From a virus: a stretch of DNA of 46,542 nucleotides. Below the pieces are notes generated by a model. It was not told the origin of the DNA and made no database searches. It was given only the letters and a program-made list of their open reading frames with translations. This document shows positions 1 through 46,542 of the stretch, piece after piece. The stretch lies in IMG/VR virus record IMGVR_UViG_3300035115_000001, positions 1 to 46,542 of that record; one strand, 5' to 3'. Position 1 is the first letter of the stretch. Every line of letters begins with the position of its first letter. Made by a program: the position numbers and the translations under genes.

Positions 1-127
1 GGTAGCGTTCATCGCCATCGGGCACTGGGTGTTCTGATGGCAGGCGCCGTCGGTCTCATCCTGGCCGTAGCTGTGATCCTGCTCCTCGCGAGCAGCAAGC
101 CGGACAAGTAAGCAGAAAGGCCCGGCC
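1..127. repeat. Terminal direct repeat, left copy (circular contig overlap)
   Basis: The first 127 bases are identical to 46416-46542. The repeat cuts through genes (it starts inside the gene ending at 46452 and contains a complete 24-codon gene) and ends inside the hairpin that follows. It therefore looks like the overlap of a circular assembly rather than a biological terminal repeat. The real molecule may be circularly permuted or have its ends elsewhere. Confidence 0.9.
37..111 (+). CDS. 24-residue single-pass membrane microprotein
   Basis: ATG at 37 overlaps the stop of the preceding gene as TGATG, seen intact in the right-hand copy at 46339-46452. The product is almost entirely one hydrophobic helix (about residues 2-18) with a polar SSKPDK tail. 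It closes a run of overlapping membrane or acidic microgenes. Function unknown; it is the same gene as 46452-46526. Confidence 0.6.
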   Translation: MAGAVGLILAVAVILLLASSKPDK

Positions 128-140
128 TTACGGCCGGGCC
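119..140 (+). terminator. Strong GC hairpin after the rightward accessory operon
   Basis: GGCCCGGCC (119-127), loop TTAC, GGCCGGGCC (132-140): a perfect 9-bp stem 7 bases after the stop of the 24-residue gene. There is no U-tract, as is usual for high-GC actinobacterial terminators. It separates the rightward operon from the T-arm cluster and the converging sigma-like gene. Confidence 0.75.
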
Positions 141-141
141 A

Positions 142-284
142 TCAAGGGTAGAGCGGTAGCGTAAGCCGGTTCGATTCCGGCCTTGAGTCTGGCGACTGGG
201 TGGGGTTCGATTCCCCTTCAACCGAGGTGATCCCAATAGCGGCGACGGTCGCGCGCAGAGAGGTTCGACTCCTCTCCTACCCAC
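142..284 (+). ncRNA. Cluster of three tRNA T-arm-like hairpins
   Basis: This gene-free stretch holds three T-arms with canonical TTCGAYT loops: GCCGG/CCGGC at 165-181, GGGG/CCCC at 202-216 and GAGAGG/CCTCTC at 258-276. Before each lies a GG-containing element resembling a D-arm; the second is AGTC-TGGC-GACT (186-197), close to the mini D-hairpin at 40151-40162. TCAAG (142-146) pairs with CTTGA (182-186). Alternatively GGGTAG (146-151) pairs with CTACCC (277-282) and encloses the whole cluster. No anticodon arms are seen. It is probably transcribed by readthrough from the rightward operon, and antisense to nothing known. Confidence 0.55.
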
Positions 285-965
285 TCAGCCGTTGTAGTCT
301 CGTTCGACGCGAGCCTGTCCAGCGGCGCTTCCACGGGCCTCTCTGCGCCCGTCATAGCCCCTCCGAAGCTCGGAGAGGGATTGCTGGCCGAGGAGTACCT
401 GTATGGCCTTCAGTGCCCGCTGGTGGCGCTCTGAGACTGCCTGCTTGGTGGTCTCGGTGTCCGCAGCGATCTGGGTGAAGGTCCTCTGATACTTGTACCT
501 CCAGACCAGAAGGTTGTAGTAGTCGTCGGGAAGCTGGGACACGGCACGAGATACGTCAGCGTACGAGGCGAGGTTATTGCCACCAAGGGCGGGTTCCGAC
601 TTGGCCCGAGGCATTCCATCGCCGATCGCAGAAGCGATCGACTGCCAGTCCTCATGCTCGAAGACGACTTCGAGGATGCTCTTGATCATGTCGAGCGAGT
701 ACGTGAACCTGTCCTGCTCATCGTATCCGTAGACCTGCGCATCTTCCTGCTTCAGGTAGGAGTTCGCAGCACGGACGAGCAGGCCGTCGAGCTTGTTCTC
801 ACCACCATCTTCGGTGAGTACCCGCATGACGGTGTTCTTGTTGCTCATGATCCACGCCCACAGCTCCTGCTTCACGTCGGAGATGTCGTGGTGTCCAGGG
901 AAGTTGGACGCAGCGATTCCGGCCGCACGCTCGACGGCCGGGGTCAGTCTAGTCCAGTCGATCAT
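285..965 (-). CDS. Sigma factor-like protein (region 4 HTH)
   Basis: 226 residues. Residues about 135-190 (SQLPDDYYNLLVWRY... TFTQIAADTETTKQAVSERHQRAL) match sigma-70 region 4: an LP-rich lead-in followed by a helix-turn-helix and an arginine-rich recognition helix. The N-terminal part is weakly like sigma region 2 and acidic. It is likely to redirect host RNA polymerase to phage promoters, perhaps late ones. It is last in a leftward three-gene operon; its ATG overlaps the upstream stop as ATGA. The lysine- and arginine-rich tail is unusual. It could instead be a sigma-like transcription regulator without polymerase-core binding. Confidence 0.75.
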   Translation of the reverse strand: MIDWTRLTPAVERAAGIAASNFPGHHDISDVKQELWAWIMSNKNTVMRVLTEDGGENKLDGLLVRAANSYLKQEDAQVYGYDEQDRFTYSLDMIKSILEVVFEHEDWQSIASAIGDGMPRAKSEPALGGNNLASYADVSRAVSQLPDDYYNLLVWRYKYQRTFTQIAADTETTKQAVSERHQRALKAIQVLLGQQSLSELRRGYDGRREARGSAAGQARVERDYNG

Positions 966-1387
966 CAGATTCTCTCTCCCTTGAAGTATGCGAGATAGGC
1001 CACGAGACCCTGGAGGGTCTCGATGTTATCGTTCACCAGCCCAAGGGCCTTGTTACAGTTGGCACACAGCACGCCCCGGTACGCTCCGGTCTCGTGGTCG
1101 TGGTCGATGTGCATGTCCCCTTCGGCCCCACATACTTGACAACGCTCTACAGAGAGTACATATTCCACCTGATCCTCGGGTACGTTGTACTCCCTGATCG
1201 CCTTAGCCTTGCGCTGTAGGTAGTTGAGCCGATCCCTTGCCTCCGGGTTGGCGTCGTAGTATGCTCGTCGGCACGGTCCACATGACCCCGTCATGGTGGC
1301 GTGCTCATCGCAGTGATACGAGCAGTTGTCGCAGACGCGACGGCCCCGCCCCTTGGGCTTAGGGCCGCCACACTTTGCGCAGCTCAC
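965..1387 (-). CDS. Endonuclease VII-like HNH nuclease
   Basis: 140 residues, GTG start. Two N-terminal CxxC pairs (CAKC, CDNC) are followed by a further zinc site (CQVC ... CANC) around the catalytic core HIDHDHETGAYRGVLCANCN (about residues 92-111). The DHDH...G.RG.LC..CN pattern defines the recombination endonuclease VII group, which resolves branched DNA before packaging. The gene overlaps the phosphoesterase upstream by 4 bases and the sigma-like gene downstream. A second member of the family lies at 6974. Confidence 0.85.
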   Translation of the reverse strand: MSCAKCGGPKPKGRGRRVCDNCSYHCDEHATMTGSCGPCRRAYYDANPEARDRLNYLQRKAKAIREYNVPEDQVEYVLSVERCQVCGAEGDMHIDHDHETGAYRGVLCANCNKALGLVNDNIETLQGLVAYLAYFKGERI

Positions 1388-2154
1388 AGACGTTCCCCCT
1401 TAAAATAGGCCAGGCGATCATTGAATAGAACAAGCTCCGGCCAGATTCTCTTCCCGTCATCCTCGATCCATCCGAACGAGGGTACCCAAGAGACGGCTCC
1501 GTCCTTGACGTACGTCGCAGCCACCGGGTCCATGATACTTCCCACGTTCATCGTGAAGCGCGGGGAGACCTTGCCCGCATACCCGTAGGCACGAGAGATC
1601 ACGAAAGGCTGGTGAGTGTGTCCGAAGACAAACGACTGATGGCTTCCATACCTCTTGGTAAACTTCGCATCCCAAGCGGAGGCGCTGGCACAATAGCCCC
1701 CCGCTTCGTGGCCGTGTACCGCAAGTACGTTGGTGGCGATACGGAGTGGGCCACGTTCGTAGCTGACGTCCAACTCCTTCAAGGCAAAGAGTTCTGGCAT
1801 CTTCAACGAGCGAAGGGCGCCGAGTGGCGCCGCGTACTTGCGAACGAAGTCGCCGACGCGAAGGTCGTGGTTACCCTCAAGCCAGGTGATCTTGGCAGAG
1901 GGGACAGCGGACCGGAGGGGTATGAGGACATCTTCCCGGTAGCCATCTATGTGCTCCTGTAGGGTGTCGGCATACTCGCCCGCAGTACCCTTGCTCCACT
2001 GTGATACAGTCGGGAAGTCGATGCCATCACCGATCTGCACTACCTGGTCGGGCTGGTACTTCTTTGCGATACCGACTAGCTTCTTCAGTAGTACGTTGTC
2101 GTGGTAGGGGTACTGCACGTCAGGGATGATGAGTGTTGACTTAGTCTTCGCCAT
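1384..2154 (-). CDS. Calcineurin-like metallophosphoesterase
   Basis: 256 residues from ATG 2154, preferred over upstream in-frame ATGs because AGGGG precedes it and a -10-like TATACT (2166-2161) lies just upstream. Metal motifs appear in order: PDVQYPYH near residue 11 (the first Asp motif is DxQ rather than DxH), GDG near 42, GNHD near 103, HGHE near 160 and GHTH near 194. Phage members act as phosphatases or nucleases on nucleotides or DNA; the substrate here is unknown. It is first in the leftward operon and divergent from the 2182 gene. Confidence 0.85.
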   Translation of the reverse strand: MAKTKSTLIIPDVQYPYHDNVLLKKLVGIAKKYQPDQVVQIGDGIDFPTVSQWSKGTAGEYADTLQEHIDGYREDVLIPLRSAVPSAKITWLEGNHDLRVGDFVRKYAAPLGALRSLKMPELFALKELDVSYERGPLRIATNVLAVHGHEAGGYCASASAWDAKFTKRYGSHQSFVFGHTHQPFVISRAYGYAGKVSPRFTMNVGSIMDPVAATYVKDGAVSWVPSFGWIEDDGKRIWPELVLFNDRLAYFKGERL

Positions 2155-2181
2155 ACCCCTAGTATACCAGGAAGGTAGTAC
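2136..2181 (+). promoter_or_regulatory. Divergent promoter region, sigma-70-like
   Basis: Rightward: TTGACT (2136-2141), an 18-base spacer, TAGTAT (2160-2165), then SD AGGAAGG before ATG 2182. The same core read leftward gives TATACT (2166-2161), only 6 bases from ATG 2154, so the leftward transcript would be nearly leaderless. The two -10 boxes overlap, which implies competition between the two directions. Confidence 0.5.
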
Positions 2182-2376
2182 ATGCAACTGCCTGAGATCA
2201 AGGATCAGATCACGATCCGCCTTACCGAGGATGACAAGGCTGCACTACGTGTTGTGATGCAGCATGACATGGACCTCGGCCTGTATCCCAACGGTAAGAT
2301 CGCTGTAGGGCCCGCCCTCAAGGCGGCCCTGCACCGTAATGCACGTGTGATACTCAAGCACCAGGGTAGGGTGTGA
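2182..2376 (+). CDS. Small protein, possible DNA-binding regulator
   Basis: 64 residues, first gene of the rightward early block, with SD AGGAAGG. The stretch ITIRLTEDDKAALRVVMQ followed by a helical region resembles a ribbon-helix-helix layout (one strand, two helices), but no family is certain. Its stop codon lies inside a perfect 7-bp inverted repeat (2371-2388). Its position at a divergent promoter fits an early regulator. Confidence 0.7.
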   Translation: MQLPEIKDQITIRLTEDDKAALRVVMQHDMDLGLYPNGKIAVGPALKAALHRNARVILKHQGRV

Positions 2377-2414
2377 CGTAGGTCACACTCCCTTCCCAAA
2401 ATTTTTCTGGGAAG
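2371..2414 (+). terminator. Two tandem hairpins behind the first early gene
   Basis: GTGTGAC-GTAG-GTCACAC (2371-2388) includes the stop codon and is followed by CTTCCCA-(9)-TGGGAAG (2392-2414), whose loop carries a T-run. Both stems are perfect. Together they can act as an attenuator between the 64-residue gene and the WhiB-like gene; the first could also be an operator. Confidence 0.5.
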
Positions 2415-2444
2415 TTGCCCGATCCTGGGAATGAAACACCTTGA

Positions 2445-2479
2445 TCAACTTGTTTCCTCTTACAGATTGAGCAAGTTGA
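2445..2479 (+). promoter_or_regulatory. Long-spaced inverted repeat upstream of the WhiB-like gene
   Basis: TCAACTTG (2445-2452) and CAAGTTGA (2472-2479) are perfect 8-bp inverted arms 19 bases apart, about 75 bases before ATG 2553. This fits either an RNA stem in the WhiB-like leader or a two-site operator. No clear promoter is visible between 2415 and 2530. Confidence 0.4.
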
Positions 2480-2552
2480 GATCGAGCGAGCGACCCCCAG
2501 GGAGCGACGCTCAAGGTGCTCCACCAGTCTCCACCTAGTAGACAGGAACCAC

Positions 2553-3062
2553 ATGGTAAGTCCCATCAGGAAGATCGACTACACCAACGAGATGGATCAG
2601 ATGGGTGCCTACGACTGGCTCCGTCGAATCCCCAAGGCTCCGAACACCACGAGGTATTGGTGGGAGGATGCTAACTGTTTCGAGATGGACTCCGAACTGT
2701 TCGAGCCTGCCCTTGAGGGCAGGGCTCGTCGAGAGAAGAAGCTAGCCCTAAGCGAACAGAGGATGGAGCAGGCCCGTAAGGCCTGCTCTGACTGTCCGGT
2801 GTGGCACCTGTGCTACCAGAAGGCCCAGGAGAATGACTTCTACTACACCATGAGGGCGGGGATAGAGCCTGGTCAGCTGACTGAGTACCGAGAGCTGGGT
2901 GAGGTAAGGTACCGGAGCGGGCAGGAGAAGAAGCGTTGTGTCAACGGACACAACGACTGGGTGATCTGGGGTAAGAAGCGTCCACGTAAGAAGTGTCGAC
3001 AGTGCTCACTCGATGCTGACGCCAAGAGGCGTCAGGCTGAGCGTGATACAATGGATACATGA
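2553..3062 (+). CDS. WhiB-family Fe-S regulator with extra C-terminal zinc region
   Basis: 169 residues; SD ACAGGAAC before ATG. The WhiB pattern is Cys42, then CSDCPVWHLC with Cys78, Cys81 and Cys87, which would bind a [4Fe-4S] cluster; WEDANCF around Cys42 is typical. The usual G[VI]WGG turn is replaced by GIEPGQ, so sigma-factor contact may differ. A C-terminal part, CVNGH...KKCRQC (129-151), adds another possible metal site. Phage WhiB proteins can hijack or block host WhiB regulation or exclude other phages. ATGA overlap with the next gene. Confidence 0.85.
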   Translation: MVSPIRKIDYTNEMDQMGAYDWLRRIPKAPNTTRYWWEDANCFEMDSELFEPALEGRARREKKLALSEQRMEQARKACSDCPVWHLCYQKAQENDFYYTMRAGIEPGQLTEYRELGEVRYRSGQEKKRCVNGHNDWVIWGKKRPRKKCRQCSLDADAKRRQAERDTMDT

Positions 3063-3862
3063 CACTTCCCCCGCACATCAGTTACTCGCAGTACTCTGCG
3101 TACACACGCTGCCCCCGCTCATGGTACCTCGCCCGCCTTAAGGGCGGCGAGGAGAAGCAGTCATGGTATCTACCTATAGGTACTGTGGTACATGACGCCA
3201 TCGAGGCCAGGGTCAAGGGTGAGTTCTTCGACCTGACCAACAGGTTCTATGATCTCGTCGCCATGCAGATGCAGATTGAGCCCGACCTCTCCAAGTGGTT
3301 GGCAGGCGGCCCGGAGGCCGCCCCCATCAAGGAAGAGAAGGCCCTCCAGAGGGCCGTAGAATGCTACGAGAAGGCCGTCCAGGAGCTGGACGACATCGAG
3401 GTATGGAGAGTCGAGTACGACGCCACAGGCAGCCTTCCAGGGCTTGAGGTACCCATCAAGGGGTTCATCGACATCGTCGGTGAGCACAAGAGGAAGGGTC
3501 CAGTCATCATCGACTGGAAGACCGGGAGCACCAAGCCCGACAACTTCCAGCTCCAGACGTACGCCGCCTTGATGGCGGCGAACAACCACGCTGACATGAG
3601 TGTCGACTACCACGGTCGGTACGTCATGCTGGCTCCGGGCGCACCCAACACCAGGTACGTCGACCTCTCGAAGGTCGACCCGGCCGAGGTTGGCGCCAAA
3701 TACCAGAAGGTGTATGATCAGATGAAGGCCAAGGTCTACAAGGCCAACGCCGGATTCGACTGTAGGTTCTGCTTCCAGGCAGAGAACTGCCTGGCCAACA
3801 AGGGCATGACCGAGAGGGCCATGTACTACGACAGGAGTGAAGACGATGGCTACCCTTTCTGA
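3059..3862 (+). CDS. RecB/Cas4-like PD-(D/E)XK nuclease with Fe-S cysteines
   Basis: 267 residues. SYSQYSAYTRCPRSWYL at the start, GxxVHDAIE near 41-50, Asp138 in GFIDIV, VIIDWKTGS with Asp152 and Lys154, and QLQTY near 164-168 are the motifs of RecB-family nucleases. Cys18 plus Cys235, Cys238 and Cys244 form the four-cysteine Fe-S site seen in Cas4 and AddB. It probably serves as an exonuclease in recombination or end processing in the replication block. Confidence 0.85.
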   Translation: MTLPPHISYSQYSAYTRCPRSWYLARLKGGEEKQSWYLPIGTVVHDAIEARVKGEFFDLTNRFYDLVAMQMQIEPDLSKWLAGGPEAAPIKEEKALQRAVECYEKAVQELDDIEVWRVEYDATGSLPGLEVPIKGFIDIVGEHKRKGPVIIDWKTGSTKPDNFQLQTYAALMAANNHADMSVDYHGRYVMLAPGAPNTRYVDLSKVDPAEVGAKYQKVYDQMKAKVYKANAGFDCRFCFQAENCLANKGMTERAMYYDRSEDDGYPF

Positions 3863-4049
3863 GCATGTAGCCTCAGTACGGGCCGCCCTCCAGGCGGCCC
3901 GAGAAGATGGCTATCTCCTTCAGGGATGGCCTGACGACTACGATGGTGGCGCTACGCAGGTGGATCTGATGCTCATCAAGAACCTTCGAGGCAAGGATGG
4001 TGTCATGCGGAACGTCGAGCGAGGCAAGATCGAGACGGTGTATCTCTGA
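3846..4049 (+). CDS. Hypothetical 67-residue early protein
   Basis: ATG 3846 is preferred over GTG 3837 because AGGAG lies 8 bases before it. It overlaps the nuclease stop. Helical N-terminus (LSEHVASVRAALQAARE) followed by an acidic turn; not recognised. TGATG overlap links it to the next gene, which is similar in size and opening (a helix rich in RAA...ARADG), so the two may be diverged paralogues. Confidence 0.65.
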   Translation: MATLSEHVASVRAALQAAREDGYLLQGWPDDYDGGATQVDLMLIKNLRGKDGVMRNVERGKIETVYL

Positions 4050-4228
4050 TGGACAGGGCTGAGCACCATGCTATCCTGATCAGGGCTGCGATCAACGCAG
4101 CTCGCGCTGATGGGGTCCGAGTCACGATGGACTACTTCTCGGACGACGATGGGATGCACGTCAAGATGGTTACCCGCAGGGAGGGCGATCCCGACTGGAA
4201 GCCCGGCTGGATCGTGGAAGGATACTGA
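4049..4228 (+). CDS. Hypothetical 59-residue early protein
   Basis: Starts in TGATG overlap with the upstream stop and ends in the same overlap with the next gene, so it is translationally coupled on both sides. AAINAARADGVRV resembles the ALQAAREDGYLL segment of the upstream protein. Function unknown. Confidence 0.65.
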   Translation: MDRAEHHAILIRAAINAARADGVRVTMDYFSDDDGMHVKMVTRREGDPDWKPGWIVEGY

Positions 4229-4380
4229 TGGGCAGCCAGGAGGATGACGACTACTGGAACGAGAAGTATGAGCACACTCCCGAGTGCGAGATCCACGGGG
4301 ACACGCAGTACTACAACCCTGATGCAGGCGAGTGGGAGTGCTACGACTGCATCGACGAGGAGGACATGCAGAATGGCTGA
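4228..4380 (+). CDS. Acidic 50-residue microprotein with Cys pairs
   Basis: Coupled by TGATG to its neighbours. CEIH in the middle and CYDC near residues 38-41 could form a small zinc site; the rest is strongly acidic. Not recognised. Confidence 0.6.
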   Translation: MGSQEDDDYWNEKYEHTPECEIHGDTQYYNPDAGEWECYDCIDEEDMQNG

Positions 4381-4804
4381 GATCGAGATCACCCTTCCGA
4401 CCGTCCAGTTCGGTAACGTGAAGGTCCGGGCTACGCCCGAGGAGCTGGGGCTCGCGTCCCTGGCGGACGCGTACGATGTCGGTATAGCCTCGGCGGTGTA
4501 CCTCAACGTGTTCACCCAGGGCTTCAAGAAGGGCGCTACGCTGGACGTAGCCGAGCGCGGTGAGCCCTCGCAGGGCGCCCCAGAGCACGAGTACATATCC
4601 GAGGCTCACAGGCTCCTTGACGAGCGCCTGGGCGGCGTCACAGAGGTCCCCGAGGACTATAACGACGACGGCCCTGGCGACGTCCAGGCTGCGGCCAATG
4701 AGGCGCGTGCGCCCTGGGACAACCCCCAGGTTGACGCCAAGCCCAAGCCATGGGAGACTGGTAGTGCGGCCCCGGCCAAGCTGGTGGTCGACGAAGGATG
4801 GTGA
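4373..4804 (+). CDS. Hypothetical early protein, 143 residues
   Basis: ATG 4373 overlaps the previous stop by 8 bases. The N-terminal half (EIEITLPTVQFGNVKVRATPEE) reads as beta-strand; the C-terminal third is acidic and proline-rich and probably unstructured. It sits between microproteins and the possible ssDNA-binding protein. Not recognised. Confidence 0.75.
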   Translation: MAEIEITLPTVQFGNVKVRATPEELGLASLADAYDVGIASAVYLNVFTQGFKKGATLDVAERGEPSQGAPEHEYISEAHRLLDERLGGVTEVPEDYNDDGPGDVQAAANEARAPWDNPQVDAKPKPWETGSAAPAKLVVDEGW

Positions 4805-4923
4805 ACTGCACCGTCTGCGGGTGTGAAATGACTGGTCCACTCATGTTCGGTGAGTACACCTGTCACTGTGGGTGGATCGTATGGGAGCAAGAACAGTCAA
4901 CAGAAGATCAAGGAGAAAACTAA
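4798..4923 (+). CDS. 41-residue zinc-ribbon microprotein
   Basis: ATG 4798 overlaps the previous stop. CTVCGC at residues 4-9 and CHCGW at 22-26 make a compact four- to five-cysteine ribbon; the tail is acidic. Its last codons carry the SD (AAGGAG) of the next gene. Function unknown. Confidence 0.6.
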   Translation: MVNCTVCGCEMTGPLMFGEYTCHCGWIVWEQEQSTEDQGEN

Positions 4924-5355
4924 GTGCCTACTCTCGATGACCTCTTCGGTTTCGGCGGAGAGAAGAAGCCCAAGGTGGTCAACCTCAAGAACGAGGGCGA
5001 GTTCGTGAAGGGTGTCGTCACCGACATCGACCCGACCGCGCCGGTGTTCGAGTGGGACCAGGCCAACAACCGGCCCGGCCTCCAGAAGTTCTGGGTCGAC
5101 GGCAAGCCGAAGGGCGTGGCGAAGGACGAGGCCGAGCGTGCTGGCCTCAACCCGGTCCACCAGATCATGATCACCCTGGAGACCAACGACGGCCTGGTCC
5201 GCGTCCCGGTCAACTCCAAGGACGAGCGTGAGAAGTTCAAGGCGGCGGTCGCCGAGCACGGCAGCATCGACGTCGGGGATGTCCTCGGCAAGAAGCTGAT
5301 CAAGCGCGAGGGCAACAAGAAGGAGCACGAGTTCAAGCTGGTCAAGGCTAGCTGA
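4924..5355 (+). CDS. Possible single-stranded DNA-binding protein
   Basis: 143 residues; GTG start directly after the previous stop, SD AAGGAG. EFVKGVVTDI, HQIMITLETNDG and RVPVNSKDEREKF suggest a beta-barrel with a lysine-rich surface; the N-terminal DDLFGFGG could be a partner motif. Position before the helicase, even codon use and likely high expression fit an SSB, but no signature proves it. Alternative: a replication accessory protein. Confidence 0.75.
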   Translation: MPTLDDLFGFGGEKKPKVVNLKNEGEFVKGVVTDIDPTAPVFEWDQANNRPGLQKFWVDGKPKGVAKDEAERAGLNPVHQIMITLETNDGLVRVPVNSKDEREKFKAAVAEHGSIDVGDVLGKKLIKREGNKKEHEFKLVKAS

Positions 5356-5363
5356 CTCACGGG

Positions 5364-5381
5364 CCCCGGCTTCGGCCGGGG
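5364..5381 (+). terminator. UUCG-loop hairpin
   Basis: CCCCGGC-TTCG-GCCGGGG, 7 bp, 8 bases after the stop of the 4924 gene and 6 bases before the tmRNA-like element. It probably ends or attenuates the first part of the early operon. Confidence 0.65.
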
Positions 5382-5387
5382 CTTCAA

Positions 5388-5467
5388 GGGCCCGGAATGG
5401 TTTCGACTGCCACTCAAAACCGCACGCGGAGGGTGGTAGGACAGGGGTTCGAATCCCCTCGGGTCCA
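5388..5467 (+). ncRNA. tmRNA-like RNA reduced to its tRNA-like domain
   Basis: Acceptor GGGCCCG (5388-5394) pairs with CGGGTCC (5460-5466), with a G3-U70 wobble and A73 (5467), the alanine identity set. The T-arm is AGGGG-TTCGAAT-CCCCT (5443-5459). In place of a D-arm it has TGGTTTCGAC (5399-5408), the hallmark of tmRNA 5' ends, followed by a 7-bp stem CTGCCAC/GTGGTAG (5407-5413/5433-5439) and then GGAC just before the T-arm, as in tmRNA. There is no anticodon arm, tag reading frame or pseudoknot. CCA is not encoded. It lies between the terminator and the gene at 5487. Confidence 0.7.
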
Positions 5468-5486
5468 CGCACTAAGGAGGTGCCCC

Positions 5487-5564
5487 ATGGCTCTGACCGA
5501 GGAGCAGGAGAAGGAACTCGACGAGATGGCCAAGCGGTTCAAGGACACCAAGGGGGGTAAGTGA
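5487..5564 (+). CDS. 25-residue charged microprotein
   Basis: Strong SD (AAGGAGG) 7 bases before ATG, so translation is likely. Product is one charged helix (LTEEQEKELDEMAKRF) with a GGK end. It is the first gene after the tmRNA-like RNA and is coupled by TGATG to the next. Function unknown. Confidence 0.65.
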   Translation: MALTEEQEKELDEMAKRFKDTKGGK

Positions 5565-5731
5565 TGGACGTCATGTTCACCACCCATCCCGAGGATGGGC
5601 CGGGCGACTACTACATGGTGATCGCCTCGCGAGAGGAGTGGGCTGACATTCTCGCAACCCTCGACGGACGCGTCTGGCCTACCGAAACCGAACAGAAGCT
5701 CATCGACGGCCTCAAGGGGTGGGGGATCTGA
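5564..5731 (+). CDS. Hypothetical 55-residue early protein
   Basis: TGATG coupling with the upstream microgene and a 13-base overlap with the helicase gene. Begins MDVMFTTHPED and contains SREEWADILATLDG. Not recognised. Confidence 0.65.
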   Translation: MDVMFTTHPEDGPGDYYMVIASREEWADILATLDGRVWPTETEQKLIDGLKGWGI

Positions 5732-6615
5732 AGACACTCGCACGTACCGTCAAGCGGGGAGTGAGTGCAGGCGAGCCTCTCCCTTCCCCGTGGCCGATCT
5801 TCGATGAGAAGAAGATGCACCTCCGTCGAGGTAGCATCACGATGGTAGCCGGTCCTCCCGGCTCGATGAAGACCGTCATGACCCTGAACGCCGTGAAGAA
5901 CATCGGCGTGCCTACGCTGTACCACTCATCCGACTCGGACGACTTCACCATGGCTAGCCGGTCGCTCTCGATGTTGACCGGCACCGCCACCGATGAGACC
6001 GAGCTGTGGGTGATGACCAACAAGCAGCTCGCTCACGACACACTCAAAGACATGGACTTCGTTCGCTGGTCGTTCATGTCCAGCCCGACGCTCGAACACA
6101 TGGAACGTGAGGCTGATGCGTTCTTCGAGTTGAAGGGCGAGTACCCTCACCTCACGGTGATCGACATCATGATGGACATCAACTATGAGGGCGCCGGTGA
6201 GCAGAACTACTGGGCTCTCATGGCCGAGCTGAAGGACATGGCCCGTGAACAAGAGACTGCCATCCTTGTGGTGCACCATACAAGTGAGTCTGCCAAGGCG
6301 GGATCGCCGCCCCCCAGGTCAGCGATCATGGGTAAGGCGAATCAGCTCCCAACACTCATTCTCACTCTTTGGGGTGACGCTCACGCTGGTACGCTGGACG
6401 TCGCCACAGTGAAGAACCGTTTTGGACCTCAAGATCCTATGGCCAAGAATGGGACGTTCAAGATGAGGGCACAGCCTGCGCTGTGCCTGATCGAGGAGAT
6501 GGAGCAGCCCGATCCGCCGCTGTTCCGTGACGGCGTATCCGTCCCGGACGATGAGAAAGTCAACGTGTGGGACGGCGGCCCCGCTGCTCACGTTACCAAC
6601 AACTGGGAGGATTGA
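5719..6615 (+). CDS. DnaB/RecA-like replicative ATPase
   Basis: 298 residues, GTG start inside the previous gene. Walker A GPPGSMKT (45-52), Walker B LTVIDIMMD (145-153), then ILVVHHTSES with the histidine sensor and a glycine/proline loop (SPPPRSAIMGKA) typical of DnaB-type helicase cores. It lacks the DnaB N-terminal domain, as do many small phage helicases and RepA-type proteins. It probably works with the split primase at 7821-8715. A RadA-like recombination ATPase is the alternative. Confidence 0.85.
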   Translation: MGDLKTLARTVKRGVSAGEPLPSPWPIFDEKKMHLRRGSITMVAGPPGSMKTVMTLNAVKNIGVPTLYHSSDSDDFTMASRSLSMLTGTATDETELWVMTNKQLAHDTLKDMDFVRWSFMSSPTLEHMEREADAFFELKGEYPHLTVIDIMMDINYEGAGEQNYWALMAELKDMAREQETAILVVHHTSESAKAGSPPPRSAIMGKANQLPTLILTLWGDAHAGTLDVATVKNRFGPQDPMAKNGTFKMRAQPALCLIEEMEQPDPPLFRDGVSVPDDEKVNVWDGGPAAHVTNNWED

Positions 6616-6616
6616 C

Positions 6617-6781
6617 ATGGCATACAGCCTGGGAGATGGCTACATCGCCATCCCTGAGGGGGAGTACACCCGACTGGTCGAGCGTGACGAATTCCTGAGC
6701 TGCCTTGAGGTGGCGGGGGTCGACAACTGGGGAGGCTACGACAACGCCTTCCGCATCCTTGAAGGTGAGGAGATCTACTGA
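6617..6781 (+). CDS. Hypothetical 54-residue protein
   Basis: ATG two bases after the helicase stop, SD GGGAGG inside the helicase end. Contains YIAIPEGEYTRLVERDEFL, helix-forming and acidic. Coupled to the next microgene by shared bases (TGATG). Not recognised. Confidence 0.65.
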   Translation: MAYSLGDGYIAIPEGEYTRLVERDEFLSCLEVAGVDNWGGYDNAFRILEGEEIY

Positions 6782-6882
6782 TGAGCTGTCCCGTACCTCC
6801 GGGTAGCGAGCATTACCCGATCACCGTGGTCCGCGACGGAGTCCCCGTCCTGGTCTGCGCCAAGTGTCAGCAGCTGATCTGA
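6781..6882 (+). CDS. 33-residue microprotein with CxxC
   Basis: TGATG overlaps on both sides. Cys3 and the C-terminal CAKC could bind zinc, which suggests a degenerate ribbon. Function unknown. Confidence 0.55.
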   Translation: MSCPVPPGSEHYPITVVRDGVPVLVCAKCQQLI

Positions 6883-6989
6883 TGTGGGGCAGGCGATGCC
6901 TGACCTGCGGTCAGCCGAAGCGTAAGTGTTGGTGCCCGCGTAACGGGCACTGCTGGTGTGGTAGGCCGTATCCGTGCCTGGAACACTGA
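6882..6989 (+). CDS. 35-residue cysteine-rich microprotein
   Basis: Seven cysteines in 35 residues (CLTCG, CWCPRNGHCWC, CLEH) with several aromatics and basics: a likely zinc-binding microprotein. Coupled to the gene before it (TGATG) and overlapping the endonuclease VII gene by 16 bases. Very different amino-acid use from its neighbours. Confidence 0.55.
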   Translation: MWGRRCLTCGQPKRKCWCPRNGHCWCGRPYPCLEH

Positions 6990-7387
6990 AGCCAGCGTGT
7001 AAGGACTGTGGGTCGACGACGCGTAAGCTGAGTCGGCCCGGTCCGCGCTGTGCCACCTGCCTGCGCGACCTCAAGAAGGCACAGAAACGGGCCTCTCACG
7101 CCCGATGGATACTCAGAACCTACGGGCTTACCATCGAGCAGTATGAGGCCCTCTATGAGGCACAGGGGGGCGTGTGCTACCTTTGCCAGCGAGCCACGGG
7201 GAAGACTCGGAGGCTTGCGGTAGATCACGATCACGCCACCGGCTACGTCCGGGGGCTGCTGTGCAAGCCGTGCAATTCCATGCTTGCCCATCTGAGGGAT
7301 GATCCGATCGCGTTCATGCGGTCGGCTCGGTACCTTCAGTATCCGATAGCGCACAAGGTGATAGGGAAGGTGAAGCCTGATGAGTGA
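6974..7387 (+). CDS. Endonuclease VII-like HNH nuclease (second copy)
   Basis: 137 residues, GTG start. N-terminal CKDC...CATC zinc pairs, then CYLC and the core LAVDHDHATGYVRGLLCKPCN (about residues 87-107). Same family as the 965-1387 gene but clearly diverged. Placed between helicase and primase, so it probably resolves replication or recombination intermediates. It could also be a mobile HNH gene fixed in the genome. Confidence 0.85.
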   Translation: MPGTLKPACKDCGSTTRKLSRPGPRCATCLRDLKKAQKRASHARWILRTYGLTIEQYEALYEAQGGVCYLCQRATGKTRRLAVDHDHATGYVRGLLCKPCNSMLAHLRDDPIAFMRSARYLQYPIAHKVIGKVKPDE

Positions 7388-7694
7388 CACCGACGAGATG
7401 GTCGAAGCCTGGCTGCTAGAGAAGTTCCTGCGGTCGGGCCAGTACGACAAGGCTAAGCACGGCACGATCAAGAGCATCAAGGCGCTCTCGGTCGACATGG
7501 GATGGGAGTGCGGTTGCTACTCCGAGTACACTCGCGACGACTCGTTCGTCCTGACCGGCTGGTTCACCTCCAGTGCTGGTGAGTTCACCTGGAGCTACGG
7601 CCGGTGGGGTGATCTGCCCCAGTTCATCGAAGAGCTGGACGAGTTCCAGAAAAAATACTGCCCGTACGACGACGAGGACGATCCGTGGACCTGA
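7380..7694 (+). CDS. Hypothetical acidic protein, 104 residues
   Basis: ATG overlaps the nuclease stop by 8 bases. Contains WECGCYSEYTRDDSFVLTG and FEWSYG-like strand segments (EFTWSYGRW) and an acidic C-terminus. Not recognised; conserved-looking codon use supports a real gene. Confidence 0.7.
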   Translation: MSDTDEMVEAWLLEKFLRSGQYDKAKHGTIKSIKALSVDMGWECGCYSEYTRDDSFVLTGWFTSSAGEFTWSYGRWGDLPQFIEELDEFQKKYCPYDDEDDPWT

Positions 7695-7849
7695 CAGACT
7701 CCGAGCTGGACTCGGTGCAGTCCTGCCTCTACGAAGAGGTGTACTACGGCGAGGACGAGGTTGTGTATGGCGACGGCCCTTACGCCGTCGCTCTCCGCTC
7801 CGCACTAGCAAAGGTGGACGATGAGATCAAGAGGCGAGGACTCCGCTGA
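7685..7849 (+). CDS. Hypothetical 54-residue protein
   Basis: GTG start overlapping the previous stop by 10 bases and running 29 bases into the primase zinc gene. Acidic N-terminus, helical C-terminus (VALRSALAKVDDEIKRRG). Not recognised. Confidence 0.6.
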   Translation: MDLTDSELDSVQSCLYEEVYYGEDEVVYGDGPYAVALRSALAKVDDEIKRRGLR

Positions 7850-8213
7850 CTTCCCAGTCTTCCCCGTCGGACCCATCCTGGAGTCATTCGGTGGACAGCC
7901 TGTGGTTGAGGGCCTCGGATGGAAGCCCTACCGATGCCCGTTCCACGACGACCGAGACGCCTCGGCGTCGGTCAACACCCAGAAGCAAGTCTTCAACTGT
8001 CATGCTGCGGATTGCCCGAAGGGTAACGCGGTTCAAGTCCTGATGCAGCACGAGAGGATCACGTATCGTGAAGCTGTCCAGAGAGCAGAGGAACTATCTG
8101 GTGAGAGCGTGGGAAACGTACGCTCCCCATCTGGGCGAGGCCGAGGGCTGGCTCGCGGGCCGAGGGATCAGTCTGGAGCACGCGGAAAGCGCTGGACTCG
8201 GCGTCGTCCGTGA
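7821..8213 (+). CDS. DNA primase, CHC2-type zinc-binding half
   Basis: 130 residues as read. RCPFHDDRDASASV and FNCHAADCPKGNAVQVLM give Cys39, His42, Cys60 and Cys65, the primase zinc ribbon that reads template DNA; ITYREAVQRAEEL matches the helix that follows in DnaG. From about residue 95 on, the sequence becomes arginine/glycine-rich and looks like an out-of-frame read of the next gene. The overlap with the TOPRIM gene is 146 bases in the +1 frame. Confidence 0.85.
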   Translation: MRSRGEDSADFPVFPVGPILESFGGQPVVEGLGWKPYRCPFHDDRDASASVNTQKQVFNCHAADCPKGNAVQVLMQHERITYREAVQRAEELSGESVGNVRSPSGRGRGLARGPRDQSGARGKRWTRRRP

Positions 8214-8715
8214 CCCTCTCCCGGGTCACGAGCCTGCGGCTGGGTACCTGGCGATCCCGTACCTGACGGACGCTGGCCCGGTCAACTTCAACTTCAGGTG
8301 CATGCAGAACCACGACTGCAAGGCGGTCCCGAACCACTCCAAGTACTGGAAGCGCAAGGGTTCGCCGGTCAACCTGTACGGCGTGCAGTCCCTGGCCTGG
8401 GCTGACGACTGGGCTGTCGCCTGCGAGGGCGAGATCGACGCCAACGTCTGGCACATGATCGGGGTACCGGCGATCGGTATCCCCGGCGCCGAGAACTGGA
8501 AGCCGCACTGGGCCAACGTCCTCGAAGACTTCAGCCGGATCTACCTGGCCGAGGACGGGGACAAGGCTGGCGGCGACCTCTGGCGGGCGATGTCTGAGCA
8601 CATCGACCAGTCGAACACCATGGTTGTCCGGATGCGGATGCCGGACGGCGAGGACACCAACTCGATGTACCTCAAGCTGGGCAAGGATTATCTTCTCGGA
8701 AGGATCAAGAAGTGA
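8068..8715 (+). CDS. DNA primase, TOPRIM catalytic half
   Basis: 215 residues from GTG 8068. EAEGWLAGRGIS...GLGVV resembles the DnaG lead-in. The TOPRIM glutamate is in VACEGEIDA (118-125) and the DxD in LAEDGDKAGG (160-169). The RNA polymerase core is shortened compared with DnaG. It would act with the zinc half and the DnaB-like ATPase. It may be made separately from the GTG or as a fusion with the upstream frame (see findings). Confidence 0.85.
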   Translation: MKLSREQRNYLVRAWETYAPHLGEAEGWLAGRGISLEHAESAGLGVVRDPLPGHEPAAGYLAIPYLTDAGPVNFNFRCMQNHDCKAVPNHSKYWKRKGSPVNLYGVQSLAWADDWAVACEGEIDANVWHMIGVPAIGIPGAENWKPHWANVLEDFSRIYLAEDGDKAGGDLWRAMSEHIDQSNTMVVRMRMPDGEDTNSMYLKLGKDYLLGRIKK

Positions 8716-8945
8716 ACGTGTTCATCATCATCAACGAGTGGACCGACTTCCTCGGCAACACCTCGTCTCAGGTCACAGGAGGCAAGTACTTCGACTCTGA
8801 GGATGCGGCGTTCGACGCGCTCCAGGTGATCGCCAACTCGTACGGGGTGGTCATCCCGGGAGACGCCACCAGCGTCTCCTTCGAGGAGCCGTCCCGGAAC
8901 ATCGAGTTCGAGGAGTACTACATCCAGGAACTGACACGAGCCTGA
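8712..8945 (+). CDS. Hypothetical 77-residue protein
   Basis: GTG start in GTGA overlap with the primase stop. Strand-rich start (NVFIIINEWTDF) and acidic end. Last gene before the terminator hairpin at 8955. Not recognised. Confidence 0.65.
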   Translation: MNVFIIINEWTDFLGNTSSQVTGGKYFDSEDAAFDALQVIANSYGVVIPGDATSVSFEEPSRNIEFEEYYIQELTRA

Positions 8946-8954
8946 CGGTTGGTT

Positions 8955-8975
8955 GGGCCGGGCTTGCCCCGGCCC
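8955..8975 (+). terminator. GC hairpin after the primase segment
   Basis: GGGCCGGG-CTTGC-CCCGGCCC, 8-bp perfect stem followed by CTTCC, 9 bases after the stop. TTGCCC and TAGGCT 17 bases apart around 8964-8992 and a TAGTAC just after them may form a promoter for the RNA ligase gene. Confidence 0.65.
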
Positions 8976-9018
8976 CTTCCATCTGGTAGGCTAGTACTAG
9001 ACCCAAAGGAGACAGCAC

Positions 9019-9648
9019 ATGGAGTTCCGTAGCTGGGGCAAGACCCCCCGCCTGTTCCGTGACATCGTCATCACCGAGAAGATCGACGGCAGCAACTCCG
9101 CGATCATCTTCGAGGAGCTGGACGTCGAAGACTCCGGCGAGTTCACCATTGCTACGGTCGAGCGTGACGGCGTGATCTACGCCGTGGGTGCTCAGTCCAA
9201 GAACCGGCTGATCACGCCGGGCAAGACCACCGACAACTACGGCTTCGCTGCGTTCGTCCAGAAGAACACTGAGGCCCTGTTCGACCTGCTCGGCGTCGGC
9301 CACCACTTCGGTGAGTGGTACGGTGAGGGTATCCAGCGTCGCTACGGCGACGCCAACAAGGGCATCCGGACGTTCGCTCTGTTCAACACCGCCAAGCACA
9401 AGGACACGTTCGGCTCGTTCGAGGACGAGGCTGGTCGCCACGTGCTGGTCGAGTCCGTGCCGATCATCTACGAGGGCCCGTTCTCGGAGGACGTGATCCG
9501 CAAGGCGATCCAGGAGCTGGGCATGAACGGCTCGATCGCCGTCCCGTTCCACCCGAACCCCGAGGGTATCGTGGTGTACCACACGCAGTCCAAGCAGGTC
9601 TACAAGGTCACTCGTGACAACAACGACAAGGGGAAGTGGGAACTGTGA
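9019..9648 (+). CDS. RNA ligase (Rnl2-like nucleotidyltransferase)
   Basis: 209 residues; SD AAAGGAG. Motif I is EKIDGSN with the AMP-accepting Lys21; GEWYGEGIQ near 100 is motif III-like; PEGIVVYH near 185 is motif IV; VYKVTRD near 197 is motif V with its lysine. These define covalent nucleotidyltransferases of the RNA ligase type; T4 Rnl2 relatives seal nicked RNA, including tRNA. It has its own probable promoter. No polynucleotide kinase-phosphatase partner is seen. In a genome with so many tRNA-like RNAs, repair or joining of tRNA fragments is a reasonable role. Confidence 0.85.
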   Translation: MEFRSWGKTPRLFRDIVITEKIDGSNSAIIFEELDVEDSGEFTIATVERDGVIYAVGAQSKNRLITPGKTTDNYGFAAFVQKNTEALFDLLGVGHHFGEWYGEGIQRRYGDANKGIRTFALFNTAKHKDTFGSFEDEAGRHVLVESVPIIYEGPFSEDVIRKAIQELGMNGSIAVPFHPNPEGIVVYHTQSKQVYKVTRDNNDKGKWEL

Positions 9649-9797
9649 GCAAGTGGAATGACATCCCGTTCGACGAGAACGCTGAGCCTGCGGTGAAGGC
9701 TCTGGAGTTCGACCTTCAGGTGCAGGAGAACGGCGGCCCCACGGTCGCCGAGACCGCCAAGGAGATCGAGGACCAGCAGACAGGGCGGAACAAGTGA
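9645..9797 (+). CDS. Hypothetical 50-residue acidic protein
   Basis: GTG start in GTGA overlap with the ligase stop, so translation is coupled to it. WNDIPFDENAEP then an amphipathic acidic helix. Not recognised. Confidence 0.6.
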   Translation: MSKWNDIPFDENAEPAVKALEFDLQVQENGGPTVAETAKEIEDQQTGRNK

Positions 9798-9925
9798 TCG
9801 ACAACAACAACTGCAAGAACCCTCCGCACTACCCGCCGTGGTGTGGGTGTCCGGCAGGGTTCACCGAGAGCCTGACCACTCCGATCCTGGAGCCCCGTCC
9901 AACGGGCGACGAGGACGAGAAGTGA
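9794..9925 (+). CDS. Hypothetical 43-residue Pro/Cys microprotein
   Basis: GTG start with GTGA overlap. CKNPPHYPPWCGCP near the N-terminus is a compact Pro-Cys segment that might bind metal. Coupled to the next gene through another GTGA. Function unknown. Confidence 0.5.
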   Translation: MIDNNNCKNPPHYPPWCGCPAGFTESLTTPILEPRPTGDEDEK

Positions 9926-10209
9926 AGGACATCCTCGGCACAGAGGTCCGGGTCGGAGACGTTATCGTCTCCGCCTCCGGGCAGGGGAACCACAAGCTCG
10001 GTCGGGTGTACGCGTTTAGCACCAAGGGTCTTCCGCTCATCGAGACCGAGGGACCCAGGTGGGACTCGGAGCAGGGGAAGTACACCAAGCAGTGGATGAA
10101 GGTGTCGGCTGGTTGGTCGGTTCTCAAGCTGTCCGACTTCGACGGCAACATCACCCCGGAGCTGTACGAGCAGATCACCAGGGAGTACCCGAGTGACAGC
10201 AGCATCTGA
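9922..10209 (+). CDS. Hypothetical 95-residue protein, SH3-like barrel possible
   Basis: GTG 9922 overlaps the upstream stop. TEVRVGDVIVSASGQGNHKLGRVYAF reads like a KOW/SH3-type barrel start, common in small phage nucleic-acid-associated proteins. No decisive motif. Confidence 0.7.
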   Translation: MKDILGTEVRVGDVIVSASGQGNHKLGRVYAFSTKGLPLIETEGPRWDSEQGKYTKQWMKVSAGWSVLKLSDFDGNITPELYEQITREYPSDSSI

Positions 10210-10288
10210 CTACCGTAAGTACTGGGCGGTCCAGACGGGCCGCCCGGAGTCTAGTATCTATACCCCCGAAGCACTCCGAGGAGACGAG

Positions 10289-10459
10289 ATGCCCCCCACC
10301 AACCCCGACAACCCGACCGCCGAGTTCAAGCTCACCTTCGAGGAGGGCGAGACCAGGGTGCTTATGGAGTTCCACTTCGAGGACAACGCCGAGGAGCTGC
10401 TCGACCCCGCCGAGTTCGTCAACTTCGCTGCGAGCCGGGTGCTGTCCGGCCTGGTGTGA
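10289..10459 (+). CDS. Hypothetical 56-residue protein
   Basis: ATG 10289 is chosen because GAGGAG lies 6 bases before it and the codons upstream in frame are unlike the rest of the genome; GTG 10193 would give 88 residues. TAGTAT (10252-10257) upstream may be a -10 box. Product is strand-rich and acidic (FKLTFEEGETRVLMEFHFED). Not recognised. Confidence 0.6.
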   Translation: MPPTNPDNPTAEFKLTFEEGETRVLMEFHFEDNAEELLDPAEFVNFAASRVLSGLV

Positions 10460-10472
10460 GGCACGTGAGAAT

Positions 10473-10497
10473 GAGGCGGTCGGCCGACGGCCGCCTC
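10473..10497 (+). terminator. Intercistronic hairpin
   Basis: GAGGCGG (10473-10479) pairs with CCGCCTC (10491-10497), with a self-complementary centre, 14 bases after one stop and 25 before the next start. Likely an attenuator or RNA-stabilising stem. Confidence 0.5.
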
Positions 10498-10521
10498 TCC
10501 CTTTGGATAGAGGAGCACAGC

Positions 10522-10707
10522 ATGGGCAAGAACTACGACGCATACTCCAAGGCCCTTGAGGCCCAGGATGCAGCTCGCGATCGGCTCGCTGCCACCAACG
10601 GCGGGGCGACCAAGGACGCTGCGGCCGAGGCTCGGACCAACGCGGTCCAGGCGGACCGCATCGTCAGCGAGGCGTGGGACCGACTGATGGAGAACCCCGA
10701 CAAGTGA
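10522..10707 (+). CDS. Hypothetical helical protein, 61 residues
   Basis: ATG 10522 with SD GAGGAG, preferred over the GTG at 10456 because the hairpin lies between. Alanine-rich, charged and wholly helical (SKALEAQDAARDRLAA). GTGA coupling to the next gene. Function unknown. Confidence 0.65.
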   Translation: MGKNYDAYSKALEAQDAARDRLAATNGGATKDAAAEARTNAVQADRIVSEAWDRLMENPDK

Positions 10708-10925
10708 AGGTCACCCAGGACAGTGAGTTCCGTCCGATCACCGTGGTGATCGAGACCCGGCAGGAGGCCGAGCTTCTGCACAAGATCCTCGGCTGCATCA
10801 ACGACGACACCGAGGACCGCATCGCACCGACCGGCCTGTTCTACATGCTCGGCAGGCAGCTCGGCGACCGAGCCACGATCCACGTGGAAGGCATCCTCAA
10901 GGTGACAGACCGGATCGAGGTCTGA
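10704..10925 (+). CDS. Hypothetical 73-residue protein, last of the early block
   Basis: GTG 10704 overlaps the previous stop. RPITVVIETRQEAELLHKILG begins an alpha/beta fold often seen in small phage proteins of unknown role. Directly before the bidirectional terminator. Confidence 0.65.
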   Translation: MKVTQDSEFRPITVVIETRQEAELLHKILGCINDDTEDRIAPTGLFYMLGRQLGDRATIHVEGILKVTDRIEV

Positions 10926-10938
10926 CAACAAAAAAAGG

Positions 10939-10960
10939 GCCCCACCCGTGAGGGTGGGGC
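10939..10960. terminator. Bidirectional terminator between early and late blocks
   Basis: GCCCCACCC-GTGA-GGGTGGGGC, 9-bp stem. Rightward it is followed by TTCTTCTTT; leftward by a run of U from the A-tract at 10929-10936. Both convergent transcription blocks end here, and it is the best intrinsic terminator in the window. Confidence 0.9.
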
Positions 10961-10971
10961 TTCTTCTTTGC

Positions 10972-11148
10972 TTACTTGCGAACCAGGTTCACGACGGTGG
11001 ACTTCAACGCGCTCAGCGCAGCAGCGCTGGCCGCGATGCCGACGTCATGCCAGCTACTCAGGTTGCTGAAACTGAACGCGGCTACGAACGCCACGGCGAA
11101 CGTGGCTCCGGTCCGCTCGACTACGTCGAGTACGGCCTTACGACTCAT
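10972..11148 (-). CDS. Small membrane protein, probable holin
   Basis: 58 residues. Hydrophobic segments at about 14-30 (TGATFAVAFVAAFSF) and 36-50, a short charged N-terminus (MSRKAVLDVVER) and a basic C-terminus: the size and layout of small actinophage holins. It is last in a distal lysis-type cluster with a peptidoglycan-binding protein and another membrane protein. Confidence 0.65.
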   Translation of the reverse strand: MSRKAVLDVVERTGATFAVAFVAAFSFSNLSSWHDVGIAASAAALSALKSTVVNLVRK

Positions 11149-11297
11149 CAGTTGTTCCTCGCCTTCCCCTTGATGGGTTGTGCTACCTTGGACGGCAGGG
11201 CCTTGCCCTGCTTCCCCGAGTGCTGAGCGAACTTCTTCGCCACCTCGGGCTTCTGCGCATACAGGTACTTGCGCTGCGACTCACTCACGAACGGCAT
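11148..11297 (-). CDS. Hypothetical basic protein, 49 residues
   Basis: Starts SESQRKYLYAQKPEVAKKFAQHSGK, a lysine-rich helix of a type often found as short virion or DNA-associated proteins in actinophages. ATGA overlap with the holin-like gene. Not assigned. Confidence 0.65.
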   Translation of the reverse strand: MPFVSESQRKYLYAQKPEVAKKFAQHSGKQGKALPSKVAQPIKGKARNN

Positions 11298-11553
11298 AGC
11301 GGTCTCTCAGTCTCTGGATTGCGATGGCCGTCTCGGTGGAGATCCGGCCGGTGGCCGGGATGCCCATCGCGAACTGTAGGCCCTTGATGTGGTTGACCGT
11401 GGTAGCGTCTAGCTCCCCGGTCTCGGGGCAGGACAGCGTGCGTTGAACGTCTCGGATGGTGTCGGCATCGTACACGTTGAACGGTGAGTTGGGCTGAGGC
11501 TTGTACCACGACGGGACAGAGTCCGGGATGTCGTGGCTGAGGTGGTCTGTCAT
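11281..11553 (-). CDS. Peptidoglycan-binding domain protein
   Basis: 90 residues from ATG 11553 (SD GGAGG). DVQRTLSCPETGELDATTVNHIKGLQ then GIPATGRISTETAIAIQRL is the repeat pattern of the PG-binding domain (G.ld..T..ai..fQ). No catalytic domain. It may tether lysis proteins or the virion to the wall. Confidence 0.75.
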   Translation of the reverse strand: MTDHLSHDIPDSVPSWYKPQPNSPFNVYDADTIRDVQRTLSCPETGELDATTVNHIKGLQFAMGIPATGRISTETAIAIQRLRDRYAVRE

Positions 11554-11861
11554 GCTCCCACCCTCTCGGCGATTCGCTCGACGGTGTCCTTGACGAGCGA
11601 CACCTTGTGACTCAGGTCCTCGACGTCGGCTCGCTGTGTCACAAGTTCCTCCAGTACGGATACCCGAGTCTGGAGATCGAGGAGCGTCAGCCCCAGCGTG
11701 TCCTTCTCCGACCTGAGTAGCTCGTTCTGGGTCTGTAGCATCTCGATAGTGTCGGCTGCAATGTCCGACATCGCGCTCCTTGCTGTCCATCTTCCGCCGA
11801 CGAAACCGCCGAGGCCGGTGCCGATAGCAGCGGCCGTTACGAGGATCGCATTCAGATCCAT
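11550..11861 (-). CDS. Membrane-anchored coiled-coil protein (lysis accessory)
   Basis: 103 residues: one hydrophobic segment (4-24) then a heptad-rich coiled coil (about 30-95). This is the shape of small holin-like or lysis-regulator proteins beside actinophage lysis genes. ATGA coupling to the PG-binding protein. Confidence 0.65.
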   Translation of the reverse strand: MDLNAILVTAAAIGTGLGGFVGGRWTARSAMSDIAADTIEMLQTQNELLRSEKDTLGLTLLDLQTRVSVLEELVTQRADVEDLSHKVSLVKDTVERIAERVGA

Positions 11862-11871
11862 ACCCCACCCC

Positions 11872-13830
11872 TTACGTGGATTCAGCCACCGTTCTCAGCA
11901 CCACTGTGAGATATCCTCCCAGTGCTGTTCCCCCTGGTCCGGGTGGCGCTAGTTGTGTGAACTTCCAGTCGTCGATGACGACGAGAGTCGACAGATCTTC
12001 CATCAGCTCTTGGAACGCCACCACATCCCCCGCTCTGGCGAGGCCCTTGAAGGCCTCGAACCTAGAACGAGCGTAGCCGTCGGTGCCCATTCGCTGGTTG
12101 CCCTTGTCCTTCTCCTCATCGAACAGAAGGAACGTGTGCTGGATCATCCGCTGACGGATAGATCCAGGCAGGGCCTTGATCTGCCAGCCGTTGAGGACGG
12201 CTCCGACCGTGTGGTCGGAGCTACCCCTGAAGAGATCGAAGCGGAGCTTGATCCACTTCTGCGGACCCGACGGCTGGTTGATCGATACGTCTCCGGTCCC
12301 TGGATTCAGGGTGGGGCCGTACATCACCGACGGGTACGTGGTGCCGTCCAACGCTATGATGCTCGGCTGGATGTTTCCGAGCAGCGGGTTAGGTGTGGAC
12401 AGCGACATGAACTTGTAGAGCTTCGGCTCCTCGGTGTTGAACCGGATACGAGCAGACCGCAGGTACCCTGTCGGGTACAGCACGGTCGCATCCTGAATCC
12501 ACAGCGAGTCACCGCTGAAAGCCATGGCGAGCCTGTCGCTCGCCCCGAACATCGTGCACGAGTTCATCTTGCCGGTCACGGCAGGAGCGTACAGGTCGCG
12601 GGCGTAGGCGTACCGTATAGCGTTCGTAGCCTGCTCCTGGTACGGAGTGCCCAGGTCCACCCTGAAGACGCCAGAGGCGCCATCGTGGGCCGTTGTGGAG
12701 CCTACGTACATAAACCGGTCGTTGCCTGCGATCGACTGGCATCCGCCAGTCGGCTGGAACAACAGCGGACCGTAGCTGATGTTGCCGGTGGCCTGGAGGT
12801 CACCGACCCGGAACCCCTTGTTGGTGGCGATGCCGATGAACGTCTCGACGTAAGCGAGGATCGACCGGATCTGCTCGCCTCTCGGCATGGTCACGTTGAC
12901 CGTAGGCACGATCGTCTCGGTCGCACCGCTGAATGTAGGCGTCAGGCTCCAGATCTGAGACTGGGTCGAGTTGCCACCGGCGATGTAGATCGCCGACGGA
13001 CCCTCGGTGAACGAGGTCCACACCCATGTGGTGTCGGTGCTCGACGTCGTCGCAGCGGGGAGAGCAGGACCACCTGTGCCCAGAGGGTCGAGCAGGTAGA
13101 TCGTGTTGTTCCACGCCACGCACAGCCGGTTCTTGACGAACTCGATCTGCCCGGTGGTCAGCGTACCGGCCGGGTTGTTCCATATCTTCGCACCACCAGC
13201 GGTGTCCACCGCAGACCAGATACCGTCGGTAGCCAGGACGTACCAGCGTGTGCCCATGTTGGCAAGTCCCAGGGCTGTCCCCGCCGATCCTGTGGTGATC
13301 GTGGTGATCGCAGCGTCGGTGACCTTCTTGAGTACGTTACCGTCCAGCATGAACAGCGCGTCGACCCCCGAAGGGTCGACGTACCCACGGATGCGGGGAG
13401 CAGAGCTACTCACCGTGGTCTTGTTGTTCGGCTGACGCAGCAGCGTAGCCTGCCCAGACGTCCACGTATCCACCCCGAGAGAGTCCTCGAAGCGCAGGTC
13501 GAACGACCTGACGTACGGGTTGATCACATCGGGGTCCTGGTAGACCAGGCCAGCGCCAGAGGTCCACGAGTTCTGAGACCGCAGCCACCAGCCGTAGATA
13601 GACTGCTCGCCGGGCTCGGCGGAGCTGTCGAACTGCTGCTTACGGATCTCGGCCATGCCCTCGGTGTACGGCCACTGGTCCCGAGTCGCACTCAGGAACG
13701 GAATGCCACCGAGGGCATAGTCGAACTGGTAGTCCTGAAGGTTGTATCCGCCGCTGTTCGACGTTCCGGGCAGGAAGTTGCTGATCTGCCATGGTATCTG
13801 CTTGACAATGTCCGGCGACGGATCAGCCAT
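11872..13830 (-). CDS. Minor tail protein, 652 residues
   Basis: ATG 13830 overlaps the stop of the fibre gene. The protein is rich in strands, with recurrent Gly, Trp and Ser/Thr and segments such as FLSATRDQWPYTEGMAEIRKQQFDSS, as in beta-propeller-like minor tail proteins of actinophages. Probably part of the tail tip or a receptor-binding complex, given the fibre gene next to it. No enzymatic motif found. Confidence 0.75.
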   Translation of the reverse strand: MADPSPDIVKQIPWQISNFLPGTSNSGGYNLQDYQFDYALGGIPFLSATRDQWPYTEGMAEIRKQQFDSSAEPGEQSIYGWWLRSQNSWTSGAGLVYQDPDVINPYVRSFDLRFEDSLGVDTWTSGQATLLRQPNNKTTVSSSAPRIRGYVDPSGVDALFMLDGNVLKKVTDAAITTITTGSAGTALGLANMGTRWYVLATDGIWSAVDTAGGAKIWNNPAGTLTTGQIEFVKNRLCVAWNNTIYLLDPLGTGGPALPAATTSSTDTTWVWTSFTEGPSAIYIAGGNSTQSQIWSLTPTFSGATETIVPTVNVTMPRGEQIRSILAYVETFIGIATNKGFRVGDLQATGNISYGPLLFQPTGGCQSIAGNDRFMYVGSTTAHDGASGVFRVDLGTPYQEQATNAIRYAYARDLYAPAVTGKMNSCTMFGASDRLAMAFSGDSLWIQDATVLYPTGYLRSARIRFNTEEPKLYKFMSLSTPNPLLGNIQPSIIALDGTTYPSVMYGPTLNPGTGDVSINQPSGPQKWIKLRFDLFRGSSDHTVGAVLNGWQIKALPGSIRQRMIQHTFLLFDEEKDKGNQRMGTDGYARSRFEAFKGLARAGDVVAFQELMEDLSTLVVIDDWKFTQLAPPGPGGTALGGYLTVVLRTVAEST

Positions 13831-15101
13831 CACGCCTCCCTGTAACGTCCGTTGATCGTGATGATCGTGTTGGGTGACGGCCCGACGATCAGGCCACCGG
13901 TGAACGTGTTGTCTCGGTAGTTCTTGAGCGGCTGCGTGTTGGTGCCGGTGTCACCGGCGAACGTGCAGTGATGCCCCATGCAGTTGGTGTCCGGGAACGA
14001 GCCACCACCAGCGACGTCGGTGTACCAAACGGTGCCGAGCTGCTGTCGATAGTTGGTGCCGCCACCAGGGCCACGGTACGGAGCCGTCGGAACCTCCACA
14101 CTCACCGAGCCGGTAAGGCTGGACGAGCTGGAGAACACCGTGTAGATCACGTAGTCGACCCACTTGCCGAACTTGGTGTAGTAGCCCACGTTGACCAGCA
14201 TGCTCGCATCGTGTCCGTGCCACACCGGCACGAACGTGGTGATCGTCTGGTTGGTGAGTACCAGGCTACCGGCGCTCAGCGCGCCGGGAGTGGTGACCGA
14301 ACCGTTGACGTTGAGGTTGCCGGTGATCGTCTCGTTGCCGGTAAGCTGGCCGGTGTTCGCTGAGATCCGAGAGAAGAACAGGTCGAGCGCAGCGTTGCCA
14401 GGCCCCCAGGACTGGCCGCCATCGGCGGTCATGCTCCATCGAGGGTTGGCGTCAGCCGCTACCCTGGTCTCGTAGATCGAGTCCGAGGTGTTAGCTCGCT
14501 GGCCCTTCACCAGATTCTGCTGGAGAAGCTGGCCGGTGTTGGTCAGGTCTCCGGTGTTGGTCCAGGCGCCGCCGAACGTCGGGGTAGACACCATCGTGGT
14601 AGCGCCGGTGATCTTACCGGCCGACAGCGTCGAGCCCGAGAACGTACCGTTAGACACGGTGGCACCGGTAGCCGTGACACTACCGGTGACCGTGCCGTTG
14701 TTGATAACAGGTGCGCTCAGCGTCTTGTTCTGGAGAGTCTGCGTGGACAGCGTGTCCACGAAGGCCCCTGTGATCCCGTGTACGCCGCTCGTAGAGGCCT
14801 CGTGGGTCCTAGAGTCAGTGAAGTCACGAGCGGAGCTTACGTGGCGAACCACGGCCCCTGCGTTGTGCGTGCTGGCCGACGTTCCGTCGACAGCCCTGGT
14901 GACGTTGAACACCGAAGGGCCACCACCGGTGACGTCGACAAGCTCCTCGTTGGCCGAGCCGTAGTCGAGCGACAGCGTGTACGGGAAGCTGTTCGGGAAA
15001 CCGGACGAGCTAGCCACCTGGATGGTGGCGTCGCCCGAACCAGCCGTCGCCTGGAGGTTGGTGACAGCTGCGGTCGAAGAGTAGAACCTTGCGTTAGGCA
15101 T
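13830..15101 (-). CDS. Tail fibre protein
   Basis: 423 residues; SD AAGGAGGG. Repeating Thr/Ser/Gly/Asn segments (TLQNKTLSAPVINNGTVTG, NGTFSGSTLSAG) and THEASTSGVHG are typical of trimeric phage fibres; TLQNKTL repeats are common in tail-fibre shafts. The C-terminal 130 residues, with Trp and Cys, are the likely receptor domain. Confidence 0.8.
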   Translation of the reverse strand: MPNARFYSSTAAVTNLQATAGSGDATIQVASSSGFPNSFPYTLSLDYGSANEELVDVTGGGPSVFNVTRAVDGTSASTHNAGAVVRHVSSARDFTDSRTHEASTSGVHGITGAFVDTLSTQTLQNKTLSAPVINNGTVTGSVTATGATVSNGTFSGSTLSAGKITGATTMVSTPTFGGAWTNTGDLTNTGQLLQQNLVKGQRANTSDSIYETRVAADANPRWSMTADGGQSWGPGNAALDLFFSRISANTGQLTGNETITGNLNVNGSVTTPGALSAGSLVLTNQTITTFVPVWHGHDASMLVNVGYYTKFGKWVDYVIYTVFSSSSSLTGSVSVEVPTAPYRGPGGGTNYRQQLGTVWYTDVAGGGSFPDTNCMGHHCTFAGDTGTNTQPLKNYRDNTFTGGLIVGPSPNTIITINGRYREA

Positions 15102-15109
15102 GACCCTCC

Positions 15110-16042
15110 TTAGCCGTTGAAGTTCTGATAAGAGTCGAACAGGCGCTGAAGCCGTGTACGCTCTTCTGCGAGCCTCTGCTGGTACAGGGCCATGTAGTAC
15201 TTGGAGGCGTTGCTGCCAGCCCCTGTGGGGACCAGCGGGGCACGCTCTGTGGCCTCGATAGCCTGCTGCTGAAGGCGGGCAGACTCGTAAGCAGGAAGCA
15301 GGCGCCAGCAGGCGCCGTAAGTGATCAGGTCCACGTATCGATCCGGGTAGCCGGTGACCGTGGTGAAGTCGTCGGAGTTACTGGTGAGGGTGTTCGGCTT
15401 CTTGATGTACTCGACTCGGATGTTCCGGCCGGGCACGATGAAGTCCCTCATGATCTGGATAGACTTGCCGGTAGGTGTGGGCGTAGGCTTGACCTGCCCC
15501 GCAGTGGTCGAGGCGCTGGGGTTGAACCTCCAGCTCGACAGCGGGAACCACACGGCGGAAGGTCCGATGGTGTTGACCGTGACCTTGTACACGTCCTCGA
15601 CATCAGCGGGGACAGGGTACTCGTAGCGTGCAGCGATCTTCGGGAACTCGTATTCGCCGAAGACCCACAGGTCGGGGTATGTCCCCTGGATCGTGTCGTT
15701 GATCGCTTCCTTAACCCGGCTCGTCGGATACATCGGGTCGTCGGTGACGATCGTGTTGGCGGAGTGTGCAGCAGCGGTGGTGCCTTCCACTCCCCGCCCG
15801 CTAGTACCGCCCAGGACGGTGACCGTGCCGGTAGCACGGTCGTACTTCTTCACCAGGATCAGCTCGTCCTCGATCTCGATGAGACCCCGAGAGATGTTCG
15901 TGACAGTCTCGGGGTCAACGGTGAACTGCGTGTCCGTAGCGGTCATGCCGTTCGTGAGGTACGAGATAGACGCCTGGTCCCTGGTGTAACCGAGGAGCTG
16001 CTGCTTCACTCGGCTGACGATCTGTGCGAATGTCGCAGCCAC
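15110..16042 (-). CDS. Structural protein, head-tail joining or tail tube
   Basis: 310 residues, GTG start with SD AAGGAG. FTVDPETVTNISRGLIEIEDELILVKKYD followed by GTSGRGVEGTTAAAHSANT is a segment common to small actinophage structural proteins. The second half (YELP-like VPADVEDVYKVTV) is beta-rich. In podovirus order this position suits a connector or tail-tube subunit, but homology was not tested. Confidence 0.7.
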   Translation of the reverse strand: MAATFAQIVSRVKQQLLGYTRDQASISYLTNGMTATDTQFTVDPETVTNISRGLIEIEDELILVKKYDRATGTVTVLGGTSGRGVEGTTAAAHSANTIVTDDPMYPTSRVKEAINDTIQGTYPDLWVFGEYEFPKIAARYEYPVPADVEDVYKVTVNTIGPSAVWFPLSSWRFNPSASTTAGQVKPTPTPTGKSIQIMRDFIVPGRNIRVEYIKKPNTLTSNSDDFTTVTGYPDRYVDLITYGACWRLLPAYESARLQQQAIEATERAPLVPTGAGSNASKYYMALYQQRLAEERTRLQRLFDSYQNFNG

Positions 16043-16051
16043 TTAAACTCC

Positions 16052-16624
16052 TTAGAGCTCTGCCCAGGTAGCCTTGATAGACCAGACCTGGTTGGTGTTA
16101 CCGGCTGACGTGCTGAACGCGATGCCCTGGCCGGGCAGGCAGAAGAATCCCTGGCTCGGTGGTACTGCGCTGTATGCAGACGAGACGGCTCCAGCGCCGC
16201 CCGCGATGGGCGGCGGCCAAGAGTAGAGCGACACGCCGGTCTTGGCGACCGTAGGGTTGCCAGTCCTGACCTCTGCTATGGAGTTGGTCTCGGTGGTGAT
16301 GAGCTTGTTGATGCTAGCGAACGGGATCTGGGTACCGCCAGAGGCGGCGGTGATCCTGTCGACCACCAGAGAGATGGCAGTCGGTGAAGACCCGGTAGCG
16401 TACGAGTCGGGAGCGATCGAGTAGAAAGAGATCGTCTTACCGCTACCGACCGGGTTGAAGACGGACATGAAAACGTTGGCCGCAACGACACCAGGGGCGT
16501 CGATGAGAGCGTGGAAGTAGAACTGGTAGTTCTCGGGCGCAACGGTTGTCAGTAACCGACCGTCCGAGCTGACGGCCGTGGTGTGACCGCTGTTGTCCTG
16601 GATGCGTACGGTACTCTCAGGCAC
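16052..16624 (-). CDS. Structural beta-rich protein, 190 residues
   Basis: GTG 16624 chosen because GAGAGG lies 6 bases before it; ATG 16648 has no SD. Strand-rich with small residues, FFCLPGQGIAFSTSAGNTNQVW near the end, as in decoration or fibre-associated proteins. Overlaps the upstream stop by 8 bases. Confidence 0.7.
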   Translation of the reverse strand: MPESTVRIQDNSGHTTAVSSDGRLLTTVAPENYQFYFHALIDAPGVVAANVFMSVFNPVGSGKTISFYSIAPDSYATGSSPTAISLVVDRITAASGGTQIPFASINKLITTETNSIAEVRTGNPTVAKTGVSLYSWPPPIAGGAGAVSSAYSAVPPSQGFFCLPGQGIAFSTSAGNTNQVWSIKATWAEL

Positions 16625-16901
16625 TCTCAGCCTCTCTGAAAGCAGCATCGACGTGGTGCTGCTGGGTTCCGGCAGGGCTCAGGCCCTGCCTTACTGCGGA
16701 CTCGTAGTTGTCCAGCTCTCGGTCCCACGCCTTCTGGCGTGTGCCGTAGCCATCATTCACGGCGGGGGAAAGCTGGAGGCCCTTTGACCTCACGCACTCT
16801 CCCCAGCTGACATGATCCTTGGCCTTGCAGGACGAGGAGCAATTAGCCCCGGCACGTGCAGTCTTCGAACGTGCGCCCGCACTTCGGGCAACGCGGCTCA
16901 T
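16617..16901 (-). CDS. Conserved actinophage-type protein with C-x-H cluster
   Basis: NCSSSCKAKDHVSWGECVRSKG followed by WDRELDNYESAVRQGLSPAGT is a pattern I recognise from many actinophage structural operons (function unknown). ATG 16901 gives 94 residues but overlaps a 20-codon Cys-rich frame completely; no later ATG or GTG precedes the conserved part, so the first 20 residues may be non-native or the true start unusual. Confidence 0.65.
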   Translation of the reverse strand: MSRVARSAGARSKTARAGANCSSSCKAKDHVSWGECVRSKGLQLSPAVNDGYGTRQKAWDRELDNYESAVRQGLSPAGTQQHHVDAAFREAESA

Positions 16902-16905
16902 TCAT
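16843..16905 (-). CDS. 20-residue Cys-rich micro-ORF
   Basis: ATG 16905 sits 6 bases after AGGAAG and encodes CPKCGRTFEDCTC, nearly the same cysteine spacing as the preceding 24-residue frame (CPDCGCDATSCQC). That resemblance is the main support. It is nested in another frame of the 16617-16901 gene. Confidence 0.4.
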   Translation of the reverse strand: MNEPRCPKCGRTFEDCTCRG

Positions 16906-16906
16906 G

Positions 16907-16981
16907 TCACTTCCTTCCGCACTGGCAAGAGGTGGCATCGCAGCCACAGTCAGGACACTTGGGCTCGGGAGGCAGGCTCAT
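16907..16981 (-). CDS. 24-residue zinc-knuckle microprotein
   Basis: PEPKCPDCGCDATSCQCGRK has five cysteines in a compact pattern. Start overlaps the stop of the 71-residue gene (ATGA). Likely a real microgene because a similar one follows. Confidence 0.5.
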   Translation of the reverse strand: MSLPPEPKCPDCGCDATSCQCGRK

Positions 16982-17193
16982 CGCTCACCCACCAGACCGA
17001 TGACCGATCCCTCGATGGGGACCAGCACGACTTCGGTGTTCGGGGAGACAGCCAGGTCCCAGCGGACCTTGATGAACTTCTCATCGACAGCAAGAACCTC
17101 CAGGTTGTGAAGGGTGCGACCACCCTTGTCGAGATTGATCAGCGCGCCGACCTTGATGAAACCTTCGTCGGCCTTCTTCGGAGCAGCAGCCAT
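16978..17193 (-). CDS. Hypothetical 71-residue protein
   Basis: ATG 17193. GFIKVGALINLDKGGRTLHNLEVLAVDEKFIKVRWD is beta-rich and SH3-like; it may be a small virion or regulatory protein. Coupled to both neighbours. Confidence 0.65.
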   Translation of the reverse strand: MAAAPKKADEGFIKVGALINLDKGGRTLHNLEVLAVDEKFIKVRWDLAVSPNTEVVLVPIEGSVIGLVGER

Positions 17194-17381
17194 TACGTTA
17201 CGAGTCCTTCCGTGACACGGTAGATGTCAGGCCGGAACGCGTTGTGTCCGAGCGTTGCAGCCTGACCCTTGATGACGTCCGCCGCGAGGGCGGACGATGT
17301 GGGGTACGAGTTAGCTTGGGGCTTGGCTATCCCCATGCTGCTGACCTTCTGGTCAGTCAGCGTAGCGGGAGTCTGTATCAC
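17193..17381 (-). CDS. Hypothetical 62-residue structural-operon protein
   Basis: GTG 17381 with AGGGG upstream is preferred over the longer frame from 17468, whose extra N-terminus is arginine-rich and shadow-like. TPATLTDQKVSSMGIAKPQANSYP; not recognised. Confidence 0.6.
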   Translation of the reverse strand: MIQTPATLTDQKVSSMGIAKPQANSYPTSSALAADVIKGQAATLGHNAFRPDIYRVTEGLVT

Positions 17382-17622
17382 CGTAGATCCCCTGTGCGTA
17401 GCGGTCGTGATCCGAGCCGAGCGCAGCAGTCTGGTACTCACGCATCGCCTCGAACAGGCCATCCTCAAGGATGCCCTTCTCGTTCTGGTTGATGTGCGTG
17501 CTGGTACCGGCAGGGCCGACCGGGTTCATCCGGGTGCCGCCCCAGTCCTGGTGGTCGTTGAGCCGCTTTTCCAGCTCGCGGTCCTGGGGTTCCTTCTGGG
17601 GGTTCTTGTAGAGGTCAGACAT
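17353..17622 (-). CDS. Hypothetical 89-residue structural-operon protein
   Basis: ATG 17622 in overlap with the Acb2-like stop, SD GGAGG. Hydrophilic (NPQKEPQDRELEKRLNDHQDWGG). Not recognised. Confidence 0.65.
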   Translation of the reverse strand: MSDLYKNPQKEPQDRELEKRLNDHQDWGGTRMNPVGPAGTSTHINQNEKGILEDGLFEAMREYQTAALGSDHDRYAQGIYGDTDSRYAD

Positions 17623-17861
17623 CAGTCCTCCTTGACGACAGGTGCGGTCTCCGCGACCGCCTTGTGGAACCACATCGAGGCATTCTCCAGCTCGGTGAAC
17701 ATCACCGACTTGGCTCGCCCATCGGGGGCGAGCTTGTCCAGCTTCTCGGCGAACTCCCGGAACAGCAGGCGGGCATCTCGATGCTTGGGAAGGGTGGCGT
17801 TGTCACCCTCGACCGTGGCCTTGTGGAAGCCAAAGCGGTGTTCGATCTCTTCGGGACTCAC
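17622..17861 (-). CDS. acb2: Acb2/Tad1-hook-like anti-CBASS protein
   Basis: 79 residues, GTG start. IEHRFGFH near the N-terminus, RxxxxxFAEKLDKLAPDGRAKS (about 33-52) and TELENASMWFHKAVAE (56-71) match the pattern I know for Acb2 and its many actinophage relatives (RF.yH ... lP.greks...t.LEeAmmWanaaIa). Acb2 hexamers sequester cyclic di- and trinucleotides made by host CBASS systems and so block abortive defence. Lys and His replace the usual Ala-Asn after MW. It sits in the late operon, so it may be highly expressed and could even be packaged. No search was run. Confidence 0.75.
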   Translation of the reverse strand: MSPEEIEHRFGFHKATVEGDNATLPKHRDARLLFREFAEKLDKLAPDGRAKSVMFTELENASMWFHKAVAETAPVVKED

Positions 17862-17980
17862 TTCTTCTTTCCCTTCATCGGAGGCTTGCCGCCCTTGGCG
17901 GCGGCCATCTTCTCCTTCGCCTTCGCGGCGAACGGGTTACCCTTGACGGGCTTCTTCGGTGCAGCCTTCTTCGTAGCCAT
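17858..17980 (-). CDS. 40-residue Lys/Ala-rich basic protein
   Basis: ATG 17980 overlaps the spike stop; GTG of the next gene overlaps its stop. Product is histone-tail-like (MATKKAAPKKPVKGNP, ending PPMKGKKK), with about one third lysine. It could bind DNA or RNA, or form a virion-associated basic peptide. Confidence 0.65.
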   Translation of the reverse strand: MATKKAAPKKPVKGNPFAAKAKEKMAAAKGGKPPMKGKKK

Positions 17981-19734
17981 CAGGCGATCCTTTCGAGGTT
18001 GATCTGAGCACCAGGCTGGATGGTGACAGTCTGTCCTGCCGTGCCGGATGCGTACGTGAACGTGAGGTTGCCAGCGGTAGAGCTGGTGATCAGCTTGCCG
18101 GTGAGGGTGATAGTCCTTGAGGCGATCGAACTCCACGTGTCGGTCGCGCCGATCGTCGCCATCACCGAGCCAGAGTTGTCGGCCCACACCATCGTGGCGC
18201 CGGTAGGGCCGGTCCACGAGTGGACGAAGCTGGACGTGGCCTGGCTGACGAGCAGGTTCATCCTGAGCAGATAGGTGGCGTTGGCCACTACCGGTACCAC
18301 CAAGTTGGCCGACGCTTGCTGCGTCGCCAGCGAGGTGTTCTCCGATACCGAGCTGAACGCTCCAGCACTCGGAACCGAAACCGTGCCATGCGTGTGGTCG
18401 CTACGGGAGAACGTAGCAGCCGAGCCGTTGGCCGAGCTAGCGCCGTACGACGTCTGAGCGGTAACGGAACCAGGCGTCGGGATCTGTCCGAAGGCTGCGG
18501 CGTCACTGGACGCCGAGCCGTTAGCCAGACCGGTCACCTTGTTGGAACCCATCGCGATGTTGCCGGTCATGGTCAGCGTCGGCGTGGTCACACCGTTCGG
18601 GTATGAGCGAACGCCCGAGCTGTTCTGCGCCAGCACGGTGGTGCCAGACGCGAGAACGTTCGCGGTGGTCGCTACAAGGCCTTGGATGGTGCAGGTGCTA
18701 CCAGTGTCCACCTGGACTGCGGCAGTCGCTCCAGCCTGCGGCAGGGCCTCTGTAGCGCCTATGATCTGGACGTTGGTGGCGGCTGAAGCGTAGATGCCCA
18801 CGCCCGTCGAGGGCGTGTTGAAGATGTACGGAGAGTTGAACACGATGCCGGTCGAGGCGCCGGTGAGCAGCCATCCGAAGTTGTTGCCCTCGGAGCCACA
18901 GCCGCTGAACGTGAAGCCGGTGCACTGATCGATCCGGTAGCCAGCCTTACCGGCTGCCGTCTGGTTGTCAGAGGCGCAGGCCTGGAACGAGCAGTACGTC
19001 ATGTTCTGGATCGAGAAGCCGTTGCTGATGTTGTCGTGGGTCCAGCAGCTGTCGAAGCTGACACTCGTCCCCGCTCCGGTGGTCGCGTTACCGTGGATGA
19101 AGATACCCGCACCGCCGTTACTGAACGAGGTGACCCGGGTCAGGTTGGTGACGATCGGCTGTTCGATCTCGATGCCGGTCGAACCCCAGCTAGTAGCTGA
19201 CATGTCACGCAGGATGCAGTAGTCGAACTCGGTGGTGAAGTTGATACCTTCGCCGGTGCCGGTACCCGGCCCCGTGAGTCGCAGATGCTCGATGATCACG
19301 TAGATCAGCGAAGCGCCCACAAGGCCGTGGGCAGCGGTGTTGGTTTGGACGATGTTCGTCACGTAGTCCCCGTCACCACGCAGGGTGATGCGGTTGTACA
19401 TCGTCAGCGCAGAGCTGATCTTGTACTGCCCAGCGGGGAGATAGACGACACCACCACCAGCAGCGTTGGCCGCGTTCAGCGCGGCCTGAATGGCGACCGT
19501 GTCATCGTGCGAGCCGTCGCCGAGAGCACCGTAGGTAGGACTCTTGACGTTGTACACCTTGTAGCTCGGGTTGTTCGTGAAGCCGGTGATCTGCCCTTGG
19601 ATCGTGGCAATCTGGCTGTCCTGTGTGGTGTTCTTGTTCTCTGCGTTGGTGAGCCGACCGTCGATAGCATCGAGGTTGGCGTTGAGCGGAACGTCCCAGT
19701 TCTGGGTTCCCGCAGCGATGTCATACGTGCCCAC
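17980..19734 (-). CDS. Tailspike with pectate-lyase-type beta-helix
   Basis: 584 residues from GTG 19734 (SD GGAGG; 14-base overlap with the upstream gene). VPLNANLDAIDGRL is the usual virion-anchoring start. From about residue 65, VKSPTYGALGDGSHDDTVAIQAALNA then GGVVYLPAGQYKISS is the entry of the pectate-lyase/tailspike beta-helix; further turns follow to about 400. The C-terminal 130 residues look like a trimerised fibre end. It likely degrades or binds a host surface polysaccharide. Confidence 0.85.
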   Translation of the reverse strand: MGTYDIAAGTQNWDVPLNANLDAIDGRLTNAENKNTTQDSQIATIQGQITGFTNNPSYKVYNVKSPTYGALGDGSHDDTVAIQAALNAANAAGGGVVYLPAGQYKISSALTMYNRITLRGDGDYVTNIVQTNTAAHGLVGASLIYVIIEHLRLTGPGTGTGEGINFTTEFDYCILRDMSATSWGSTGIEIEQPIVTNLTRVTSFSNGGAGIFIHGNATTGAGTSVSFDSCWTHDNISNGFSIQNMTYCSFQACASDNQTAAGKAGYRIDQCTGFTFSGCGSEGNNFGWLLTGASTGIVFNSPYIFNTPSTGVGIYASAATNVQIIGATEALPQAGATAAVQVDTGSTCTIQGLVATTANVLASGTTVLAQNSSGVRSYPNGVTTPTLTMTGNIAMGSNKVTGLANGSASSDAAAFGQIPTPGSVTAQTSYGASSANGSAATFSRSDHTHGTVSVPSAGAFSSVSENTSLATQQASANLVVPVVANATYLLRMNLLVSQATSSFVHSWTGPTGATMVWADNSGSVMATIGATDTWSSIASRTITLTGKLITSSTAGNLTFTYASGTAGQTVTIQPGAQINLERIA

Positions 19735-20116
19735 CGAATCCTCCTTCTCCGTAGCCGCCCACGCCGTAGCCCAGAGAGCTACCAGGACATGGGGCGAAGT
19801 TGGCGGATGTGGCGGCACCAGAGGCTATGATGTCAGCCTTCACTTGGTCGTCCACTCTCCACTCGTACCCACCACGGAAGTAGTGGAGGCCCGCCGAAGG
19901 GGCGGGCCAGAAGTCTGTGTCTTGCTCGTTCGGGTTGGCAGGCAGGTTCGTCGCGCCGATCTCGTTTGAGTACGCGTCGTACCGTACCTGCTTGTAAACC
20001 CCAGGGCTGACCTCGACAACCGAGACCGCCCTGGGGATACGGAACCGCTCCATCAGCGGATTCCAGGCAAAGGGTGCCTCATCCACTGTGGGCGTAGTGA
20101 ATATCCAACAGGTCAA
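19721..20116 (-). CDS. Structural protein of unknown role (131 residues)
   Basis: TTG start at 20116 supported by CAGGAGGGG 6-7 bases upstream and by lack of a near ATG. WPAPSAGLHYFRGGYEWRVDD then a glycine-rich tail (GYGVGGYGEGGFGG). Probably a spike or fibre adaptor because it is next to the spike gene. Confidence 0.65.
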   Translation of the reverse strand: MTCWIFTTPTVDEAPFAWNPLMERFRIPRAVSVVEVSPGVYKQVRYDAYSNEIGATNLPANPNEQDTDFWPAPSAGLHYFRGGYEWRVDDQVKADIIASGAATSANFAPCPGSSLGYGVGGYGEGGFGGHV

Positions 20117-20131
20117 GGCACCCCTCCTGAA

Positions 20132-20455
20132 TCAGTAGCTAGCGAGAACGTGCCAGGCGGAACCATCGGAGACGATGAGGCAGGCACCAGCGGTACCAGC
20201 CGCACCAACAGCGCGAGTGGTCGCACCGTTGATCGTCTCGGAAGCGTTACCGTCCAGCGTCACCGTGTTGGTGGCAGTGGCATCCCGCTTGATGTGGTAA
20301 GCACGACCGGGCTGCACGTTGGCAACGGCAGGCAGATTGATCGTGGTGTTACCAGCGGTGGGCGACACGAGCAGAACAAAGTCGTTGTTCGTGAGCGTGT
20401 CGGAAGTGGCAGTCGTAGACCGCACGGTGTACGACGTATTGTCGAGACCGGACAA
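20132..20455 (-). CDS. Head decoration or fibre-like protein (107 residues)
   Basis: TTG start with SD AAGGAGGA. NDFVLLVSPTAGNTTINLPA...VTLDGNASETINGATT is a beta-helical motif seen in small phage head-fibre or decoration proteins. Next to the capsid gene, in keeping with an outer-surface role. Confidence 0.7.
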   Translation of the reverse strand: MSGLDNTSYTVRSTTATSDTLTNNDFVLLVSPTAGNTTINLPAVANVQPGRAYHIKRDATATNTVTLDGNASETINGATTRAVGAAGTAGACLIVSDGSAWHVLASY

Positions 20456-20505
20456 GTGTCCTCCTTAAATGGGGGAGGGGCGCCCCGAAGGGCGCCCCCA
20501 GGGGA

Positions 20506-21489
20506 TCAGGCCGCCGGGCGAGCCGAAGACGTGGTCTGAGCCACGATCAGGGACTCGGGGCGGTACAGGGTCCAGCCAGCCACGCCGTACCAGCCGAGCG
20601 GCTGGAATCGGGTCAGCTTGTCGACGACCGGACCGCGAACCGTGTGGAACTCCTCCGCGACAGCCTCGGCCAGAGCCTGCTGTCCGGTGTAGTAGGTGTT
20701 GAACACACGGGTCTGGGTCGAGCCAGAGCCGGAACCGGACTGGGTGTTCTGGGCGCGAGGAGTCTCGATGTAGCAAGCACCCTCGTACTCGCCGATCTCG
20801 CCCGCCCAGATGTTACCCGCAGCGGAGTAGTTGTGCGGGTCGCGCCACGCAGCAGCACCGGTCTCCCGACGCAGGTCGTAAGAGACCTGCGGGTGGATGT
20901 ACGCGGTGTAGTACGAGTCACGGTTCGGGTGAACCTTGTTCGTACGGAGCTGCGTGGTGGCGAACCGGGCCATGTCCGACGTGAAGACGTCGGTGCCGGT
21001 GATCGCCGTGGTGGCGATCGGGTTGGTCGGCGTGCTGCCGAAACCGTAACCGACGGTGCCACCGCCACGCCGCAGGGTCTGGGTACCCGCAGCCAGAACG
21101 TTCTGGACCAGGAGGTCGATCGAGTCGACCAGGTTCCACGCCACCTGGTTGACGAGACCGGCGGTCACGTCGGTGAACGAGAACAGGTCCAGCTTGTTGC
21201 TGACGAGGATCGCGTTGCCGTACTCGTTCAGAGTCACAGACACCGTGGTCGGGTTACCGGCCGCGACGGCGTCCGGGTCGACCAACTCGTTCAGCGGAGT
21301 GATCTGCTGAGCGAGGTCCTGGTACAGCTCGAAGACGATCGAGCTACCAGGCATGGCCTGCTGGACCGGGCGCTTGTCAGCGATGGTTCGGAACATCGGC
21401 TGGGCACGGAGGGCGAACTCCAGGGCGCGGTCATACGCGGTCTGGACAAGGTTCGCCATTGCCGTAGTGCCGGTAAAGGCGTTAGCCAT
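20506..21489 (-). CDS. Major capsid protein, N4-gp56/P22-type
   Basis: 327 residues, SD AAGGAG. MANAFTGTTAMANLVQTAYDRALEFALRAQPMFR, then ADKRPVQQAMPGSSIVFELYQDL and PTTVSVTLNEYGNAILVSNKLD are the features of N4-gp56-type capsid subunits (HK97 fold). Preceded by the scaffold, as expected. The non-canonical tRNA-like RNA and a hairpin lie upstream of the scaffold and capsid pair. Confidence 0.85.
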   Translation of the reverse strand: MANAFTGTTAMANLVQTAYDRALEFALRAQPMFRTIADKRPVQQAMPGSSIVFELYQDLAQQITPLNELVDPDAVAAGNPTTVSVTLNEYGNAILVSNKLDLFSFTDVTAGLVNQVAWNLVDSIDLLVQNVLAAGTQTLRRGGGTVGYGFGSTPTNPIATTAITGTDVFTSDMARFATTQLRTNKVHPNRDSYYTAYIHPQVSYDLRRETGAAAWRDPHNYSAAGNIWAGEIGEYEGACYIETPRAQNTQSGSGSGSTQTRVFNTYYTGQQALAEAVAEEFHTVRGPVVDKLTRFQPLGWYGVAGWTLYRPESLIVAQTTSSARPAA

Positions 21490-21506
21490 TACATCTCCTT
21501 AAGGGA

Positions 21507-21977
21507 TCAGTGCAGGTTCTTGAAGCTGTTGATCAGCGCCTGCACATCGTTAGCGTCGTTGACTGCTGCCTGTGCAGCCTCAACGTTGCCCAGAGCCGCC
21601 CCGTCGTTCCCTGCCTGGCTCAGTCGTTCGAACTGCGCCTGCATGGATTCCGGGAGCCTGGGCTCAGTGGACTGTTCGGCAGCCACCGGGGCTGCCCCAC
21701 CGAAGACGCCACGCATGGATTCAACCCACGCCTTGGCCTTCTCCGGATCAGCGGGACCGTCGTAGACCTGTGCGGCCTGCGGGACCCCGAGGGACTCGAA
21801 AACGGTAGCCATCTTCTGCTGTCGCTGCTCTTCAAGGAAGCTCGTCAGCGCCTTGTTCAGCTCCTCGTTCTGCTTCTTCATGGCTTCGTACGCATCGCGA
21901 AGCGCCTTCGGGCCATCTGCTACGTTGCTGTTGCCCAGGTTCGCGCCGTCGTTGTCTTCAAAACCCCAGTTGGACAT
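21507..21977 (-). CDS. Scaffolding protein
   Basis: 156 residues, acidic, with a coiled coil at about 23-55 (KALRDAYEAMKKQNEELNKAL, then QRQQK) and a disordered middle. Position immediately before the capsid gene and composition are those of phage scaffolds. SD GGAGGG. Confidence 0.8.
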   Translation of the reverse strand: MSNWGFEDNDGANLGNSNVADGPKALRDAYEAMKKQNEELNKALTSFLEEQRQQKMATVFESLGVPQAAQVYDGPADPEKAKAWVESMRGVFGGAAPVAAEQSTEPRLPESMQAQFERLSQAGNDGAALGNVEAAQAAVNDANDVQALINSFKNLH

Positions 21978-22007
21978 AACGTCCCTCCCATTCGTTGTGC
22001 ACCCAAC

Positions 22008-22029
22008 CGACCAGCCGGGGAGCTGGTCG
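22008..22029 (-). promoter_or_regulatory. Leader hairpin of the scaffold/capsid transcript
   Basis: CGACCAGC (22008-22015) pairs with GCTGGTCG (22022-22029), 8 bp, between the tRNA-like RNA and the scaffold SD on the leftward strand. This is the same order as the minihelix-plus-hairpin units at 39.8-43.8 kb. Confidence 0.6.
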
Positions 22030-22089
22030 CCGCTGTGCTTGATGATTACCGGTCTTGGTTACGAGTGACTGGGCCGGTCGTTCCGTCAC

Positions 22090-22161
22090 TGGTGGGCTGC
22101 CGGGATTCGAACCCGGATCGCTCCGCATCTGGAGTTATGGTGTGCCAAACCACTTCAGCCC
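22090..22161 (-). tRNA. Non-canonical tRNA-like RNA, 72 nt
   Basis: Read leftward: acceptor GGGCTG/CAGCCC (6 bp only) with ACCA encoded at the 3' end (22093-22090), D-arm TGGT-TTGGCAC-ACCA, anticodon-like hairpin CTCC-AGATGC-GGAG with a 6-nt loop, and T-arm CCGGG-TTCGAAT-CCCGG. The acceptor/T stack is 11 bp instead of 12 and the anticodon stem and loop are short, so decoding is doubtful and no anticodon can be assigned. It lies exactly between two late genes. Confidence 0.65.
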
Positions 22162-22167
22162 TGGGCG

Positions 22168-23331
22168 TTAGCCCGAAGTTGGAGCCTTGCTCTGGGTGAG
22201 GCCGCCAGCGGCCCCTCCAGTGGCGCCCGAGAAGGCGCCCTGCTCTCGGCCCACAAGCTGGGCCTTCTTGTTGATCGCTTCTGCTGATGTACCGAACACC
22301 GACTGCTCTTCCTCGGCCTGCCCGAACTGCTGTCCGTACATAGCCCCGAGGTTCTGCATGGTGCCCAGCTCTGCGGCCACCTGCTGGTAGCCCTGCTGCG
22401 CCTGCGTAGCGGTGACACCGATCGTGGCGAGCTGTTCGGCGTACGCCTGGTTGAACGTCAGGCCCTGTCCGAGTGCAGCGCCGCCGATAGCGGCGGTCGC
22501 AGCTGCCTTCTGGAGCAGCGGCAGCGACTTGTCGGGGTCGAGGAAGTACGCGGCCATGTGGCCGTCGTCAATCCCCATCTGGTTTAGCGCCAGCTTGTAC
22601 GCCGGGTTGGCCAGGGCAGTAGCCTGGGTGGCCAGGTCGGCCCGGGACTGCACCTCGGTCGGACTTACGTCCTTGCTGATCCAGTTGGTGAAGTCATCGG
22701 TGCTGTCGTAGAAGCCAGCCGGGAGGCCAGACTGTCGGAGGATCTGACGGTAGGCGTTCTCGGTGTTAATGTAGTCGGCGGGGGAAAGGACAGGAAGACC
22801 TGCCTTCAGCCTCGCCTCGTTGCCCTTGAACCGCTGCTTGTACTCCGGTGTGTCCTGAAGCAGGATGCTGATCGTATCGGCCGAGTAGCCGTTCTTGACG
22901 TAGTCGTAGATCTTCCCCGCCAGGGACTCCAGGCCGTAGGACTTGAACAGCGTCTCGATCGCCAGGAACGCGTCTCGGTTGGTGCCAGATAGCAGCTTGT
23001 CGTACTGCCCGGTCACCTCGTAGTACTTGTTCTGGGTGGTGTTCACCTTAGCGGTGATCGAATTCAGCTGAGCCTGGGTGTGGGCGATGCTCGCCTGGAG
23101 GCGAGCCTGCGCCGCCTTCGAAGCAGCGTCGGTCTTACCCTTGATCTTGTTGTACTGGGCCTGCTGCTGCTTGAGCAGGTTCTGCTCTGAGGTCTGCCGG
23201 GCCTTGTACATCTTGAGCTGCATCTGGAGGGTGACCGAGTTGTCACCCTTGGCGTACCAGGGACGATCGCCACTAGCCTTGATGTTCGCCGTGGCCGTCT
23301 GCCACGAGGTCGGAACTGTTGGTGTGGTCAC
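22168..23331 (-). CDS. Internal virion protein, 387 residues
   Basis: GTG start with SD AAGGAGGA. Glutamine- and alanine-rich coiled coil (about 25-105), then FKSYGLESLAGKIYDYVKNGYSADTISILL, a motif shared in spirit with the two hydrolase proteins upstream (EYGFxxSFL...GYSKDxF). The last 100 residues are Ala/Gly/Gln-rich. Probably an ejection protein. Confidence 0.75.
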   Translation of the reverse strand: MTTPTVPTSWQTATANIKASGDRPWYAKGDNSVTLQMQLKMYKARQTSEQNLLKQQQAQYNKIKGKTDAASKAAQARLQASIAHTQAQLNSITAKVNTTQNKYYEVTGQYDKLLSGTNRDAFLAIETLFKSYGLESLAGKIYDYVKNGYSADTISILLQDTPEYKQRFKGNEARLKAGLPVLSPADYINTENAYRQILRQSGLPAGFYDSTDDFTNWISKDVSPTEVQSRADLATQATALANPAYKLALNQMGIDDGHMAAYFLDPDKSLPLLQKAAATAAIGGAALGQGLTFNQAYAEQLATIGVTATQAQQGYQQVAAELGTMQNLGAMYGQQFGQAEEEQSVFGTSAEAINKKAQLVGREQGAFSGATGGAAGGLTQSKAPTSG

Positions 23332-23339
23332 GGTCCTCC

Positions 23340-24626
23340 TTAGTACTTGAAGCCGAAGTCAGACAGCACCTGATGGCCGATCTGCATGAGCGAGTCCTGC
23401 GCGTTCTTCGTCTGCTTCCAGCGAGGATCTGAGCGCAGGTCGCTCTCGAACTGCCAGAGCGGCTTAGTCTCTGTCTGTAGCGTCCCAGGATTCTTGTACT
23501 GGAGCGCCTTCTTGATGGTCGGGTCGAACAGGTTGATGCTGCCGGAAGGCAGCTCCAGGATCTGCGCCATAGACTGGAGGTAGGGCTGAGCGATGTCAGC
23601 TACCGTCTGGCCCGCGTCGAGCTGCTTGGAGAACTGTGGGAACATGGCCTTGGCCTGTCGCAGCATCTCATTCTTGTAGTCGGACGTGGTGGCCATGCCG
23701 CGCAACACCTTGCGGGTGTTGTCGGCGTACCACTTGTCGGACATGTGGACACCCATCGAGTAGGCGTACGACCTCAGCTCGTTCTGAGTATCAGCGCCCT
23801 GACCCTCGAAGTCACCACCATCAAAATACACATACTGACCAAGATAGTTCCGAAGCTGTCCATCGGACCATCCCTTAGCCACAACGTTGTAGGCGGCTTC
23901 TTGGATGCGGGCCTTAGTGAACTTGGTGTCCTTGATGCCGAGCTGTTCGGCAAGCTGGTGAACCGAGACGTAGGCTGCGTTGAAGTTCTGTTTTGCTGTC
24001 GCGGGATCTGTGTAGGTCTGGGTGAGGTATTGGCGCTCCTTGTCGGAGTGCGTCTTCCACCACTTGGTGTTCCGGAGCTTGGCCTGGAACATGTCCTTGG
24101 AGTAACCCTTGGACACCATGTCCGAGAATAGCTTCTTGAGTTCCGGGTTGGCGTTCAGGAACGAGGACGTGAAGCCGTACTGCTCGGCCAGCTCTGACAT
24201 GCTCAACTTAGGGCTCGCTCCTGAGTAGCTGTAGCTGCTGCTAACCGCACCAGCGCCGCCTGCGTGGCCGATGACCGAGTCCACGTAGGACTTGATCGAC
24301 GGCCCGCCAGGCTGTGACTTGGTGGACATGTCGAGGTTGTGGTTGGCGGGACCGGCGTACCACGCAGCAGCCGCTCCACGCGGCCCCCACTTGTCGAAGT
24401 ACCCCTTGAGGATTCCCTTGACGATCTTCTCTTGAAGACTCGGGGAGTTGAGGAACTGCGACGGTGTGATGCTGTAGCCCAGCACCTGGCGAGACCAACC
24501 GGCTACGTTGCCTGGCATAACCTGGTACTTACCGAGAGCGCCGGAACTCCTGTTCACGGCGCTGTAGCTACCGCCAGACTCCTGTATCGAGATGCCTCGC
24601 ATGAACTGATCGAACGAGAGTGCCAT
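23340..24626 (-). CDS. Virion lytic transglycosylase
   Basis: 428 residues. SIQESGGSYSAVNRSSGALGKYQVMPG at the N-terminus is an SLT/lysozyme-like fold with catalytic Glu16; AAAWYAGPANH continues it. From about 140 the protein turns into a helical module (LAEQYGFTSSFLNANPELKKLF... FQAKLRNTKWWK) that is also present in the NlpC/P60 protein. It would open the cell wall during DNA entry. Confidence 0.85.
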   Translation of the reverse strand: MALSFDQFMRGISIQESGGSYSAVNRSSGALGKYQVMPGNVAGWSRQVLGYSITPSQFLNSPSLQEKIVKGILKGYFDKWGPRGAAAAWYAGPANHNLDMSTKSQPGGPSIKSYVDSVIGHAGGAGAVSSSYSYSGASPKLSMSELAEQYGFTSSFLNANPELKKLFSDMVSKGYSKDMFQAKLRNTKWWKTHSDKERQYLTQTYTDPATAKQNFNAAYVSVHQLAEQLGIKDTKFTKARIQEAAYNVVAKGWSDGQLRNYLGQYVYFDGGDFEGQGADTQNELRSYAYSMGVHMSDKWYADNTRKVLRGMATTSDYKNEMLRQAKAMFPQFSKQLDAGQTVADIAQPYLQSMAQILELPSGSINLFDPTIKKALQYKNPGTLQTETKPLWQFESDLRSDPRWKQTKNAQDSLMQIGHQVLSDFGFKY

Positions 24627-24629
24627 GCG

Positions 24630-25925
24630 TCACCTCAGTCCTAGGCTCTTGAGTACGTTCAGCCCGACGTTCATCACGTCGTTCTGTGCGTTCGATGTCT
24701 GCGCCCAGCGGGGATCGCTGCGCACTCGCTGCATGAACGTGGTCTGGTCCATGCCGGTCGGCTTGCCGTCCTTGTTCACCCCGTTCAGTGCCGAGCGGAT
24801 CAGCGGGTCGGTGAGCTTGATGCTAGCCGGTGCAACCTCTAGCTGCTGGGCCATGATCTGTATGTACGGGTTGGCGATGTCCTGCATCGTCTGCCCCGCC
24901 TCAATCTGCTGCTTGTAGCTAGGGTAGGAGCTGATCGCCTGCTGGGCGATCTGGTTCTTGAAGTCGTCCTCGGTAGCCAGCTTGCGAGCGATGAGGGCAG
25001 CCTGGTTCTTGATGGACTGGTCGTCCAGCGTTACGCCCTGGGCTGCGGCGTAGGACTTGATTGAGTTCTCGTAGGCACCGGCTTCGCCCCTGAGAGTTCC
25101 GCCGACGAACTTGACGTAGGCGCCGAGCACGTTGGCCAGCTGGCCCTCGTCCATGTTGGTGGCGTACGCCTTCTCGGCGATCGACTTCAGCTTCTTCGGA
25201 GGGATCGACGCTCCGAGCTTGGCTGCCTCCTGCTGGACCATCACTGTGGTGGCCTGGAGGTTCGCCTCGTACGTGGCAGGGTCGGTGGCCTTCAGGGCCT
25301 GCGCCTGCCTCATGGTGTCCGAGTTCTTCTTCCACCACTCTGTGTTGCGAAGCTCGGCCTGGAAGGCCTCCTTGCTCAGGTTGTTCTTGACGTAGTCGTC
25401 GAACACCTTGGCGACACCGGGCTGCGACTTGAGGAACGAGTAGGCGAAGCCATACTCGGAGGCTAGCTCCTCGGGCGACAGGCGAGCCGGAAGCTCGCTG
25501 TCGGTCATATCCTGGTCGTTGTTCGGTCCACCACCTGCGATGCCCGAGATCCTGCGGCCACCCATGAACAGATCCTGGTAGTAGCCGGACTTGAGGTTGT
25601 CGATCTCGATGCCCTTGCCGGGGCGGGGAGCGTGGATGAACTGGCCGTTGCCGATATAGATGCCGACGTGGTCAGGCCCTGACGTCCCCTTGTCGGTGTC
25701 GAAGAAGATCATGTCTCCGGGCTGGAGATCCTTCATGCCGACAGCCTTGCCCTGGCCGATCTGGTCGTAGGTGGTGCGGGCAACGGACAGGCCAAAGTGC
25801 TGATAGGCTTGCTGCACCATTCCGGAGCAGTCGACGCCCGAGGTGAGGCTGTTGCCGCCCCACTGGTACGGTGTGCCGATGAACTGCTTCAGGTAGTTTA
25901 CGATGTCCTGTCCGTTTACCGCCAT
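24630..25925 (-). CDS. Virion NlpC/P60 peptidase
   Basis: 431 residues, SD GGAGG. TPYQWGGNSLTSGVDCSGMVQQ places the catalytic Cys33; DHVGIYIGNGQFIHAP gives the histidines. D,L-endopeptidase domain about 1-130, then a helical module homologous to that of the transglycosylase next door (EYGFAYSFL... AELRNTEWWKK). The pair attacks both glycan and peptide bonds of the host wall. Confidence 0.85.
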   Translation of the reverse strand: MAVNGQDIVNYLKQFIGTPYQWGGNSLTSGVDCSGMVQQAYQHFGLSVARTTYDQIGQGKAVGMKDLQPGDMIFFDTDKGTSGPDHVGIYIGNGQFIHAPRPGKGIEIDNLKSGYYQDLFMGGRRISGIAGGGPNNDQDMTDSELPARLSPEELASEYGFAYSFLKSQPGVAKVFDDYVKNNLSKEAFQAELRNTEWWKKNSDTMRQAQALKATDPATYEANLQATTVMVQQEAAKLGASIPPKKLKSIAEKAYATNMDEGQLANVLGAYVKFVGGTLRGEAGAYENSIKSYAAAQGVTLDDQSIKNQAALIARKLATEDDFKNQIAQQAISSYPSYKQQIEAGQTMQDIANPYIQIMAQQLEVAPASIKLTDPLIRSALNGVNKDGKPTGMDQTTFMQRVRSDPRWAQTSNAQNDVMNVGLNVLKSLGLR

Positions 25926-25926
25926 G

Positions 25927-26793
25927 TCATCCTCCGCCGATCATCTCCATGAGCCAGTTCATGCCGTTAGTGGCAGCCTGGTAAGCCCCGTACTCAGGGT
26001 TCTTCTTCGCCTCTTCCTGGGCTAGGTAGGACTGCGCAGCGGCGCTTACGCCGCCCTGCGTTGTGCTGCTCTGGTTCTGTAGATCCTGGCCTACATACGT
26101 AGACGTGGTGGTCGTAGTCGCAGGGTGAGCCTGCTCGTACTTGTTGAGGATCGACTTGAACCGAGACTGCTCGGCCTTGGTCGGGTCCCTACCGAGGAGC
26201 GTTTGAGCGGCACCCTGGAAGAGGGCTGCCGCATCCTCTGCGGTAGAGATGTTGTACTGGGTCTGCGTGGCCGTCACCGTTCGAGGCTGTGACGCCTCCT
26301 TGGAGCGCTGGGCGATGTCCTTGCCGAGTACGTCCCACGGAGTGACGTTCTTCCCTGCCACCTGGTACTGAGCGGACACACCAACGTATCCGGCCCAGAG
26401 CTTGGCCACATCGGCATCACGCATCTGCGTGGTGTCGTAGCCAGCCAGGTTGAGCTGGGACATGAACTTGTTGCGGGTCTTGGTGTCCCACATGTAGTAC
26501 ATGTTGACAGCATCCGAGTAGTCCATGAACGCGATGGGCGACTCGGCGCCCATGTACAGGTTCGGATTCTTCGGGTTGCTGGCCTTCTGCGGCACGACTG
26601 GGAACGAACCCATCGAACCGTAGGCTTGGCCGGGGGCGGCACCGATAGTGCCGCCACCCTTCAGGGCTGTAGCCACGCTGTTACGCGCAGCATCGATGCC
26701 CTTCATCTTCTGCTGTCCGGACGCCGTGTTCGGATCGGAGGAACCGCCACCGCCGTAGGTGCCACCACCAGCACCGTCGCCACCTACTGCCAT
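25927..26793 (-). CDS. Internal virion protein, 288 residues
   Basis: ATG 26793 chosen: GGAGG lies 7 bases upstream; TTG 26799 is the alternative. Glycine-rich start, then NMYYMWDTKTRNKFMSQLNLAGYDTTQMRDADVAKLWAGYV, an all-alpha module related in style to adjacent virion proteins. Overlaps the stop of the giant gene. Confidence 0.75.
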   Translation of the reverse strand: MAVGGDGAGGGTYGGGGSSDPNTASGQQKMKGIDAARNSVATALKGGGTIGAAPGQAYGSMGSFPVVPQKASNPKNPNLYMGAESPIAFMDYSDAVNMYYMWDTKTRNKFMSQLNLAGYDTTQMRDADVAKLWAGYVGVSAQYQVAGKNVTPWDVLGKDIAQRSKEASQPRTVTATQTQYNISTAEDAAALFQGAAQTLLGRDPTKAEQSRFKSILNKYEQAHPATTTTTSTYVGQDLQNQSSTTQGGVSAAAQSYLAQEEAKKNPEYGAYQAATNGMNWLMEMIGGG

Positions 26794-26795
26794 GA

Positions 26796-29700
26796 TCAAC
26801 CTCCAAACGTGTTCGTGTTACTGAACGACGGGGTGGAGAGTCCACCCACGCTCTGGCCGCCAGCCGTTCCCTGGCTCGCCATCACATCGAAGATCGACTG
26901 GTTCGCAGTCTGGTCCTGGATGTTGCCGGTGAACTGGGGCAGCGTGTTGGTGGCCTGCTCTTGCTGCACGGTGTTCTGATCGAAGCCCATGTCTCGCGAC
27001 AGGTAGCGGGTGAAGAGGTCCCCGAACGTCGTGGACTGCTGGATCATCGCCACGACCATCGAGTTCCACTGACCCTTGATGTCAGCGTTCTCCTGGGCGT
27101 TGATGTCGCTGCTTCCCCCGTCCGCCTTTCGGAGGAGCAGGGCTCGCTTGGCGTCGTCCCTGTAGGCCAGATAGCTCTTGAGCCAGTAGATGTCGGAGCG
27201 CATGCCGATCGACCCGTCAGGGTTGACGGCCTTACTCCAGATCTCTGGGTCGTTCACTATCTGCTTGAGGGCTACAGCCTGGCGATCGAAGTAGTTCACA
27301 TCGAGGCTGTTGTAAGCCTTCGACCAGTCAGCGTTGTAGTACGGGTTGTCTACCAGGTTGCCGTTCTCGTCTACGATCTGCGGTTCCGAGAGAACCGCGA
27401 CCGCCGCCTGCTTCTGGAGCTTGAGGTCTTCAGCGCCCGGGTCATCGAACGACTGGAAGCCCTGCTGGTACAGCTGGGCGTAGATGGTGTTCATCTGCGA
27501 CTTGTACTGCATCCACCCCTTGGCGAGGTTCGCCTGAGCCAGAGCATCACGGGCCGACATCTTCTCACGCATCGGCTTGCCAGAGGCAGGGTCGGTGGCG
27601 TGAGTCAATTCGTAGTGGTATGCACCATTCGAGTATTTACCCTCCTGGTCCGCGCCCACGATGAGTCCGGCGTACTCGGGCCCGACCTTGGTGATCAGGT
27701 CCTGGTAGTACTTGGACATGTGGACGGCCTCGGCCGTGGGCCGCAGGCCGCTGTTGTTCTTGCTCAGCGACTGAGAGAACACGAAGGCAGCGTCACCGAA
27801 CTTGTCGTAGAACCGCTGGTCTGCGGTGTTCGGGTCCACCTTCTGCATCGCCCGGTACTGCTGACGGAAGAAGTCATACGGGTCACGGGCCTGGAGGCTG
27901 ATCGGCAGCGTCATGGCGAACAGAGTCTTCATCAGGCTCTGCTTCTTCGCCCGAGCGTCGATCTCGGTCCAGGTGGGCTTCGTCTTGCGAAGCCCTTCCA
28001 TGTACTTGTAGTTCTCCGCCTGCATGATGTAGAACAGGTTCTGCTGGTAGCTGTCCGACATCGGGTCGCCCTGCTCAGACTTCCTGTACCAGTTGGGCAG
28101 GAACGTCTGAAGCTCGGAGTCGTTGACGCCGAACGGCAGGATGCCGAGCTGCTGGAACATGTCCGCGATCTCAGGGCTGTTCTTCGCGACCTGGTCGGCA
28201 GCGATCTGGACGTAAGGTCCAGCGCTAACCGGGATCGGTCCGTCACCGTGGTTCAGGATGATGTTCGCGGTGCTCATCGGGATGTTGAACGTAGCGTTCT
28301 TGTCGAGCCCGAAGAACTTCTTGAATGCCCTGCCGCCAAGGTAGTCCGGAACCTGGATGACCATGTTGCGCTCGTTGTAAGGCACCAGCCGCTTGCTTCC
28401 ATCCGGCATCGTCACCGTCCCGTCAGGGGCGATGTGGTAGCCGTTCTGGTCGGTGGTGATGCCAGCACGAGTCGGTGCACCCATCACCTGGGCCACGCGA
28501 GGCAGGATGTCAGGCTTGTCCGAGATGATCCGAGCCCATCGGTTCCACGACTCCTGCTGCGCCCCGAAGAACGCGCCGAAGTTGCGGAGCATGTAGCTCA
28601 TCTTCGTCTCGTAGTCCATCGTGAAGGTGGTCTTCTTCACGTCATCGAGCGCCCGCTTGCGAGCGGCGCTCTCCATCTGGAGCCTGAGATCCTCGGTCAT
28701 GTGGGTAGCCCCGGCCTTGCCGGTGGTCTCCATCAGGTCTCGGAGGTGTACGCCGTAACGCTGAGCGAACAGCGGGTTACGGAGTAGATACCGAGCAGGC
28801 ATGTTGCCCATGATGTTGTAGAACCCGGACATGAACCGGTCCATCGCCTGCATCGCGGCGTGACCGCCACGAGCGTACGATAGGGCCTGGCCGTTCACTA
28901 GCGGACGGTTGGGCTCGGGGATCTGCTTGAGCATATCCTCGGTGACCTCACCACGGGCAGCAGCCTGACGGATGACGTCTCCAGCGGGGAACGCAGGGTT
29001 AAGCCACTCATCGATCTGAGACGTGACTCGGTCCACCAGTTGATCGTGCGGAAGGTGCTGCGCGATCTTGTGGTCTCGCTTGTAGGCGACACCCTCCGGC
29101 GTGTTGAGCCAGCGCTCAAGCTGGTCCGGAGTCTTGCCCTTGAGGTAACCAACAGCCAGCTCGTCGTGAGCAACCTGCTGGTTGATCACCTTGAGCCATG
29201 CTTCCATGTGGACGTCGGCGCCGTGCTTGGAAGGAGAGAGCTGTTCCCAGTTCATACGGCGAAGCTGGTTCAGATACATGTCGGCACTGCTGCCCATCAT
29301 GTTCTGGAAGTTCTTCTCGCCGCTGGCCAGGTCTCGGAAGAGACCACCCTCAGCCCCCGCGTAGGCAGGAGCGAAGAGCTGCCCGCCGATCTCCTGGTGC
29401 TTCATCGCCTGGCCACCCTTGACCAGCTCGTCCATGTCGGCGTACGTCTTGCGGACGTCCGCCAGCATGTCGATGTTCATGTCCAGCTCGTCCTGGTGGG
29501 CGACCACATCGTGGTTGCGCCCCTCGTTCCGAGCCAGCGTGATGTCCTGCTGGATTCGCTGCTGCTGCTTCTCCAGGTCAGAGATCTGGATCTCCAGGTT
29601 GGAGCGAGTGACGTGTGCAGCCTCGAAGTAGTTGTCCGGCATGGCTGCTCGACGCAGCCCTTCCCAGGAGTACTTGCCGCCCTTGATCGCACGGTCGATC

Positions 29701-31787
29701 ATGGCCATCGGACCGAACCTAGCGATCTGGCCGAGCGCGTCGTCAGACAGCGCTCGTGGACCGTAGCCCAGACGGAAGAGCTGAGAGAACTTCCAGATCG
29801 TACCGACGTACTCAGGGAGCGCCACGATCTTAGTCCAGGCGTTGCCGGACTGGTTCAGAGCCTTCTGCCAGGTCGATGCGTTGGCGTTGATCGCCTTCTC
29901 GAACAGCTTGAAGTCCATCATCGAGTGACCGTTGGCCATCTGGCTGCGGAGCAGTGGGGTGACCACCGTCTTTCCGCCATCTGGCGTGATCTCGTCTACC
30001 CGCAGCGTAAGCCCCGGGTTGTCCGGGTCTGCCACGCTGGCAGTACCGAACTGCTCGTTCCTCATCGACCCCTGTGCGGCGCCACGCTTGGCGGCGATCT
30101 CCCGGTACAGACCGTCAGCCACCTCGTGCGAGATGTTCTCACCGGTGCGGAGGTTGTACCTGTCGACGATGTTCCGAGCGATCTTCTGCTCGATCGTCTG
30201 GAGGATCATCGGACGCTCGGCCGCTGAGGCGTTGAGGTACTGAGAGACGTACATGTCGCGAGCCTGGGGGCTCAGCGACTTGACATCCATCAGGCTAGCG
30301 TTCAGCTGCTTGTAGCCCATGTCGTCGTTGACGTCGATGTAGTGCGTAGGCTTGATGTCGTTGTAGGTGTGGGCCAGCTTCACAACCCCGCCGAGGCTGA
30401 GGCTGTAGATGTTGTTGACCCGACTCCCGATGAATCCGCCGTCCTTCATCGGCTGCCACTGCCGCGACTGCTCCCACGCGTTCCTGATCTTCAGGCCCGC
30501 AGGGGTGGTGATCGCGTTGAAGTTCATGTCACCGAGCGTTCCGAACGCCTTGATCTTGTCGGAAACGATCTGGCCCTGAGCGTCCAGCCGTGCGATGTCT
30601 GCGGTCTGCGCATCCATCAGAGCCTTCGCTCGGATGCCGAGAGGTGTGATCTTCTCAGCATCGGACAGGCCGTTGTAGTAGGTCGAGGTGTTGGACAGCC
30701 GGGACTGGATCTGCTCGATCTGGTAAGCCAGCTCGCCGTTCTGGACCTTCAGCGCCTCGTTGGCCACGTTGTCACCCATGGTGACCCGCAGCACGTTGGC
30801 GACCTCGGTCTGATCCTTGGCCTGCGAGAGCAGCGAAGCGACCGCAGGGCCGTTCGCAGACTTCCGGAGGGTAGGCTCACGAAGCATCACTGCTGCCGCT
30901 GTATCGGGGTTCGCAGACTTGATGTTCATGAAGTGATCGGTGAGCTTCTGGAACGGAGACTTCGAGGTGAAGTTGTCCCAGGCCATCTTGTTGGCGACCT
31001 CCGGCGTCAACGCCGGGGCGCCCTTCAGGACCTGGTTGGTCTCCTTGGCGATCTGGCCAGCGACTGGACGAGTCCAGCCAGCCAGCTTGGCAGCACCGGC
31101 GACCTTGCCGCCGAGCACCAGAGGGTCAGCTTCCCAGGAGATAGCAAGGTCGGCGCCGCCAGAGACGTACTTGGCCGGGCCGCTGCTGAAGTACTTGTCG
31201 AGGTTGGTCATCGTGCCGAACGGGTCGGCTGCCGAGACGGTACCCCTGAAGGTCCCCTTGGCCTGCTCTCGCTCCTGCTTGAGGATGTCCTGCGGCAGGA
31301 CGCCCGCCTTCTGGCGTTCGCCCGGAGTCTGGGTGAGCAGGGTCCACGCCTGGCCGGGGCTGACGTGGTGAGCAAGGTCCCAGGTGTCGGAGAATCCGAG
31401 GCCCTGGTCGTGCATGTAGTCCTTGCCCTGGTAGCCGGTCGGGTTCATGTCGTTCAGGAAGAGCGACATCTCCAGTCCAGCGAAGGATACGGCGGGGGAG
31501 ACTGTGGCGCTGTACGCCTGGTAGAGCTTGGAGCCGATCCACTCGATCGGCTTGAAGATCTTCGAGTCGAAGATGCCGCCGTCCTGGGCCTCGCGCTGCT
31601 GCTTCAGAGCAGCGAGCTGGGCCTGGGTGATCTGCGACTGAGGGTTGGACATGTCGATACCCTGGCCACCCATGTACTGGTAGACCGCGTCACGCACGTT
31701 ACCAGGCAGGCCCTCCGGGGTGATCAGTCCATCGATCAGACCATCCTGGAGAGTCTGAAGATCCTTGGGTGAAACATCGCCAGCCAT
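26796..31787 (-). CDS. Giant internal virion protein, 1663 residues
   Basis: Longest gene of the genome (ATG 31787, SD GGAGG). Helical throughout, with coiled coils near 735-790 (EIQISDLEKQQQRIQQDITLAR) and no transmembrane segments. Size, position between portal and hydrolase genes, and helical content fit a T7 gp16-type ejection protein that forms the DNA channel. No polymerase or transglycosylase motif seen. It is not a tape measure, because tail-tube and assembly chaperone genes are absent. Confidence 0.8.
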   Translation of the reverse strand: MAGDVSPKDLQTLQDGLIDGLITPEGLPGNVRDAVYQYMGGQGIDMSNPQSQITQAQLAALKQQREAQDGGIFDSKIFKPIEWIGSKLYQAYSATVSPAVSFAGLEMSLFLNDMNPTGYQGKDYMHDQGLGFSDTWDLAHHVSPGQAWTLLTQTPGERQKAGVLPQDILKQEREQAKGTFRGTVSAADPFGTMTNLDKYFSSGPAKYVSGGADLAISWEADPLVLGGKVAGAAKLAGWTRPVAGQIAKETNQVLKGAPALTPEVANKMAWDNFTSKSPFQKLTDHFMNIKSANPDTAAAVMLREPTLRKSANGPAVASLLSQAKDQTEVANVLRVTMGDNVANEALKVQNGELAYQIEQIQSRLSNTSTYYNGLSDAEKITPLGIRAKALMDAQTADIARLDAQGQIVSDKIKAFGTLGDMNFNAITTPAGLKIRNAWEQSRQWQPMKDGGFIGSRVNNIYSLSLGGVVKLAHTYNDIKPTHYIDVNDDMGYKQLNASLMDVKSLSPQARDMYVSQYLNASAAERPMILQTIEQKIARNIVDRYNLRTGENISHEVADGLYREIAAKRGAAQGSMRNEQFGTASVADPDNPGLTLRVDEITPDGGKTVVTPLLRSQMANGHSMMDFKLFEKAINANASTWQKALNQSGNAWTKIVALPEYVGTIWKFSQLFRLGYGPRALSDDALGQIARFGPMAMIDRAIKGGKYSWEGLRRAAMPDNYFEAAHVTRSNLEIQISDLEKQQQRIQQDITLARNEGRNHDVVAHQDELDMNIDMLADVRKTYADMDELVKGGQAMKHQEIGGQLFAPAYAGAEGGLFRDLASGEKNFQNMMGSSADMYLNQLRRMNWEQLSPSKHGADVHMEAWLKVINQQVAHDELAVGYLKGKTPDQLERWLNTPEGVAYKRDHKIAQHLPHDQLVDRVTSQIDEWLNPAFPAGDVIRQAAARGEVTEDMLKQIPEPNRPLVNGQALSYARGGHAAMQAMDRFMSGFYNIMGNMPARYLLRNPLFAQRYGVHLRDLMETTGKAGATHMTEDLRLQMESAARKRALDDVKKTTFTMDYETKMSYMLRNFGAFFGAQQESWNRWARIISDKPDILPRVAQVMGAPTRAGITTDQNGYHIAPDGTVTMPDGSKRLVPYNERNMVIQVPDYLGGRAFKKFFGLDKNATFNIPMSTANIILNHGDGPIPVSAGPYVQIAADQVAKNSPEIADMFQQLGILPFGVNDSELQTFLPNWYRKSEQGDPMSDSYQQNLFYIMQAENYKYMEGLRKTKPTWTEIDARAKKQSLMKTLFAMTLPISLQARDPYDFFRQQYRAMQKVDPNTADQRFYDKFGDAAFVFSQSLSKNNSGLRPTAEAVHMSKYYQDLITKVGPEYAGLIVGADQEGKYSNGAYHYELTHATDPASGKPMREKMSARDALAQANLAKGWMQYKSQMNTIYAQLYQQGFQSFDDPGAEDLKLQKQAAVAVLSEPQIVDENGNLVDNPYYNADWSKAYNSLDVNYFDRQAVALKQIVNDPEIWSKAVNPDGSIGMRSDIYWLKSYLAYRDDAKRALLLRKADGGSSDINAQENADIKGQWNSMVVAMIQQSTTFGDLFTRYLSRDMGFDQNTVQQEQATNTLPQFTGNIQDQTANQSIFDVMASQGTAGGQSVGGLSTPSFSNTNTFGG

Positions 31788-32002
31788 CATGCCTCCGTTC
31801 CGACGACCCCCGGCTCGTTGTAGTACGGAGGTATGTTGCTGCCCATGAGATTCTTCGCCATGGAGTTGATCATGTCTCGGCCAACGGGAGCGTTGGCCAG
31901 CTCTACGCCCATCGTGGGCGCGTCGCTAAAGGTCAGGGCCAGTGCTCCCATGTCATCGAACCACTGGCCGCCGTACTGGTACTCAAGGCTGCCGCGTATC
32001 AC
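31787..32002 (-). CDS. Hypothetical 71-residue late protein
   Basis: GTG start; overlaps on both sides. SLEYQYGGQWFDDMGALALTF suggests a short structural protein. Not recognised. Confidence 0.65.
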   Translation of the reverse strand: MIRGSLEYQYGGQWFDDMGALALTFSDAPTMGVELANAPVGRDMINSMAKNLMGSNIPPYYNEPGVVGTEA

Positions 32003-32421
32003 TGCTTCCCCTTCACCTGTCGGATCACGTTCCGCATCGCCCAGCTAGCGCCGGGCTGGTTCGCCATGAACTCAAGCACCGGCATCCAGTTCTGGAGCTT
32101 CTGGAGATCCTCGGACTGCTGGTCTGGGAGGTTCAGCGCATCGGTTCCCGCGCCGGGACCGCTTGCGGCTCCAGCCGTGACCGGCACGTCAGGCTGAGTA
32201 GTAGGGTCACCAAAAGGAGTGACACGGCTTGAAGCGTCTCCGAAGAGGTCATTGAAGTTCATCCCTGTCACGTCGTGGGACTGAGCCATCTTGGCCCCGC
32301 CCTCTTGGGTTTGGTACTCCTGCTGCTCGCCGTAACCGGCGTTGGGTAGGCTGCGGTTCGCCTCGGCGACAGCCTTGTCGGTACGCTTGCTGAACTGGCC
32401 GGGGCCAGCGACGTCAGCCAT
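31999..32421 (-). CDS. Hypothetical 140-residue late protein
   Basis: Low-complexity hydrophilic N-terminal half, helical C-terminus (LQKLQNWMPVLEFMANQPG). Probably a head or internal protein, by position between portal and ejection genes. Not recognised. Confidence 0.7.
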   Translation of the reverse strand: MADVAGPGQFSKRTDKAVAEANRSLPNAGYGEQQEYQTQEGGAKMAQSHDVTGMNFNDLFGDASSRVTPFGDPTTQPDVPVTAGAASGPGAGTDALNLPDQQSEDLQKLQNWMPVLEFMANQPGASWAMRNVIRQVKGKQ

Positions 32422-32599
32422 CCTCTTCCTCCTCTGTGATCAACATGAACTCATGATCCTCGTTGACCTGAACGGCGTGCTGAGCTATTGCGGTAGCAGC
32501 CATCCGGACGGATTCGGAGAGCTGCTCCACGCAGCCAGCAACACAGTCAGACACGATGATCGCGACTGACCACCAGTTATGCCTGCGTGGAGTCAACAT
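32414..32599 (-). CDS. Hypothetical 61-residue late protein
   Basis: ATG 32599 overlaps the upstream stop (TGATG). NWWSVAIIVSDCVAGCVEQLSESV could be amphipathic or weakly membrane-associated; acidic EEEEDG end. Not recognised. Confidence 0.6.
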   Translation of the reverse strand: MLTPRRHNWWSVAIIVSDCVAGCVEQLSESVRMAATAIAQHAVQVNEDHEFMLITEEEEDG

Positions 32600-32880
32600 C
32601 ACTTAGGCATGTGCTTGTCGGTACCGCGAGTCAGCGCGTCCGGATCGAACTGGCCAGACTCGACAGGACCGGTAGCCTCCCACTTGTGGGGAGCCACTTC
32701 CTGATTGAGTCGATCAGGACCGATGTTGCCATCCTGGTCGTAGAACGACAGCTCGGGCGCTTCGAGCGCCCGTCCCTTGAGGGAGTTGAACTCACCCTCG
32801 GGGCCGTGGTCACCGGCGAACCAACCGCCGGAGATGTTGCCCTCGTGGCCAGAGCCACTGTGAACCTGGTTCAGGCCCAT
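32599..32880 (-). CDS. Hypothetical 93-residue late protein
   Basis: ATG with SD AAGGAG. Gly- and Asp-rich and hydrophilic; might be disordered. Directly after the portal. Not recognised. Confidence 0.7.
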   Translation of the reverse strand: MGLNQVHSGSGHEGNISGGWFAGDHGPEGEFNSLKGRALEAPELSFYDQDGNIGPDRLNQEVAPHKWEATGPVESGQFDPDALTRGTDKHMPK

Positions 32881-32892
32881 GCTTTCTCCTTA

Positions 32893-34743
32893 TCAGATAG
32901 GCGACTGGCGTCGCGTCTGAGCAGACATCTGCGCCTGCCCCTTACTGTTCAGCCCGGCGAGGAGACCCATCAGGTCTCGTCCCTGTGGCTCACCTTGCTG
33001 CGGTGTCACGCCCGCCATATTCGGCCCTGGCTGGCCGCCTCCCGGCCCTCCAGCTCCAGGAGGTCCTCCAGGACCACCGGGGCCCTGTGCGCCTGCGAGA
33101 GCGGCTGCCAGAGGGTCCTGAACCTGCGCTGCGGCAGCAGCCTGCTCCTTGGGCTTGAAGACCTCAAGGACGGCGTCGGCTACCGTCTTGCCCTTCTCGC
33201 GGAGCTTCATCAGCTCCGCCACCTTCTGCAGCTCGGGCACGGGGTCGAACATGCCTTGCGACTGCAAAGCCATGGTCGGGATCGCCTGCATGTACCCCAT
33301 GATGCCCTGCTTTAGGGCGTCGGTGAACTGCTCGTTGTCGATCTGGGTCTGCATGGCGACAACGTCGATGTTCATCGGCAGCTGCCGCTGGAAGAAGTCT
33401 CGAGAGATGAGCTGGTCACCACGGAGCTGAAGCAGTCCGACGATGGCGCGGGCAGGGTCTTGGCCAGCAGCGAATCCGTACGTGACGTCAACGGTGTAGT
33501 CACCGTCGATGTCCTTCGAGGGAACATAGGTCTCCTCGAACGGGGAGCCTTGGACGGTTCCCCTGATCGTCTTCTTCTCTGAGGGCCAGAGTGCCTCGTC
33601 CATCTCGAACGCCAGGTTGAGGGCGATGCGAAGCGCTTCGCCTATCACCTGCTGCCCGGTGGTGATGACCGTGTTGAAGCCGCCCATCAGGGCCTGTACG
33701 CCACGCCCTGTGATGATCGAGGCATCCATGTTGCCCGAACGGGCTTCCGGCGTACGAGTGCCTACCCGAAGCTCTTGCTCCAGGATCTGGGCTTCCTGCA
33801 TGGCCGCCTGTGGTACGTCGATACCGACACGCTTGATCTTGTCAGGGTTGTCGGTACGGATGATCGCATCGTCACCGAACGTCATCTTCTGAACGTCGCG
33901 GGGGACAGCCAGTGGAGCGCGGACCGTCTTCTCTGTGGCCTCCAGGCCCAGCAGGGCCATTCTGCTCTTAGCCAGCTGCACCCAGATCGCGTCGTCAAAC
34001 GCACCGCGAACCTCGTGGTCGTAGCCAGGGCGCTTGCCGATGGCTACGTAGATCTTGCCGAGCACGTTGTCCATCTGGTCGATAACCTGGTTACCGAACT
34101 GCGGCAGGTACAGGACGATACGCTCGTTGTCCATGTACTTGACGACCTCGATCTCCCGCTCGGCCCAGCCACCGGTATCGCCCTGGTTGCCCTGGACGAC
34201 ACGGAGGAGCTGAGGGAACTTGGAGACCAGGTGGATCGCTTCCTCGCGCCACACCTTGGTGTACGAGCGCAGACGCCCGAAGGCGTCCAGCTCGGGGTAG
34301 GTGCCCATCGGGTTCTCGACCCGGATGTGAGGGCGCTTGTTCTTGAAGTCCGGCTCGACCACGTAGATAGCCATGCCGTAAGTCAGGTAGTGGTCTGATG
34401 CCACGATCTGTTGACCTGCGTACAGACCAGACTCGATGAGATACCAGGCCGCGATCTTCGTCTTCTTCGAGGCGAAGTTCCGGGCCTTCTGGGTGCTCAT
34501 CGTGGAGGTAGCACAGTTAACGCTGGGCATGACGCCCATCGTCTCAGCCATGTCGCGAGCACTGGTGTCGACCAGGTTCGCCACGATAGGCTTGGGCCAT
34601 GCGTCAGGCATGGACCCGGGGATCACGGTGTCGATGTCGCCAGAGCGGACATCGTGCACATCGCGGTGTCGCTGGTCACGGTCAGCGGCAGCACGGCGCA
34701 GGCTCTCGACCTTACCGAAGATTCTTTCGAGGGGGAGCGCCAT
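32893..34743 (-). CDS. Portal protein
   Basis: 616 residues, SD AAGGAGG. DIDTVIPGSMPDAWPKPIVANLVDTSARDMAE, DHYLTYGMAIYVVEPDF, and a helical wing/stem region (EAQILEQELRVGTRTPEARSG) are typical of podovirus-type portals; the C-terminus is Gly/Pro/Gln-rich. It forms the dodecameric vertex through which terminase packages DNA. Confidence 0.85.
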   Translation of the reverse strand: MALPLERIFGKVESLRRAAADRDQRHRDVHDVRSGDIDTVIPGSMPDAWPKPIVANLVDTSARDMAETMGVMPSVNCATSTMSTQKARNFASKKTKIAAWYLIESGLYAGQQIVASDHYLTYGMAIYVVEPDFKNKRPHIRVENPMGTYPELDAFGRLRSYTKVWREEAIHLVSKFPQLLRVVQGNQGDTGGWAEREIEVVKYMDNERIVLYLPQFGNQVIDQMDNVLGKIYVAIGKRPGYDHEVRGAFDDAIWVQLAKSRMALLGLEATEKTVRAPLAVPRDVQKMTFGDDAIIRTDNPDKIKRVGIDVPQAAMQEAQILEQELRVGTRTPEARSGNMDASIITGRGVQALMGGFNTVITTGQQVIGEALRIALNLAFEMDEALWPSEKKTIRGTVQGSPFEETYVPSKDIDGDYTVDVTYGFAAGQDPARAIVGLLQLRGDQLISRDFFQRQLPMNIDVVAMQTQIDNEQFTDALKQGIMGYMQAIPTMALQSQGMFDPVPELQKVAELMKLREKGKTVADAVLEVFKPKEQAAAAAQVQDPLAAALAGAQGPGGPGGPPGAGGPGGGQPGPNMAGVTPQQGEPQGRDLMGLLAGLNSKGQAQMSAQTRRQSPI

Positions 34744-34754
34744 GTGTCACCTCC

Positions 34755-35600
34755 TTAGTTGGGCTGGGCGACCTTCAGTCGCTTCCAGGTCTCAGGGCCG
34801 AAGTGGCCATCAGCGTCACTGCCGGTCCAGCCCTGCTTGGTCTGGAACCACTTCACGCCCCGTCGGTCGGCCGGTCCAAATACCGGTCCCGGACCGACTG
34901 CATAGCCCTTGTAACCAGCTCGGACGAGAGCCTTTCCGACCTCGGTGACGAGCTTGCTCGTTCGGCCGTAGTAGAAGTACTTGTCCCCCGGGAAGGGGGC
35001 GTAGACCGGAGTGGGCTTCGGGGCTGGAGCCGGTGCAGAGCCAAACAGATTCGGCATGGGACCGGGATCGACGTGATCGTTGCCGGGTACCTGGTTGTGC
35101 CCGTAGTGGCCACCAGTGTGGAGCCAGGTGTCCAGCGAGACGGTGTCCCGACTGAAGCTCGTGGGAACTCCACCAGGCCAGCCATCCACGATGCCAAGAC
35201 TTCTGATCCAGGCAAGAAGACCGGGCCACGGCTTGAGCGGCGTCTCCTTGAGAGAGTTGTACTTCTTGCCATTGACGACCTCGCCCTCGGTGAAGACCCA
35301 CTCGATCTGGATGTTGTACTTGCCGGTGCGGTTGGTCCGCACCGTCCCTGCGTTCTTGAGGCTCAGCGAGCGGTAGTCGGCGGGGAAGAACTGGGCAACA
35401 TCCCCGGTGAAGGGGTCGGCCAGGATGGTGGGCGCCACACCGGCGCCGCCTCCGGTGAACCAGCCCAGCTCGTTCTTGAAGGTCCAGTCCTTGGCGTTCG
35501 AGGTGATGTGGTGGGTGACCCTCGCCGGGCCACCATCCATGGTGCCTTCGCCAGAGCGAAGGTCATGGCGCTGCGCGCCGGGATACCAGAGTTCAGTCAT
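34755..35600 (-). CDS. Endolysin: amidase plus peptidoglycan-binding domain
   Basis: 281 residues, SD AAGGAG. VTHHITSNAKDW near residue 29 and HTGGHYGHNQVPGNDHVDPG near 160-180 supply the zinc ligands of an N-acetylmuramoyl-L-alanine amidase (amidase_2 type). The C-terminal ~90 residues (VKWFQTKQGWTGSDADGHFGPETWKRLK) are a PG-binding repeat. No signal peptide, so a holin is needed; the membrane protein at 35593 is the nearest candidate. Confidence 0.9.
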   Translation of the reverse strand: MTELWYPGAQRHDLRSGEGTMDGGPARVTHHITSNAKDWTFKNELGWFTGGGAGVAPTILADPFTGDVAQFFPADYRSLSLKNAGTVRTNRTGKYNIQIEWVFTEGEVVNGKKYNSLKETPLKPWPGLLAWIRSLGIVDGWPGGVPTSFSRDTVSLDTWLHTGGHYGHNQVPGNDHVDPGPMPNLFGSAPAPAPKPTPVYAPFPGDKYFYYGRTSKLVTEVGKALVRAGYKGYAVGPGPVFGPADRRGVKWFQTKQGWTGSDADGHFGPETWKRLKVAQPN

Positions 35601-35769
35601 GGGTCACTCCTTCGTCGTCGGGGCCAGGCTTGTCCCCTACATAGAACTTCAGCGTCTTGCGGTTGGATCGTGAGATGTGGAGCATCGTGATCGGCACCCA
35701 CAGCGCAGAGGCTGCGAGGTTGGGCCAGATCTTACTCCACCAGTCTGCGAGAGTCCTTGTCAGCTCCAT
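35593..35769 (-). CDS. 58-residue membrane protein, holin candidate
   Basis: Hydrophobic segment at about 13-33 (IWPNLAASALWVPITMLHI), charged tail. Overlaps terminase at its start and the endolysin gene at its end, so it is translationally coupled to lysis. A single-pass holin or anti-holin is likely. Confidence 0.65.
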   Translation of the reverse strand: MELTRTLADWWSKIWPNLAASALWVPITMLHISRSNRKTLKFYVGDKPGPDDEGVTHD

Positions 35770-37646
35770 CCACCGAACCCCCCTCCGAACTCGGCCGTCT
35801 GGCTCAGGTAGTCTAGGTCGACCGTCACCTGCTTCTTGCGGTCGCGCTCAGACTGGTAGTCGTTGTTGATGTGGAACACGGTCTCGATGTCGTTCACCAG
35901 TTCACGGGCTCGCGTCTCTGCGAACCACAGCGCCATCACGGTGTCCTGCTTGGCCTTGGACTGAGGGAACCAGGTGACGAGCTGCTCGACCAGCGCCTTG
36001 ACGCCTTCCTGCTGGGAGCGGCTGGGGAGCCTGATCAGGCCCTGCCCTTCCTTCGCCCCGTCGAACAGCATCGACATCGATGCGACGCCGAAGTCGGCGT
36101 CGTTCTTGTTGGCTCCGGTGAAGTGCTCCTTGAGGATCGTGCCCCTGCTACCGAGGAAGTTCCGGAGGTCACGGTTCTGCGTGACCATCAGGTTCATCGC
36201 GTTCTTCTCGATGACCCACTCGTGCATGTGATACTTGACGGTCCAGTCCTTCAGCTTGTTGAAGAGGTCGTCTGGCTTCTGGTTGGGAGCGGTCCATACG
36301 TCGAGCACATATCGCATACCGGACATACGATCAACACCGAGGACCACGGCGGCTGCATGTCCCGTGATGGCCGGGTCGAACCCGCCCACAACGTAGAGTC
36401 CGTCCATACCGTGCGGTCGATGACCGGGGGCACCGGGGGACATGAGTCCCGCTGCTCGCATCCCGTCGATACTAGCTGCAACCTTATCTGCCGGGAAGAT
36501 CGCATCCTCGACCACCTGCTCCTGTTGGTAGACCATCTTCCAGTTCTGAGCCGAGCTTGTGGCTCGGCGACGTGCTAGCGCTCGTCCTGAGTGCCAGGGG
36601 TAGAGGCCGTGTTCGTTCGCCTCCACCAGTCGTCTTGCTCCGAGCGACACCGGGGGTCGGTTGGTCCAGGGTGCGAGAACAACCCAGTCATCTGGGTGCT
36701 CTGCGAACTCAAGGACCGCAGGCTGGGTGAGGTAGGTCCAGGGTGACTCTTCATCCTGCCCGTACCACTCTGGCTTCTGAATCTCTGAGTAGAGTTCCAC
36801 AGGAGCAAGCCGCGTGCCGACGAGGAGAAGTACACCACCGGGGTAGCTGAGCCGGTTGATGACCTCTCGCTGAATCCAGTCGATCTGCTTCTCGAACTCA
36901 TGAGCGTTCTTTCCTGTCACGGTGTCGTCGAGGATGATCAGGTCGGCACGGTTGCCGTAGATCTGGCCGTTCATGCCGAGCGCCTGCACGGTAGGCGTAG
37001 CCTCACCGGAGTCTCGGGCTTCTGCGTTCACGTAGATCGAGTCGGCGGTCCACGACGCGGAGTTCGCGTCGAACCCGCCTTCAGGGGCGAAGTCGTGCTG
37101 GAGCTTCTTGTAGGCCAGGTTCGCACCGCTAAGGCGGTCCTTCACCGCCCGCAGGAACCGCTTGGCCATCTCCTGCGTCTGGGACACGATGATGATACGG
37201 ATGTTCGGGTCCTGGCAGATACGCCAGGTGGTATAGTTCACGGTGATCGTCGTGGACTTCGCATGCTCCGGAGGGGTGTTCACGATGATCATACCAGGGT
37301 CACCCGGCTTGTAGATCTGGTTCTCGTGAAGGTTCCTCGGCGGACGTCCCTCCAGGACGTCGTACCACTGGAGCTGGTGGTTGAACAGCTTGGTGTCTAG
37401 GTACTCCTCGCAGAACTCCGGGAAGTCGGGGACTTCCTTCCGCTCTGACATCGAACTAGCGGTCTCCATGTTGCTGAGGCGGTTGTACTCAGCACGGAAC
37501 TCCTTGTCCGACTCCTTGTAGTACTGGACGGCCTGCTTCGTGATACCCAGGTCGAGGATAGCCTTCGACATGGGGATACCCTTCCTCATGTAGTTGAGGA
37601 CGGTATCCTTCTTCTCACGAGTGGTCCTGTTGACTGGTCTAGGCAT
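35760..37646 (-). CDS. terL: Terminase large subunit
   Basis: 628 residues from ATG 37646 (SD AAGGAGG); upstream in-frame codons are leader. A helix-turn-helix-like N-terminus (KAILDLGITKQAVQYYKE) may replace a separate small subunit, which is not found. ATPase: Walker A PPEHAKST (125-132), SQTQEMAKR, Walker B ADLIILDDT (234-242). RNase H-like nuclease: VVGGFDPAITG near 420 and later acidic residues. First gene of the late operon. Confidence 0.9.
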   Translation of the reverse strand: MPRPVNRTTREKKDTVLNYMRKGIPMSKAILDLGITKQAVQYYKESDKEFRAEYNRLSNMETASSMSERKEVPDFPEFCEEYLDTKLFNHQLQWYDVLEGRPPRNLHENQIYKPGDPGMIIVNTPPEHAKSTTITVNYTTWRICQDPNIRIIIVSQTQEMAKRFLRAVKDRLSGANLAYKKLQHDFAPEGGFDANSASWTADSIYVNAEARDSGEATPTVQALGMNGQIYGNRADLIILDDTVTGKNAHEFEKQIDWIQREVINRLSYPGGVLLLVGTRLAPVELYSEIQKPEWYGQDEESPWTYLTQPAVLEFAEHPDDWVVLAPWTNRPPVSLGARRLVEANEHGLYPWHSGRALARRRATSSAQNWKMVYQQEQVVEDAIFPADKVAASIDGMRAAGLMSPGAPGHRPHGMDGLYVVGGFDPAITGHAAAVVLGVDRMSGMRYVLDVWTAPNQKPDDLFNKLKDWTVKYHMHEWVIEKNAMNLMVTQNRDLRNFLGSRGTILKEHFTGANKNDADFGVASMSMLFDGAKEGQGLIRLPSRSQQEGVKALVEQLVTWFPQSKAKQDTVMALWFAETRARELVNDIETVFHINNDYQSERDRKKQVTVDLDYLSQTAEFGGGFGGWS

Positions 37647-38764
37647 TGTACCTCCTTGTCGGCTCCTCTTGACCCATACAGGTCCCCGCCCTGGAGGCGG
37701 GACCCCATCCAGCGGGGAGAGATTCCGCGAAGCGAGAGGAGGTACTTTAGATACTAGTAGGCAGCCCTGGAGGGCTGCCGTACTTGTGTTGACTGTGTTG
37801 GGCCAGCCTTGAGGGCTGGCCACCTGTGGTGGCCTCTGTCGAGCCGCTTCGCAGGCTCACTGTGTCTATATATAGAGAGGACCCCGACCTGCCTACTTGG
37901 ACCACGTCGGAGTGCGAATGTTACCAAACCTTTACCAATGTTGTACGGAGCGTAGTCGTAGGAGGCCCATCCGGTCACTCTCTGTAGAGCATCCCTGTCA
38001 TGGGCACGGTCAAGTTTTATGGCAGATTTCTAAGGGGTCTCACTCCCTCCCCCCCAGCGGCCAGTTAACAACCCGGGGTCGAACCAGGGCAAACCGGGAC
38101 ACACCGGACAGCCGTGCCCGCCCGACTTGCCCCAGGATGCACCAGTTTCAGCCATGATGTCCGAATCGTGCCGATCGTGGCAGAACGTGATGATATGTGT
38201 ACACATAGTAGGAAATGACACACACATGTGACTGTTTGCCCACGTTTGGGGGCGGGGACTGTCACCTGTCTAGGGGGTGACGCATGATGACCTAATGTCC
38301 TGACATGCCAGCCACGTGCTGGCCAGGGAATGTCATGACATTCAGACAAGCGAGCCCTACGCGTACGCAGGTACCCGCGCTACACGCATCACGCTGTGCA
38401 GGAGCGCAGTGTTACGGACTACCAAACTAGGACATCCTGATCATCCACGCTGGTCAGACACATGATCATCAGAACGTTTGCTCGGGCTAACAGCGAATCC
38501 GAAACGGACATACCACCACGTTCTATCCCAGCTTTGTAGCATGTTCTGTACCAACCACCAAGATCGATGTCCGATTCGCCCCAGCCTGGGGGCTGTGCCC
38601 TGACTTCTCCCCGCCGACATGCCTGACCAGGCAGATCCATGATCTTTCGAGGAATTTCCATGATCCTTTGGGTTTGCCGAGGGTCTCAGGACTGCAAACA
38701 CGAGTGATCCACAACCCCTCTGACCTGCAAGAGTAGACAGACCTAGCTGCAAAGGCGCTTAGTT
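37647..38764. promoter_or_regulatory. Gene-free control region: leader hairpins, operators, palindromes
   Basis: No gene found. Leftward leader of terminase: hairpins at 37681-37704 (9 bp with a bulge), 37760-37779 (GGCAGCCC/GGGCTGCC) and 37801-37821 (GGCCAGCC/GGCTGGCC). TCTATATATAGA near 37864-37875 can supply a leftward -10. TTACCAA is repeated 11 bases apart at 37921 and 37932. Further right are 14-bp perfect palindromes TATGTGTACACATA (38194-38207) and AATGTCATGACATT (38329-38342), ATGTC-CT-GACAT (38295-38306), GCCAGC/GCTGGC (38307-38323), and TGATCATC twice (38438, 38463). It is the best place for the late promoter, an origin or a packaging site; none is proved. Confidence 0.55.
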
Positions 38765-39600
38765 ATGCCATCGCCACCGAGCAACACGGCGAGGGGCCAC
38801 CGGCCCCGCGTTCCTTGAACAACTCAACAGCGACTCGACTGCCCGGCCATAGGCCAGGGCCCGCGAGCGGCGAACAAGCACGGCGTAAGCCCTGCGAAGT
38901 AGTCAGGAACGGGTACGCCTGGAAGGGGCCACACTTGACACGGGCCCTAGGGCCGTGCGACAGTCCTCTCAACGCCGAGACAGGCGACGGGATCACCAGA
39001 CACCCCTTGTGGGCTAAAACGCGGTGTGACTTAGCCACTCATGTCTCAAACGCGTTGAACTAAGGGGACTTGACAACGGGCTTCAGCCCGTGCGACAGTC
39101 GAGTCGCTAGCGAGGGACCGCAAGGGACCTTGCAGTGCCGCAGATGCCCGTGAGGGCCTTTGCCTCCGAGCGGAGGTACTGCGGAGCACGGGTCATCGGC
39201 TGACAGAACGGCACCCTCCCGGGTGTTGGGTCGTAGGTGACAGGTGGGACCTTCCGAAGGGCTGTAATGGCCTGGAGGGCCTGGCTACAGATGCGTCGGG
39301 GATCAGCTCCCCGCCGTATGGACGGCGGTAGCAGGAGTCGAGAACACCAGGGCCGTTCTTTGAGAAGTGAATAGTGTAGCAGGACGTGAGCGGGGCGTAG
39401 TCTGCCTGTCAAGCTCGCAGTACCTTGAAGCCGGGATCTCCCCTAAGCACAACGCAAGCAAGCACCTTGGGAGCTAGCCATCGGCTGCGAGTGAGTTCAC
39501 GTCCAGTCCAATTCCCTGTAAGAGCCATCGGACACAGGGTGACAGCACCTAGGCAGTCATGCCGACAGTCATCACCCTGTGTCCTCTTGGCTCCGCAGAG
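38765..39600 (+). ncRNA. Large structured non-coding RNA, about 830 nt
   Basis: No credible gene, but dense perfect stems. Long range: 38829-38841 with 39096-39108 (13 bp). Inside: 38882-38887/38914-38919; 38962-38966/39066-39070; 38969-38975/39052-39058; 38977-38982/39042-39047; 39012-39017/39031-39036. Two copies of TTGACA-hairpin-CGTGCGACAGTC (38935, 39070) have the same 17-base spacing and different but pairing hairpins. 3' part: three-way junction at 39138-39184, hairpin 39311-39328, arms 39438-39442/39469-39473, and a final stem 39522-39527+39530-39542/39572-39584+39588-39593. Size and phage location recall GOLLD/ROOL-type ornate RNAs; identity untested. Strand assumed from the next gene. 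Confidence 0.65.
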
Positions 39601-39613
39601 AGAGGTGATCAAG

Positions 39614-39817
39614 ATGTACGTAGTCATGATCCTCGTGGATGGTCAGCGCGTCGCCTGCAACAGGCGAGCGACGCTGACAGACGTGGTGTTCCTCTGTGAA
39701 CTGGCCGGGCCCGACCTGGAGCTGTTCGAGAGGACCCTGTCGTCGACCGGCCAGGCCATGAACGTCCGCAACGACGGGTATGGCGCGGTGGTCACCATCG
39801 CCCATGAGGAAATCTAG
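39614..39817 (+). CDS. Hypothetical 67-residue accessory protein
   Basis: ATG with SD AGAGGTG, 20 bases after the last stem of the large RNA. MILVDGQRVACNRRATLTDVVFLCELAG resembles small alpha/beta phage proteins. Followed by minihelix 1. Not recognised. Confidence 0.7.
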   Translation: MYVVMILVDGQRVACNRRATLTDVVFLCELAGPDLELFERTLSSTGQAMNVRNDGYGAVVTIAHEEI

Positions 39818-39838
39818 CCTGGAGGTGATCCAGTCTAA

Positions 39839-39878
39839 GGGTGAACGGCATACACCCAGGTTCGAGTCCTGGGCACTC
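39839..39878 (+). ncRNA. tRNA top-half minihelix 1
   Basis: GGGTG/CACTC outer stem (one G-U), linker AACGGCATACA, CCCAGG/CCTGGG inner stem, loop TTCGAGT. It is followed by hairpin GGTCGC-ACAA-GCGGCC (39882-39897) and the SD of the 39916 gene. Confidence 0.8.
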
Positions 39879-39915
39879 GCTGGTCGCACAAGCGGCCTGT
39901 CTGAAAGGGATGAAC

Positions 39916-40143
39916 ATGGACGGATACACCGACGAGTCCCGCTACACCATCGGCTACACCGATGGTGGCTACCGCCATGAGGTCAAGGTGGATGCGTGGC
40001 TCACCGTCGAGTCCGTGGCGCTCGCCCTGTCCGTCAAGTACGGTCGGGTAGACATGGTCAACAACTTCAACGGCGCCGAGGGCGCCTACCGAGACGGTGT
40101 CAAGCTGTGGACCGACGCCAAGTTCTCGGACCTCTATGCGTGA
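39916..40143 (+). CDS. Hypothetical 75-residue accessory protein
   Basis: ATG 39916 (AAAGGG 6 bases upstream) rather than 39910. Tyr/Asp-rich start, then HEVKVDAWLTVESVALALSVKYGRVD. Unit 1 of the minihelix-punctuated series. Not recognised. Confidence 0.7.
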   Translation: MDGYTDESRYTIGYTDGGYRHEVKVDAWLTVESVALALSVKYGRVDMVNNFNGAEGAYRDGVKLWTDAKFSDLYA

Positions 40144-40145
40144 CA

Positions 40146-40190
40146 GCTCTGGTCTGGTGACCTAGGGCGGGTTCGATCCCCGCCCAGAGC
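40146..40190 (+). ncRNA. tRNA-like element with mini D-hairpin (variant)
   Basis: GCTCT/AGAGC outer stem, hairpin GGTC-TGGT-GACC (40151-40162) in D-arm position, T-arm GGGCGGG-TTCGATC-CCCGCCC; 12 bp stacked as in real tRNA. It begins 2 bases after a stop codon. Hairpin GAGGCGCC/GGCGCCTC (40195-40215) follows. Intermediate between a tRNA and the 40-nt minihelices. Confidence 0.75.
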
Positions 40191-40232
40191 ACGGGAGGCG
40201 CCACAAGGGCGCCTCTGATTGAGGGAGCGGAC

Positions 40233-40610
40233 ATGATCGAAATCACCTACGCTGATGCTCTCGACGGCCTCAAGGCCCTCGTCGCGGAGGCTGGTGAGGA
40301 CTTCATCTACAGCAAGCGTGAGGCGAGCGATGGCTACGGCGGTCGCTGTGTCTACGTCTTTGAGGGCAAGCCCGACTGCATCGTGGGCAAGTACCTCGCG
40401 AAGGTCGGCGTGTCGCTGGACGAGCTGAAGAAGGCTGACGGTCGAGGGTTCGGCGACCCTGCCGATGCGCTGCTCGACCGGCTTGAGTTCAACGGCGTGA
40501 TCAACGTCGAGCCCAAGGCTATCGTCCTCCTCCAGGAGGCGCAGTACCACCAGGACCAGGGCAACACCTGGGGCTGCGCCCTGCGGCGCGCTGAAGCCCG
40601 AACGTCCTAA
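40233..40610 (+). CDS. Hypothetical 125-residue accessory protein
   Basis: SD GAGGGAG. Alpha/beta-looking (YADALDGLKALVAEAGEDFIYSKRE), with CVYVFEGKPDCIVGKYLAKVG near 39-59. Not recognised. Preceded by the variant tRNA-like element and followed by minihelix 2. Confidence 0.75.
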   Translation: MIEITYADALDGLKALVAEAGEDFIYSKREASDGYGGRCVYVFEGKPDCIVGKYLAKVGVSLDELKKADGRGFGDPADALLDRLEFNGVINVEPKAIVLLQEAQYHQDQGNTWGCALRRAEARTS

Positions 40611-40618
40611 GCACAACA

Positions 40619-40658
40619 GCCCGAATGGCATACACTCAGGTTCGAGTCCTGAGCGGGC
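40619..40658 (+). ncRNA. tRNA top-half minihelix 2
   Basis: GCCCG/CGGGC, linker AATGGCATACA, CTCAGG/CCTGAG, loop TTCGAGT; begins 8 bases after the previous stop. Hairpin GGAGCGC/GCGCTCC (40662-40682) follows. Confidence 0.8.
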
Positions 40659-40700
40659 ACTGGAGCGCTACAGGGGCGCTCCTGGTATGAGGAGAGCGTG

Positions 40701-41141
40701 ATGACTCGCTTCAACACGTACTACATGGACGAGGCCGTTTTCAACCTGGAGCAGGTTGTCAAGACTGCCGTGGAACGACTGGCGGATGTCGAGTTCGACA
40801 CCCTGGTCGGGACCGGCTTCTCGGGCGGCATCGTCATCCCCTCTGTGGCACTCGCCCTGGGTAAGAAGTTCGTCCTGATCCGGAAGGAGACGGACGACTC
40901 CCACCACGGCAAGGGCCGCCTCCTCGGAGAACTCGGCGCCCGCTGGATCTTCATGGACGACTTCGTGTCGTCCGGGAGGACCCGTCAGCGCGTCCTCAAC
41001 AAGGTCGACGAGTACGTCAGGATGTACGCTGACCAGGGCGCCGAGACCGAGTTCGTGGGGCAGTACATGTACATCGACTACTCCGAGGCCGGTCCTCAGT
41101 TCGAAACGGCTAGGTACTGCCGTACCGGGTACGAGTACTGA
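40701..41141 (+). CDS. Phosphoribosyltransferase-like protein
   Basis: 146 residues (ATG 40701 after GAGGAG; GTG 40698 possible). WIFMDDFVSSGRTRQRV (82-98) is the PRPP-binding loop of type I phosphoribosyltransferases; GTGFSGGIVIPSVAL near 38 and KKFVLIRKETDDSHHG (55-70, flexible loop) fit the fold. Substrate unknown: salvage of host nucleobases, or chemistry on a defence nucleotide. Confidence 0.8.
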   Translation: MTRFNTYYMDEAVFNLEQVVKTAVERLADVEFDTLVGTGFSGGIVIPSVALALGKKFVLIRKETDDSHHGKGRLLGELGARWIFMDDFVSSGRTRQRVLNKVDEYVRMYADQGAETEFVGQYMYIDYSEAGPQFETARYCRTGYEY

Positions 41142-41153
41142 TAGTATCCGGTA

Positions 41154-41193
41154 GCCAGAACGGCATACTCCGGGGTTCGAGTCCCCGGCTGGC
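41154..41193 (+). ncRNA. tRNA top-half minihelix 3
   Basis: GCCAG/CTGGC, linker AACGGCATACT, CCGGGG/CCCCGG, loop TTCGAGT, 12 bases after the previous stop. Hairpin CCTCAGC-TCCC-GCTGAGG (41201-41218, extendable to 9 bp) follows. Confidence 0.85.
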
Positions 41194-41239
41194 ACTCAGG
41201 CCTCAGCTCCCGCTGAGGTCGAGGCTCACAGGAGGAATC

Positions 41240-41647
41240 GTGACCGTTACCAACGTCGCCACACGTGGGGACTACCTGGCGGCCCTTGAGGCCGCTCGAC
41301 AGGAGTCTCCGCGTATCGCCGAGTCGACCACAGCGCCCAAGGACATGCCGAGGGATGCGTGGTACCGTCTCTCCCCCGACGGTAAGTCGGGGTTCGGTGT
41401 GACGTTCAACCATGAGCTGATCGGCTTGTTCTCCCTGGTCCCCGGACGCGGGAAGGACATGGTCGAGGAGGCTATCGGTCTGGACCACGTCGAGTATCTG
41501 GACTGCTTTGACGGCTTCCTGCCGTCGTACTACGAGCAGTTCGGGTTCGTCGAGTACAAGCGTGAGGCCAACTGGACCGAGGGCGGTCCGGACGTGGTCT
41601 ACATGCGAATGCGTAACAGCTCTGTCCCCGACGGTGACCTGTCCTGA
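41240..41647 (+). CDS. GNAT-type acetyltransferase-like protein
   Basis: 135 residues, GTG start with SD AGGAGG. Late strand-helix features LIGLFSLVPGRGKDMVEEAI (loop and helix that would bind acetyl-CoA) and FLPSYYEQFGFVEYKRE, the usual GNAT C-terminal 'YekfGF' motif. Substrate unknown; phage acetyltransferases can modify host polymerase or toxins. Confidence 0.75.
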   Translation: MTVTNVATRGDYLAALEAARQESPRIAESTTAPKDMPRDAWYRLSPDGKSGFGVTFNHELIGLFSLVPGRGKDMVEEAIGLDHVEYLDCFDGFLPSYYEQFGFVEYKREANWTEGGPDVVYMRMRNSSVPDGDLS

Positions 41648-41680
41648 CGGGGGTGGTCAGGGGCGTGAACTAGCCCCACA

Positions 41681-41720
41681 GGGTGACCGGCAGGCATCAA
41701 GGTTCGAGCCCTTGACACCC
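41681..41720 (+). ncRNA. tRNA top-half minihelix 4
   Basis: GGGTG/CACCC (one G-U absent; fully paired by G-C, T-A and G-C), linker ACCGGCAGGCA, TCAAGG/CCTTGA, loop TTCGAGC. Hairpin GGATCGA/TCGATCC (41724-41744) follows. Confidence 0.8.
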
Positions 41721-41760
41721 ACGGGATCGACAAGTGATCGATCCTGGGAATGAGGACATC

Positions 41761-42096
41761 ATGCGTAAGGATGCCGGATTCAGCTTTCTCACGGTGATCG
41801 TGGGGCTGATCGTCGCTGCATTCATCCTGGCGGCCGTGGTGGCCTGCAACGGTACCGGTGGTGGCGACAGCTACTACTACCCGCAGGACACCCACCACGG
41901 CTACTACGACACGCACCACCACTACCACTACTACCCCAAGTACGACCGACGTTCCAAGGTCTACGTGGCGCCCCGTAAGGGCGCCCCTGGGGTGAAGGTG
42001 AAGCCTGCTCCCCGTTCGGGTGGCGGCTCTGTCTTCAAGGGTGGCAGCGGGTTCCGCAAGTCGTCCGGTGGGTTCTCCTCCGGACGCCGTCGGTAA
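41761..42096 (+). CDS. Predicted lipoprotein, His/Tyr- then Gly/Arg-rich
   Basis: 111 residues; ATG 41761, SD GAGG. Hydrophobic segment 8-28 ends in VVAC (Cys29), a lipobox, so the protein is probably exported and lipid-anchored. It then has a metal-binding-looking HHGYYDTHHHYHYYPKY and a basic GGSVFKGGSGFRK tail. Extracellular phage lipoproteins can block superinfection; this is inference. Confidence 0.75.
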   Translation: MRKDAGFSFLTVIVGLIVAAFILAAVVACNGTGGGDSYYYPQDTHHGYYDTHHHYHYYPKYDRRSKVYVAPRKGAPGVKVKPAPRSGGGSVFKGGSGFRKSSGGFSSGRRR

Positions 42097-42106
42097 GCAT
42101 GATGGA

Positions 42107-42146
42107 GCCTGAATGGCATACTCCCTGGTTCGAGTCCAGGGCAGGC
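42107..42146 (+). ncRNA. tRNA top-half minihelix 5
   Basis: GCCTG/CAGGC, linker AATGGCATACT, CCCTGG/CCAGGG, loop TTCGAGT, 10 bases after the stop. Hairpin GAGACGGC/GCCGTCTC (42150-42170) follows. Confidence 0.85.
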
Positions 42147-42194
42147 ACTGAGACGGCAAGGTGCCGTCTCTACCTGGCTCACAGGAGGATAACC

Positions 42195-42683
42195 ATGATC
42201 GGTAACCGTGGCTACGCCATGTACATCCGTGAGTGGGTTCGTATCGAGCAGGACAAGACCGCTTGGGGCGACATGCCCAAGCACGCTCCCGAAGGGTGGC
42301 AGTACATCGGTAGCGGATGCTTCCGCTCCGCCTACCTGTCCCCCGACAAGGTGGTCTACAAGGTCCAGCAGACGCCGGGCCTTCAGTCGGGCCAGGCGAA
42401 CATCCAGGAGTACAAGAAGTGGTGGGACATCCGCCTTCAGCACAAGATGCCGAAGGGGAGCCGCCTGCCTATCATGTGCTTCTTCGAGTTCGATGGTCAC
42501 GATGACGTCAACGCGATGGAGTACATCGGCAAGACGTTGAACCGATACGGCGGCCTTGACTACGACGAGTACGCCACCACGCTCCGCCGAGTGTCCACCA
42601 GGCTCCGCCTGTGGGACATGCACCACGGGAACGCGGCTGTCGACGAGAAGAACAAGCTGATCGTCCCGATCGACCTTGGTTGA
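42195..42683 (+). CDS. Mini kinase-like protein A
   Basis: 162 residues, SD AGGAGG. Gly-rich loop GSGCFRS (39-45), VVYKV with Lys56, and at the end DMHHGNA (HxN catalytic-loop-like) and IDLG in DFG position. The chain stops right after that motif, so the usual C-lobe beyond DFG is missing. Homologous to the 43222 gene. It could be a minimal kinase, a pseudokinase that titrates ATP or a partner, or a new nucleotide-binding fold. Confidence 0.75.
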   Translation: MIGNRGYAMYIREWVRIEQDKTAWGDMPKHAPEGWQYIGSGCFRSAYLSPDKVVYKVQQTPGLQSGQANIQEYKKWWDIRLQHKMPKGSRLPIMCFFEFDGHDDVNAMEYIGKTLNRYGGLDYDEYATTLRRVSTRLRLWDMHHGNAAVDEKNKLIVPIDLG

Positions 42684-42690
42684 CGGGACA

Positions 42691-42730
42691 GGGCGAACGG
42701 CATACACTCTGGTTCGAGTCCAGAGCGCCC
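42691..42730 (+). ncRNA. tRNA top-half minihelix 6
   Basis: GGGCG/CGCCC, linker AACGGCATACA, CTCTGG/CCAGAG, loop TTCGAGT, 7 bases after the stop. Hairpin GGGTAC-GCCC-GTACCC (42734-42749) follows. Confidence 0.85.
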
Positions 42731-42766
42731 GCTGGGTACGCCCGTACCCCGAACAGGAGGATGGAC

Positions 42767-43132
42767 ATGCCTTTCTACGGGTACCGTCAGAACAACTCCG
42801 GTGGTGGCTTCGACTTCGACGCGGACGGCGGTATCAGTGTCCACGTGATCATCGAGGCCGACTCGGCGGACGAGGCCGACCGCAAGGCCGAGGACATCGG
42901 CCTGTACTTCGACGGGGCGAGCGACTGCCCCTGCTGCGGAAACCGGTGGTACGAGGCGTCGAGCTGGGACGAGAGCGATGTCCCCAGCCTGTACGGTACG
43001 CCGATCCAGGACGTCGAGTGGGGCAACTACCCCAAGCAGTCCAAGTGGATCAAGGATGGCCCGGAGGCTTACGTCCACTTCAAGGACGGTAAGATCCAGG
43101 GCTACGGCCTGCCCGCGAAGCAGCTCAGCTGA
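42767..43132 (+). CDS. Hypothetical 121-residue protein with CPCCG zinc site
   Basis: ATG 42767, six bases after AGGAGG; ATG 42761 is too close. DADGGISVHVIIEADSADEADRKAEDIGLYFDG then CPCCGNRWYE: an alpha/beta protein with a small zinc knuckle. Not recognised. Confidence 0.75.
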   Translation: MPFYGYRQNNSGGGFDFDADGGISVHVIIEADSADEADRKAEDIGLYFDGASDCPCCGNRWYEASSWDESDVPSLYGTPIQDVEWGNYPKQSKWIKDGPEAYVHFKDGKIQGYGLPAKQLS

Positions 43133-43140
43133 GGTATGGA

Positions 43141-43180
43141 GGGTGACCGGCAGTCACCGGGGTTCGAGACCCCGGCACCC
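43141..43180 (+). ncRNA. tRNA top-half minihelix 7
   Basis: GGGTG/CACCC, linker ACCGGCAGTCA, CCGGGG/CCCCGG, loop TTCGAGA (position 60 is a purine, unlike the others). The following leader lacks a clear hairpin; GATCG (43196-43200) could pair with CGATC (43217-43221) and hide the SD. Confidence 0.8.
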
Positions 43181-43221
43181 ACGCAGTGCTTACAGGATCG
43201 GACAACATAGGAGCAGCGATC

Positions 43222-43725
43222 ATGCACAGCATCGGCAACGAGCACGACGCCCAGACCATCGCGTACTGGGTGCGTTCTCACTCGACCGAGTACGGCCGCC
43301 CCAAGTGCGTCATCCATGGTGAGGCACCGGACGGCTGGAAGTTCCTTGGTAACGGGTCGTTCCGATCCGTCTGGCTCTCGCCGGAAGGCGTGGCCTACAA
43401 GGTGGAGCACGACACCTCTTACACCTACCAGTCGGTAGAGGAGGTGGCCAAGCTCGGCATCGCATGGGACAAGGGGCCCATCAAGGGCTGCCGTCTGCCC
43501 AGGTTCCACAGCTACATCGTGGGAGACGATGACCTGGTGGTCGCCATCGAGGCGATCAACGGCGTCACGCTGTACGAATCCGGGGAGAAGTACTCCCCGG
43601 AGGGCCTCGACTACTACGACTTGCTGTCGGAGATCGAGTCCGCGTACCGGCTGGGCGACATGCACGACGAGAACGCCATTGTAGACGAGGACGGGTACCT
43701 TGTGCCCGTCGACTTCGGCGGCTGA
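43222..43725 (+). CDS. Mini kinase-like protein B
   Basis: 167 residues; SD AGGAG. Shares with the 42195 protein APDGWKFLGNGSFRSVWLSP (35-54), AYKV with Lys60, RLGDMHDENAIVDE and the terminal VPVDFGG. Between these the two differ strongly. Again it ends at DFG. Paralogue probably made by duplication of a whole minihelix-leader-gene unit. Confidence 0.75.
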   Translation: MHSIGNEHDAQTIAYWVRSHSTEYGRPKCVIHGEAPDGWKFLGNGSFRSVWLSPEGVAYKVEHDTSYTYQSVEEVAKLGIAWDKGPIKGCRLPRFHSYIVGDDDLVVAIEAINGVTLYESGEKYSPEGLDYYDLLSEIESAYRLGDMHDENAIVDEDGYLVPVDFGG

Positions 43726-43732
43726 GTAGTAA

Positions 43733-43772
43733 GGGTGGACGGCATACTCCGGGGTTCGAGTCCCCGGCACCC
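43733..43772 (+). ncRNA. tRNA top-half minihelix 8
   Basis: GGGTG/CACCC, linker GACGGCATACT, CCGGGG/CCCCGG, loop TTCGAGT, 7 bases after the stop. Hairpin GCGCTC-GAAC-GAGCGC (43776-43791) follows. Confidence 0.85.
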
Positions 43773-43808
43773 ACGGCGCTCGAACGAGCGCAGCACGAAG
43801 GGAAGATC

Positions 43809-43946
43809 ATGGACGAATACTGGGACTCAGAGGATCAGTGGGTAGACGAGCAGACGTTCGAGCCTGTCTTCCCCGCTGATCTACAGCTTGCCGCCCAGAG
43901 ATGGGCGTACAGCATCGAAGCCGAAGAGAACGACTGCTACGCGTAA
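43809..43946 (+). CDS. 45-residue acidic protein
   Basis: Starts 36 bases after minihelix 8; SD AAGGGAAG. Very acidic with aromatics (MDEYWDSEDQWVDEQ), DNA-mimic-like composition. Function unknown. Confidence 0.65.
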   Translation: MDEYWDSEDQWVDEQTFEPVFPADLQLAAQRWAYSIEAEENDCYA

Positions 43947-43990
43947 TCAAACCATCTGCTACACTGGTATGAACAGCAGGGAGAACTGAC

Positions 43991-44164
43991 ATGGCATCTC
44001 GGAAGTCCAAGCGCTACGGCCAGGGTGGCAGCAAGCACAAGCACACCCCGAACCCGGAGCGCCCCAACGGCAAGGCGTGGAAGCGGCACCCCAAGGCGTT
44101 CGATCTGACGCTGGGGAGGCTGCACAGCGCGGCCCAGGCCCTTAAGGGCACGAGCCACACCTGA
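43991..44164 (+). CDS. 57-residue basic protein
   Basis: SD AGGGAG. Lys/Arg/His-rich N-terminal half (SRKSKRYGQGGSKHKHTPN) and an amphipathic helix. Upstream TACACT (43960-43965) may be a -10 box and CTGCT/AGCAG forms a weak stem. Probably nucleic-acid binding. Not recognised. Confidence 0.65.
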   Translation: MASRKSKRYGQGGSKHKHTPNPERPNGKAWKRHPKAFDLTLGRLHSAAQALKGTSHT

Positions 44165-44187
44165 TCCACCAGTGTGACCACTCGGAG

Positions 44188-44208
44188 CGCTCCCCTTCTG
44201 GGGGAGCG
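44188..44208 (+). terminator. GC hairpin
   Basis: CGCTCCCC-TTCTG-GGGGAGCG, 8-bp stem followed by TT, 23 bases after the stop of the basic protein and 38 before the next start. Confidence 0.65.
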
Positions 44209-44246
44209 TTGCGACGGCATCACAACGGTGTCGGCTAGGAGGAATT

Positions 44247-44720
44247 GTGACTGACAACCATGCCGAGCGAGAGGCCGAGAAGATCCTCCAGGAAGCTGCC
44301 AGGGCTATCCAGACTGAGCAGTGCCCGCAGGGTGAGGAGTGCGCCGTCCACCACCGGGTGGATGAGGAGTACATCCTCGAGAGTGCCAAGTACGCTCGGT
44401 TCATCACCTACTGCGGAGAGTACGCGGTGGTCACCGAGGACAACCACGTGTTCGACTCGCCCAAGTTCCTGTTGGATCTGATCATGGGCAAGGTGACCAA
44501 GGAGACTCTTCCCGCACGGTGGGAGACCTCGATCTTTTACGTCGGCGAGGGCGTCATCGGAGACCTCGGCAACCTCCCGGCCGGGGAGGTCGGTAAGTCG
44601 CTCCGGTACCTCAAGACTCACGATGAGTGGGAGTACGTGGGGGACGAGCACAGGACGACGGTGTCGGCCCTCTTGCAGGGCATGATCGACGTGTCCAAGC
44701 CGCACAGCGTGGAGGACTGA
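44247..44720 (+). CDS. Hypothetical 157-residue accessory protein
   Basis: GTG start with SD AGGAGG. REAEKILQEAARAIQTEQCPQGEECAVHHRVDEEY then alternating strands and helices. Not recognised. ATG of the next gene overlaps its stop. Confidence 0.75.
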   Translation: MTDNHAEREAEKILQEAARAIQTEQCPQGEECAVHHRVDEEYILESAKYARFITYCGEYAVVTEDNHVFDSPKFLLDLIMGKVTKETLPARWETSIFYVGEGVIGDLGNLPAGEVGKSLRYLKTHDEWEYVGDEHRTTVSALLQGMIDVSKPHSVED

Positions 44721-44920
44721 TGGCCTGGCACACCGACCAGCCGGAAAATCTGGAGGCCGTAGCCTACACTCGCGACTACTCGGCGCAGTCCGTGTTCGAG
44801 GAGTTGCAGGAGACCGGCGGCAAGGATTTCAGCCGGGAGCCAGAGTTCATCAACTACTACAGTCGAAGCGACTGGAAGGTCTATAAGATCAGCATCTCGA
44901 TCGAGCCTGTAGAGGGCTGA
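44720..44920 (+). CDS. Hypothetical 66-residue protein
   Basis: TGATG overlap with the previous stop. AWHTDQPENLEAVAYTRDYSAQSVFEEL; ends in strands (KVYKISISIEPVEG). Not recognised. Confidence 0.65.
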   Translation: MAWHTDQPENLEAVAYTRDYSAQSVFEELQETGGKDFSREPEFINYYSRSDWKVYKISISIEPVEG

Positions 44921-44928
44921 TCCCCCGA

Positions 44929-44948
44929 CCCAGCCCTTCGGGGCTGGG
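44929..44948 (+). terminator. UUCG-loop terminator
   Basis: CCCAGCCC-TTCG-GGGCTGGG, 8-bp stem 9 bases after a stop codon, just before the structured RNA at 44956. Confidence 0.75.
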
Positions 44949-44955
44949 CGGACAA

Positions 44956-45097
44956 GTCAGCACATGGGTCCGGGAAACCAGAAAGTACCGGCCGTAGCTG
45001 TCGCCGGGGCCACCCACCCCACCAGGGCGCTAAGGAGGCTTGTCACCTCCGATGCTACGTTGTTCGCTCATGTGCTGGCCTGCCCGCAGCAAGCGGG
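44956..45097 (+). ncRNA. Structured RNA upstream of the terminal operon
   Basis: The outer stem pairs 44956-44966 with 45069-45079 (11 bp, one G-U; core CAGCACATG/CATGTGCTG). Inside: CCGG/CCGG (44970-44973/44988-44991) closing an A-rich loop; CGTAGC/GCTACG (44993-44998/45054-45059) enclosing CGCC/GGCG with GGGG/CCCC (45002-45029) and GGAGG/CCTCC (45034-45050). Hairpin CCCGC-AGCAA-GCGGG (45083-45097) then leads to the SD of the 45116 gene. A riboswitch-like leader or a stand-alone small RNA; class unknown. Confidence 0.6.
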
Positions 45098-45115
45098 GAT
45101 CGAAGGGAGAGGGAC

Positions 45116-45307
45116 GTGAAGGTTCGCATCATCACCGGCTTTGCCGAGGGTCTCGAAGGTGAGGCGTCAGACTACGGGGAGGGCGTCAGGGGCAAGTCCG
45201 TCCGCATCACGTACCCCCAGGGGTTCGACTGGATGGGCGTCGACCTCGGCGGCCACACCGAGGATCTGTTCTACACCGAGGACGAGCTTGAGGTGATCGA
45301 CGCGTGA
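45116..45307 (+). CDS. Hypothetical 63-residue protein
   Basis: GTG start after GGGAGAGGG. KVRIITGFAEGLEGEASDYGEGVRGKSVRITY is beta-rich, KOW/SH3-like. GTGA overlap with the next gene. Possibly controlled by the structured RNA before it. Confidence 0.7.
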   Translation: MKVRIITGFAEGLEGEASDYGEGVRGKSVRITYPQGFDWMGVDLGGHTEDLFYTEDELEVIDA

Positions 45308-45549
45308 AGGTTCACTTCATCGTCACCACCCTCAAGGACTGGACCCCTGGCCAGCCTGGCCGCAGCTTCAAGACGATCGAGGCTGCGGAGGAGTACCTCC
45401 AGGAGGAAGCCGGGGAGACCGTCGGCAAGTTTCTGTCTAAGTTCTACGTTCATCAGGTCCTGGTGGGTAACACTCTGGTGTACTCTCCTGAGATCGTGCT
45501 GAACGTGACGACTCCGGAGGAGGAGAGTGGCAGTACCGACGAAGGCTGA
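45304..45549 (+). CDS. Hypothetical 81-residue protein
   Basis: GTG start overlapping the previous stop. KVHFIVTTLKDWTPGQPGRSFKTIEAAEEYLQEEAG: alpha/beta, not recognised. Overlaps the next gene by 23 bases. Confidence 0.65.
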   Translation: MKVHFIVTTLKDWTPGQPGRSFKTIEAAEEYLQEEAGETVGKFLSKFYVHQVLVGNTLVYSPEIVLNVTTPEEESGSTDEG

Positions 45550-46093
45550 CCAGGTCAAGGCGGTCGCCGCGTTCCTCGATCTTGAGGAGAACGACGACCG
45601 CTCGCTAGACGAGATCGCCAAGCAGATCGTGGAGGGCTATCATGCCCTCCTGCTCGGTAAGCTCAAGTCTCCTGCTTCCCCCGCTCGGCTAGGCATGCTC
45701 TTCAAGACGCCGCTAGACGGCAAGGTGAGGCGCTATGTCTGGGAAGGTGAGGGTCAGGTATGGATCGTTGGCGAAACCGACTCCTACGGCTGGCTAGGGC
45801 CCTTGAACGGGCCCTTGCTGGAGTACTGCGAGGAGTACCGACCGAAGCGGAGACGCGACGGGAAGATGGTGGAGCTGACGGATGCGGAGATAGCAGAGGA
45901 GTGGAGCAACCCAGAGTGGCAGGTCGGCGACGTAGCGTCGCAGCACCAGCGCCAGTACTCCTTCGAGATCATCGCTACAGCACCACAGTCCGCGCTTTTG
46001 CGCGGAACCGACGGCCGTCTGACGGTCGACAGTAACTCCAACCTCAAGCAGTACTACAAGCGCGAGGTGAAGGGACTGGAGGGCGGATGGTAA
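45527..46093 (+). CDS. Hypothetical 188-residue protein
   Basis: GTG start (AGGAGG upstream inside the previous gene). Helical N-terminus, then strand-rich middle (GKVRRYVWEGEGQVWIVGET) and WQVGDVASQHQRQYSFEIIATAPQSALLRG. No recognised family. Confidence 0.75.
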   Translation: MAVPTKADQVKAVAAFLDLEENDDRSLDEIAKQIVEGYHALLLGKLKSPASPARLGMLFKTPLDGKVRRYVWEGEGQVWIVGETDSYGWLGPLNGPLLEYCEEYRPKRRRDGKMVELTDAEIAEEWSNPEWQVGDVASQHQRQYSFEIIATAPQSALLRGTDGRLTVDSNSNLKQYYKREVKGLEGGW

Positions 46094-46224
46094 CCATCCT
46101 CTTGTGTGTGACCCTGGTAGGCGTGTACTGCTGGGGTCAGCACTGGAAGAACATCGCGTGGAGAATCACCGATGTTGTCAATGAGATCCTGTCCGAGGAG
46201 GACGACGATGCGCCACATTCTTGA
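46087..46224 (+). CDS. 45-residue membrane microprotein
   Basis: ATG overlaps the previous stop. Hydrophobic helix at the start (MVTILLCVTLVGVYCW), acidic end. First of four overlapping microgenes with membrane segments. Confidence 0.6.
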   Translation: MVTILLCVTLVGVYCWGQHWKNIAWRITDVVNEILSEEDDDAPHS

Positions 46225-46339
46225 CTCGCTCAAGGCCGAGTTCATCACGATCAACGACGACGACTCGGGCAGGCGGTACGTGGTCCGGCAGTGGCACGTG
46301 CTGGTCGCCACGTTCGTCATCGGCTGGCTGGTGGGCTGA
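46208..46339 (+). CDS. 43-residue membrane microprotein
   Basis: Overlaps both neighbours. Polar N-terminal half, C-terminal hydrophobic helix (HVLVATFVIGWLVG). Topology differs from the microprotein before it. Confidence 0.6.
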   Translation: MRHILDSLKAEFITINDDDSGRRYVVRQWHVLVATFVIGWLVG

Positions 46340-46452
46340 TGCTGGATCGCAACTGGCTTCAGCGGCCGTTCATCATGCTGGGCAGTCAGCTCTACATCAA
46401 GAACTGGGTAGCCATGGTAGCGTTCATCGCCATCGGGCACTGGGTGTTCTGA
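46339..46452 (+). CDS. 37-residue membrane microprotein
   Basis: TGATG overlap at both ends. Hydrophobic C-terminal helix (NWVAMVAFIAIGHWVF). Spans the junction of the terminal repeat. Confidence 0.6.
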   Translation: MLDRNWLQRPFIMLGSQLYIKNWVAMVAFIAIGHWVF

Positions 46453-46542
46453 TGGCAGGCGCCGTCGGTCTCATCCTGGCCGTAGCTGTGATCCTGCTCC
46501 TCGCGAGCAGCAAGCCGGACAAGTAAGCAGAAAGGCCCGGCC
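46416..46542. repeat. Terminal direct repeat, right copy
   Basis: Exact copy of bases 1-127. It begins inside the 46339 gene, which is whole only here. Confidence 0.9.
46452..46526 (+). CDS. 24-residue membrane microprotein (second listing of the 37-111 gene)
   Basis: Same bases as 37-111, shown here in its full operon context: it starts in TGATG overlap with the 37-residue gene and is last of four membrane microgenes. Confidence 0.6.
   Translation: MAGAVGLILAVAVILLLASSKPDK

Follow-up and report, generated by a model that had tools for sequence, protein, structure and literature searches.

The region 38765-39600 of the window (the whole stretch of DNA analysed, a virus contig of 46,542 bases) is the untranslated 5' leader of a rightward gene cluster; it lies close to the genome end and is flanked by the terminase gene and ORF 39614-39817. 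The analysis supports a real, conserved, structured non-coding RNA leader belonging to a family without a match in Rfam. By analogy with rRNA operons, it is probably an antitermination leader of the rrn type, representing a new RNA family. This suggests that the means by which rRNA operons keep RNA polymerase running was copied by these phages.

The window originates from a Streptomyces phage, and its kin include the Streptomyces phages JPandJE, Dennebes, WRightOn, Kumquat and Treat. Between the terminase gene and a run of plus-strand genes starting at 39614 there are about 1.8 kb in which no gene is convincing (Table 1). Comparison with WRightOn, whose record stops inside this gene-poor stretch, would place the genome end at about 38045, and the equivalent position is about 0.7 kb away from the region. 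The matching right end of WRightOn contains no annotated feature as far as its first gene. The downstream cargo of the leader consists of protein genes; no rRNA match was found in the window using Rfam.

Table 1. Coordinates of the leader elements and neighbouring features in the window
Feature	Position	Strand	Basis or remark
Terminase large subunit	35760-37823	-	divergent neighbour of the leader
P0 (TAGACA-N18-CTTAGT), weak promoter-like; the longest leader transcript may begin here	38734-38763	+	predicted from position and TTGAC-type relatives
GC hairpin immediately 5' of BoxA1, boxB-like position	38793-38807	+	sequence comparison; similar hairpin in WRightOn
BoxA1 (TTGAACAACTCAACAG), degenerate rrn-type	38815-38830	+	position and relatives
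5' arm of 13-bp long-range helix, boxC-like	38829-38841	+	directly after BoxA1
P1 (TTGACA-N18-GACAGT), palindromic spacer	38935-38964	+	sequence
P2 (TTGACA-N18-GACAGT), palindromic spacer	39070-39099	+	sequence
3' arm of 13-bp long-range helix, trailer-like	39096-39108	+	overlaps P2 -10/+1 region
Conserved stretch 5' of BoxA2 (GGAGTCGAGAACACCAGGGCCG)	39300-39358	+	relatives
BoxA2 (TTGAGAAGTGAATAG), degenerate	39360-39374	+	position and relatives
5' arm of 8-bp helix	39382-39389	+	after BoxA2
3' arm of 8-bp helix	39497-39504	+	abuts 3' module
Conserved 3' module: AGTCCAATTCCCTGTAAGAGCCATCGG - covarying 13-bp stem - CCTCTTGGCTCCGCAGAGA	39505-39601	+	relatives
First ORF of rightward cluster, 67 aa	39614-39817	+	no PHROGs match
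Minihelices	39837, 40144-40190, 40617, 41152, 41679, 42105, 42689, 43138, 43731	+	sequence

The stems described in the initial annotation were found in the region, namely a 13-bp perfect stem spanning 280 nt, which begins directly after BoxA1, many nested stems, and a second 13-bp stem (39530-39542/39572-39584) extended by 6 pairs (39522-39527/39588-39593). Its statement that chance does not produce such a structure agrees with 100 dinucleotide-block shuffles of the region, in which the longest stem was 9.1 bp on average and a 13-bp stem never occurred (0/100). The folding energy of 38765-39600 was lower than that of shuffles (z of about -4.0 on the plus strand and about -3.5 on the minus strand). 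This value was given no weight, as the signal is modest and similar on both strands, and the case for RNA and for its strand was put to comparative data.

Stretches beside the terminase gene were compared among 80 IMG/VR loci obtained via a terminase search. Helices at fixed places were found to stay paired in the relatives while their sequence changes, and the compared helices contained 29 G-U cells versus 2 A-C cells, which indicates an RNA of the plus strand. The annotation of the region as structured non-coding RNA is supported: it is the base pairs that are kept, by compensatory changes between related phages, and not coding frames. Protein coding of the overlapping frames was considered and rejected, since the relatives give short, broken hits on both strands. 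No Rfam match was obtained at the gathering threshold and, at E-values up to 5, none fell within the region. A generic scan revealed neither intrinsic terminators nor consensus promoters.

Three blocks were common to the window and its relatives (38500-38765, 39185-39382 and 39500-39538). The spacing between conserved blocks differs from phage to phage, modules are exchanged, and the distance from BoxA to the 3' module in the relatives ranges from 119 to 360 nt. Conservation is strong in 39300-39601, with more variation among phages in the 5' half. In most relatives the hairpin CGTTACTGCCGGTCATAACGGTGGGACG precedes the GGAGTCGAGAACACCAGGGCCG stretch; in the window and in the relative L038 it is replaced. 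Other recurrent structured inserts, e.g., GCCGAACGCAAGGA...GGGCTTAATGYGG, are located between BoxA and the 3' module in the loci L018, L021, L028 and L039, and the window does not contain them.

This mosaic bears on the initial proposal of a large ornate RNA resembling GOLLD and ROOL, which are also phage-borne, several hundred nt long and rich in stems (PMC12286853). Such a free-standing RNA would be excised and would accumulate, with BoxA and the helices serving its synthesis or excision as in 16S rRNA. Its size, dense folding, long-range closing helices and the lack of an Rfam match would all fit, and the BoxA-boxC-trailer layout of rRNA precursors does surround a stable RNA (PMC10250234). 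Nevertheless, this explanation is unlikely, since the enclosed sequence varies in content as well as length, promoter-like sites lie inside it, and the Rfam scan, which included the GOLLD and ROOL models, gave no match. In addition, such RNAs had been expected near tRNA genes, but ARAGORN called no tRNA in the window. Instead of a constant fold of about 830 nt, there is a mosaic leader that ends at a ribosome-binding site and is tied to promoters and mRNA. The proposed "new class" holds insofar as the RNA family is new; beyond that, an rrn-type signal is recognisable in it.

This signal is the sequence TTGAGAACTCAACAG, the BoxA antitermination element of actinobacterial rrn operons. GTDB genomes were scanned with the 19-mer TTGAGAACTCAACAGYGTG; among the 80 matches listed, the titled loci were actinobacterial, and a 16S rRNA start was located 111-241 nt downstream of the 19-mer in 38, among them all loci whose downstream DNA exceeded 263 nt. 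Host-type BoxA was present with no more than 1 mismatch over 12 bases in 39 of 59 relatives, versus 0.1 expected from shuffles, and 20 of the 59 had no BoxA at this threshold. The window copies differ from the 14-mer by 3 mismatches (BoxA1) and 2 mismatches (BoxA2), and its 4 BoxA-like sites, with 3.0 expected, are on their own not above chance. Because the degenerate copies alone would not stand out, their assignment was based on position and on the relatives.

Similarity to the host rrn leader itself was found in two further phages. The right-end leader of the Streptomyces phage Caliburn (L003, 614-721) aligned with the rrn promoter-leader of S. scabiei at 79% over 110 nt (E = 1e-17), and the alignment runs from the -10 element through BoxA. 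The leader of the phage Saftant (L004, 613-701) aligned with Streptomyces rrn leaders at 73-92% over 36-94 nt. The Likavirus and Camvirus genomes carry these rrn-like pieces of Caliburn and Saftant at their right end.

A helix arm follows each BoxA and has its partner 115-270 nt downstream. The 8-nt arm begins 7-8 nt past the BoxA2 14-mer, and in most relatives its partner abuts AGTCCAATTCCCTGTAAGAGCC. In 16 phages, 8 of 8 pairs of the BoxA2 helix and 11 of 13 pairs of the 3' module stem were changed on both sides, and covariation of the BoxA2 helix and the 3' module stems was 0.692 versus 0.185 in shuffled data. The share of paired cells in the BoxA2 helix and in the 13-bp and inner stems of the 3' module was 98.8%, compared to 73.7% in shuffles and at most 47% after sliding. 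In 10 phages, the BoxA1 arm of about 11-13 nt has its partner 170-420 nt downstream, with 8 of 11 pairs changed on both sides and a covariation of 0.828 versus 0.241 shuffled, in an alignment whose rows were chosen for having a long complement. The alignments of both BoxA helices were assembled by joining segments after removal of the variable inserts, and their arms were partly found via a complementarity search. An unselected test over 45 BoxA sites gave p = 1e-6 for pairing downstream of BoxA. In the E. coli rrn operons, boxC is located 18-19 nt after boxA and pairs with the trailer, and an RNase III site overlaps the boxC arm (PMC10250234).

The two repeated modules at 38935 and 39070, which had been annotated as parts of the RNA, are present as described and are better read as promoters (P1 and P2): they look like sigma-70 promoters arranged in tandem, with predicted activity. 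The generic scan missed them because GACAGT departs from TATAAT. In the window and its relatives, 27 promoter-like sites were gathered, with -10 forms including TAGAGTC, CAGAGTC and GACAGTC, and the host rrn leader carries GATAGAGTC at the matching place. The palindromic spacers are indeed commoner than chance, stems of at least 5 being found in 37% of the sites versus 4% in shuffles. In the window and at least 6 relatives, a promoter-like site further downstream shares its -10/+1 region with the trailer arm.

These palindromes, together with the proximity to the position matching the WRightOn genome end, would suit a feature acting at the DNA level, i.e., operators or cos/packaging or replication signals whose inverted repeats mimic RNA stems. 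However, the excess of G-U over A-C cells, the variable stem sequences and the fixed placement of the arm after BoxA point to an RNA of one strand, and a DNA-level origin is highly improbable.

The 3' module sits just before the ribosome-binding site of the first gene and occurs in about 25 distinct versions. Its local fold was identical in the relatives folded, and three alternative apical domains were found among the relatives. An exact-match search of the GTDB genomes did not find this module; therefore, it looks restricted to these phages. As the best conserved part, ending at a ribosome-binding site and with alternative apical domains, it could be a riboswitch-like or protein-binding element that controls translation or attenuation of the first gene in cis, with BoxA being secondary. 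We consider this to have a low probability, since no Rfam riboswitch matched and the first gene differs among the relatives, ORF 39614-39817 being present in just 6 loci. For the latter reason, no single gene or ligand pathway could be tied to the 3' module.

All these characteristics allow us to propose the following scheme for an rrn-type antitermination leader. Tandem sigma-70-type promoters would start transcripts of plus polarity, and the nascent RNA would present the rrn-type BoxA once or twice. As in rRNA operons, BoxA would recruit the host NusB-NusE (S10) and other Nus factors to RNA polymerase, and the Nus-bound enzyme would become resistant to termination. The arm after BoxA would pair with its downstream trailer in the manner of boxC, and the long stem of the 3' module beside the ribosome-binding site may be a processing element (RNase III-type) or a translation-control element.

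Elements resembling tRNA or tmRNA were also observed in these genomes. A tRNA-like minihelix of about 45 nt was found on the plus strand in 9 of 9 consecutive intergenic gaps from 39818 to 43809 (Table 1). It comprises an acceptor-like stem, a YGGCA loop in most copies and a T-arm with GGTTCGA, and is followed in most gaps by a hairpin and a ribosome-binding site. Across 45 distinct minihelices from the window and relatives, including Caliburn and Saftant, the acceptor and T-stem positions were 100% paired with 3-5 pair types, and a pair around YGGCA covaries. One exact form was matched in 35 IMG/VR stretches. There was no Rfam tRNA or tmRNA match at the minihelices, and no report of intergenic tRNA-like minihelices in Streptomyces phages was found in the open-licence literature, i.e., outside subscription journals. 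The minihelices are possibly punctuation for RNase P/tRNase Z. A broader idea, which we regard as tentative and rather doubtful, is that the whole rightward cluster imitates an rRNA operon. Transcription would then be driven, in termination-resistant form, by rrn-type promoters together with BoxA units and their leader-trailer helices, and host RNase P/tRNase Z would cut the transcript at the minihelices in every gap into single messages.

In Saftant, an unannotated tRNA- or tmRNA-like element of about 100 nt (about 733-832; GGGGGAG ... GTGTTCGACTCCCCGCCTCCCCACT) is located right after BoxA. In the window, an 83-nt element (5388-5470, plus strand) matched the Rfam tmRNA model (63.8 bits, E = 1e-22); it contains the GGTTTCGACT motif and a T-arm, is much shorter than a tag reading frame would require and can be classified by its sequence as a miniature tmRNA-like element. 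Several T-arm/acceptor combinations resembling reduced or odd tRNA genes were found at 139-290 (plus strand) and 22089-22162 (minus strand), the latter ending in an encoded CCCACCA; ARAGORN called none of them.

Most of what is known about antitermination in phages concerns lambda-type proteins (N, Q) and put RNA. If the proposed reading is true, a borrowed host rRNA antitermination signal would be a route to processive transcription in actinobacteria without a known phage protein, and the leader family would be a natural test system for the joint action of BoxA and a leader-trailer helix. The unannotated right-end stretch in many Streptomyces phages would also be accounted for, by an RNA family that Rfam lacks. 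The same open-licence literature yielded no description of rrn-type BoxA leaders in Streptomyces phages.

A comparison with known systems indicated partial similarity to several of them. The put sites of the phage HK022 are likewise leader RNA structures of a phage that act on elongation, but they do so independently of BoxA and Nus factors, and a relationship to them in sequence or fold is not established. Leaders of lambdoid phages (pL-nutL-RNase III stem-N) share the layout of a promoter, a BoxA-type site and a long stem beside the first gene's ribosome-binding site. Unlike them, the leader described here has a host rrn-type BoxA, no N-type boxB and additional long-range helices, and a cursory look identified no N-like protein. 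The actinobacterial 16S rrn leader is similar in TTGAGAACTCAACAG, in the upstream promoters and in the pairing of the post-BoxA arm far downstream, and a near copy of the host leader occurs in one Streptomyces phage. In contrast to it, no rRNA follows in the phages, the enclosed RNA is short and differs between relatives, the cargo consists of protein genes, and two BoxA units are arranged in series, degenerate in the window. Thus, the phage leader has the host-type BoxA and the arm-trailer pairing of rrn-type BoxA leaders without rRNA downstream; by this analogy, it would work like an rrn leader without being one, and Nus-dependent read-through of terminators is predicted.
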